Below are positions 1 through 64,000 of a stretch of DNA of 64,000 nucleotides, piece after piece. The notes beneath the pieces were generated by a model. The model saw only the letters and a list, made by a program, of their open reading frames with translations. It searched no databases and was not told the DNA's origin. Source of the stretch: Utricularia gibba (taxonomy: Eukaryota > Streptophyta > Magnoliopsida > Lamiales > Lentibulariaceae); NCBI GenBank assembly GCA_002189035.1, contig NEEC01000127.1, positions 1-64,000 of the forward strand, written 5' to 3'. The position numbers and the translations under genes are program-made. Each line of letters opens with the position of its first letter. The stretch's first letter is position 1.

Positions 1-380
1 AAGTGGCCACCACGTTCGCGACGATGCGACTTGAACACCAAAATCGACGCGATTGCGATTTTCGGCTTGCAAAACATCTGCGTTTTTTTGGTGATGTGAA
101 ATATGGGTTTTCGAGGCGATCTTTGCACATGCTTAGGGTGTGTCCCTACCGAAGCCTCATGGTTTCCTCGCACACCGCGGCATCTCGTCGATATCCTGAA
201 GACCGTGATGAGTCACGCTGCCCGGAATACCGTTTCGAAGCTCGTTCCGAGCCGGTCATCTTTCCGTGTTGAAAGCTTCTTCGTCCGAGGATGCATCAGA
301 GCTCGAATTATCGCCTTCTATTAGCCTTCAGATGCGCCACAAAGTGGCCACCACGTTCGCGACGATGCGACTTGAACACC

Positions 381-453
381 AAAATCGACGCGATTGTGAT
401 TTTCGGCTTGCAAAACATCTGCGTTTTTTCGGGTGATGTGAAATATGGGTTTT
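381..453 (+). other. A/T-tract cluster of the monomer (shown in the reference copy)
   Basis: All runs of four or more A or T in the unit lie in this 73-bp part: A4 at 381-384, T4 at 400-403, A4 at 412-415, T6 at 424-429 and T4 at 450-453. The other 270 bp have runs of three at most. Centres are about 19, 12, 13 and 25 bp apart, only loosely near helical phasing. Such clusters can bend DNA or position nucleosomes; whether this one does is inference. Confidence 0.6.
424..429 (+). other. Length-variable T tract of the monomer
   Basis: The tract after CTGCG is T6 here. Across the array it is T5 (1,798; 5,037; 39,372), T7 (12,560; 56,180; 60,305) or T8 (62,370), and absent in unit 62976. It is followed by CGGG or GGG. 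It is the most indel-prone site in the unit, as expected for replication slippage and also for long-read consensus error. Confidence 0.85.
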
Positions 454-548
454 CGAGGCGATCTTTGCACATGCTTAGGGTGTGTCCCTACCGAAGCCTC
501 ATGGTTTCCTCGCACACCGTTCGGCATCTCGTCGATATCCTGAAGACC

Positions 549-560
549 GTGATGAGTCAC
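549..560 (+). other. Dyad GTGATGAGTCAC with TGAGTCA core, one per unit
   Basis: GTGA and TCAC form a 4-bp inverted repeat around TGAG. The element contains TGAGTCA, the core recognised by AP-1/GCN4-type bZIP proteins in eukaryotes. It is almost invariant, even in copies damaged elsewhere (for example 47,026-47,040 and 47,960-47,967 are only partly altered). A 7-bp match can arise by chance, so binding is not claimed. Confidence 0.45.
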
Positions 561-585
561 GCTGCGCCCGGCATACCGTTTCGAA

Positions 586-598
586 GCTCGTTCCGAGC
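586..598 (+). other. Short inverted repeat GCTCGTTCCGAGC, one per unit
   Basis: A perfect 5-bp stem (GCTCG/CGAGC) encloses a 3-base loop TTC, directly after TTCGAA. It is kept in nearly all intact units. Short dyads are frequent in centromeric satellites without CENP-B boxes. A structural role here is speculative. Confidence 0.4.
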
Positions 599-3500
599 CG
601 GTCATCTTCCGTGTTAAAGCTTCTTCGTCCGAGGATGCATCAGAGCTCGAATTATCGCCTTCTATTAGCCTTCAGATGCGCCACAAAGTGGCCACCACGT
701 TCGCGACGATGCGACTTGGAACACCAGAATCGACGCGATTGTGATTTTCGGCTTGCAAAACATCTGCGTTTTTTCGGGTGATGTGAAATATGGGTTTTCG
801 AGGCGATCTTTGCACATGCTTAGGGTGTGTCCTACCGAAGCCTCATGGTTTCCTCGCACACCGTTCGGCATCTCGTCGATATCCTGAAGACCGTGATGAG
901 TCACGCTGCGCCCGGAATACCGTTTCGAAGCTCGTTCCGAGCCGGTCATCTTCCGTGTTGAAAGCTTCTTCGTCCGAGGATGCATCAGAGCTCGAATTAT
1001 CGCCTTCTATTAGCCTTCAGATGCGCCACAAAGTGGCCACCACGTTCGCGACGATGCGACTTGAACACCAGAATCGACGCGATTGTGATTTTCGGCTTGC
1101 AAAACATCTGCGTTTTTTGGGTGATGTGAAATATGGGTTTTCGAGGCGATCTTTGCACATGCTTAGGTGTGTCCCTACCCGAAGCCTCATGGTTTCCTCG
1201 CACACCGTTCGGCATCTCGTCGATATCCTGAAGACCGTGATGAGTCACGCTGCGCCCGGCATACCGTTTCGAAGCTCGTTCCGAGCCGGTCATCTTCCGT
1301 GTTGAAAGCTTCTTCGTCCGAGGATGCATCAGAGCTCGAATTATCGCCTTCTATTAGCCTTCAGATGCGCCACAAAGTGGCCACCACGTTCGCGACGATG
1401 CGACTTGAACACCAAGAATCGACGATTGTGATTTTCGGCTTGCAAAACATCTGCGTTTTTTCGGGTGATGTGAAATATGGGTTTTCGAGGCGATCTTTGC
1501 ACATGCTTAGGGTGTGTCCTACCGAAGCCTCATGGTTTCCTCGCACACCGTTCGGCATCTCGTCGATATCCTGAAGACCGTGATGAGTCACGCTGCGCCC
1601 GGAATACCGTTTCGAAGCTCGTTCCGAGCCGGTCATCTTCCGTGTTTAAAGCTTCTTCGTCCGAGGATGCATCAGAGCTCGAATTATCGCCTTCTATTAG
1701 CCTTCAGATGCGCCACAAAGTGGCCACCACGTTCGCGACGATGCGACTTGAACACCAAATCGACGCGATTGTGATTTTCGGCTTGCAAAACATCTGCGTT
1801 TTTGGGTGATGTGAAATATGGGTTTTCGAGGCGATCTTTGCACATGCTTAGGGTGTGTCCCTACCCGAAGCCTCATGGTTTCCTCGCACACCGTCGGCAT
1901 CTCGTCGATATCCTGAAGACCGTGATGAGTCACGCTGCGCCCGGAATACCGTTTCGAAGCTCGTTCCGAGCCGGTCATCTTCCGTGTTAAAGCTTCTTCG
2001 TCCGAGGATGCATCAGAGCTCGAATTATCGCCTTCTATTAGCCTTCAGATGCCCACAAAGTGGCCACCACGTTCGCGACGATGCGACTTGAACACCAAAA
2101 TCGACGCGATTGTGATTTTCGGCTTGCAAAACATCTGCGTTTTTTCGGGTGATGTGAAATATGGGTTTTCGAGGCGATCTTTGCACATGCTTAGGGTGTG
2201 TCCTACCGAAGCCTCATGGTTTCCTCGCACACCGTTCGGCATCTCGTCGATATCCTGAAGACCGTGATGAGTCACGCTGCGCCCGGAATACCGTTTCGAA
2301 GCTCGTTCCGAGCCGGTCATCTTCCGTGTTTAAAGCTTCTTCGTCCGAGGATGCATCAGAGCTCGAATTATCGCCTTCTATTAGCCTTCAGATGCGCCAC
2401 AAAGTGGCCACCACGTTCGCGACGATGCGACTTGGAACACAAAATCGACCGATTGATTTTCGGCTTGCAAAACATCTGCGTTTTTTCGGGTGATGTGAAA
2501 TATGGGTTTTCGAGGCGATCTTTGCACATGCTTAGGTGTGTCCCTACCCGAAGCCTCATGGTTTCCTCGCACCGTTCGGCATCTCGTCGATATCCTGAAG
2601 ACCGTGATGAGTCACGCTGCGCCCGGCATACCGTTTCGAAGCTCGTTCCGAGCCGGTCATCTTCCGTGTTTGAAAGCTTCTTCGTCCGAGGATGCATCAG
2701 AGCTCGAATTATCGCCTTCTATTAGCCTTCAGATGTGCCACAAAGTGGCCACCACGTTCGCGACGATGCGACTTAACACCAAATCGACGCGATTGTGATT
2801 TTCGGCTTGCAAAACATCTGCGTTTTTTCGGGTGATGTGAAATATGGGTTTTCGAGGCGATCTTTGCACATGCTTAGGGTGTGTCCTACCGAAGCCTCAT
2901 GGTTTCCTCGCACACCGTTCGGCATCTCGTCGATATCCTGAAGACCGTGATGAGTCACGCTGCGCCCGGAATACCGTTTCGAAGCTCGTTCCGAGCCGGT
3001 CATCTTCCGTGTTTAAAGCTTCTTCGTCCGAGGATGCATCAGAGCTCGAATTATCGCCTTCTATTAGCCTTCAGATGCGCCACAAAGTGGCCACCACGTT
3101 CGCGACGATGCGACTTGAACACCAAATCGACGCGATTGTGATTTTCGGCTTGCAAAACATCTGCGTTTTTTCGGGTGATGTGAAATATGGGTTTTCGAGG
3201 CGATCTTTGCACATGCTTAGGGTGTGTCCTACCGAAGCCTCATGGTTTCCTCGCACACCGTTCGGCATCTCGTCGATATCCTGAAGACCGTGATGAGTCA
3301 CGCTGCGCCCGGCATACCGTTTCGAAGCTCGTTCCGAGCCGGTCATCTTCCGTGTTTAAAGCTTCTTCGTCCGAGGATGCATCAGAGCTCGAATTATCGC
3401 CTTCTATTAGCCTTCAGATGCCACAAAGTGGCCACCACGTTCGCGACGATGCGACTTGAACACCAAAATCGACGCGATTGTGATTTTCGGCTTGCAAAAC

Positions 3501-3756
3501 ATCTGCGTTTTTTCGGGTGATGTGAAATATGGGTTTCGAGGCGATCTTTGCACATGCTTAGGGTGTGTCCCTACCGAAGCCTCATGGTTTCCTCGCACAC
3601 CGTTCGGCATCTCGTCGATATCCTGAAGACCGTGATGAGTCACGCTGCGCCCGGAATACCGTTTCGAAGCTCGTTCCGAGCCGGTCATCTTCCGTGTTGA
3701 AAGCTTCTTCGTCCTCAGAGCTCGAATTATCGCCTTCTATTAGCCTTCAGATCACA

Positions 3757-3931
3757 AAGTGGCCACCACGTTCGCGACGATGCGACTTGAACACCAAATC
3801 GACCGATTGTGATTTTCGGCTTGCAAAACATCTGCATGTGAAATATGGGTTTTCGAGGCGATCTTTGCACATGCTTATTCAAGATGCATCAGAGCTCGTT
3901 ATCGCCTTCTATAGCCTTCAGATGTGCCACA
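3757..3931 (+). repeat. Half-length satellite unit (175 bp) with internal deletion
   Basis: This copy is about half the normal length. The T tract and following GGG are missing near 3834 (CATCTGCATGTGAAAT). After CATGCTTA at 3877 the sequence jumps over about 155 bp to GATGCATCAGAGCTC at 3883, with a 5-base filler TTCAA at 3878-3882. The unit just upstream also lost part of CCGAGGATGCA near 3714, and GCGC of GATGCGCCAC is reduced at 3751. Filler plus deletion looks like end joining after a break rather than clean unequal crossing-over. That reading is inference; an assembly error is the alternative. Confidence 0.85.
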
Positions 3932-4616
3932 AAGTGGCCACCACGTTCGCGACGATGCGACTTGAACACCAAAATCGACGCGATTGTGATTTTCGGCTTG
4001 CAAAACATCTGCGTTTTTTCGGGTGATGTGAAATATGGGTTTTCGAGGCGATCTTTGCACATGCTTAGGGTGTGTCCTACCGAAGCCTCATGGTTTCCTC
4101 GCACACCGTTCGGCATCTCGTCGATATCCTGAAGACCGTGATGAGTCACGCTGCGCCCGGCATACCGTTTCGAAGCTCGTTCCGAGCCGGTCATCTTCCG
4201 TGTTAAAGCTTCTTCGTCCGAGGATGCATCAGAGCTCGAATTATCGCCTTCTATTAGCCTTCAGATGCGCCACAAAGTGGCCACCACGTTCGCGACGATG
4301 CGACTTGTAACACCAGAATCGACGCGATTGATTTTCGGCTTGCAAAACATCTGCGTTTTTTCGGGTGATGTGAAAATATGGGTTTTCGAGGCGATCTTGC
4401 ACATGCTTAGGGTGTGTCCCTACCCGAAGCCTCATGGTTTCCTCGCACACCGTTCGGCATCTCGTCGATATCCTGAAAGACCGTGATGAGTCACGCTGCG
4501 CCCGGAATACCGTTTCGAAGCTCGTTCCGAGCCGGTCATCTTCCGTGTTGAAGCTTCTTCGTCGAGGATGCATCAGAGCTCGAATTATCGCCTTCTATTA
4601 GCCTTCAGATGCCACA

Positions 4617-7600
4617 AAGTGGCCACCACGTTCGCGACGATGCGACTTGAACAAATCGACGCGATTGTGATTTTCGGCTTGCAAAACATCTGCGTTTTTT
4701 CGGGTGATGTGAAATATGGGTTTTCGAGGCGATCTTTGCACATGCTTAGGGTGTGTCCTACCGAAGCCTCATGGTTTCCTCGCACACCGTTCGGCATCTC
4801 GTCGATATCCTGAAGACCGTGATGAGTCACGCTGCGCCCGGCATACCGTTTCGAAGCTCGTTCCGAGCCGGTCATCTTCCGTGTTGAAAGCTTCTTCGTC
4901 CGAGGATGCATCAGAGCTCGAATTATCGCCTTCTATTAGCCTTCAGATGTGCCACAAAGTGGCCACCACGTTCGCGACGATGCGACTTGAACACCAAATC
5001 GACGTGATTGGATTTTCGGCTTGCAAAACATCTGCGTTTTTGGGTGATGTGAAATATGGGTTTTCGAGGCGATCTTGCACATGCTTAGGGTGTTCCCTAC
5101 CCGAAGCCTCATGGTTTCCTCGCACACCGTTCGGCATCTCGTCGATATCCTGAAGACCGTGATGAGTCACGCTGCGCCCGGAATACCGTTTCGAAGCTCG
5201 TTCCGAGCCGGTCATCTTCCGTGTTGAAAGCTTCTTCGTCCGAGGATGCATCAGAGCTCGAATTATCGCCTTCTATTAGCCTTCAGATGCGCCACAAAGT
5301 GGCCCCACGTTCGCGACGATGCGACTTGAACACCAAATCGACGCGATTGTGATTTTCGGCTTGCAAAACATCTGCGTTTTTTCGGGTGATGTGAAATATG
5401 GGTTTTCGAGGCGATCTTTGCACATGCTTAGGGTGTGTCCTACGAAGCCTCATGGTTTCCTCGCACACCGTTCGGCATCTCGTCGATATCCTGAAGACCG
5501 TGATGAGTCACGCTGCGCCCGGAATACCGTTTCGAAGCTCGTTTCCGAGCCGGTCATCTTCCGTGTTTAAAGCTTCTTCGTCCGAGGATGCATCAGAGCT
5601 CGAATTATCGCCTTCTATTAGCCTTCAGATGCGCCACAAAGTGGCCACCACGTTCGCGACGATGCGACTTGTAACACCAAATCGACGCGATTGATTTTCG
5701 GCTTGCAAAACATCTGCGTTTTTTGGTGATGTGAAATATGGGTTTTCGAGGCGATCTTTGCACATGCTTAGGGTGTGTCCCTACCCGAAGCCTCATGGTT
5801 TCCTCGCACACCGTTCGGCATCTCGTCGATATCCTGAAGACCGTGATGAGTCACGCTGCGCCCGGAATACCGTTTCGAAGCTCGTTCCGAGCCGGTCATC
5901 TTCCGTGTTGAAAGCTTCTTCGTCCGAGGATGCATCAGAGCTCGAATTATCGCCTTCTATTAGCCTTCAGATGTGCCACAAAGTGGCCACCACGTTCGCG
6001 ACGATGCGACTTGAACACCAAATCGACGCGATTGTGATTTTCGGCTTGCAAAACATCTGCGTTTTTTCGGGTGATGTGAAATATGGGTTTTCGAGGCGAT
6101 CTTTGCACATGCTTAGGTGTGTCCCTACCGAAGCCTCATGGTTTCCTCGCACACCGTTCGGCATCTCGTCGATATCCTGAAGACCGTGATGAGTCACGCT
6201 GCGCCCGGAATACCGTTTCGAAGCTCGTTCCGAGCCGGTCATCTTCCGTGTTGAAAGCTTCTTCGTCCGAGGATGCATCAGAGCTCGAATTATCGCCTTC
6301 TATTAGCCTTCAGATGCGCCACAAAGTGGCCACCACGTTCGCGACGATGCGACTTGTAACACCAGAATCGACGCGATTGGATTTTCGGCTTGCAAAACAT
6401 CTGCGTTTTTTGGGTGATGTGAAATATGGGTTTTCGAGGCGATCTTTGCACATGCTTAGGGTGTGTCCCTACCGAAGCCTCATGGTTTCCTCGCACACCG
6501 TTCGGCATCTCGTCGATATCTGAAGACCGTGATGAGTCACGCTGCGCCCGGAATACCGTTTCGAAGCTCGTTCCGAGTCATCTTCCGTGTTGAAAGCTTC
6601 TTCGTCCGAGATGCATCAGAGCTCGAATTATCGCCTTCTATTAGCCTTCAGATGCGCCACAAAGTGGCCACCACGTTCGCGACGATGCGACTTGAACACC
6701 AAAATCGACGCGATTGTGATTTTCGGCTTGCAAAACATCTGCGTTTTTTCGGGTGATGTGAAATATGGGTTTTCGAGGCGATCTTTGCACATGCTTAGGG
6801 TGTGTCCTACCGAAGCCTCATGGTTTCCTCGCACACCGTTCGGCATCTCGTCGATATCCTGAAGACCGTGATGAGTCACGCTGCGCCCGGCATACCGTTT
6901 CGAAGCTCGTTCCGAGCCGGTCATCTTCCGTGTTGAAAGCTTCTTCGTCCGAGGATGCATCAGAGCTCGAATTATCGCCTTCTATTAGCCTTCAGATGCG
7001 CCACAAAGTGGCCACCACGTTCGCGACGATGCGACTTGAACACCAAAATCGACGCGATTGTGATTTTCGGCTTGCAAAACATCTGCGTTTTTTGGGTGAT
7101 GTGAAATATGGGTTTTCGAGGCGATCTTTGCACATGCTTAGGGTGTGTCCTACCCGAAGCCTCATGGTTTCCTCGCACACCGTTCGGCATCTCGTCGATA
7201 TCCTGAAGACCGTGATGAGTCACGCTGCGCCCGGAATACCGTTTCGAAGCTCGTTCCGAGCCGGTCATCTTCCGTGTTGAAAGCTTCTTCGTCCGAGGAT
7301 GCATCAGAGCTCGAATTATCGCCTCTATTAGCCTTCAGATGCGCCACAAAGTGGCCACCACGTTCGCGACGATGCGACTTGAACACCAGAATCGACGCGA
7401 TTGATTTTCGGCTTGCAAAACATCTGCGTTTTTTCGGGTGATGTGAAATATGGGTTTTCGAGGCGATCTTTGCACATGCTTAGGGTGTGTCCCTACCGAA
7501 GCCTCATGGTTTCCTCGCACACCGTTCGGCATCTCGTCGATATCCTGAAGACCGTGATGAGTCACGCTGCGCCCGGAATACCGTTTCGAAGCTCGTTCCG

Positions 7601-8373
7601 AGCCGGTCATCTTCCGTGTTAAAGCTTCTTCGTCCGAGGATGCATCAGAGCTCGAATTATCGCCTTCTATTAGCCTTCAGATGCGCCACAAAGTGGCCAC
7701 CACGTTCGCGACGATGCGACTTGAACACCAAATCGACGCGATTGATTTTCGGCTTGCAAAACATCTGCGTTTTTTGGGTGATGTGAAATATGGGTTTTCG
7801 AGGCGATCTTTGCACATGCTTAGGGTGTGTCCCTACCCGAAGCCTCATGGTTTCCTCGCACACCGTTCGGCATCTCGTCGATATCCTGAAGACCGTGATG
7901 AGTCACGCTGCGCCCGGAATACCGTTTCGAAGCTCGTTCCGAGCCGGTCATCTTCCGTGTTAAAGCTTCTTCGTCCGAGGATGCATCAGAGCTCGAATTA
8001 TCGCCTTCTATTAGCCTTCAGATGCGCCACAAAGTGGCCACCACGTTCGCGACGATGCGACTTGAACACCAAATCGACGCGATTGTGATTTTCGGCTTGC
8101 AAAACATCTGCGTTTTTTCGGGTGATGTGAAATATGGGTTTTCGAGGCGATCTTTGCACATGCTTAGGGTGTGTCCCTACCGAAGCCTCATGGTTTCCTC
8201 GCACACCGTTCGGCATCTCGTCGATATCCTGAAGACCGTGATGAGTCACGCTGCGCCCGGCATACCGTTTCGAAGCTCGTTCCGAGCCGGTCATCTTCCG
8301 TGTTTGAAAGCTTCTTCGTCCGATGCATCAGAGCTCGAATTATCGCCTTCTATTAGCCTTCAGATGTGCCACA
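4617..8373. repeat. Two-unit (about 686 bp) alternating higher-order segment
   Basis: Eleven consecutive units alternate strictly between T6CGGG after CTGCG (starts 4617, 5297, 5981, 6662, 7349, 8032) and a form lacking that C (4957, 5639, 6324, 7006, 7691). The C-less units mostly also carry CTACCCGAAG further on, whereas the C-containing units carry CTACCGAAG or CTACGAAG. The two markers are about 65 bp apart and co-vary, so the alternation is unlikely to be random sequencing noise. The pattern breaks at 8374 and partly resumes at 8719-9735. Amplification of a two-unit block is the simplest explanation (inference). Confidence 0.6.
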
Positions 8374-11300
8374 AAGTGGCCACCACGTTCGCGACGATGC
8401 GACTTGAACACCAAATCGACGCGATTGTGATTTTCGGCTTGCAAAACATCTGCGTTTTTTCGGGTGATGTGAAATATGGGTTTTCGAGGCGATCTTTGCA
8501 CATGCTTAGGGTGTGTCCCTACCCGAAGCCTCATGGTTTCCTCGCACACCGTTCGGCATCTCGTCGATATCCTGAAGACCGTGATGAGTCACGCTGCGCC
8601 CGGAATACCGTTTCGAAGCTCGTTCCGAGCCGGTCATCTTCCGTGTTGAAAGCTTCTTCGTCCGAGGATGCATCAGAGCTCGAATTATCGCCTTCTATTA
8701 GCCTTCAGATGCGCCACAAAGTGGCCACCACGTTCGCGACGATGCGACTTGAACACCAAAATCGACGATTGTGATTTTCGGCTTGCAAAACATCTGCGTT
8801 TTTTGGGTGATGTGAAATATGGGTTTTCGAGGCGATCTTTGCACATGCTTAGGGTGTGTCCCTACCCGAAGCCTCATGGTTTCGCACACCGTTCGGCATC
8901 TCGTCGATATCCTGAAGACCGTGATGAGTCACGCTGCGCCCGGAATACCGTTTCGAAGCTCGTTCCGAGCCGGTCATCTTCCGTGTTGAAAGCTTCTTCG
9001 TCCGAGGATGCATCAGAGCTCGAATTATCGCCTTCTATTAGCCTTCAGATGCGCCACAAAGTGGCCACCACGTTCGCGACGATGCGACTTGAACACCAGA
9101 ATCGACGCGATTGTGATTTTCGGCTTGCAAAACATCTGCGTTTTTTCGGGTGATGTGAAATATGGGTTTTCGAGGCGATCTTTGCACATGCTTAGGGTGT
9201 GCGAAGCCTCATGGTTTCCTCGCACACCGTTCGGCATCTCGTCGATATCCTGAAGACCGTGATGAGTCACGCTGCGCCCGGAATACCGTTTCGAAGCTCG
9301 TTCCGAGCCGGTCATCTTCCGTGTTTAAAGCTTCTTCGTCCGAGGATGCATCAGAGCTCGAATTATCGCCTTCTATTAGCCTTCAGATGCGCCACAAAGT
9401 GGCCACCACGTTCGCGACGATGCGACTTGAACACCAAAATCGACGCGATTGATTTTCGGCTTGCAAAACATCTGCGTTTTTTGGTGATGTGAAATATGGG
9501 TTTTCGAGGATCTTTGCACATGCTTAGGTGTGTCCCTACCGAAGCCTCATGGTTTCCTCGCACACCGTTCGGCATCTCGTCGATATCCTGAAGACCGTGA
9601 TGAGTCACGCTGCGCCCGGAATACCGTTTCGAAGCTCGTTCCGAGCCGGTCATCTTCCGTGTTGAAAGCTTCTTCGTCCGAGGATGCATCAGAGCTCGAA
9701 TTATCGCCTTCTATTAGCCTTCAGATGCGCCACAAAGTGGCCACCACGTTCGCGACGATGCGACTTGAACACCAGAATCGACGCGATTGTGATTTTCGGC
9801 TTGCAAAACATCTGCGTTTTTTCGGTGATGTGAAATATGGGTTTTCGAGGCGATCTTTGCACATGCTTAGGGTGTGTCCTACCGAAGCCTCATGGTTTCC
9901 TCGCACACCGTTCGGCATCTCGTCGATATCCTGAAGACCGTGATGAGTCACGCTGCGCCCGGAATACCGTTTCGAAGCTCGTTCCGAGCCGGTCATCTTC
10001 CGTGTTTTAAAGCTTCTTCGTCCGAGGATGCATCAGAGCTCGAATTATCGCCTTCTATTAGCCTTCAGATGCGCCAAAGTGGCCACCACGTTCGCGACGA
10101 GCGACTTGGAACACCAAAATCGACCGATTGTAATTTTCGGCTTGCAAAACATCTGCGTTTTTTCGGGTGATGTGAAATATGGGTTTTCGAGGCGATCTTT
10201 GCACATGCTTAGGGTGTGTCCCTACCGAAGCCTCATGGTTTCCTCGCACACCGTTCGGCATCTCGTCGATATCCTGAAGACCGTGATGAGTCACGCTGCG
10301 CCCGGCATACCGTTTCGAAGCTCGTTCCGAGCCGGTCATCTTCCGTGTTGAAAGCTTCTTCGTCCGAGGATGCATCAGAGCTCGAATTATCGCCTTATAT
10401 TAGCCTTCAGATGCGCCACAAAGTGGCCACCACGTTCGCGACGATGCGACTTGAACACCAAATCGACGCGATTGTGATTTTCGGCTTGCAAAACATCTGC
10501 GTTTTTTGGGTGATGTGAAATATGGGTTTTCGAGGCGATCTTTGCACATGCTTAGGGTGTGTCCCTACCCGAAGCCTCATGGTTTCCTCGCACACCGTTC
10601 GGCATCTCGTCGATATCCTGAAGACCGTGATGAGTCACGCTGCGCCCGGAATACCGTTTCGAAGCTCGTTCCGAGCCGGTCATCTTCCGTGTTGAAAGCT
10701 TCTTCGTCCAGGATGCATCAGAGCTCGAATTATCGCCTTCTATTAGCCTTCAGATGCGCCACAAAGTGGCCACACGTTCGCGACGATGCGACTTGAACAC
10801 CAAAATCGACGCGATTGTGATTTTCGGCTTGCAAAACATCTGCGTTTTTTGGTGATGTGAAATATGGGTTTTCGAGGCGATCTTTGCACATGCTTAGGGT
10901 GTGTCCTACCGAAGCCTCATGGTTTCCTCGCACACCGTTCGGCATCTCGTCGATATCCTGAAGACCGTGATGAGTCACGCTGCGCCCGGCATACCGTTTC
11001 GAAGCTCGTTCCGAGCCGGTCATCTTCCGTGTTAAAGCTTCTTCGTCCGAGGATGCATCAGAGCTCGAATTATCGCCTTCTATTAGCCTTCAGATGCGCC
11101 ACAAAGTGGCCACCACGTTCGCGACGATGCGACTTGAACACCAAAATCGACGCGATTGTGATTTTCGGCTTGCAAAACATCTGCGTTTTTTCGGGTGATG
11201 TGAAATATGGGTTTTCGAGGCGATCTTTGCACATGCTTAGGGTGTGTCCTACGAAGCCTCATGGTTTCCTCGCACACCGTTCGGCATCTCGTCGATATCC

Positions 11301-14300
11301 TGAAGACCGTGATGAGTCACGCTGCGCCCGGCATACCGTTTCGAAGCTCGTTCCGAGCCGGTCATCTTCCGTGTTTAAAGCTTCTTCGTCCGAGGATGCA
11401 TCAGAGCTCGAATTATCGCCTTCTATTAGCCTTCAGATGCGCCACAAAGTGGCCACCACGTTCGCGACGATGCGACTTGAACACCAAAATCGACGCGATT
11501 GTGATTTTCGGCTTGCAAAACATCTGCGTTTTTCGGGTGATGTGAAATATGGGTTTTCGAGGCGATCTTTGCACACTGCTTAGGGTGTGTCCCTACCCGA
11601 AGCCTCATGGTTTCCTCGCACACCGTTCGGCATCTCGTCGATATCCTGAAGACCGTGATGAGTCACACTGCGCCCGGAATACCGTTTCGAAGCTCGTTCC
11701 GAGCCGGTCATCTTCCGTGTTGAAAGCTTCTTCGTCCGAGGATGCATCAGAGCTCGAATTATCGCCTTCTATTAGCCTTCAGATGTGCCACAAAGTGGCC
11801 ACCACGTTCGCGACGATGCGACTTGAACACCAGAATCGACGCGATTGTGATTTTCGGCTTGCAAAACATCTGCGTTTTTTTCGGGTGATGTGAAATATGG
11901 GTTTTCGAGGCGATCTTTGCACATGCTTAGGGTGTGTCCTACCGAAGCCTCATGGTTTCCTCGCACACCGTTCGGCATCTCGTCGATATCCTGAAGACCG
12001 TGATGAGTCACGCTGCGCCCGGAATACCGTTTCGAAGCTCGTTCCGAGCCGGTCATCTTCCGTGTTGAAAGCTTCTTCGTCCGAGGATGCATCAGAGCTC
12101 GAATTATCGCCTTCTATTAGCCTTCAGATGTGCCACAAAGTGGCCACCACGTTCGCGACGATGCGACTTGAACACCAAATCGACGCGATTTGATTTTCGG
12201 CTTGCAAAACATCTGCGTTTTTTGGGTGATGTGAAATATGGGTTTTCGAGCGATCTTTGCACATGCTTAGGGTGTGTCCCTACCCGAAGCCTCATGGTTT
12301 CCTCGCACACCGTTCGGCATCTCGTCGATATCCTGAAGACCGTGATGAGTCACGCTGCGCCCGGCATACCGTTTCGAAGCTCGTTCCGAGCCGGTCATCT
12401 TCCGTGTTGAAAAGCTTCTTCGTCCGAGGATGCATCAGAGCTCGAATTATCGCCTTCTATTAGCCTTCAGATGCGCCACAAAGTGGCCACCACGTTCGCG
12501 ACGATGCGACTTGAACAAGAATCGACGCGATTGTGATTTTCGGCTTGCAAAACATCTGCGTTTTTTTCGGGTGATGTGAAATATGGGTTTTCGAGGCGAT
12601 CTTTGCACATGCTTAGGTGTGTCCTACCGAAGCCTCATGGTTTCCTCGCACACCGTTCGGCATCTCGTCGATATCCTGAAGACCGTGATGAGTCACGCTG
12701 CGCCCGGCATACCGTTTCGAAGCTCGTTCCGAGCCGGTCATCTTCCGTGTTGAAAGCTTCTTCGTCCGAGGATGCATCAGAGCTCGAATTATCGCCTTCT
12801 ATTAGCCTTCAGATGCGCCACAAAGTGGCCACCACGTTCGCGACGATGCGACTTGAACACCAAATCGACGCGATTGTGATTTTCGGCTTGCAAAACATCT
12901 GCGTTTTTTCGGGTGATGTGAAATATGGGTTTTCGAGGCGATCTTTGCACATGCTTAGGGTGTGTCCTACCCGAAGCCTCATGGTTTCCTCGCACACCGT
13001 TCGGCATCTCGTCGATATCCTGAAGACCGTGATGAGTCACGCTGCGCCCGGAATACCGTTTCGAAGCTCGTTCCGAGCCGGTCATCTTCCGTGTTGAAAG
13101 CTTCTTCGTCCGGATGCATCAGAGCTCGAATTATCGCCTTCTATTAGCCTTCAGATGCGCCACAAAGTGGCCACCACGTTCGCGACGATGCGACTTGAAC
13201 AAAATCGACGCGATTGTGATTTTCGGCTTGCAAAACATCTGCGTTTTTTCGGGTGATGTGAAATATGGGTTTTCGAGGCGATCTTTGCACATGCTTAGGG
13301 TGTGTCCCTACCGAAGCCTCATGGTTTCCTCGCACACCGTTCGGCATCTCGTCGATATCCTGAAGACCGTGATGAGTCACGCTGCGCCCGGAATACCGTT
13401 TCGAAGCTCGTTCCGAGCCGGTCATCTTCCGTGTTTGAAAGCTTCTTCGTCCGAGGATGCATCAGAGCTCGAATTATCGCCTTCTATTAGCCTTCAGATG
13501 CGCCACAAAGTGGCCACCACGTTCGCGACGATGCGACTTGAACACCAAAATCGACGCGATTGTGATTTTCGGCTTGCAAAACATCTGCGTTTTTTGGGTG
13601 ATGTGAAATATGGGTTTTCGAGGCGATCTTTGCACATGCTTAGGGTGTGTCCCTACCGAAGCCTCATGGTTTCCTCGCACACCGTTCGGCATCTCGTTAT
13701 ATCCTGAAGACCGTGATGAGTCACGCTGCCCGGAATACCGTTTCGAAGCTCGTTCCGAGCCGGTCATCTTCCGTGTTGAAAGCTTCTTCGTCCGAGGATG
13801 CATCAGAGCTCGAATTATCGCCTTCTATTAGCCTTCAGATGCGCCACAAAGTGGCCACCACGTTCGCGACGATGCGACTTGAACACCAAATCGACGCGAT
13901 TGTGATTTTCGGCTTGCAAAACATCTGCGTTTTTTCGGGTGATGTGAAATATGGGTTTTCGAGGCGATCTTTGCACATGCTTAGGGTGTGTCCTACCGAA
14001 GCCTCATGGTTTCCTCGCACACCGTTCGGCATCTCGTCGATATCCTGAAGACCGTGATGAGTCACGCTGCGCCCGGAATACCGTTTCGAAGCTCGTTCCG
14101 AGCCGGTCATCTTCCGTGTTGAAAGCTTCTTCGTCCGAGGATGCATCAGAGCTCGAATTATCGCCTTCTATTAGCCTTCAGATGCGCCACAAAGTGGCCA
14201 CCACGTTCGCGACGATGCGACTTGAACACCAAATCGACCGATTGTGATTTTCGGCTTGCAAAACATCTGCGTTTTTTTGGGTGATGTGAAATATGGGTTT

Positions 14301-17300
14301 TCGAGGCGATCTTTGCACATGCTTAGGGTGTGTCCCTACCCGAAGCCTCATGGTTTCCTCGCACACCGTTCGGCATCTCGTCGATATCCTGAAGACCGTG
14401 ATGAGTCACGCTGCGCCCGGCATACCGTTTCGAAGCTCGTTCCGAGCCGGTCATCTTCCGTGTTGAAAGCTTCTTCGTCCGAGGATGCATCAGAGCTCGA
14501 ATTATCGCCTTCTATTAGCCTTCAGATGCGCCACAAAGTGGCCACCACGTTCGCGACGATGCGACTTGAACACCAAAATCGACGCGATTGTGATTTTCGG
14601 CTTGCAAAACATCTGCGTTTTTTTCGGGTGATGTGAAATATGGGTTTTCGAGGCGATCTTTGCACATGCTTAGGGTGTGTCCCTACCGAAGCCTCATGGT
14701 TTCCTCGCACACCGTTCGGCATCTCGTCGATATCCTGAAGACCGTGATGAGTCACGCTGCGCCCGGCATACCGTTTCGAAGCTCGTTCCGAGCCGGTCAT
14801 CTTCCGTGTTGAAAGCTTCTTCGTCCGAGGATGCATCAGAGCTCGAATTATCGCCTTCTATTAGCCTTCAGATGCGCCACAAAGTGGCCACCACGTTCGC
14901 GACGATGCGACTTGAACACCAAATCGACGCGATTGTAATTTTCGGCTTGCAAAACATCTGCGTTTTTTTGGGTGATGTGAAATATGGGTTTTCGAGGCGA
15001 TCTTTGCACATGCTTAGGGTGTGTCCCTACCGAAGCCTCATGGTTTCCTCGCACACCGTTCGGCATCTCGTCGATATCCTGAAGACCGTGATGAGTCACG
15101 CTGCGCCCATACCGTTTCGAAGCTCGTTCCGAGCCGGTCATCTTCCGTGTTGAAAGCTTCTTCGTCCAGGATGCATCAGAGCTCGAATTATCGCCTTCTA
15201 TTAGCCTTCAGATGCGCCACAAAGTGGCCACCACGTTCGCGACGATGCGACTTGGAACACCAAATCGACGCGATTGTGATTTTCGGCTTGCAAAACATCT
15301 GCGTTTTTTCGGGTGATGTGAAATATGGGTTTTCGAGGCGATCTTTGCACATGCTTAGGGTGTGTCCCTACCGAAGCCTCATGGTTTCCTCGCACACCGT
15401 TCGGCATCTCGTCGATATCCTGAAGACCGTGATGAGTCACGCTGCGCCCGGCATACCGTTTCGAAGCTCGTTCCGAGCCGGTCATCTTCCGTGAAAGCTT
15501 CTTCGTCCGAGATGCATCAGAGCTCGAATTATCGCCTTCTATTAGCCTTCAGATGCGCCACAAAGTGGCCACCACGTTCGCGACGATGCGACTTGAACAC
15601 CAAAATCGACGCGATTGTGATTTTCGGCTTGCAAAACATCTGCGTTTTTCGGGTGATGTGAAATATGGGTTTTCGAGGCGATCTTTGCACATGCTTAGGG
15701 TGTGTCCCTACGAAGCCTCATGGTTTCCTCGCACACCGTTCGGCATCTCGTCGATATCCTGAAGACCGTGATGAGTCACGCTGCGCCCGGAATACCGTTT
15801 CGAAGCTCGTTCCGAGCCGGTCATCTTCCGTGTTTAAAGCTTCTTCGTCCGAGGATGCATCAGAGCTCGAATTATCGCCTTCTATTAGCCTTCAGATGCG
15901 CACAAAGTGGCCACCACGTTCGCGACGATGCGACTTGAACACCAAAATCGACGCGATTGATTTTCGGCTTGCAAAACATCTGCGTTTTTTGGGTGATGTG
16001 AAATATGGGTTTTCGAGGCGATCTTGCACATGCTTAGGTGTGTCCCTACCCGAAGCCTCATGGTTTCCTCGCACACCGTTCGGCATCTCGTCGATATCCT
16101 GAAGACCGTGATGAGTCACGCTGCCCGGATACCGTTTCGAAGCTCGTTCCGAGCCGGTCATCTTCCGTGTTGAAAGCTTCTTCGTCCGAGGATGCATCAG
16201 AGCTCGAATTATCGCCTTCTATTAGCCTTCAGATGTGCCACAAAGTGGCCACCACGTTCGCGACGATGCGACTTGAACACCAAATCGACGCGATTGTGAT
16301 TTTCGGCTTGCAAAACATCTGCGTTTTTTCGGGTGATGTGAAATATGGGTTTTCGAGGCGATCTTTGCACATGCTTAGGGTGTGTCCCTACCGAAGCCTC
16401 ATGGTTTCCTCGCACACCGTTCGGCATCTCGTCGATATCCTGAAGACCGTGATGAGTCACGCTGCGCCCGGCATACCGTTTCGAAGCTCGTTCCGAGCCG
16501 GTCATCTTCCGTGTTTAAAGCTTCTTCGTCCGAGGATGCATCAGAGCTCGAATTATCGCCTTCTATTAGCCTTCAGATGTGCCACAAAGTGGCCACCACG
16601 TTCGCGACGATGCGACTTGAACACCAGAATCGACGCGATTGATTTTCGGCTTGCAAAACATCTGCTTTTTGGTGATGTGAAATATGGGTTTTCGAGGCGA
16701 TCTTTGCACATGCTTAGGGTGTGTCCCTACCCGAAGCCTCATGGTTTCCTCGCACACCGTTCGGCATCTCGTCGATATCCTGAAGACCGTGATGAGTCAC
16801 GCTGCGCCCGGAATACCGTTTCGAAGCTCGTTCCGAGCCGGTCATCTTCCGTGTTGAAAGCTTCTTCGTCCGAGGATGCATCAGAGCTCGAATTATCGCC
16901 TTCTATTAGCCTTCAGATGCGCCACAAAGTGGCCACCACGTTCGCGACGATGCGACTTGAACACAAAATCGACGCGATTGTGATTTTCGGCTTGCAAAAC
17001 ATCTGCGTTTTTTTCGGGTGATGTGAAATATGGGTTTTCGAGGCGATCTTTGCACATGCTTAGGGTGTGTCCTACGAAGCCTCATGGTTTCCTCGCACAC
17101 CGTTCGGCATCTCGTCGATATCCTGAAGACCGTGATGAGTCACGCTGCGCCCGGAATACCGTTTCGAAGCTCGTTCCGAGCCGGTCATCTTCCGTGTTTA
17201 AAGCTTCTTCGTCCGAGGATGCATCAGAGCTCGAATTATCGCCTTCTATTAGCCTTCAGATGTGCCACAAAGTGGCCACCACGTTCGCGACGATGCGACT

Positions 17301-17613
17301 TGAACACCAAAAATCGACGCGATTGTGATTTTCGGCTTGCAAAACATCTGCGTTTTTTCGGGTGATGTGAAATATGGGTTTTCGAGGCGATCTTTGCACA
17401 TGCTTAGGGTGTGTCCCTACGAAGCCTCATGGTTTCCTCGCACACCGTTCGGCATCTCGTCGATATCCTGAAGACCGTGATGAGTCACGCTGCGCCCGGC
17501 ATACCGTTTCGAAGCTCGTTCCGAGCCGGTCATCTTCCGTTTTAAAGCTTCTTCGTCCGAGGATGCATCAGAGCTCGAATTATCGCCTTCTATTAGCCTT
17601 TAGATGCGCCACA

Positions 17614-17735
17614 AAGTGGCCACCACGTTCGCGACGATGCGACTTGAACACCAGAATCGACGCGATTGATTTTCGGCTTGCAAAACATCTGCGTTTTTTG
17701 GGTGATGTGAAATATGGGTTTTCGAGGCGATCTCG
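17614..17735 (+). repeat. Truncated unit at the A/B block junction
   Basis: This unit runs normally for about 120 bp to GGCGATCT and then continues at 17,734 with CGCGACGATGCGACTTGG, a position about 18 bp into the next unit, so about 225 bp of one copy are missing. The fusion shares at most one base (T) with both parents. Units before it are of the GAACACC class; those after it are of the GGAACACC class and soon acquire CGTGATTGTAATT. The joint is therefore also a subfamily boundary. Confidence 0.85.
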
Positions 17736-20700
17736 CGACGATGCGACTTGGAACACCAAAATCGACGCGATTGTGATTTTCGGCTTGCAAAACATCTGCG
17801 TTTTTTCGGGTGATGTGAAATATGGGTTTTCGAGGCGATCTTTGCACATGCTTAGGGTGTGTCCTACCCGAAGCCTCATGGTTTCCTCGCACCGTTCGGC
17901 ATCTCGTCGATATCCTGAAGACCGTGATGAGTCACGCTGCGCCCGGAATACCGTTTCGAAAGCTCGTTCCGAGCCGGTCATCTTCCGTGTTTAAAGCTTC
18001 TTCGTCCGAGGATGCATCAGAGCTCGAATTATCGCCTTCTATTAGCCTTCAGATGTGCCACAAAGTGGCCACCACGTTCGCGACGATGCGACTTGGAACA
18101 CCAAAATCGACGTGATTGTGATTTTCGGCTTGCAAAACATCTGCGTTTTTTCGGGTGATGTGAAATATGGGTTTTCGAGGCGATCTTTGCACATGCTTAG
18201 GGTGTGTCCCTACCGAAGCCTCATGGTTTCCTCGCACACCGTTCGGCATCTCGTCGATATCCTGAAGACCGTGATGAGTCACGCTGCGCCCGGATACCGT
18301 TTCGAAGCTCGTTCCGAGCCGGTCATCTTCCGTGTTGAAAGCTTCTTCGTCCGAGGATGCATCAGAGCTCGAATTATCGCCTTATATTAGCCTTCAGATG
18401 TGCCACAAAGTGGCCACCACGTTCGCGACGATGCGACTTGGAACACCAAAATCGACGTGATTGTATTTTTCGGCTTGCAAAACATCTGCGTTTTTTCGGG
18501 TGATGTGAAATATGGGTTTTCGAGGCGATCTTTGCACATGCTTAGGGTGTGTCCTACCCGAAGCCTCATGGTTTCCTCGCACACCGTTCGGCATCTCGTC
18601 GATATCCTGAAGACCGTGATGAGTCACGCTGCGCCCGGAATACCGTTTCGAAGCTCGTTCCGAGCCGGTCATCTTCCGTGTTGAAAGCTTCTTCGTCCGA
18701 GGATGCATCAGAGCTCGAATTATCGCCTTCTATTAGCCTTCAGATGTGCCACAAAGTGGCCACCACGTTCGCGAACGATGCGACTTGGAACACCAAAATC
18801 GACGTGATTGTAATTTTCGGCTTGCAAAACATCTGCGTTTTTTCGGGTGATGTGAAATATGGGTTTTCGAGGCGATCTTTGCACATGCTTAGGGTGTGTC
18901 CCTACCCGAAGCCTCATGGTTTCCTCGCACACCGTTCGGCATCTCGTCGATATCCTGAAGACCGTGATGAGTCACGCTGCGCCCGGAATACCGTTTCGAA
19001 GCTCGTTCCGAGCCGGTCATCTTCCGTGTTAAAGCTTCTTCGTCCGAGGATGCATCAGAGCTCGAATTATCGCCTTCTTTAGCCTTCAGATGTGCCAAAA
19101 AGTGGCCACCACGTTCGCGACGATGCGACTTGGAACACCAATCGACGCGATTGTAATTTTCGGCTTGCAAAACATCTGCGTTTTTTCGGGTGATGTGAAA
19201 TATGGGTTTTCGAGGCGATCTTTGCACATGCTTAGGGTGTGTCCCTACCGAAGCCTCATGGTTTCCTCGCACACCGTTCGGCATCTCGTCGATATCCTGA
19301 AGACCGTGATGAGTCACGCTGCGCCCGGATACCGTTTCGAAGCTCGTTCCGAGCCGGTCATCTTCCGTGTTGAAAGCTTCTTCGTCCGAGGATGCATCAG
19401 AGCTCGAATTATCGCCTTCTATTAGCCTTCAGATGTGCCACAAAGTGGCCACCACGTTCGCGACGATGCGACTTGGAACACCAAAAATCGACGCGATTGT
19501 AATTTTCGGCTTGCAAAACATCTGCGTTTTTTCGGGTGATGTGAAATGGGTTTTCGAGGCGATCTTTGCACATGCTTAGGGTGTGTCCCTACCGAAGCCT
19601 CATGGTTTCCTCGCACACCGTTCGGCATCTCGTCGATATCCTGAAGACCGTGATGAGTCACGCTGCGCCCGGAATACCGTTTCGAAGCTCGTTCCGAGCC
19701 GGTCATCTTCCGTGTTGAAAGCTTCTTCGTCCGAGGATGCATCAGAGCTCGAATTATCGCCTTCTATTAGCCTTCAGATGTGCCACAAAGTGGCCACCAC
19801 GTTCGCGACGATGCGACTTGGAACACCAAAATCGACGCGATTGTGATTTTCGGCTTGCAAAACATCTGCGTTTTTTCGGGTGATGTGAAATATGGGTTTT
19901 CGAGGCGATCTTTGCACATGCTTAGGGTGTGTCCTACCGAAGCCTCATGGTTTCCTCGCACACCGTTCGGCATCTCGTCGATATCCTGAAGACCGTGATG
20001 AGTCACGCTGCGCCCGGCAATACCGTTTCGAAGCTCGTTCCGAGCCGGTCATCTTCCGTGTTGAAAGCTTCTTCGTCCGAGGATGCATCAGAGCTCGAAT
20101 TATCGCCTTCTATTAGCCTTCAGATGTGCCACAAAGTGGCCACCACGTTCGCGACGATGCGACTTGGAACACCAAAATCGCGATTGTAATTTTCGGCTTG
20201 CAAAACATCTGCGTTTTTTGGGTGATGTGAAATATGGGTTTTCGAGGCGATCTTTGCACATGCTTAGGGTGTGTCCTACCGAAGCCTCATGGTTTCCTCG
20301 CACACCGTTCGGCATCTCGTCGATATCCTGAAGACCGTGATGAGTCACGCTGCGCCCGGATACCGTTTCGAAGCTCGTTCCGAGCCGGTCATCTTCCGTG
20401 TTGAAAGCTTCTTCGTCCGAGGATGCATCAGAGCTCGAATTATCGCCTTCTATTAGCCTTCAGATGTGCCACAAAGTGGCCACGTTCGCGACGATGCGAC
20501 TTGGAACACCAAATCGACGTGATTGTAATTTTCGGCTTGCAAAACATCTGCGTTTTTTCGGGTGATGTGAAATATGGGTTTTCGAGGCGATCTTTGCACA
20601 TGCTTAGGGTGTGTCCCTACCGAAGCCTCATGGTTTCCTCGCACACCGTTCGGCATCTCGTCGATATCCTGAAGACCGTGATGAGTCACGCTGCGCCCGG

Positions 20701-23700
20701 ATACCGTTTCGAAGCTCGTTCCGAGCCGGTCATCTTCCGTGTTGCTTCTTCTTCGTCCGAGGATGCATCAGAGCTCGAATTATCGCCTTCTATTAGCCTT
20801 CAGATGTGCCACAAAGTGGCCACCACGTTCGCGACGATGCGACTTGGAACACCAAAATCGACGCGATTGTGATTTTCGGCTTGCAAAACATCTGCGTTTT
20901 TTCGGGTGATGTGAAATATGGGTTTTCGAGGCGATCTTTGCACATGCTTAGGGTGTGTCCTACCCGAAGCCTCATGGTTTCCTCGCACACCGTCGGCATC
21001 TCGTCGATATCCTGAAGACCGTGATGAGTCACGCTGCGCCCGGAATACCGTTTCGAAGCTCGTTCCGAGCCGGTCATCTTCCGTGTTGAAAGCTTCTTCG
21101 TCCGAGGATGCATCAGAGCTCGAATTATCGCCTTCTATTAGCCTTCAGATGTGCCACAAAGTGGCCACCACGTTCGCGACGATGCGACTTGGAACACCAA
21201 AATCGACGTGATTGTAATTTTCGGCTTGCAAAACATCTGCGTTTTTTCGGGTGATGTGAAATATGGGTTTTCGAGGCGATCTTTGCACATGCTTAGGGTG
21301 TGTCCCTACTCGAAGCCTCATGGTTTCCTCGCACACCGTTCGGCATCTCGTCGATATCCTGAAGACCGTGATGAGTCACGCTGCGCCCGGAATACGTTTC
21401 GAAGCTCGTTCCGAGCCGGTCATCTTCCGTGTTGAAAGCTTCTTCGTCCGAGGATGCATCAGAGCTCGAATTATCGCCTTCTATTAGCCTTCAGATGTGC
21501 CACAAAGTGGCCACCACGTTCGCGACGATGCGACTTGGAACACCAAAATCGACGTGATTGTAATTTTCGGCTTGCAAAACATCTGCGTTTTTTCGGGTGA
21601 TGTGAAATATGGGTTTTCGAGGCGATCTTTGCACATGCTTAGGGTGTGTCCTACTGAAGCCTCATGGTTTCCTCGCACACCGTTCGGCATCTCGTCGATA
21701 TCCTGAAGACCGTGATGAGTCACGCTGCGCCCGGAATACCGTTTCGAAGCTCGTTCCGAGCCGGTCATCTTCCGTGTTGAAAGCTTCTTCGTCCGAGGAT
21801 GCATCAGAGCTCGAATTATCGCCTTCTATTAGCCTTCAGATGTGCCACAAAGTGGCCACCACGTTCGCGACGATGCGACTTGGAACACCAAAATCGACGT
21901 GATTGTAATTTTCGGCTTGCAAAACATCTGCGTTTTTTCGGTGATGTGAAATATGGGTTTTCGAGGCGATCTTTGCACATGCTTAGGGTGTGTCCCTACG
22001 AAGCCTCATGGTTTCCTCGCACACCGTTCGGCATCTCGTCGATATCCTGAAGACCGTGATGAGTCACGCTGCGCCCGGAATACCGTTTCGAAGCTCGTTC
22101 CGAGCCGGTCATCTTCCGTGTTGAAAGCTTCTTCGTCCGAGGATGCATCAGAGCTCGAATTATCGCCTTCTATTAGCCTTCAGATGTGCCACAAAGTGGC
22201 CACCACGTTCGCGACGATGCGACTTGGAACACCAAAATCGACGTGATTGTATTTTTCGGCTTGCAAAACATCTGCGTTTTTTCGGGTGATGTGAAATATG
22301 GGTTTTCGAGGCGATCTTTGCACATGCTTAGGGTGTGTCCCTACGAAGCCTCATGGTTTCCTCGCACACCGTTCGGCATCTCGTCGATATCCTGAAGACC
22401 GTGATGAGTCACGCTGCGCCGGAATACCGTTTCGAAGCTCGTTCCGAGCCGGTCATCTTCCGTGTTGAAAGCTTCTTCGTCCGAGGATGCATCAGAGCTC
22501 GAATTATCGCCTTCTATTAGCCTTCAGATGTGCCACAAAGTGGCCACCACGTTCGCGACGATGCGACTTGGAACACCAAAATCGACGCGATTGTAATTTT
22601 CGGCTTGCAAAACATCTGCGTTTTTTTGGGTGATGTGAAATATGGGTTTTCGAGGCGATCTTTGCACATGCTTAGGGTGTGTCCTACGAAGCCTCATGGT
22701 TTCCGCACACCGTTCGGCATCTCGTCGATATCCTGAAGACCGTGATGAGTCACGCTGCGCCCGGAATACCGTTTCGAAGCTCGTTCCGAGCCGGTCATCT
22801 TCCGTGTTGAAAGCTTCTTCGTCCGAGGATGCATCAGAGCTCGAATTATCGCCATATTAGCCTTCAGATGTGCCACAAAGTGGCCACCACGTTCGCGAAC
22901 GATGCGACTTGGAACACCAAAATCGACGCGATTGTGATTTTCGGCTTGCAAAACATCTGCGTTTTTTCGGGTGATGTGAAATATGGGTTTTCGAGGCGAT
23001 CTTTGCACATGCTTAGGGTGTGTCCTACCCGAAGCCTCATGGTTTCCTCGCACACCGTTCGGCATCTCGTCGATATCCTGAAGACCGTGATGAGTCACGC
23101 TGCGCCCGGAATACCGTTTCGAAGCTCGTTCCGAGCCGGTCATCTTCCGTGTTGAAAGCTTCTTCGTCCGAGGATGCATCAGAGCTCGAATTATCGCCTT
23201 ATATTAGCCTTCAGATGTGCCACAAAGTGGCCACCACGTTCGCACGATGCGACTTGGAACACCAAAATCGACGTGATTGTAATTTTCGGCTTGCAAAACA
23301 TCTGCGTTTTTTCGGGTGATGTGAAATATGGGTTTTCGAGGCGATCTTTGCACATGCTTAGGGTGTGTCCCTACCGAAGCCTCATGGTTTCCTCGCACAC
23401 CGTTCGGCATCTCGTCGATATCCTGAAGACCGTGATGAGTCACGCTGCGCCGGAATACCGTTTCGAAGCTCGTTCCGAGCCGGTCATCTTCCGTGTTGAA
23501 AGCTTCTTCGTCCGAGGATGCATCAGAGCTCGAATTATCGCCTTCTATTAGCCTTCAGATGTGCCACAAAGTGGCCACCACGTTCGCGACGATGCGACTT
23601 GAACACCAAAATCGACGCGATTGTGATTTTCGGCTTGCAAAACATCTGCGTTTTTTCGGGTGATGTGAAATATGGGTTTTCGAGGCGATCTTTGCACATG

Positions 23701-26700
23701 CTTAGGGTGTGTCCCTACCCGAAGCCTCATGGTTTCCTCGCACACCGTTCGGCATCTCGTCGATATCCTGAAGACCGTGATGAGTCACGCTGCGCCCGGA
23801 ATACCGTTTCGAAGCTCGTTCCGAGCCGTCATCTTCCGTGTTGAATGCTTCTTCGTCCGAGGATGCATCAGAGCTCGAATTATCGCCTTCTATTAGCCTT
23901 CAGATGTGCCACAAAGTGGCCACCACGTTCGCGACGATGCGACTTGAACACCAAAAATCGACGTGATTGTAATTTTCGGCTTGCAAAACATCTGCGTTTT
24001 TTCGGGTGATGTGAAATATGGGTTTTCGAGGCGATCTTTGCACATGCTTAGGGTGTGTCCCTACGAAGCCTCATGGTTTCCTCGCACACCGTTCGGCATC
24101 TCGTCGATATCCTGAAGACCGTGATGAGTCACGCTGCGCCCGGAATACCGTTTCGAAGCTCGTTCCGAGCCGGTCATCTTCCGTGTTGAAAGCTTCTTCG
24201 TCCGAGGATGCATCAGAGCTCGAATTATCGCCTTCTATTAGCCTTCAGATGTGCCACAAAGTGGCCACCACGTTCGCGACGATGCGACTTGGAACACCAA
24301 AAATCGACGTGATTGTAATTTTCGGCTTGCAAAACATCTGCGTTTTTTCGGGTGATGTGAAATATGGGTTTTCGAGGCGATCTTTGCACATGCTTAGGGT
24401 GTGTCCCTACGAAGCCTCATGGTTTCCTCGCACACCGTTCGGCATCGTCGATATCCTGAAGACCGTGATGAGTCACGCTGCGCCCGGCAATACCGTTTCG
24501 AAGCTCGTTCCGAGCCGGTCATCTTCCGTGTTTAAAGCTTCTTCGTCCGAGGATGCATCAGAGCTCGAATTATCGCCTTCTATTAGCCTTCAGATGCGCC
24601 ACAAAGTGGCCACCACGTTCGCGACGATGCGACTTGGAACACCAAAATCGACGCGATTGTGATTTTCGGCTTGCAAAACATCTGCGTTTTTTGGGTGATG
24701 TGAAATATGGGTTTTCGAGGCGATCTTTGCACATGCTTAGGGTGTGTCCCTACCCGAAGCCTCATGGTTTCGCACACCGTTCGGCATCTCGTCGATATCC
24801 TGAAGACCGTGATGAGTCACGCTGCGCCCGGAATACCGTTTCGAAGCTCGTTCCGAGCCGGTCATCTTCCGTGTTGAATGCTTCTTCGTCCGAGGATGCA
24901 TCAGAGCTCGAATTATCGCCTTCTATTAGCCTTCAGATGTGCCACAAAGTGGCCACCACGTTCGCGACGATGCGACTTGGAACACCAAAATCGACGTGAT
25001 TGTAATTTTCGGCTTGCAAAACATCTGCGTTTTTTCGGGTGATGTGAAATATGGGTTTTCGAGGCGATCTTTGCACATGCTTAGGGTGTGTCCCTACGCC
25101 TCATGGTTTCCTCGCACACGGCATCTCGTCGATATCCTGAAGACCGTGATGAGTCACGCTGCGCCCGGAATACCGTTTCGAAGCTCGTTCCGAGCCGGTC
25201 ATCTTCCGTGTTGAAAGCTTCTTCGTCCGAGGATGCATCAGAGCTCGAATTATCGCCTTCTATTAGCCTTCAGATGTGCCACAAAGTGGCCACCACGTTC
25301 GCGACGATGCGACTTGGAACACAAAATCGACGTGATTGTAATTTTCGGCTTGCAAAACATCTGCGTTTTTTCGGGTGATGTGAAATATGGGTTTTCGAGG
25401 CGATCTTTGCACATGCTTAGGGTGTGTCCTACCGAAGCCTCATGGTTTCCTCGCACACCGTTCGGCATCTCGTCGATATCCTGAAGACCGTGATGAGTCA
25501 CGCTGCGCCCGGAATACCGTTTCGAAGCTCGTTCCGAGCCGGTCATCTTCCGTGTTGAAAGCTTCTTCGTCCGAGGATGCATCAGAGCTCGAATTATCGC
25601 CTTCTATTAGCCTTCAGATGTGCCACAAAGTGGCCACCACGTTCGCGACGATGCGACTTGGAACACCAAAATCGACGCGATTGTAATTTTCGGCTTGCAA
25701 AACATCTGCGTTTTTTCGGTGATGTGAAATATGGGTTTTCGAGGCGATCTTTGCACATGCTTAGGGTGTGTCCCTACCGAAGCCTCATGGTTTCCTCGCA
25801 CACCGTTCGGCATCTCGTCGATATCCTGAAGACCGTGATGAGTCACGCTGCGCCCGGAATACCGTTTCGAAGCTCGTTCCGAGCCGGTCATCTTCCGTGT
25901 TGAATGCTTCTTCGTCCGAGGATGCATAAGAGCTCGAATTATCGCCTTATATTAGCCTTCAGATGTGCCACAAAGTGGCCACCACGTTCGCGACGATGCG
26001 ACTTGGAACACCAAAATCGACGTGATTGTAATTTTCGGCTTGCAAAACATCTGCGTTTTTTCGGGTGATGTGAAATATGGGTTTTCGAGGCGATCTTTGC
26101 ACATGCTTAGGGTGTGTCCCTACGAAGCCTCATGGTTTCCTCGCACACCGTTCGGCATCTCGTCGATATCCTGAAGACCGTGATGAGTCACGCTGCGCCC
26201 GGATACCGTTTCGAAGCTCGTTCCGAGGGTCATCTTCCGTGTTTAAAGCTTCTTCGTCCGAGGATGCATAAGAGCTCGAATTATCGCCTTATATTAGCCT
26301 TCAGATGTGCCACAAAGTGGCCACCACGTTCGCGACGATGCGACTTGGAACACCAAAATCGACGTGATTGTAATTTTCGGCTTGCAAAACATCTGCGTTT
26401 TTTCGGGTGATGTGAAATATGGGTTTTCGAGGCGATCTTTGCACATGCTTAGGGTGTGTCCCTACCGAAGCCTCATGGTTTCCTCGCACACCGTTCGGCA
26501 TCTCGTCGATATCCTGAAGACCGTGATGAGTCACGCTGCGCCCGGAATACCGTTTCGAAGCTCGTTCCGAGCCGGTCATCTTCCGTGTTGAATGCTTCTT
26601 CGTCCGAGGATGCATCAGAGCTCGAATTATCGCCTTCTATTAGCCTTCAGATGCGCCACAAAGTGGCCACCACGTTCGCGACGATGCGACTTGGAACACC

Positions 26701-29700
26701 AAAATCGACGTGATTGTATTTTCGGCTTGCAAAACATCTGCGTTTTTTTGGGTGATGTGAAATATGGGTTTTCGAGGCGATCTTTGCACATGCTTAGGGT
26801 GTGTCCCTACGAAGCCTCATGGTTTCCTCGCACACCGTTCGGCATCTCGTCGATATCCTGAAGACCGTGATGAGTCACGCTGCGCCCGGAATACCGTTTC
26901 GAAGCTCGTTCCGAGCCGGTCATCTTCCGTGTTGAAAGCTTCTTCGTCCGAGGATGCATCAGAGCTCGAATTATCGCCTTCTATTAGCCTTCAGATGTGC
27001 CACAAAGTGGCCACCACGTTCGCGACGATGCGACTTGGAACACCAAATCGACGCGATTGTATTTTCGGCTTGCAAAACATCTGCGTTTTTTCGGGTGATG
27101 TGAAATATGGGTTTTCGAGGCGATCTTTGCACATGCTTAGGGTGTGTCCTACCCGAAGCCTCATGGTTTCCTCGCACACCGTTCGGCATCTCGTCGATAT
27201 CCTGAAGACCGTGATGAGTCACGCTGCGCCGGAATACGTTTCGAAGCTCGTTCCGAGCCGGTCATCTTCCGTGTTGAAAGCTTCTTCGTCCGAGGATGCA
27301 TAGAGCTCGAATTATCGCCTTCTATTAGCCTTCAGATGTGCCACAAAGTGGCCACCACGTTCGCGACGATGCGACTTGGAACACCAAAATCGACGTGATT
27401 GTAATTTTCGGCTTGCAAAACATCTGCGTTTTTTCGGGTGATGTGAAATATGGGTTTTCGAGGCGATCTTTGCACATGCTTAGGGTGTGTCCTACCGAAG
27501 CCTCATGGTTTCCTCGCACACCGTTCGGCATCTCGTCGATATCCTGAAGACCGTGATGAGTCACGCTGCGCCCGGAATACCGTTTCGAAGCTCGTTCCGA
27601 GCCGGTCATCTTCCGTGTTGAAAGCTTCTTCGTCCGAGGATGCATCAGAGCTCGAATTATCGCCTTATATTAGCCTTCAGATGTGCCACAAAGTGGCCAC
27701 CACGTTCGCGACGATGCGACTTTGGAACACCAAATCGACGTGATTGTAATTTTCGGCTTGCAAAACATCTGCGTTTTTTCGGGTGATGTGAAATATGGGT
27801 TTTCGAGGCGATCTTTGCACATGCTTAGGGTGTGTCCCTACCCGAAGCCTCATGGTTTCCTCGCACACGTTCGGCATCTCGTCGATATCCTGAAGACCGT
27901 GATGAGTCACGCTGCGCCCGGAATACCGTTTCGAAGCTCGTTCCGAGCCGGTCATCTTCGTGTTGAAAGCTTCTTCGTCCGAGGATGCATCAGAGCTCGA
28001 ATTATCGCTTCTATTAGCCTTCAGATGTGCCACAAAGTGGCCACCACGTTCGCGACGATGCGACTTGGAACACCAAAATCGACGTGATTGTAATTTTCGG
28101 CTTGCAAAACATCTGCGTTTTTTCGGGTGATGTGAAATATGGGTTTTCGAGGCGATCTTTGCACATGCTTAGGGTGTGTCCTACCGAAGCCTCATGGTTT
28201 CCTCGCACACCGTTCGGCATCTCGTCGATATCCTGAAGACCGTGATGAGTCACGCTGCGCCCGGAATACCGTTTCGAAGCTCGTTCCGAGCCGGTCATCT
28301 TCCGTGTTGAAAGCTTCTTCGTCCGAGGATGCATCAGAGCTCGAATTATCGCCTTCTATTAGCCTTCAATGTGCCACAAAGTGGCCACCACGTTCGCGAC
28401 GATGCGACTTGGAACACCAAAATCGACCGATTGTGATTTTCGGCTTGCAAAACATCTGCGTTTTTTCGGGTGATGTGAAATATGGGTTTTCGAGGCGATC
28501 TTTGCATGCTTAGGGTGTGTCCTACCCGAAGCCTCATGGTTTCCTCGCACACGTTCGCATCTCGTCGATATCCTGAAGACCGTGATGAGTCACGCTGCGC
28601 CCGGAATACCGTTTCGAAGCTCGTTCCGAGCCGGTCATCTTCCGTGTTGAATGCTTCTTCGTCCGAGGATGCATAAGAGCTCGAATTATCGCCTTATATT
28701 AGCCTTCAGATGTGCCACAAAGTGGCCACCACGTTCGCGACGATGCGACTTGGAACACCAAAATCGACGCGATTGTGATTTTCGGCTTGCAAAACATCTG
28801 CGTTTTTTCGGGTGATGTGAAATATGGGTTTTCGAGGCGATCTTTGCACATGCTTAGGGTGTGTCCTACCGAAGCCTCATGGTTTCCTCGCACACCGTTC
28901 GGCATCTCGTCGATATCCTGAAGACCGTGATGAGTCACGCTGCGCCCGGAATACCGTTTCGAAGCTCGTTCCGAGCCGGTCATCTTCCGTGTTGAAAGCT
29001 TCTTCGTCCGAGGATGCATAAGAGCTCGAATTATCGCCTTCTATTAGCCTTCAGATGTGCCACAAAGTGGCCACCACGTTCGCGACGATGCGACTTGGAA
29101 CACCAAATCGACGTGATTGTAATTTTCGGCTTGCAAAACATCTGCGTTTTTTTCGGGTGATGTGAAATATGGGTTTTCGAGGCGATCTTTGCACATGCTT
29201 AGGGTGTGTCCCTACCGAAGCCTCATGGTTTCCTCGCACACCGGGCATCTCGTCGATATCCTGAAGACCGTGATGAGTCACGCTGCGCCGATACCGTTTC
29301 GAAGCTCGTTCCGAGCCGGTCATCTTCCGTGTTTAAAGCTTCTTCGTCCGAGGATGCATCAGAGCTCGAATTATCGCCTTCTATTAGCCTTCAGATGTGC
29401 CACAAAGTGGCCACCACGTTCGCGACGATGCGACTTGGAACACCAAAATCGACGCGATTGTGATTTTCGGCTTGCAAAACATCTGCGTTTTTTCGGGTGA
29501 TGTGAAATATGGGTTTTCGAGGCGATCTTTGCACATGCTTAGGGTGTGTCTACCCGAAGCCTCATGGTTTCCTCGCACACCGTTCGGCATCTCGTCGATA
29601 TCCTGAAGACCGTGATGAGTCACGCTGCGCCCGGAATACCGTTTCGAAGCTCGTTCCGAGCCGGTCATCTTCCGTGTTGAAAGCTTCTTCGTCCGAGATG

Positions 29701-32700
29701 CATCAGAGCTCGAATTATCGCCTTCTATTAGCCTTCAGATGTGCCACAAAGTGGCCACCACGTTCGCGACGACGACTTGGAACACAAAAATCGACGTGAT
29801 TGTAATTTTCGGCTTGCAAAACATCTGCGTTTTTTCGGGTGATGTGAAATATGGGTTTTCGAGGCGATCTTTGCACATGCTTAGGGTGTGTCCCTACCGA
29901 AGCCTCATGGTTTCCTCGCACACCGTTCGGCATCTCGTCGATATCCTGAAGACCGTGATGAGTCACGCTGCGCCCGGAATACCGTTTCGAAGCTCGTTCC
30001 GAGCCGTCATCTTCCGTGTTGAAAGCTTCTTCGTCCGAGGATGCATAAGAGCTCGAATTATCGCCTTCTATTAGCCTTCAGATGTGCCACAAAGTGGCCA
30101 CCACGTTCGCGACGATGCGACTTGGAACACCAAAATCGACGTGATTGTAATTTTCGGCTTGCAAAACATCTGCGTTTTTTTGGGTGATGTGAAATATGGG
30201 TTTTCGAGGCGATCTTTGCACATGCTTAGGGTGTGTCCCTACGAAGCCTCATGGTTTCCTCGCACACCGTTCGGCATCTCGTCGATATCCTGAAGACCGT
30301 GATGAGTCACGCTGCGCCCGGATACCGTTTCGAAGCTCGTTCCGAGCCGGTCATCTTCCGTGTTGAAAGCTTCTTCGTCCGAGGATGCATCAGAGCTCGA
30401 ATTATCGCCTTCTATTAGCCTTCAGATGTGCCACAAGTGGCCACCACGTTCGCGACGATGCGACTTGGAACACCAAAATCGACGCGATTGTGATTTTCGG
30501 CTTGCAAAACATCTGCGTTTTTTCGGGTGATGTGAAATATGGGTTTTCGAGGCGATCTTTGCACATGCTTAGGGTGTGTCCCTACCGAAGCCTCATGGTT
30601 TCCTCGCACACCGTTCGGCATCTCGTCGATATCCTGAAGACCGTGATGAGTCACGCTGCGCCCGGAATACCGTTTCGAAGCTCGTTCCGAGCCGGTCATC
30701 TTCCGTGTTGAAAGCTTCTTCGTCCGAGGATGCATCAGAGCTCGAATTATCGCCTTCTATTAGCCTTCAGATGTGCCACAAAGTGGCCACCACGTTCGCG
30801 ACGATGCGACTTGGAACACCAAAATCGACGTGATTGTAATTTTCGGCTTGCAAAACATCTGCGTTTTTTCGGGTGATGTGAAATATGGGTTTTCGAGGCG
30901 ATCTTTGCACATGCTTAGGGTGTGTCCTACCGAAGCCTCATGGTTTCCTCGCACACCGTTCGGCATCTCGTCGATATCCTGAAGACCGTGATGAGTCACG
31001 CTGCGCCCGGAATACCGTTTCGAAGCTCGTTCCGAGCCGGTCATCTTCCGTGTTGAAAGCTTCTTCGTCCGAGGATGCATCAGAGCTCGAATTATCGCCT
31101 TATATTAGCCTTCAGATGCCACAAAGTGGCCACCACGTTCGCGACGATGCGACTTGGAACACCAAATCGACGCGATTGTATTTTCGGCTTGCAAAACATC
31201 TGCGTTTTTTCGGGTGATGTGAAATATGGGTTTTCGAGGCGATCTTTGCACATGCTTAGGGTGTGTCCCTACCGAAGCCTCATGGTTTCCTCGCACACCG
31301 TTCGGCATCTCGTCGATATCCTGAAGACCGTGATGAGTCACGCTGCGCCCGGAATACCGTTTCGAAGCTCGTTCCGAGCCGGTCATCTTCCGTGTTGAAT
31401 GCTTCTTCGTCCGAGGATGCATCAGAGCTCGAATTATCGCCTTCTATTAGCCTTCAGATGTGCCACAAAGTGGCCACCACGTTCGCGACGATGCGACTTG
31501 GAACACCAAAATCGACGTGATTGTAATTTTCGGCTTGCAAAACATCTGCGTTTTTTCGGGTGATGTGAAATATGGGTTTTCGAGGCGATCTTTGCACATG
31601 CTTAGGGTGTGTCCTACGAAGCCTCATGGTTTCCTCGCACACCGTTCGGCATCTCGTCGATATCCTGAAGACCGTGATGAGTCACGCTGCGCCCGAATAC
31701 CGTTTCGAAGCTCGTTCCGAGCCGGTCATCTTCCGTGTTGAAGCTTCTTCGTCCGATGCATCAGAGCTCGAATTATCGCCTTATATTAGCCTTCAGATGT
31801 GCCACAAAGTGGCCACCACGTTCGCGACGATGCGACTTGGAACACCAAATCGACGCGATTGTAATTTTCGGCTTGCAAAACATCTGCGTTTTTTGGGTGA
31901 TGTGAAATATGGGTTTTCGAGGCGATCTTTGCACATGCTTAGGGTGTGTCCTACCCGAAGCCTCATGGTTTCCTCGCACACCGTTCGGCATCTCGTCGAT
32001 ATCCTGAAGACCGTGATGAGTCACGCTGCGCCCGGAATACCGTTTCGAAGCTCGTTCCGAGCCGGTCATCTTCCGTGTTGAAAGCTTCTTCGTCCGAGGA
32101 TGCATCAGAGCTCGAATTATCGCCTTATATTAGCCTTCAGATGTGCCACAAAGTGGCCACCACGTTCGCGACGACGCGACTTGGAACACCAAAATCGACG
32201 TGATTGTAATTTTCGGCTTGCAAAACATCTGCGTTTTTTCGGGTGATGTGAAATATGGGTTTTCGAGGCGATCTTTGCACATGCTTAGGGTGTGTCCCTA
32301 CCGAAGCCTCATGGTTTCCTCGCACACCGTTCGGCATCTCGTCGATATCCTGAAGACCGTGATGAGTCACGCTGCGCCCGGAATACCGTTTCGAAGCTCG
32401 TTCCGAGCCGGTCATCTTCCGTGTTGAATGCTTCTTCGTCCGAGGATGCATAAGAGCTCGAATTATCGCCTTATATTAGCCTTCAGATGTGCCACAAAGT
32501 GGCCACCACGTTCGCGACGATGCGACTTGGAACACCAAAATCGACGTGATTGTAATTTTCGGCTTGCAAAACATCTGCGTTTTTTCGGGTGATGTGAAAT
32601 ATGGGTTTTCGAGGCGATCTTTGCACATGCTTAGGGTGTGTCCCTACCGAAGCCTCATGGTTTCCTCGCACACCGTTCGGCATCTCGTCGATATCCTGAA

Positions 32701-33240
32701 GACCGTGATGAGTCACGCTGCGCCCGGATACCGTTTCGAAGCTCGTTCCGAGCCGGTCATCTTCCGTGTTGAAAGCTTCTTCGTCCGAGGATGCATCAGA
32801 GCTCGAATTATCGCCTTCTATTAGCCTTCAGATGTGCCACAAAGTGGCCACCACGTTCGCGACGATGCGACTTGGAACACCAAAATCGACGATTGTGATT
32901 TTCGGCTTGCAAAACATCTGCGTTTTTTCGGGTGATGTGAAATATGGGTTTTCGAGGCGATCTTTGCACATGCTTAGGGTGTGTCCCTACCCGAAGCCTC
33001 ATGGTTTCCTCGCACACCGTTCGGCATCTCGTCGATATCCTGAAGACCGTGATGAGTCACGCTGCGCCCGGAATACCGTTTCGAAGCTCGTTCCGAGCCG
33101 GTCATCTTCCGTGTTGAAAGCTTCTTCGTCCAGGATGCATCAGAGCTCGAATTATCGCCTTCTATTAGCCTTCAGATGTGCCACAAAGTGGCCACGTTCG
33201 CGACGATGCGACTTGGAACACCAAAATCGACGTGATTGTA

Positions 33241-36200
33241 ATCTTTCGGCTTGCACAAACGAATCTGCGTTTTCGTTCGAGGTGATGTGAAATATGGGTT
33301 TTCGAGGCGATCTTTGCACATGCTTAGGGTGTGTCCCTACCGAAGCCTCATGGTTTCCTCGCACACCGTTCGGCATCTCGTCGATATCCTGAAGACCGTG
33401 ATGAGTCACGCTGCGCCCGGAATACCGTTTCGAAGCTCGTTCCGAGCCGGTCATCTTCCGTGTTGAAAGCTTCTTCGTCCGAGGATGCATAGAGCTCGAA
33501 TTATCGCCTTCTATTAGCCTTCAGATGTGCCACAAAGTGGCCACCACGTTCGCGACGATGCGACTTGGAACACCAAAATCGACGTGATTGTAATTTTCGG
33601 CTTGCAAAACATCTGCGTTTTTTCGGGTGATGTGAAATATGGGTTTTCGAGGCGATCTTTGCACATGCTTAGGGTGTGTCCCTACTCGAAGCCTCATGGT
33701 TTCCTCGCACACCGTTCGGCATCTCGTCGATATCCTGAAGACCGTGATGAGTCACGCTGCGCCCTTGCAAAACATCTGCGTTTTTTCGGGTGATGTGATA
33801 CGAGGCGATTTTGCACATGAAGCTCGTTCCGAGCCGGTCATCTTCCGTGTTTCCGAATCTTCCGCTTCTTCGTCCGAGGATGCATAAGAGCTCGAATTAT
33901 CGCCTTATATTAGCCTTCAGATGTGCCACAAAGTGGCCACCACGTTCGCGACGATGCGACTTGGAACACCAAAATCGACGTGATTGTAATTTTCGGCTTG
34001 CAAAACATCTGCGTTTTTTGGGTGATGTGAAATATGGGTTTTCGAGGCGATCTTTGCACATGCTTAGGGTGTGTCCCTACCGAAGCCTCATGGTTTCCTC
34101 GCACACCGTTCGGCATCTCGTCGATATCCTCGAAGACCGTGATGAGTCACGCTGCGCCCGACATACCTTTTCGTCGAAGCTCGTTCCGAAGCCGGTCATC
34201 TTCCGTGTTGAATAAAGCTTCTTCGTCCGAGGATGCATAGAGCTCGAATTATCGCCTTATATTAGCCTTCAGATGTGCCACAAAGTGGCCACCACGTTCG
34301 CGACGATGCGACTTGGAACACCAAAATCGACGTGATTGTGATTTTCGGCTTGCAAAACATCTGCGTTTTTTCGGGTGATGTGAAATATGGGTTTTCGAGG
34401 CGATCTTTGCACATGCTTAGGGTGTGTCCCTACCGAAGCCTCATGGTTTCCTCGCACACTTCGGCATCTCGTCGATATCCTGAAGACCGTGATGAGTCAC
34501 GCTGCGCCCGCATACCGTTTCGAAGCTCGTTCCGAGCCGGTCATCTTCCGTGTTTGAAAGCTTCTTCGTCCGAGGATGCATCAGAGCTCGAATTATCGCC
34601 TTCTATTAGCCTTCAGATGTGCCACAAAGTGGCCACCACGTTCGCGACGACGCGACTTGGAACACCAAAATCGACGTGATTGTAATTTTCGGCTTGCAAA
34701 ACATCTGCGTTTTTTCGGGTGATGTGAAATATGGGTTTTCGAGGCGATCTTTGCACATGCTTAGGGTGTGTCCCTACCCGAAGCCTCATGGTTTCCTCGC
34801 ACACCGTCGGCATCTCGTCGATATCCTGAAGACCGTGATGAGTCACGCTGCGCCCGGAATACCGTTTCGAAGCTCGTTCCGAGCCGTCATCTTCCGTGTT
34901 GAATGCTTCTTCGTCCGAGGATGCATAAGAGCTCGAATTATCGCCTTATATTAGCCTTCAGATGTGCCACAAAGTGGCCACCACGTTCGCGACGATGCGA
35001 CTTGGAACACCAAAATCGACGTGATTGTAATTTTCGGCTTGCAAAACATCTGCGTTTTTTCGGGTGATGTGAAATATGGGTTTTCGAGGCGATCTTTGCA
35101 CATGCTTAGGGTGTGTCCCTACGAAGCCTCATGGTTTCCTCGCACACCGTTCGGCATCTCGTCGATATCCTGAAGACCGTGATGAGTCACGCTGCGCCCG
35201 GAATACCGTTTCGAAGCTCGTTCCGAGCCGGTCATCTTCCGTGTTGAATGCTTCTTCGTCCGAGGATGCATAAGAGCTCGAATTATCGCCTTCTATTAGC
35301 CTTCAGATGTGCCACAAAGTGGCCACCACGTTCGCGACGATGCGACTTGGAACACCAAAATCGACGCGATTGTGATTTTCGGCTTGCAAAACATCTGCGT
35401 TTTTTCGGGTGATGTGAAATATGGGTTTTCGAGGCGATCTTTGCACATGCTTAGGGTGTGTCCCTACCCGAAGCCTCATGGTTTCCTCGCACACCGTTCG
35501 GCATCTCGTCGATATCCTGAAGACCGTGATGAGTCACGCTGCGCCCGGATCCGTAAGCCGTTTCATCTTCCGTGTTGAATGCTTCTTCGTCCGAGGATGC
35601 ATCAGAGCTCGAATTATCGCCTTATATTAGCCTTCAGATGTGCCACAAAGTGGCCACCACGTTCGCGACGATGCGACTTGGAAACCAAAATCGACGTGAT
35701 TGTAATTTTCGGCTTGCAAAACATCTGCGTTTTTTTGGGTGATGTGAAATATGGGTTTTCGAGGCGATCTTTGCACATGCTTAGGGTGTGTCCCTACGAA
35801 GCGACATTATCTCGCGATATCTTGATGAGTCACACCAAGCCGTTCCGAGCATCTTCCGTCACATCAGAGCTGAAGCCACCACGTTCGCGACGATGCGACT
35901 TGGAACACCAAAATCGACGCGATTGTGATTTTCGGCTTGCAAAATCTGCGTTTTTTCGGGTGATGTGAAATATGGGTTTTCGAGGCGATCTTTGCACATG
36001 CTTAGGGTGTGTCCCTACCCGAAGCCTCATGGTTTCCTCGCACACCGTTCGGCATCTCGTCGATATCCTGAAGACATCGTGATGAGTCACGCTGCGCCCG
36101 GAATACCGTTTCGAAGCTCGTTCCGAGCCGGTCATCTTCCGTGTTGAATGCTTCTTCGTCCGATGATGCTCAGAGCTCGAATTATCGCCTTCTATTAGCC

Positions 36201-37580
36201 TTCAGATGTGCCACAAAGTGGCCACCACGTTCGCGACGATTTTGATTGTAATTTTCGGCTTGCAAAACATCTGCGTTTTTTCGGGTGATGTGAAATATGG
36301 GTTTTCGAGGCGATCTTTGCACATGCTTAGGGTGTGTCCCTACCGAAGCCTCATGGTTTCCTCGCACACCGTTCGGCATCTCGTCGATATCCTGAAGACC
36401 GTGATGAGTCACGCTGCGCCCGGAATACCGTTTCGAAGCTCGTTCCGAGCCGGTCATCTTCCGTGTTGAATGCTTCTTCGTCCGAGGATGCATAAGAGCT
36501 CGAATTATCGCCTTCTATTAGCCTTCAGATGTGCCACAAAGTGGCCACCACGTTCGCGACGATGCGACTTGGAACACCAAAATCGACGCGATTGTATTTT
36601 CGGCTTGCAAAACATCTGCGTTTTTGGGTGATGTGAAATATGGGTTTTCGAGGCGATCTTTGCACATGCTTAGGGTGTGTCCCTACCGAAGCCTCATGGT
36701 TTCCTCGCACACCGTTCGGCATCTCGTCGATATCCTGAAGACCGTGATGAGTCACGCTGCGCCCGGAATACCGTTTCGAAGCTCGTTCCGAGCCGGTCAT
36801 CTTCCGTGTTGAAAGCTTCTTCGTCCGAGGATGCATCAGAGCTCGAATTATCGCCTTCTATTAGCCTTCAGATGTGCCACAAAGTGGCCACCACGTTCGC
36901 GACGTTTCGATGCGACTCATGGAACACCAAAATCGACGTGATTGTGCGAATTTTCGGCTTGCAAAACATCTGCGTTTTTTCGGGTGATGTGAAATATGGG
37001 TTTTCGAGGCGATCTTTGCACATGCTTAGGGTGTGTCCCTACCGAAGCCTCATGGTTTCCTCGCACACCGTTCGGCATCTCGTCGATATCCTGAAGACGT
37101 GATGAGTCACGCTGCGCCCGGAATACCGTTTCGAAGCTCGTTCCGAGCCGGTCATCTTCCGTGTTGAAGCTTCTTCGTCCGAGGATGCATAAGAGCTCGA
37201 ATTATCGCCTTATATTAGCCTTCAGATGCCACAAAGTGGCCACCACGTTCGCGACGACGCGACTTGGAACACCAAAATCGACGTGATTGTAATTTTCGGC
37301 TTGCAAAACATCTGCGTTTTTTCGGGTGATGTGAAATATGGGTTTTCGAGGCGATCTTTGCACATGCTTAGGGTGTGTCCCTACCGAAGCCTCATGGTTT
37401 CCTCGCACACCGTTCGGCATCTCGTCGATATCCTGAAGACCGTGATGAGTCACGCTGCGCCCGGAATACCGTTTCGAAGCTCGTTCCGAGCCGGTCATCT
37501 TCCGTGTTGAATGCTTCTTCGTCCGAGGATGCATCAGAGCTCGAATTATCGCCTTATATTAGCCTTCAGATGTGCCATGG
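33241..37580. repeat. Units with short rearranged or insertion-rich patches
   Basis: Otherwise normal units contain local damage. At 33,241-33,284 small insertions break up TTTTCGGCTTGC and the T tract. At 33,765-33,820 a partial second copy of the TTGCAAAACATCTG-to-TTGCACATG segment follows GCTGCGCCC. At 34,131-34,216 there are five or more small insertions. At 35,549-35,575 about 20 bp around the hairpin are lost. At 35,799-35,880 most of the second half of a unit is collapsed into about 80 bp. Near 36,240 about 25 bp are lost, at 36,904-36,955 there are insertions, and near 37,576 CAAAG is lost. Flanking units are near-consensus. True micro-rearrangement and poor local consensus cannot be told apart from sequence alone. 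Confidence 0.75.
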
Positions 37581-39880
37581 CCACCACGTTCGCGACGATG
37601 CGACTTGGAACACCAAAATCGACGTGATTGTAATTTTCGGCTTGCAAAACATCTGCGTTTTTTCGGGTGATGTGAAATATGGGTTTTCGAGGCGATCTTT
37701 GCACATGCTTAGGGTGTGTCCCTACCCGAAGCCTCATGGTTTCCTCGCACACCGTTCGGCATCTCGTCGATATCCTGAAGACCGTGATGAGTCACGCTGC
37801 GCCCGGATACCGTTTCGAAGCTCGTTCCGAGCCGGTCATCTTCCGTGTTTAAAGCTTCTTCGTCCGAGGATGCATCAGAGCTCGAATTATCGCCTTCTAT
37901 TAGCCTTCAGATGTGCCACAAAGTGGCCACCACGTTCGCGACGATGCGACTTGGAACACCAAAATCGACCGATTGTGATTTTCGGCTTGCAAAACATCTG
38001 CGTTTTTTCGGGTGATGTGAAATATGGGTTTTCGAGGCGATCTTTGCACATGCTTAGGGTGTGTCCCTACCGAAGCCTCATGGTTTCCTCGCACACCGTT
38101 CGGCATCTCGTCGATATCCTGAAGACCGTGATGAGTCACGCTGCGCCCGGAATACCGTTTCGAAGCTCGTTCCGAGCCGGTCATCTTCCGTGTTGAAGCT
38201 TCTTCGTCCGAGATGCATAAGAGCTCGAATTATCGCCTTATATTAGCCTTCAGATGTGCCACAAAGTGGCCACGTTCGCGACGATGCGACTTGGAACACC
38301 AAAATCGACGTGATTGTAATTTTCGGCTTGCAAAACATCTGCGTTTTTTCGGGTGATGTGAAATATGGGTTTTCGAGGCGATCTTTGCACATGCTTAGGG
38401 TGTGTCCCTACTCGAAGCCTCATGGTTTCCTCGCACACCGTTCGGCATCTCGTCGATATCCTGAAGACCGTGATGAGTCACGCTGCGCCCGATACCGTTT
38501 CGAAGCTCGTTCCGAGCCGGTCATCTTCCGTGTTGAAAGCTTCTTCGTCCGAGGATGCATCAGAGCTCGAATTATCGCCTTCTATTAGCCTTCAGATGTG
38601 CCACAAAGTGGCCACCACGTTCGCGACGATGCGACTTGGAACACCAAAATCGACGCGATTGTATTTTCGGCTTGCAAAACATCTGCGTTTTTTCGGGTGA
38701 TGTGAAATATGGGTTTTCGAGGCGATCTTTGCACATGCTTAGGGTGTGTCCCTACCGAAGCCTCATGGTTTCCTCGCACACCGTTCGGCATCTCGTCGAT
38801 ATCCTGAAGACCGTGATGAGTCACGCTGCGCCCGGAATACCGTTTCGAAGCTCGTTCCGAGCCGTCATCTTCCGTTTGAATGCTTCTTCGTCCGAGGATG
38901 CATCAGAGCTCGAATTATCGCCTTATATTAGCCTTCAGATGTGCCACAAAGTGGCCACCACGTTCGCGACGATGCGACTTGGAACACCAAAATCGACGTG
39001 ATTGTAATTTTCGCTTGCAAAACATCTGCGTTTTTTGGGTGATGTGAAATATGGGTTTTCGAGGCGATCTTTGCACATGCTTAGGGTGTGTCCCTACCCG
39101 AAGCCTCATGGTTTCCTCGCACACCGTTCGGCATCTCGTCGATATCCTGAAGACCGTGATGAGTCACGCTGCGCCCGGAATACCGTTTCGAAGCTCGTTC
39201 CGAGCCGGTCATCTTCCGTGTTGAAAGCTTCTTCGTCCGAGGATGCATCAGAGCTCGAATTATCGCCTTCTATTAGCCTTCAGATGTGCCACAAAGTGGC
39301 CACCACGTTCGCGACGATGCGACTTGAACACCAAATCGACGATTGTGATTTTCGGCTTGCAAAACATCTGCGTTTTTGGGTGATGTGAAATATGGGTTTT
39401 CGAGGCGATCTTTGCACATGCTTAGGGTGTGTCCTACCCGAAGCCTCATGGTTTCCTCGCACACCGTTCGGCATCTCGTCGATATCCTGAAGACCGTGAT
39501 GAGTCACGCTGCGCCCGGAATACCGTTTCGAAGCTCGTTCCGAGCCGTCATCTTCCGTGTTGAATGCTTCTTCGTCCGAGGATGCATCAGAGCTCGAATT
39601 ATCGCCTCCTTCAGATGTGCCACAAAGTGGCCACCACGTTCGCGACGATGCGACTTGGAACACAAAATCGACGTGATTGTAATTTTCGGCTTGCAAAACA
39701 TCTGCGTTTTTTCGGGTGATGTGAAATATGGGTTTTCGAGGCGATCTTTGCACATGCTTAGGGTGTGTCCCTACGAAGCCTCATGGTTTCCTCGCACACC
39801 GTTCGGCATCTCGTCGATATCCTGAAGACCGTGATGAGTCACGCTGCGCCCGGAATACCGTTTCGAAGCTCGTTCCGAGC

Positions 39881-39991
39881 ATCTCGTCATATCTCTGATA
39901 GACCGTGATTCTCACGCTGCGCGGCTTGCAAAACATCTGCGCATCACATGAAGAAGCTCATGGTTCCGAGCCGGTATCATCTTCCGTGCAA
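39881..39991. repeat. Scrambled unit segment
   Basis: After GCTCGTTCCGAGC the copy returns to CATCTCGTCATATC, repeats a damaged GACCGTGAT...CACGCTGCGC, then jumps to GGCTTGCAAAACATCTGCG before resuming at CATCTTCCGTG. Words from at least three parts of the unit are therefore joined out of order within about 110 bp. The neighbouring units 39,625 and 40,060 are ordinary block B copies. Confidence 0.7.
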
Positions 39992-41017
39992 AGCTTCTTC
40001 GTCCGAGGATGCATCAGAGCTCGAATTATCGCCTTATATTAGCCTTCAGATGTGCCACAAAGTGGCCACCACGTTCGCGACGACGCGACTTGGAACACCA
40101 AAATCGACGTGATTGTAATTTTCGGCTTGCAAAACATCTGCGTTTTTTCGGGTGATGTGAAATATGGGTTTTCGAGGCGATCTTTGCACATGCTTAGGGT
40201 GTGTCCCTACCGAAGCCTCATGGTTTCCTCGCACACCGTTCGGCATCTCGTCGATATCCTGAAGACCGTGATGAGTCACGCTGCGCCCGGAATACCGTTT
40301 CGAAGCTCGTTCCGAGCCGGTCATCTTCCGTGTTGAATGCTTCTTCGTCCGAGGATGCATAGAGCTCGAATTATCGCCTTCGCCTTCAGATGTGCCACAA
40401 AGTGGCCACCACGTTCGCGACGATGCGACTTGGAACACCAAATCGACGTGATTGTAGGCTTGCAAAACATCTGCGTTTTTTCGGGTGATGTGAAATATGG
40501 GTTTTCGAGGCGATCTTTGCACATGCTTAGGGTGTGTCCCTACCGAAGCCTCATGGTTTCCTCGCACACCGTTCGGCATCTCGTCGATATCCTGAAGACC
40601 GTGATGAGTCACGCTGCGCCCGGACCGTTTCGAAGCTCGTTCCGAGCCGGTCATCTTCCGTGTTTAAAGCTTCTTCGTCCGAGGATGCATCAGAGCTCGA
40701 ATTATCGCCTTCTATTAGCCTTCAGATGTGCCACAAAGTGGCCACCACGTTCGCGACGATGCGACTTGGAACACCAAATCGACGCGATTGTATTTTCGGC
40801 TTGCAAAACATCTGCGTTTTTTCGGGTGATGTGAAATATGGGTTTTCGAGGCGATCTTTGCACATGCTTAGGGTGTGTCCCTACCCGAAGCCTCATGGTT
40901 TCCTCGCACACCGTTCGGCATCTCGTCGATATCCTGAAGACCGTGATGAGTCACGCTGCGCCCGGAATACCGTTTCGAAGCTCGTTCCGAGCCGGTCATA
41001 TTCCGTGTTGAAAGCTT

Positions 41018-41133
41018 CTGCGACTTGGAACACCAAAATCGACGCGAGGATGCGATCAGAACGAATCATATTCGCCTTCGATATTATGATCAGAATGTGC
41101 CAAAAGCTTCTTCGTCCGCCACGCACGCGCGAC
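41018..41133. repeat. Scrambled unit segment
   Basis: The copy leaves the normal order after GAAAGCTTC and inserts TGCGACTTGGAACACC followed by CGACGCG. It continues through a diverged version of the unit end, which reads GAGGATGCGATCAGAACG and then CATATTCGCC with extra bases. It repeats AAGCTTCTTCGTCC and re-enters the normal order at CGACGATGCGACTTGG. All pieces derive from the satellite itself; no foreign sequence is needed to explain it. Confidence 0.7.
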
Positions 41134-42269
41134 GATGCGACTTGGAACACCAAAATCGACGTGATTGTAATTTTCGGCTTGCAAAACATCTGCGTTTTTT
41201 CGGGTGATGTGAAATATGGGTTTTCGAGGCGATCTTTGCACATGCTTAGGGTGTGTCCCTACCGAAGCCTCATGGTTTCCTCGCACACCGTTCGGCATCT
41301 CGTCGATATCCTGAAGACCGTGATGAGTCACGCTGCGCCCGGTTTCGAAGCTCGTTCCGAGCCGGTCATCTTCCGAAAGCTTCTTCGTCCGAGGATGCAT
41401 CAGAGCTCGAATTATCGCCTTATTAGCCTTCAGATGTGCCACAAAGTGGCCACCACGTTCGCGACGATGCGACTTGGAACACCAAAATCGACGATCGGCT
41501 TGCAAAACATCTGCGTTTTTTCGGGTGATGTGAAATATGGGTTTTCGAGGCGATCTTTGCACATGCTTAGGGTGTGTCCCTACCGAAGCCTCATGGTTTC
41601 CTCGCACACCGTTCGGCATCTCGTCGATATCCTGAAGACCGTGATGAGTCACGCTGCGCCCGGAATACCGTTTCGAAGCTCGTTCCGAGCCGGTCATCTT
41701 CCGTGTTGAATGCTTCTTCGTCCGAGGATGCATAAGAGCTCGAATTATCGCCTTATATTAGCCTTCAGATGTGCCACAAAGTGGCCACCACGTTCGCGAC
41801 GATGCGACTTGAACACCAAAATCGACGTGATTGTAATTTTCGGCTTGCAAAACATCTGCGTTTTTTCGGGTGATGTGAAATATGGGTTTTCGAGGCGATC
41901 TTTGCACATGCTTAGGGTGTGTCCCTACCGAAGCCTCATGGTTTCCTCGCACACCGTTCGGCATCTCGTCGATATCCTGAAGACCGTGATGAGTCACGCT
42001 GCGCCCGGATACCGTTTCGAAGCTCGTTCCGAGCCGGTCATCTTCCGTGTTGAAGCTTCTTCGTCCGAGGATGCATCAGAGCTCGAATTATCGCCTTCTA
42101 TTAGCCTTCAGATGTGCCACAAAGTGGCCACCACGTTCGCGACGATGCGACTTGGAACACCAAAATCGACGCGATTGTATTTTCGGCTTGCAAAACATCT
42201 GCGTTTTTTCGGGTGATGTGAAATATGGGTTTTCGAGGCGATCTTTGCACATGCTTAGGGTGTGTCCCT

Positions 42270-45200
42270 ACTCGCGTTTCATGGTGATGTCCGACATCGT
42301 TCCGGCATCTCGTCTTCTTCGAGGCATCCTCGAAGCACCGTGATTACGCTGCGTCGGCTATACCGTCATGAAGCATGGGTTCGGCATCTCGTCGATATCC
42401 TGAAGACCGTGATGAGTCACGCTGCGCCCGGAATACCGTTTCGCAATGCTTCTTCGTCCAGGATGCATCAGAGCTCGAATTATCGCCTTCTATTAGCCTT
42501 CAGATGCGCCACAAAGTGGCCACCACGTTCGCGACGATGCGACTTGGAACACCAAAATCGACTCGGCTTGCAAAACATCTGCGTTTTTTCGGGTGATGTG
42601 AAATATGGGTTTTCGAGGCGATCTTTGCACATGCTTAGGGTGTGTCCCTACCCGAAGCCTCATGGTTTCCTCGCACACCGATCTCGTCGATATCCTGAAG
42701 ACCGTGATGAGTCACGCTGCGCCCGGAATACCGTTTCGAAGCTCGTTCCGAGCCGTCATCTTCCGTGTTGAAGCTTCTTCGTCCGAGGATGCATAAGAGC
42801 TCGAATTATCGCCTTATATTAGCCTTCAGATGTGCCACAAAGTGGCCACCACGTTCGCACGACGCGACTTGGAACACCAAAATCGACGTGATTGTAATTT
42901 TCGGCTTGCAAAACATCTGCGTTTTTCGGGTGATGTGAAATATGGGTTTTCGAGGCGATCTTTGCACATGCTTAGGGTGTGTCCCTACTCGAAGCCTCAT
43001 GGTTTCCTCGCACAAATATCATCAGATGTTTTCACAAAGTGTGCCACTACGTTCGCGATTTTCGCGACGGCGATGGAATTGCACATGCTTAAAATCGACG
43101 CGTCCCTACCGAAGCCTCATGGTTTCCTCGCACACCGTTCGGCATCTCGTCGATATCCTGAAGACCGTGATGAGTCACGCTGCGCCCGGATTTTTCGTTT
43201 CGAAGCTGTGAAATCGAGCCGGGTTCCGTGTTGCGATCTTTTCTTAGGTCCGATACCGAAGCCTCATGGTTTCCTCGCACACCGTTCGGCATCTCGTCGA
43301 TATCCTGAAGACCGTGATGAGTCACGCTGCGCCCGGCATACCGTTAAGCTCTTCAGATGCCGAGCCGGTCCACCACGTTCGCGACGATGCGACTTGGAAC
43401 ACCAATCGACGTGATTGTAATTTTCGGCTTGCAAAACATCTGCGTTTTTTCGGGTGATGTGAAATATGGGTTTTCGAGGCGATCTTTGCACATGCTTAGG
43501 GTGTGTCCCTACATTATCGCCTTCATGGTTTCCTCGTTCAGATGTGCCACATAAGTCGGCCATATCCTGAAGACCGTCGCGACGATGCGACTTGGAACAC
43601 CAAAATCGACGATTGTGATTTTCGGCTTGCAAAACATCTGCGTTTTTCCGGGTGATGTGAAATATGGGTTTCTCGTTCCGAGCCGATCATTTGCACATGA
43701 AAGCTTCTTCGTCCAGGGGATGCATCCGAGCTCCTCAATGGTTTCGCTTCGCACACCGTTCGGCATCTCAGATGTGCCACCGAAATCCTGGACCGTGATG
43801 AGTCACGCTGCGCCCGGATACCGTTTCGAAGCTCGTTCCGAGCCGGTCATCTTCCGTGTTGAAAGCTTCTTCGTCCGAGGATGCATCAGAGCTCGAATTA
43901 TCGCCTTCGTGAGCCTTCAGATGCGCCACAAAGTTTCGGCTTGCAAAACATCTGCGTTTTTTTCGTGATGCGACGAATATGGGACTTTTCGACACATCAA
44001 TTGCACATGTGATTTTCGGCTTGCGTCCCTACCATCTGCGTTTTTTTGGGCTCGCAAATATGGGTTTTCGAGGCGATCTTTGCACATGCTTAGGGTGTGT
44101 CATCCTCGTCGATATCCTGAAGACCGTGATGAGTCACGCTGCGCCATACCGTTTCGAAGCTCGTTCCGAGCCGTCATCTTCCGTGTTGAAAGCATCTCGT
44201 TCGATATCCTGAAGACCGTGATGCTCGACGCGCTGCGCCCGGAATATGTGCCACAAATTGGCTCGTTCCGAGCCGTTCATCTTCCGTGACTTGAATGCTT
44301 CTTCGTCCGAGGATGCATCAAGAATCGCTCGATGATTATGCGATTTTCGGCTTGCAAAACATCTGCGTTTTTTGGGTGATGTGAAATATGGGTTTTCGAG
44401 GCGATCTTTGCACATGCTTAGGTGTGTGCCTCCCTACAAGTGGCCACACACGTTCGCTCGACATGTTCGACATCTCGAACGATATCCTGGCGACGCGATT
44501 GATGATCGGCTTGCAAAACATCTGCGTTTTTGCGGGCCATGGAAATATGGGTTTCTCGAGCGATCTTCCGAGCCGGTCATCTTCCGTGTTGAAAGCTTCT
44601 TCGTCGGATGCATCAGAGCTCGAATTATCGCCTTATATTAGCCTTCAGATGTGCCACAAAGTGGCCACCACGTTCGCGACGATGCGACTTGGAACACAAA
44701 ATCGACGTGATTGTATTTTCGGCTTGCAAAACATCTGCGTTTTTCGGGTGATGTGAAATATGGGTTTTCGAGGCGATCTTTGCACATGCTTAGGGTGTGT
44801 CCTACCCGAAGCCTCATGGTTTCCTCGCACACCGTTCGGCATCTCGTCGATATCCTGAAGACCGTGATGAGTCACGCTGCGCCCGGAACCGTAAGCTCGT
44901 TTCGTGTTGAAGCTCGTCCGAGGATGCATCAGAGCTCGGTCAGATGTGCTTCGCGACGATGCGACTTGAACAGACTTCTTCGTCTGCGTTTTCGCCTTCG
45001 AGTGATGTGAATGCATATCGACGGTTTTCGAGCGCGATGCGACTTTGCACATGCTTAGGGTGTGTCCCTACCGAAGCCTCATGGTTTCCTCGCACACCGT
45101 TCGGCATCTCGTCGATATCCTGAAGACCGTGATGAGTCACGCTGCGCCCGGAATACCGTTTCGAAGCTCGTTCCGAGCCGGTCATCTTCCGTGTTGAAAG

Positions 45201-48200
45201 CTTCTTCGTCCGAGGATGCATCAGAGCTCGAATTATCGCCTTCTATTAGCCTTCAGATGTGCCACAAAGTGGCCACCACGTTCGCGACGATGCGACTTGG
45301 AACACCAAAATCGACGCGATTGTATTTTCGGCTTGCAAAACATCTGCGTTTTTTCGGGTGATGTGAAATATGGGTTTTCGAGGCGATCTTTGCACATGCT
45401 TAGGGTGTGTCCTACCGAAGCCTCATGGTTTCCTCGCACACCGTTCGGCATCTCGTCGATATCCTGAAGACCGTGATGAGTCACGCTGCGCCCGGAATAC
45501 CGTTTCGAAGCTCGTTCCGAGCCGGTCATCTTCCGTGTTGAAAGCTTCTTCGTCCGAGGATGCATCAGCTCGAATTATCGCCTTCTATTAGCCTTCAGAT
45601 GCTGGCCACCACGTTCGCGACGATGCGACTTGGAACACCAAATCGACGCGATTGTGATTTTCGGCTTGCAAAACATCTGCGTTTTTGGGTGATGTGAAAT
45701 ATGGGTTTTCGAGGCGATCTTTGCACATGCTTAGGTGTTCCTACCCGAAGCCTCATGGTTTCCTCGCACACCGTTCGGCATCTCGTCGATATCCTGAAGA
45801 CCGTGATGAGTCACGCTGCGCCCGGAACATCGACCGGTTTCGAAAGCTCTTCGTTCCGAGCCGGTTCATTCTTCCGTGTTGAAAGCTCGTTCTTCGTCTT
45901 CGGATGCATCAGAGCTCGAATTATCGCCTTCCTAATGTAAGCCGTTCCGAGATGCGCCGACATCAGAGTCGAGCCACCTTACGTTTCGCGACGATGCGAC
46001 TTTAACACCAGAAATTCGACATCTGCGATTGTAATTTTGCGGGCTTCGCACAAACATCTGCGTTTTTGGGTGATGTGAAATATGGGTTTTCGAGGCGATC
46101 TTTGCACATGCTTAGGGTGTGTCCCTACCGAAGCCTCATGGTTTCCTCGCACACCGTTCGGCATCTCGTCGATATCCTGAAGACCGTGATGAGTCACGCT
46201 GCGCCCGGAATAGCCGTTCTCCGTGTTTAAGCTTCTTCGTCCGAGGATGCATCAGAGCTCGAATTATCGCCTTCATCCTTCGCGTGTTGAAGCTTGCTCT
46301 CGTCCGAGGATGCATAAGAGCCTCGAATTATCGCATCTCGTGATATCCTGAGCCTTTCAGATACCGTGAAGCTCGTTCCGAGCATCAAGCTCGGCCAGAG
46401 CCACGTTCGCGACGATGCGACTTGGAACACCAAAATCGACGTGATTGTAATCTTTCGGCTCTGCACAAACCTGATCATGCGTTTTCGTCGGAGTGATGTC
46501 CGAATATAAGCTCGGAGCCTTCTTCCGAGGCGATCATTTGCACATGCGTTAGTGTTGTCGAGGCGATCCCATACCGAAGCCTCATGGTTTCCTCGCACAC
46601 CGTTCGGCATCTCGTCGATATCCTGAAGACCGTGATGAGTCACGCTGCGCCCGGAATACCGTTTCGAAGCTCGTTCCGAGCCGTCATCTTCCGTGTTGAA
46701 TGCTTCTTCGTCCGAGGATGCATCAAGCTTAGCCTCCGAATTATCGCCTCGTGATATTAAGCCGTGATCAGATGTGCTCACAAAGTTCTTCGTCCGCCAG
46801 CTCGACGTTCGCGACCGTTTCGATGCGACTTGGAACACCAAAATCGACGTGATTGTAATTTTCGGCTTGCAAAACATCTGCGTTTTTTCGGGTGATGTGA
46901 AATATGGGTTTTCGAGGCGATCTTTGCACATGCTTAGGTGTGTCCCTAAGCCGACAGCCATCGCGATGGACTTTCACGCTCGCAATACACTCGTTCGGCA
47001 TCTTCGTCGATCATCCTCGAAGATCCGTGATGAGTTCACGCTGCGCCCGGAATACCGTTTCGAAGCTCGTTCCGAGCCGGTCATCTTCCGTGTTTCCGAA
47101 AAAGCTTCTTCGTCCGAGGATGCATCAGAGCTCGAATTATCGCCTTTATTAGCCTTCAGCGCTTCGCGAGATGTGCACACGAAAGTGTGCTTCAGGCATC
47201 ACGTTATCGCGACGATGCGACTTGGAACACCAAAATCGACGCGATGTGTAATTTTCGGCTTGCACAAACATCTGCGTTTTTTTCGGGTGATGTGAAATAT
47301 GGGTTTTCGAGGCGATCTTTGCACATGCTTAGGGTGTGTCCCTACCGAAGCCTCATGGTTTCCTCGCACACCGTTCGGCATCTCGTCGATATCCTGAAGA
47401 CCGTGATGAGTCACGCTGCGCCCGGATACCGTTTCGAAGCTCGTTCCGAGCCGGTCATCTTCCGTGTTGAAAGCTTCTTCGTCCGAGATGCATCAGAGCT
47501 CGAATTATCGCCTTATATTAGCCTTCAGATGTGCCACAAAGTGGCCACCACGTTCGCGACGATGCGACTTGGAACACCAAATCGACGTTGTAATTTTCGG
47601 CTTGCAAAACATCTGCGTTTTTTCGGGTGATGTGAAATATGGGTTTTCGAGGCGATCTTTGCACATGCTTAGGGTGTGTCCCTACCGAAGCCTCATGGTT
47701 TCCTCGCACACCGTTCGGCATCTCGTCGATATCCTGAAGACCGTGATGAGTCACGCTGCGCCCGGATACCGTTTCGAAGCTCGTTCCGAGCCGGTCATCT
47801 TCCGTGTTGAAAGCTTCTTCGTCCGAGGATGCATCAGAGCTCGAATTATCGCCTTATTAGCCTTCAGATGTGCCACAAAGTGGCCACCACGTTCGCGACG
47901 ATGCGACTTGAACACCAGAATCGACGTGATGTGTGATCTTTCGGCTCTCGTCAAAACCTGATGAGTCACGCTGCGCCCGGATACCGTTTCGAAGCTCGTT
48001 CCGAGCCGGTCATCTTCCGTGTTGAAATTCTTCGTCCGAGATGCATCAGAGCTCGAATTATCGCCTTCTATTAGCCTTCAGATGTTTCGCGACGATGCGA
48101 CTTGGAACACCAAAATCGACGCGATTGTGATTTTCGGCTTGCAAAACATCTGCGTTTTTCGGGTGATGTGAAATATGGGTTTTCGAGGCGATCTTTGCAC

Positions 48201-50830
48201 ATGCTTAGGGTGTGTCCCTACCCGAAGCCTCATGGTTTCCTCGCACACCGTTCGGCATCTCGTCGATATCCTGAAGACCGTGATGAGTCACGCTGCGCCC
48301 GGAATACCGTTTCGAAGCTCGTTCCGAGTCATCTTCCGTGTTGAAAGCTTCTTCGTCCGAGGATGCATCAGAGCTCGAATTATCGCCTTCTATTAGCCTT
48401 CAGATGTGCCACAAAGTGGCCACCACGTTCGCGACGATGCGACTTGAACACCAAAATCGACGCGATTGTGATTTTCGGCTTGCAAAACATCTGTTTTTCG
48501 GTGATGTGAAATATGGGTTTTCGAGGCGATCTTTGCACATGCTTAGGGTGTGTCCCTACCGAAGCCTCATGGTTTCCTCGCACACCGTTCGGCATCGGCA
48601 TCTCGTCGATATCCTGAAGACCGTGATGAGTCACGCTGCGCCGGGAATACCGTTTCGAAGCTCGTTCCGAGCCGGTCATCTTCCGTGTTGAACGCTTCTT
48701 CGTCCGAGGATGCATCAGAGCTCGAATTATCGCCTTATATTAGCCTTCAGATGTGCCACAAAGTGGCCACCACGTTCGCGACGATGCGACTTGAACACCA
48801 AAATCGACGCGATTGTGATTTTCGGCTTGCAAAACATCTGCGTTTTTTCGGGTGATGTGAAATATGGGTTTTCGAGGCGATCTTTGCACATGCTTAGGGT
48901 GTGTCCCTACCGAAGCCTCATGGTTTCCTCGCACACCGTTCGGCATCTCGTCGATATCCTGAAGACCGTGATGAGTCACGCTGCGCCCGGAATACCGTTT
49001 GGAAGCTCGTTCCGAGCCGGTCATCTTCCGTGTTTAAAGCTTCTTCGTCCGAGGATGCATCAGAGCTCGAATTATCGCCTTCTATTAGCCTTCAGATGTG
49101 CCACAAAGTGGCCACCACGTTCGCGACGATGCGACTTGGAACACCAAAATCGACGCGATTGTATTTTCGGCTTGCAAAACATCTGCGTTTTTTCGGGTGA
49201 TGTGAAATATGGGTTTTCGAGGCGATCTTTGCACATGCTTAGGGTGTGTCCTACCGAAGCCTCATGGTTTCCTCGCACACCGTTCGGCATCTCGTCGATA
49301 TCCTGAAGACCGTGATGAGTCACGCTGCGCCCGGAATACCGTTTCGAAGCTCGTTCCGAGCCGTCATCTTCCGTGTTGAAAGCTTCTTCGTCCGAGGATG
49401 CATCAGAGCTCGAATTATCGCCTTATTAGCCTTCAGATGTGCCACAAAGTGGCCACCACGTTCGCGACGATGCGACTTGGAACACCAAATCGACGTTGTA
49501 ATTTTCGGCTTGCAAAACATCTGCGTTTTTTCGGGTGATGTGAAATATGGGTTTTCGAGGCGATCTTTGCACATGCTTAGGGTGTGTCCCTACCGAAGCC
49601 TCATGGTTTCCTCGCACACCGTTCGGCATCTCGTCGATATCCTGAAGACCGTGATGAGTCACGCTGCGCCCGGAATACCGTTTCGAAGCTCGTTCCGAGC
49701 CGGTCATCTTCCGTGTTGAATGCTTCTTCGTCCGAGATGCATGAGCATCAGAGATGTGCTCGAATCTATCGCCTTCTACATTAAATCATGCCGATTCAGC
49801 TTATGCGCCTCACAAATCTCGTCGATATATCCTGAAGACCGTGATGAGTCACGCTGCGCCCGGACCGTTCCGTGTTTAAAGCTTCTTCGTCCGGATGCAT
49901 CAGAGCTCGAATTATCGCCTTCTATGCGTTTTTTCGGCGACTTGAACACCAGATACCGTGAAGCTCGTTCCGAGCATCAAGCTCGACGATGCGACTTGGA
50001 ACACCAAAATCGACGTGATTGTAATTTTCGGCTTGCAAAACATCTGCGTTTTTTCGGGTGATGTGAAATATGGGTTTTCGAGGCGATCTTTGCACATGCT
50101 TAGGGTGTGTCCCTACCGAAGCCTCATGGTTTCCTCGCACACCGTTCGGCATCTCGTCGATATCCTGAAGACCGTGATGAGTCACGCTGCGCCCGCATAC
50201 CGTTTCGAAGCTCGTTCCGAGCCGTCATCTTCCGTGTTTAATGTCCGAGGATGCATAGAGCTCGAATTATCGCCTTCTATTAGCCTTCAGATGTGCGGGC
50301 GACTGATGCGTTTTTTCGGTGATGACTCGAAGCCTCATGGTTTCCTCGCAATCTCGTCGATGGGCCCGGAATACCGTTTCGAAGCTCGTTCCGAGCCGGT
50401 CATCTCGTGTTTAATGCTTCTTCGTCCGAGAATTATCGCCTTCAGATGGCCACCACGTTCTTTGCACATGCTTCTTCCGTGTTGAAAGCTTCTTCGTCCG
50501 AGGGTGTGTCGACTTGCACCGAAGCCATCTCGTCGATATCCTGAAGACCGTCATGGAGCCGTTTCGCCTTATATTAGCTGTGCCACAAAGTGGCCACCAC
50601 GTTCGCGACGATGCGACTTGGAACACCAAAATCGACGTGATTGTAATTTTCGGCTTGCAAAACATCTGCGTTTTTCGGGTGATGTGAAATATGGGTTTTC
50701 GGCGTCGATCTCGTTCTTCGTCCGAGGATGCATAAGAGCTCGAATTATCGATATGCGACTTGGAACACCAAAATCCTGAAGTTTTTTCGGTGATGTGAAA
50801 TATGGGTTTTCGACTTTGCGTGATGAGTCA
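42270..50830. repeat. Scrambled satellite domain, about 8.5 kb
   Basis: About half of this stretch is satellite sequence with broken order, small insertions and partial copies, interleaved with near-consensus units. Main disrupted patches: 42,270-42,448; 43,012-43,375; 43,512-43,590; 43,672-43,800; 43,910-44,110; 44,190-44,340; 44,420-44,580; 44,884-45,055; 45,828-46,065; 46,208-46,575; 46,725-46,825; 46,940-47,275; 47,925-48,090; 49,730-49,990; 50,235-50,830. Clear unit starts between them are 44659, 45267, 47539, 47878, 48414, 48761, 49106, 49447 and 50588. Many patches look like the consensus with extra single bases or CG/TCG/CT insertions (for example 45,828-45,930 and 47,000-47,045). Others join distant parts of the unit. 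The least satellite-like piece is about 45 bp near 46,948-46,992. No TE termini, target-site duplication or gene was seen. Confidence 0.75.
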
Positions 50831-50955
50831 CGCTGCGCCCGGAATACCGTTTCGAAGCTCGTTCCGAGCCGTCATCTTCCGTGTTGAAAGCTTCTTCGTC
50901 CAGGATGCATCAGAGCTCGAATTATCGCCTTCTATTAGCCTTCAGATGCGCCACA

Positions 50956-53017
50956 AAGTGGCCACCACGTTCGCGACGATGCGACTTGAACACCAAATCG
51001 ACACGATTGTGATTTTCGGCTTGCAAAACATCTGCGTTTTTTGGGTGATGTGAAATATGGGTTTTCGAGGCGATCTTTGCACATGCTTAGGGTGTGTCCC
51101 TACCCGAAGCCTCATGGTTTCCTCGCACACCGTCGGCATCTCGTCGATATCCTGAAGACCGTGATGAGTCACGCTGCGCCCGCATACCGTTTCGAAGCTC
51201 GTTCCGAGCCGGTCATCTTCCGTGTTGAATGCTTCTTCGTCCGAGAATGCATCAGAGCTCGAATTATCGCCTTATATTAGCCTTCAGATGTGCCACAAAG
51301 TGGCCACCACGTTCGCGACGATGCGACTTGGAACACCAAAATCGACGTGATTGTAATTTTCGGCTTGCAAAACATCTGCGTTTTTTCGGTGATGTGAAAT
51401 ATGGGTTTTCGAGGCGATCTTTGCACATGCTTAGGGTGTGTCCCTACCGAAGCCTCATGGTTTCCTCGCACACCGTTCGGCATCTCGTCGATATCCTGAA
51501 GACCGTGATGAGTCACGCTGCGCCCGGAATACCGTTTCGAAGCTCGTTCCGAGCCGGTCATCTTCCGTGTTGAAAGCTTCTTCGTCCGAGATGCATCAGA
51601 GCTCGAATTATCGCCTTATATTAGCCTTCAGATGTGCCACAAAGTGGCCACCACGTTCGCGACGATGCGACTTGGAACACAGAATCGACGCGATTGTATT
51701 TTCGGCTTGCAAAACATCTGCGTTTTTTTGGGTGATGTGAAATATGGTTTTCGAGGCGATCTTTGCACATGCTTAGGGTGTGTCCCTACCGAAGCCTCAT
51801 GGTTTCCTCGCACACCGTTCGGCATCTCGTCGATATCCTGAAGACCGTGATGAGTCACGCTGCGCCCGGATACCGTTTCGAAGCTCGTTCCGAGCCGGTC
51901 ATCTTCCGTGTTGAAAGCTTCTTCGTCCGGATGCATCAGAGCTCGAATTATCGCCTTCTATTAGCCTTCAGATGCGCCACAAAGTGGCCACCACGTTCGC
52001 GACGATGCGACTTGTAACACCAGAATCGACGCGATTGTGATTTTCGGCTTGCAAAACATCTGCGTTTTTTGGGTGATGTGAAATATGGGTTTTCGAGGCG
52101 ATCTTGCACATGCTTAGGGTGTTTCCTACCCGAAGCCTCATGGTTTCCTCGCACACCGTTCGGCATCTCGTCGATATCCTGAAGACCGTGATGAGTCACG
52201 CTGCGCCCGGAATACCGTTTCGAAGCTCGTTCCGAGCCGGTCATCTTCCGTGTTGAATGCTTCTTCGTCCGAGGATGCATCAGAGCTCGAATTATCGCCT
52301 TATATTAGCCTTCAGATGTGCCACAAAGTGGCCACCACGTTCGCGACGATGCGACTTGGAACACCAAAATCGACGCGATTGTAATTTTCGGCTTGCAAAA
52401 CATCTGCGTTTTTTGGGTGATGTGAAATATGGGTTTTCGAGGCGATCTTTGCACATGCTTAGGGTGTGTCCCTACCCGAAGCCTCATGGTTTCCTCGCAC
52501 ACCGGCATCTCGTCGATATCCTGAAGACCGTGATGAGTCACGCTGCGCCCGGAATACCGTTTCGAAGCTCGTTCCGAGCCAGTCATCTTCCGTGTTGAAT
52601 GCTTCTTCGTCCGAGGATGCATAAGAGCTCGAATTATCGCCTTATATTAGCCTTCAGATGTGCCACAAAGTGGCCACCACGTTCGCGACGATGCGACTTG
52701 GAACACCAAAATCGACGTGATTGTAATTTTCGGCTTGCAAAACATCTGCGTTTTTTCGGGTGATGTGAAATATGGGTTTTCGAGGCGATCTTTGCACATG
52801 CTTAGGGTGTGTCCCTACTCGAAGCCTCATGGTTTCCTCGCACACCGTTCGGCATCTCGTCGATATCCTGAAGACCGTGATGAGTCACGCTGCGCCCGGC
52901 ATACCGTTTCGAAGCTCGCGTTCCGAGCCGGTCATCTTCCGTGTTGAAAGCTTCTTCGTCCGAGGATGCATCAGAGCTCGAATTATCGCCTTCTATTAGC
53001 CTTTCAGATGCGCCACA
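50956..53017. repeat. Mosaic transition from block B to block C
   Basis: Unit starts are 50956, 51298, 51642, 51982, 52326 and 52668. Units 50956 and 51982 carry A/C-type GCGCCAC, and the latter also GTAACACCAGAATCG, which is otherwise typical of block C. Units 51298, 51642, 52326 and 52668 carry GTGCCAC and GGAACAC of block B. Unlike the single-step change at 17,733, this border alternates subfamilies over about 2 kb. Exchange between neighbouring subfamilies, not one crossover, would produce that (inference). Confidence 0.7.
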
Positions 53018-55413
53018 AAGTGGCCACCACGTTCGCGACGATGCGACTTGGAACACCAAATCGACGCGATTGCGATTTTCGGCTTGCAAAACATCTGCGT
53101 TTTTTGGGTGATGTGAAATATGGGTTTTCGAGGCGATCTTTGCACATGCTTAGGGTGTGTCCCTACCGAAGCCTCATGGTTTCCTCGCACACCGTTCGGC
53201 ATCTCGTCGATATCCTGAAGACCGTGATGAGTCACGCTGCGCCCGGAATACCGTTTCGAAGCTCGTTCCGAGCCGGTCATCTTCCGTGTTGAAAGCTTCT
53301 TCGTCCGAGGATGCATCAGAGCTCGAATTATCGCCTTCTATTAGCCTTCAGATGCGCCACAAAGTGGCCACCACGTTCGCGACGATGCGACTTGAACACA
53401 GAATCGACGCGATTGTGATTTTCGGCTTGCAAAACATCTGCGTTTTTTTCGGGTGATGTGAAATATGGGTTTTCGAGGCGATCTTTGCACATGCTTAGGG
53501 TGTGTCCCTACCGAAGCCTCATGGTTTCCTCGCACACCGTTCGGCATCTCGTCGATATCCTGAAGACCGTGATGAGTCACGCTGCGCCCGGCATACCGTT
53601 TCGAAGCTCGTTCCGAGCCGGTCATCTTCCGTGTTTAAAGCTTCTTCGTCCGAGGATGCATCAGAGCTCGAATTATCGCCTTCTATTAGCCTTCAGATGC
53701 GCCACAAAGTGGCCACCACGTTCGCGACGATGCGACTTGAACACCAGAATCGACGCGATTGATTTTCGGCTTGCAAAACATCTGCGTTTTTGGTGATGTG
53801 AAATATGGGTTTTCGAGGCGATCTTGCACATGCTTAGGGTGTGTTTCTACCCGAAGCCTCATGGTTTCCTCGCACACCGTTCGGCATCTCGTCGATATCC
53901 TGAAGACCGTGATGAGTCACGCTGCGCCCGGAATACCGTTTCGAAGCTCGTTCCGAGCCGGTCATCTTCCGTGTTGAAGCTTCTTCGTCCGAGGATGCAT
54001 CAGAGCTCGAATTATCGCCTTCTATTAGCCTTCAGATGCGCCACAAAGTGGCCACCACGTTCGCGACGATGCGACTTGAACACCAGAATCGACGCGATTG
54101 TGATTTTCGGCTTGCAAAACATCTGCGTTTTTTTCGGGTGATGTGAAATATGGGTTTTCGAGGCGATCTTTGCACATGCTTAGGGTGTGTCCTACCGAAG
54201 CCTCATGGTTTCCTCGCACACCGTTCGGCATCTCGTCGATATCCTGAAGACCCGTGATGAGTCACGCTGCGCCCGGCATACCGTTTCGAAGCTCGTTCCG
54301 AGCCGGTCATCTTCCGTGTTGAAAGCTTCTTCGTCCGAGGATGCATCAGAGCTCGAATTATCGCCTTCTATTAGCCTTCAGATGCGCCACAAAGTGGCCA
54401 CCACGTTCGCGACGATGCGACTTGAACACAAGAATCGACGCGATTGTGATTTTCGGCTTGCAAAACATCTGCGTTTTTTGGGTGATGTGAAATATGGGTT
54501 TTCGAGGCGATCTTTGCACATGCTTAGGGTGTGTCCTACCGAAGCCTCATGGTTTCCTCGCACACCGTTCGGCATCTCGTCGATATCCTGAAGACCGTGA
54601 TGAGTCACGCTGCGCCCGGCATACCGTTTCGAAGCTCGTTCCGAGCCGGTCATCTTCCGTGTTTAAAGCTTCTTCGTCCGAGGATGCATCAGAGCTCGAA
54701 TTATCGCCTTCTATTAGCCTTCAGATGCGCCACAAAGTGGCCACCACGTTCGCGACGATGCGACTTGAACACCAGAATCGACGCGATTGTGATTTTCGGC
54801 TTGCAAAACATCTGCGTTTTTTCGGGTGATGTGAAATATGGGTTTTCGAGGCGATCTTTGCACATGCTTAGGGTGTGTCCTACGAAGCCTCATGGTTTCC
54901 TCGCACACCGTTCGGCATCTCGTCGATATCCTGAAGACCGTGATGAGTCACGCTGCGCCCGGAATACCGTTTCGAAGCTCGTTCCGAGCCGGTCATCTTC
55001 CGTGTTTAAAGCTTCTTCGTCCGAGGATGCATCAGAGCTCGAATTATCGCCTTCTATTAGCCTTCAGATGCGCCACAAAGTGGCCACCACGTTCGCGACG
55101 ATGCGACTTGGAACACAATCGACGCGATTGTGATTTTCGGCTTGCAAAACATCTGCGTTTTTTCGGGTGATGTGAAATATGGGTTTTCGAGGCGATCTTT
55201 GCACATGCTTAGGGTGTGTCCCTACCCGAAGCCTCATGGTTTGTCGTTCGCATCTCGTCGATATCCTGAAGACCGTGATGAGTCACGCTGCGCCCGGGCA
55301 TACCGTTTCGAAGCTCGTTCCGAGCCGGTCATCTTCCGTGTTGAAAGCTTCTTCGTCCGAGGATGCATCAGAGCTCGAATTATCGCCTTCTATTAGCCTT
55401 CAGATGTGCCACA

Positions 55414-58400
55414 AAGTGGCCACCACGTTCGACGATGCGACTTGAACACCAGAATCGACGCGATTGTGATTTTCGGCTTGCAAAACATCTGCGTTTTTTT
55501 CGGGTGATGTGAAATATGGGTTTTCGAGGCGATCTTTGCACATGCTTAGGTGTGTCCTACGAAGCCTCATGGTTTCCTCGCACACCGTTCGGCATCTCGT
55601 CGATATCCTGAAGACCGTGATGAGTCACGCTGCGCCCGGCATACCGTTTCGAAGCTCGTTCCGAGCCGGTCATCTTCCGTGTTTAAAGCTTCTTCGTCCG
55701 AGGATGCATCAGAGCTCGAATTATCGCCTTCTATTAGCCTTCAGATGCGCCACAAAGTGGCCACCACGTTCGCGACGATGCGACTTGAACACCAAAATCG
55801 ACGCGATTGATTTTCGGCTTGCAAAACATCTGCGTTTTTTCGGGTGATGTGAAATATGGGTTTTCGAGGCGATCTTTGCACATGCTTAGGGTGTGTCCTA
55901 CGTGAAGCCTCATGGTTTCCTCGCACACCGTTCGGCATCTCGTCGATATCCTGAAGACCGTGATGAGTCACGCTGCGCCCGGCATACCGTTTCGAAGCTC
56001 GTTCCGAGCCGGTCATCTTCCGTGTTTAAAGCTTCTTCGTCCGAGGATGCATCAGAGCTCGAATTATCGCCTTCTATTAGCCTTCAGATGCGCCACAAAG
56101 TGGCCACCACGTTCGCGACGATGCGACTTGAACACCAGAATCGACGCGATTGTGATTTTCGGCTTGCAAAACATCTGCGTTTTTTTCGGGTGATGTGAAA
56201 TATGGGTTTTCGAGGCGATCTTTGCACATGCTTAGGGTGTGTCCTACCGAAGCCTCATGGTTTCCTCGCACACCGTTCGGCATCTCGTCGATATCCTGAA
56301 GACCGTGATGAGTCACGCTGCGCCCGGAATACCGTTTCGAAGCTCGTTCCGAGCCGGTCATCTTCCGTGTTAAAGCTTCTTCGTCCGAGGATGCATCAGA
56401 GCTCGAATTATCGCCTTCTATTAGCCTTCAGATGCGCCACAAAGTGGCCACCACGTTCGCGACGATGCGACTTGTAACACCAGAATCGACGCGATTGTGA
56501 TTTTCGGCTTGCAAAACATCTGCGTTTTTTTGGGTGATGTGAAATATGGGTTTTCGAGGCGATCTTTTGCACATGCTTAGGGTGTGTTCTACCCGAAGCC
56601 TCATGGTTTCCTCGCACACCGTTCGGCATCTCGTCGATATCCTGAAGACCGTGATGAGTCACGCTGCGCCCGGAATACCGTTTCGAAGCTCGTTCCGAGC
56701 CGGTCATCTTCCGTGTTGAAAGCTTCTTCGTCCGAGGATGCATCAGAGCTCGAATTATCGCCTTCTATTAGCCTTCAGATGCGCCACAAAGTGGCCACCA
56801 CGTTCGCGACGATGCGACTTGAACACCAGAATCGACGCGATTGTGATTTTCGGCTTGCAAAACATCTGCGTTTTTTCGGGTGATGTGAAATATGGGTTTT
56901 CGAGGCGATCTTTGCACATGCTTAGGGTGTGTCCCTACGTGAAGCCTCATGGTTTCCTCGCACACCGTTCGGCATCTCGTCGATATCCTGAAGACCGTGA
57001 TGAGTCACGCTGCGCCCGGAATACCGTTTCGAAGCTCGTTCCGAGCCGGTCATCTTCCGTGTTGAAAGCTTCTTCGTCCGAGGATGCATCAGAGCTCGAA
57101 TTATCGCCTTCTATTAGCCTTCAGATGCGCCACAAAGTGGCCACCACGTTCGCGACGATGCGACTTGAACACAGAATCGACGCGATTGTGATTTTCGGCT
57201 TGCAAAACATCTGCGTTTTTTCGGGTGATGTGAAATATGGGTTTTCGAGGCGATCTTTGCACATGCTTAGGGTGTGTCACTACCGAAGCCTCATGGTTTC
57301 CTCGCACACCGTTCGGCATCTCGTCGATATCCTGAAGACCGTGATGAGTCACGCTGCGGCATACCGTTTCGAAGCTCGTTCCGAGCCGGTCATCTTCCGT
57401 GTTTAAAGCTTCTTCGTCCGAGGATGCATCAGAGCTCGAATTATCGCCTTCTATTAGCCTTCAGATGCGCCACAAAGTGGCCACCACGTTCGCGACGATG
57501 CGACTTGTAACACCAGAATCGACGCGATTGTGATTTTCGGCTTGCAAAACATCTGCGTTTTTTGGGTGATGTGAAATATGGGTTTTCGAGGCGATCTTTG
57601 CACATGCTTAGGGTGTGTCCTACGTGAAGCCTCATGGTTTCCTCGCACACCGTTCGGCATCTCGTCGATATCCTGAAGACCGTGATGAGTCACGCTGCGC
57701 CCGGCATACCGTTTCGAAGCTCGTTCCGAGCCGGTCATCTTCCGTGTTTAAAGCTTCTTCGTCCGAGGATGCATCAGAGCTCGAATTATCGCCTTCTATT
57801 AGCCTTCAGATGCGCCACAAAGTGGCCACCACGTTCGCGACGATGCGACTTGTAACACCAGAATCGACGCGATTGTGATTTTCGGCTTGCAAAACATCTG
57901 CGTTTTTTTGGGTGATGTGAAATATGGGTTTTCGAGGCGATCTTTGCACATGCTTAGGGTGTGTCTACCCGAAGCCTCATGGTTTCTCGCACACCGTTCG
58001 GCATCTCGTCGATATCCTGAAGACCGTGATGAGTCACGCTGCGCCCGGAATACCGTTTCGAAGCTCGTTCCGAGCCGGTCATCTTCCGTGTTGAAAGCTT
58101 CTTCGTCCGAGGATGCATCAGAGCTCGAATTATCGCCTTCTATTAGCCTTCAGATGCGCCACAAAGTGGCCACCACGTTCGCGACGATGCGACTTGTAAC
58201 ACCAGAATCGACGCGATTGTGATTTTCGGCTTGCAAAACATCTGCGTTTTTTTCGGGTGATGTGAATATGGGTTTTCGAGGCGATCTTTGCACATGCTTA
58301 GGGTGTGTCCCTACGAAGCCTCATGGTTTCCTCGCACACCGTTCGGCATCTCGTCGATATCCTGAAGACCGTGATGAGTCACGCTGCGCCCGGAATACCG

Positions 58401-61400
58401 TTTCGAAGCTCGTTCCGAGCCGGTCATCTTCCGTGTTTGAAAGCTTCTTCGTCCCGAGGATGCATCAGAGCTCGAATTATCGCCTTCTATTAGCCTTCAG
58501 ATGCGCCACAAAGTGGCCACCACGTTCGACGATGCGACTTGAACACCAGAATCGACGCGATTGTGATTTTCGGCTTGCAAAACATCTGCGTTTTTTCGGG
58601 TGATGTGAAATATGGGTTTTCGAGGCGATCTTTGCACATGCTTAGGGTGTGTCACTACGTGAAGCCTCATGGTTTCCTCGCACACCGTTCGGCATCTCGT
58701 CGATATCCTGAAGACCGTGATGAGTCACGCTGCGCCCGGCATACCGTTTCGAAGCTCGTTCCGAGCCGGTCATCTTCCGTGTTTAAAGCTTCTTCGTCCG
58801 AGGATGCATCAGAGCTCGAATTATCGCCTTCTATTAGCCTTCAGATGCGCCACAAAGTGGCCACCACGTTCGCGACGATGCGACTTGAACACCAGAATCG
58901 ACGCGATTGTGATTTTCGGCTTGCAAAACATCTGCGTTTTTTGGGTGATGTGAAATATGGGTTTTCGAGGCGATCTTTGCACATGCTTAGGGTGTGTCCT
59001 ACCGAAGCCTCATGGTTTCCTCGCACACCGTTCGGCATCTCGTCGATATCCTGAAGACCGTGATGAGTCACGCTGCGCCCGGCATACCGTTTCGAAGCTC
59101 GTTCCGAGCCGGTCATCTTCCGTGTTGAAAGCTTCTTCGTCCGAGGATGCATCAGAGCTCGAATTATCGCCTTCTATTAGCCTTCAGATGCGCCACAAAG
59201 TGGCCACCACGTTCGCGACGATGCGACTGTAACACCAGAATCGACGATTGTGATTTTCGGCTTGCAAAACATCTGCGTTTTTTCGGGTGATGTGAAATAT
59301 GGGTTTTCGAGGCGATCTTTGCACATGCTTAGGGTGTGTCACTACGTGAAGCCTCATGGTTTCCTCGCACACCGTTCGGCATCTCGTCGATATCCTGAAG
59401 ACCGTGATGAGTCACGCTGCGCCCGGAATACCGTTTCGAAGCTCGTTCCGAGCCGGTCATCTTCCGTGTTTAAAGCTTCTTCGTCCGAGGATGCATCAGA
59501 GCTCGAATTATCGCCTTCTATTAGCCTTCAGATGCGCCACAAAGTGGCCACCACGTTCGCGACGATGCGACTTGAACACGAATCGACGCGATTGATTTTC
59601 GGCTTGCAAAACATCTGCGTTTTTTGGGTGATGTGAAATATGGGTTTTCGAGGCGATCTTGCACATGCTTAGGGTGTGTCCTACCCGAAGCCTCATGGTT
59701 TCCTCGCACACCGTTCGGCATCTCGTCGATATCCAAGACCGTGATGAGTCACGCTGCGCCCGGAATACCGTTTCGAAGCTCGTTCCGAGCCGGTCATCTT
59801 CCGTGTTGAAAGCTTCTTCGTCCGAGGATGCATCAGAGCTCGAATTATCGCCTTCTATTAGCCTTCAGATGCGCCACAAAGTGGCCACCACGTTCGCGAC
59901 GATGCGACTTGAACACCAGAATCGACGCGATTGTGATTTTCGGCTTGCAAAACATCTGCGTTTTTTCGGGTGATGTGAAATATGGGTTTTCGAGGCGATC
60001 TTTGCACATGCTTAGGGTGTGTCCTACGTGAAGCCTCATGGTTTCCTCGCACACCGTTCGGCATCTCGTCGATATCCTGAAGACCGTGATGAGTCACGCT
60101 GCGCCCGGCATACCGTTTCGAAGCTCGTTCCGAGCCGGTCATCTTCCGTGTTTAAAGCTTCTTCGTCCGAGGATGCATCAGAGCTCGAATTATCGCCTTC
60201 TATTAGCCTTCAGATGCGCCACAAAGTGGCCACCACGTTCGCGACGATGCGACTTGAACACCAGAATCGACGCGATTGTGATTTTCGGCTTGCAAAACAT
60301 CTGCGTTTTTTTCGGGTGATGTGAAATATGGGTTTTCGAGGCGATCTTTGCACATGCTTAGGGTGTGTCCTACCGAAGCCTCATGGTTTCCTCGCACACC
60401 GTTCGGCATCTCGTCGATATCCTGAAGACCGTGATGAGTCACGCTGCGCCCGGAATACCGTTTCGAAGCTCGTTCCGAGCCGGTCATCTTCCGTGTTGAA
60501 AGCTTCTTCGTCCGAGGATGCATCAGAGCTCGAATTATCGCCTTCTATTAGCCTTCAGATGCGCCACAAAGTGGCCACCACGTTCGCGACGATGCGACTT
60601 GAACACCAGAATCGACGCGATTGTGATTTTCGGCTTGCAAAACATCTGCGTTTTTTCGGGTGATGTGAAATATGGGTTTTCGAGGCGATCTTTGCACATG
60701 CTTAGGGTGTGTCACTACGTGAAGCCTCATGGTTTCCTCGCACACCGTTCGGCATCTCGTCGATATCCTGAAGACCGTGATGAGTCACGCTGCGCCCGGA
60801 ATACCGTTTCGAAGCTCGTTCCGAGCCGGTCATCTTCCGTGTTTAAAGCTTCTTCGTCCGAGGATGCATCAGAGCTCGAATTATCGCCTTCTATTAGCCT
60901 TCAGATGCGCCACAAAGTGGCCACCACGTTCGCGACGATGCGACTTGGAACACCAAAATCGACGCGATTGATTTTCGGCTTGCAAAACATCTGCGTTTTT
61001 TCGGGTGATGTGAAATATGGGTTTTCGAGGCGATCTTTGCACATGCTTAGGGTGTGTCCTACCGAAGCCTCATGGTTTCCTCGCACACCGTTCGGCATCT
61101 CGTCGATATCCTGAAGACCGTGATGAGTCACGCTGCGCCCGGCATACCGTTTCGAAGCTCGTTCCGAGCCGGTCATCTTCCGTGTTGAAAGCTTCTTCGT
61201 CCGAGGATGCATCAGAGCTCGAATTATCGCCTTCTATTAGCCTTCAGATGCGCCACAAAGTGGCCACCACGTTCGCGACGATGCGACTTGAACACCAGAA
61301 TCGACGCGATTGTGATTTTCGGCTTGCAAAACATCTGCGTTTTTTCGGGTGATGTGAAATATGGGTTTTCGAGGCGATCTTTGCACATGCTTAGGGTGTG

Positions 61401-63657
61401 CTACCCGAAGCCTCATGGTTTCCTCGCACACCGTTCGGCATCTCGTCGATATCCTGAAGACCGTGATGAGTCACGCTGCGCCCGGAATACCGTTTCGAAG
61501 CTCGTTCCGAGCCGGTCATCTTCCGTGTTTGAAAGCTTCTTCGTCCGAGGATGCATCAGAGCTCGAATTATCGCCTTCTATTAGCCTTCAGATGCGCCAC
61601 AAAGTGGCCACCACGTTCGACGATGCGACTTGAACACAGAATCGACGCGATTGTGATTTTCGGCTTGCAAAACATCTGCGTTTTTTCGGGTGATGTGAAA
61701 TATGGGTTTTCGAGGCGATCTTTGCACATGCTTAGGGTGTGTCACTACGTGAAGCCTCATGGTTTCCTCGCACACCGTTCGGCATCTCGTCGATATCCTG
61801 AAGACCGTGATGAGTCACGCTGCGCCCGGCATACCGTTTCGAAGCTCGTTCCGAGCCGGTCATCTTCCGTGTTAAAGCTTCTTCGTCCGAGGATGCATCA
61901 GAGCTCGAATTATCGCCTTCTATTAGCCTTCAGATGCGCCACAAAGTGGCCACCACGTTCGCGACGATGCGACTTGTAACACCAGAATCGACGCGATTGT
62001 GATTTTCGGCTTGCAAAACATCTGCGTTTTTCGGGTGATGTGAAATATGGGTTTTCGAGGCGATCTTTGCACATGCTTAGGGTGTGTCCTACCGAAGCCT
62101 CATGGTTTCCTCGCACACCGTTCGGCATCTCGTCGATATCCTGAAGACCGTGATGAGTCACGCTGCGCCCGGCATACCGTTTCGAAGCTCGTTCCGAGCC
62201 GGTCATCTTCCGTGTTTAAAGCTTCTTCGTCCGAGGATGCATCAGAGCTCGAATTATCGCCTTCTATTAGCCTTCAGATGCGCCACAAAGTGGCCACCAC
62301 GTTCGCGACGATGCGACTTGGAACACAGAATCGACGCGATTGATTTTCGGCTTGCAAAACATCTGCGTTTTTTTTGGGTGATGTGAAATATGGGTTTTCG
62401 AGGCGATCTTGCACATGCTTAGGGTGTGTTTCTACCCGAAGCCTCATGGTTTCCTCGCACACCGTTCGGCATCTCGTCGATATCCTGAAGACCGTGATGA
62501 GTCACGCTGCGCCCGGAATACCGTTTCGAAGCTCGTTCCGAGCCGGTCATCTTCCGTGTTGAAAGCTTCTTCGTCCGAGGATGCATCAGAGCTCGAATTA
62601 TCGCCTTCTATTAGCCTTCAGATGCGCCACAAAGTGGCCACCACGTTCGCGACGATGCGACTTGAACACCAGAATCGACGCGATTGTGATTTTCGGCTTG
62701 CAAAACATCTGCGTTTTTTCGGGTGATGTGAAATATGGGTTTTCGAGGCGATCTTTGCACATGCTTAGGTGTGTCACTACCGAAGCCTCATGGTTTCCTC
62801 GCACACCGTTCGGCATCTCGTCGATATCCTGAAGACCGTGATGAGTCACGCTGCGCCCGGCATACCGTTTCGAAGCTCGTTCCGAGCCGGTCATCTTCCG
62901 TGTTTAAAGCTTCTTCGTCCGAGGATGCATCAGAGCTCGAATTATCGCCTTCTATTAGCCTTCAGATGCGCCACAAAGTGGCCACCACGTTCGCGACGAT
63001 GCGACTTGAACACAGAATCGACGCGATTGTGATTTTCGGCTTGCAAAACATCTGCGGGGTGATGTGAAATATGGGTTTTCGAGGCGATCTTTGCACATGC
63101 TTAGGGTGTGTCCTACCGAAGCCTCATGGTTTCCTCGCACACCGTTCGGCATCTCGTCGATATCCTGAAGACCGTGATGAGTCACGCTGCGCCCGGCATA
63201 CCGTTTCGAGCTCGTTCCGAGCCGGTCATCTTCCGTGTTTTAAAGCTTCTTCGTCCGAGGATGCATCAGAGCTCGAATTATCGCCTTCTATTAGCCTTCA
63301 GATGCCACAAAGTGGCCACCACGTTCGCGACGATGCGACTTGTAACACCAGAATCGACGCGATTGTGATTTTCGGCTTGCAAAACATCTGCGTTTTTTCG
63401 GGTGATGTGAAATATGGGTTTTCGAGGCGATCTTTGCACATGCTTAGGGTGTGTCACTACCGAAGCCTCATGGTTTCCTCGCACACCGTTCGGCATCTCG
63501 TCGATATCCTGAAGACCGTGATGAGTCACGCTGCTGCGCCCGGAATACCGTTTTCGAAGCTCGTTCCGAGCCGGTCATCTTCCGTTTAAAGCTTCTTCGT
63601 CCGAGGATGCATCAGAGCTCGAATTATCGCCTTCTATTAGCCTTCAGATGCGCCACA
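55414..63657. repeat. Possible 8-9-unit (about 2.75-3.1 kb) higher-order repeat
   Basis: A two-base CG deletion in the usual ACGTTCGCGACG (giving ACGTTCGACG) recurs in units 55414, 58511 and 61602, spaced 3,097 and 3,091 bp (nine units). These three also share GGCATACC. Units 59542 and 62288 (2,746 bp, eight units) share the loss of GT in GATTGTGATT, the loss of C after the T tract, GATCTTGCAC instead of GATCTTTGCAC, and CTACCCGA. The following units 59879/62632, 60569/63310 and 60915/63658 match at several further markers. A nine-unit block with one unit lost in the later copy would fit both spacings. Other markers do not follow the period, so this is tentative. Confidence 0.45.
62976..63309 (+). 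repeat. Unit lacking the T tract (334 bp)
   Basis: Near 63,054 the sequence reads CTGCGGGGTGATGTG, so the whole T tract and the following C are absent, and the GTTTTAAAGC form follows. It is the only otherwise intact unit in which the tract is gone, and it sits in the clean block C. Confidence 0.85.
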
Positions 63658-64000
63658 AAGTGGCCACCACGTTCGCGACGATGCGACTTGGAACACCAAA
63701 ATCGACGATTGATTTTCGGCTTGCAAAACATCTGCGTTTTTTCGGGTGATGTGAAATATGGGTTTTCGAGGCGATCTTTGCACATGCTTAGGGTGTGTCC
63801 TACGTGAAGCCTCATGGTTTCCTCGCACACCGTTCGGCATCTCGTCGATATCCTGAAGACCGTGATGAGTCACGCTGCGCCCGGGCATACCGTTTCGAAG
63901 CTCGTTCCGAGCCGGTCATCTTCCGTGTTTAAAGCTTCTTCGTCCGAGGATGCATCAGAGCTCGAATTATCGCCTTCTATTAGCCTTCAGATGCGCCACA

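Follow-up and report, generated by a model that had tools for sequence, protein, structure and literature searches.

Between roughly 42 and 51 kb of the 64,000-nucleotide stretch of Utricularia gibba DNA analyzed here (the window), an otherwise orderly satellite array is broken by patches in which parts of the repeat unit follow one another out of order. The question posed by this locus is whether the plant itself carries the jumbled sequence, as it would if the array had been broken and repaired many times or had decayed in place, or whether the disorder arose during genome assembly. The anatomy of the sequence leads us to conclude that the feature is most likely not real, but an assembly error. 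Specifically, we estimate a probability of roughly 87% that the patches are a low-depth consensus artefact, generated from long reads aligned out of register and absent from the DNA of the plant.

The window corresponds to positions 1-64,000 of contig C163, in an assembly totaling 100.09 Mb in 516 contigs, and comprises a single tandem array of a 344-346-bp unit, of which 184 copies were identified by Tandem Repeats Finder. Sequences were decoded against the unit consensus using a model in which bases may be substituted, short indels may occur, and the path may jump to any position of the unit. By this approach the array runs on past the window to the end of the contig at 93,520, and all of C163 decodes as the same unit. 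Long head-to-tail arrays of near-identical units, the arrangement that characterizes satellite DNA, occupy the window and the whole of both C163 and contig C178. Subfamily blocks were read in C163, including the window, and in C178, C191, C200, C221, and C508, and they fall into two types: subfamily A carries C at unit position 207 and often G at 255, and subfamily B carries T at 264 and A at 271. Some of the borders between blocks are sharp, as at ~17.7 kb of the window. Both the satellite and its division into subfamily blocks look genuine. A query of a plasmid collection with one satellite unit returned no match. In the clean units, homopolymer deletions of 1 bp predominate (177 of 224), homopolymers making up 43% of unit positions; these deletions are compatible with weakly polished CLR sequence, and some of the sites may be true variants.

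Elsewhere in the genome, words from three subfamilies occur 718, 2262, and 1955 times as exact or near-exact matches. Among the matches listed (starting with C163, C32, and C107), none lies in C1-C4, the first-listed chromosome-size contigs (8.5, 6.2, 5.3, and 3.8 Mb). Two large contigs, C451 (6.82 Mb) and C244 (3.41 Mb), start with telomere repeats and end in the satellite superfamily, and C508 (456 kb) and C480 (739 kb) start with satellite and end in telomere-like repeats. This layout is consistent with a satellite located at centromeres, pericentromeres, or knobs, where the assembly breaks the chromosome arms. Putative centromeres devoid of satellites have been reported for this species (PMC8333044), from which the chromosomes that are broken in the assembly may differ. 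At the edge of the C508 array (within the segment 40,001-48,000), diverged satellite units continue for about 1.9 kb (1-1930 of that segment) and give way to unique sequence near 41.9 kb. The unique sequence beyond this edge includes an E/P/V-rich repeated open frame and what we take to be a possible DOMON/AIR12-like gene. Several contigs have lengths that are multiples of 2,500 (C1, 8,500,000; C2, 6,192,500; C409, 2,492,500; C505, 3,452,500; C512, 17,500; C514, 27,500; C515, 267,500), and these look like contigs with cut ends; the right ends of C1 and C2 are free of telomere repeats. The mitochondrial cox1 of the assembly, read from its translation, is plant-like and continues into an intron reading frame that carries LAGLIDADG-like motifs.

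Clustering of decoded events revealed 30 disrupted patches in the window, of which 23 reside within 42.27-50.83 kb; the other seven, which are weaker, fall upstream of this interval, between 33.2 and 41.1 kb (Table 1). A first-pass annotation of this DNA had reported about fifteen patches in the downstream interval; their presence is confirmed at a level far from chance by both jump density and insertion rate, although their number was underestimated. Three 3-kb bins spanning 42,001-51,000 contain 109 jumps; among the remaining bins of C163, three are exceptions and the rest hold 0-3 each. Insertions occur at 21.5 per kb in 42,270-50,830 versus 1.8 per kb in 1-33,000, and the share of insertions that are of the homopolymer type is 30% in the former and 92% in the latter. 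As the same annotation had proposed, the patches consist almost entirely of satellite words, and the decoded jumps between unit positions bear out its description of joins between distant parts of the unit. Exact consensus 9-mers in the forward orientation cover 58% of patch bases, as against 2% in a Markov-shuffled control, whereas reverse-strand 9-mers cover 2%, which is the background level, and reverse-strand 12-mers 0%; the patches thus contain no inverted satellite words. Palindromes derived from missed adapters were considered and ruled out by this lack of reverse-strand words. One 34-bp scrambled word that contains several joins has exactly two copies in the assembly, separated by 3.6 kb. 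Either one read was used at both sites or identical registers were fused on two occasions.

Table 1. Features of the satellite array and its disrupted patches, in window coordinates
Feature	Position	Strand	Basis
Satellite array, 344-346-bp unit, head to tail, one orientation	1-64,000	+	Tandem Repeats Finder; decoding of whole contig
Seven weaker scrambled patches upstream of main domain	33,243-41,123	+	Event clustering
Weaker patches, individual coordinates	33,243-33,280; 33,764-33,864; 34,131-34,213; 35,808-35,875	+	Event clustering
Weaker patches, remaining coordinates	36,907-36,947; 39,879-39,976; 41,019-41,123	+	Event clustering
Main scrambled domain, 23 patches among near-consensus units, read as probable consensus artefact	42,272-50,819	+	Decoding, insertion rates, jump bins, event clustering
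Patches with clearest alternation of two parallel registers, near-constant offset	43,014-44,565	+	Segment list; permutation test over C163
Insertion-only noise patch (13 insertions, 0 deletions, 3 mismatches)	45,828-45,930	+	Single-register fit
34-bp scrambled word, first of two identical copies	46,360-46,393	+	Whole-genome pattern search, 2 matches
Insertion-only noise patch (32 insertions, 0 deletions, 4 mismatches)	46,430-46,575	+	Single-register fit
Insertion-only noise patch (5 insertions, 0 deletions, 0 mismatches)	47,000-47,045	+	Single-register fit
34-bp scrambled word, second copy	49,952-49,985	+	Whole-genome pattern search, 2 matches

The order in which satellite words are joined is far from random. 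At 43.0-44.6 kb, where the regularity is strong (it is weaker elsewhere), the sequence switches every 5-35 bp between two parallel unit registers. Consecutive jumps at 43,191-43,253 measure -149, +148, -151, +149, -158, and +156; those at 43,513-43,577 measure +160, -163, +159, -160, and +152; and those at 44,008-44,056 measure -77, +72, -76, +75, and -73. The residuals left by such pairs are small and mostly negative, indicating that the foreign word stands in for the greater part of the host word and adds some bases on balance. Across C163, the first register is regained within 12 bases in 45 of 112 jump pairs (mean 9.5 and maximum 23 in 5000 permutations), and a second excursion following such a return revisits the same second register in 19 of 31 cases (permuted mean 4.1, maximum 12). 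Return alone could be an effect of local noise on the decoder; this explanation does not extend to the way in which one and the same second register is visited again, in unit-matching words of 8-18 bp. The fixed-register alternation expected of an out-of-register consensus is therefore evident in C163, and it is weaker in C178 (7 returns of 29) and in C508 (9 of 54, only slightly over its null).

A second type of disorder is found in the three patches in which the first-pass annotation had observed insertion-biased noise. When fitted to a single register, they hold 50 insertions and 0 deletions in 295 bases, an observation that strengthens the earlier description and corresponds to the signature of a low-depth consensus, in which insertions are kept and deletions are repaired.

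Both types of disorder were reproduced by a toy partial-order consensus, our own program rather than that of the assembler, run at CLR-like error rates of our choosing. With two groups of noisy reads at a fixed offset, it generated return fractions of 0.46-0.83, same-second-register fractions of 0.54-0.91, and excess insertions; the corresponding fractions observed in C163 are 0.40 and 0.61. When two or three noisy reads were in step, its heaviest-path rule yielded 111-123 insertions and about 5 deletions per kb. Random template switching, when simulated, gave only 0.07 and 0.15 for the two fractions. A low-depth consensus is favored because the toy program yields both the alternation and the insertion-only noise, whereas random switching does not. 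A word from the simulated consensus was also sought by pattern search and gave no match, as expected.

These results suggest how the patches could have formed. A few noisy reads may have been piled up partly out of step within a nearly uniform 344-bp array, such that the consensus program would thread one path through an alignment graph holding two or more unit registers. The path would change register wherever the registers have a few bases in common, and extra bases would be retained. The expected outcome is alternation between two registers, together with noise made of insertions alone at places where these few reads agree in register. Subsequent polishing was probably unable to mend the patches, as reads within the array would lack a unique placement. 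We infer that reads at the patches were few and out of step, and likewise that the error arose at one of three stages, namely read pre-assembly, contig consensus, or polishing. The U. gibba genome was assembled by HGAP from PacBio reads at 88x coverage with a mean subread length of 10.4 kb (PMC5793159), and the source of this contig is probably that HGAP assembly of PacBio CLR data. The genome is described as about 100 Mb, with 18 contigs >1 Mb, four of which are putatively entire chromosomes, and with a length of 6.8 Mb for Unitig_8 (PMC8333044).

The distribution of the patches also counts in favor of an artefact, as some contigs carry them and 57.6 kb of this satellite in other contigs is almost free of them. 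Comparable patches are found at 89.4 kb of C163, in C178 (11-23, 41, and 54-60 kb), and in C508 (25-36 kb), and hardly at all in C191, C200, and C221. The satellite of the latter three contigs contains 4 jumps in its 57.6 kb, compared with 138 jumps in 20-40 kb of C508. Parts of C508 exhibit runs of small in-register skips, which may represent a variant of this consensus failure dominated by deletions. The skips count against the artefact reading, as do the double occurrence of the 34-bp word and the weaker two-register regularity outside 43.0-44.6 kb. A search for a second assembled copy of the patch region, using rare shared 31-mers, found none among the contigs examined.

Noisy long-read assemblies make consensus errors in tandem repeats. 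The patches resemble such errors in their near-uniform array, insertion bias, restriction to repeat words, and unique junctions, and differ in the regular alternation of two fixed registers, which would be an unusually clear form of this failure. A literature search for this exact two-register form found no paper.

Foremost among the alternatives, and itself improbable, is that the contig incorporates one raw long read that was never polished, or a gap filler, with its sequencing errors left visible. The insertion-rich single-base noise of several patches and the abrupt return to clean units are both in keeping with such an event. However, a simulated single read carries 67-73 insertions and 30-36 deletions per kb, and the three noise patches have no deletions; they fit an in-step consensus of two or three reads rather than a single read. 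Moreover, a raw read should not alternate between two registers, and the noise is discontinuous, confined to patches of roughly 20-150 bp. The artefact proposed in the first-pass annotation is therefore upheld as a low-depth, out-of-register consensus, given the alternation and the insertions, and fits less well as a single unpolished read, given the missing deletions.

A somewhat slimmer chance attaches to the proposal, also made in that annotation, that repeated breakage and template-switching repair of real DNA joined distant unit parts. Genuine satellite words are indeed joined at distant unit positions, and the main domain spans a change from subfamily B to subfamily A, as does the domain in C178. 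However, other subfamily borders are clean, and the position could also be accounted for if unlike arrays had been wrongly joined. Comparison of the permutation results with the random-switch simulation indicates that successive joins do not draw on independent donor positions but return to the same two registers. Inverted words, which are frequent though not obligatory in such rearrangements, are absent from the joins, and insertion-only noise is not expected of repair. Nor are scrambled junctions common to different contigs, with the exception of small skips. The patches thus resemble FoSTeS/MMBIR-like rearrangements in that short templated words are joined at distant positions, but differ from them in their in-step alternation at a constant offset, their insertion-only noise, and their lack of inverted words. 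Because the same two registers are revisited and inverted words are missing, breakage and repair fits poorly. We regard as more doubtful again the idea that the patches are real and mark a zone where the two subfamilies meet, with repair alternating at 5-35-bp intervals between two templates whose out-of-register offset stays fixed. Should the patches prove genuine, they would point to a previously unknown kind of template switching.

Least probable of all is an old, unhomogenized satellite segment that decayed in place, an earlier suggestion that suits the position at a subfamily border, where less homogenized units could survive, but that fits poorly because such a segment should show substitutions with unit order kept, as does the true old array edge of C508 (45-47 mismatches per kb at 38-40 kb, then a rise to 61-83 per 500 bp, with few jumps), and the patches do not. 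Like the diverged monomers at array edges, the patches depart from the array consensus; unlike them, they keep words that match the current consensus exactly, parted by abrupt jumps, and lose their order.

If the patches are a consensus artefact, as we favor, they serve mainly as a warning that jumbled satellite in older long-read assemblies can mimic dramatic rearrangement. Two features would flag such sequence without recourse to reads: joins that alternate between two fixed registers, and insertions unaccompanied by deletions.
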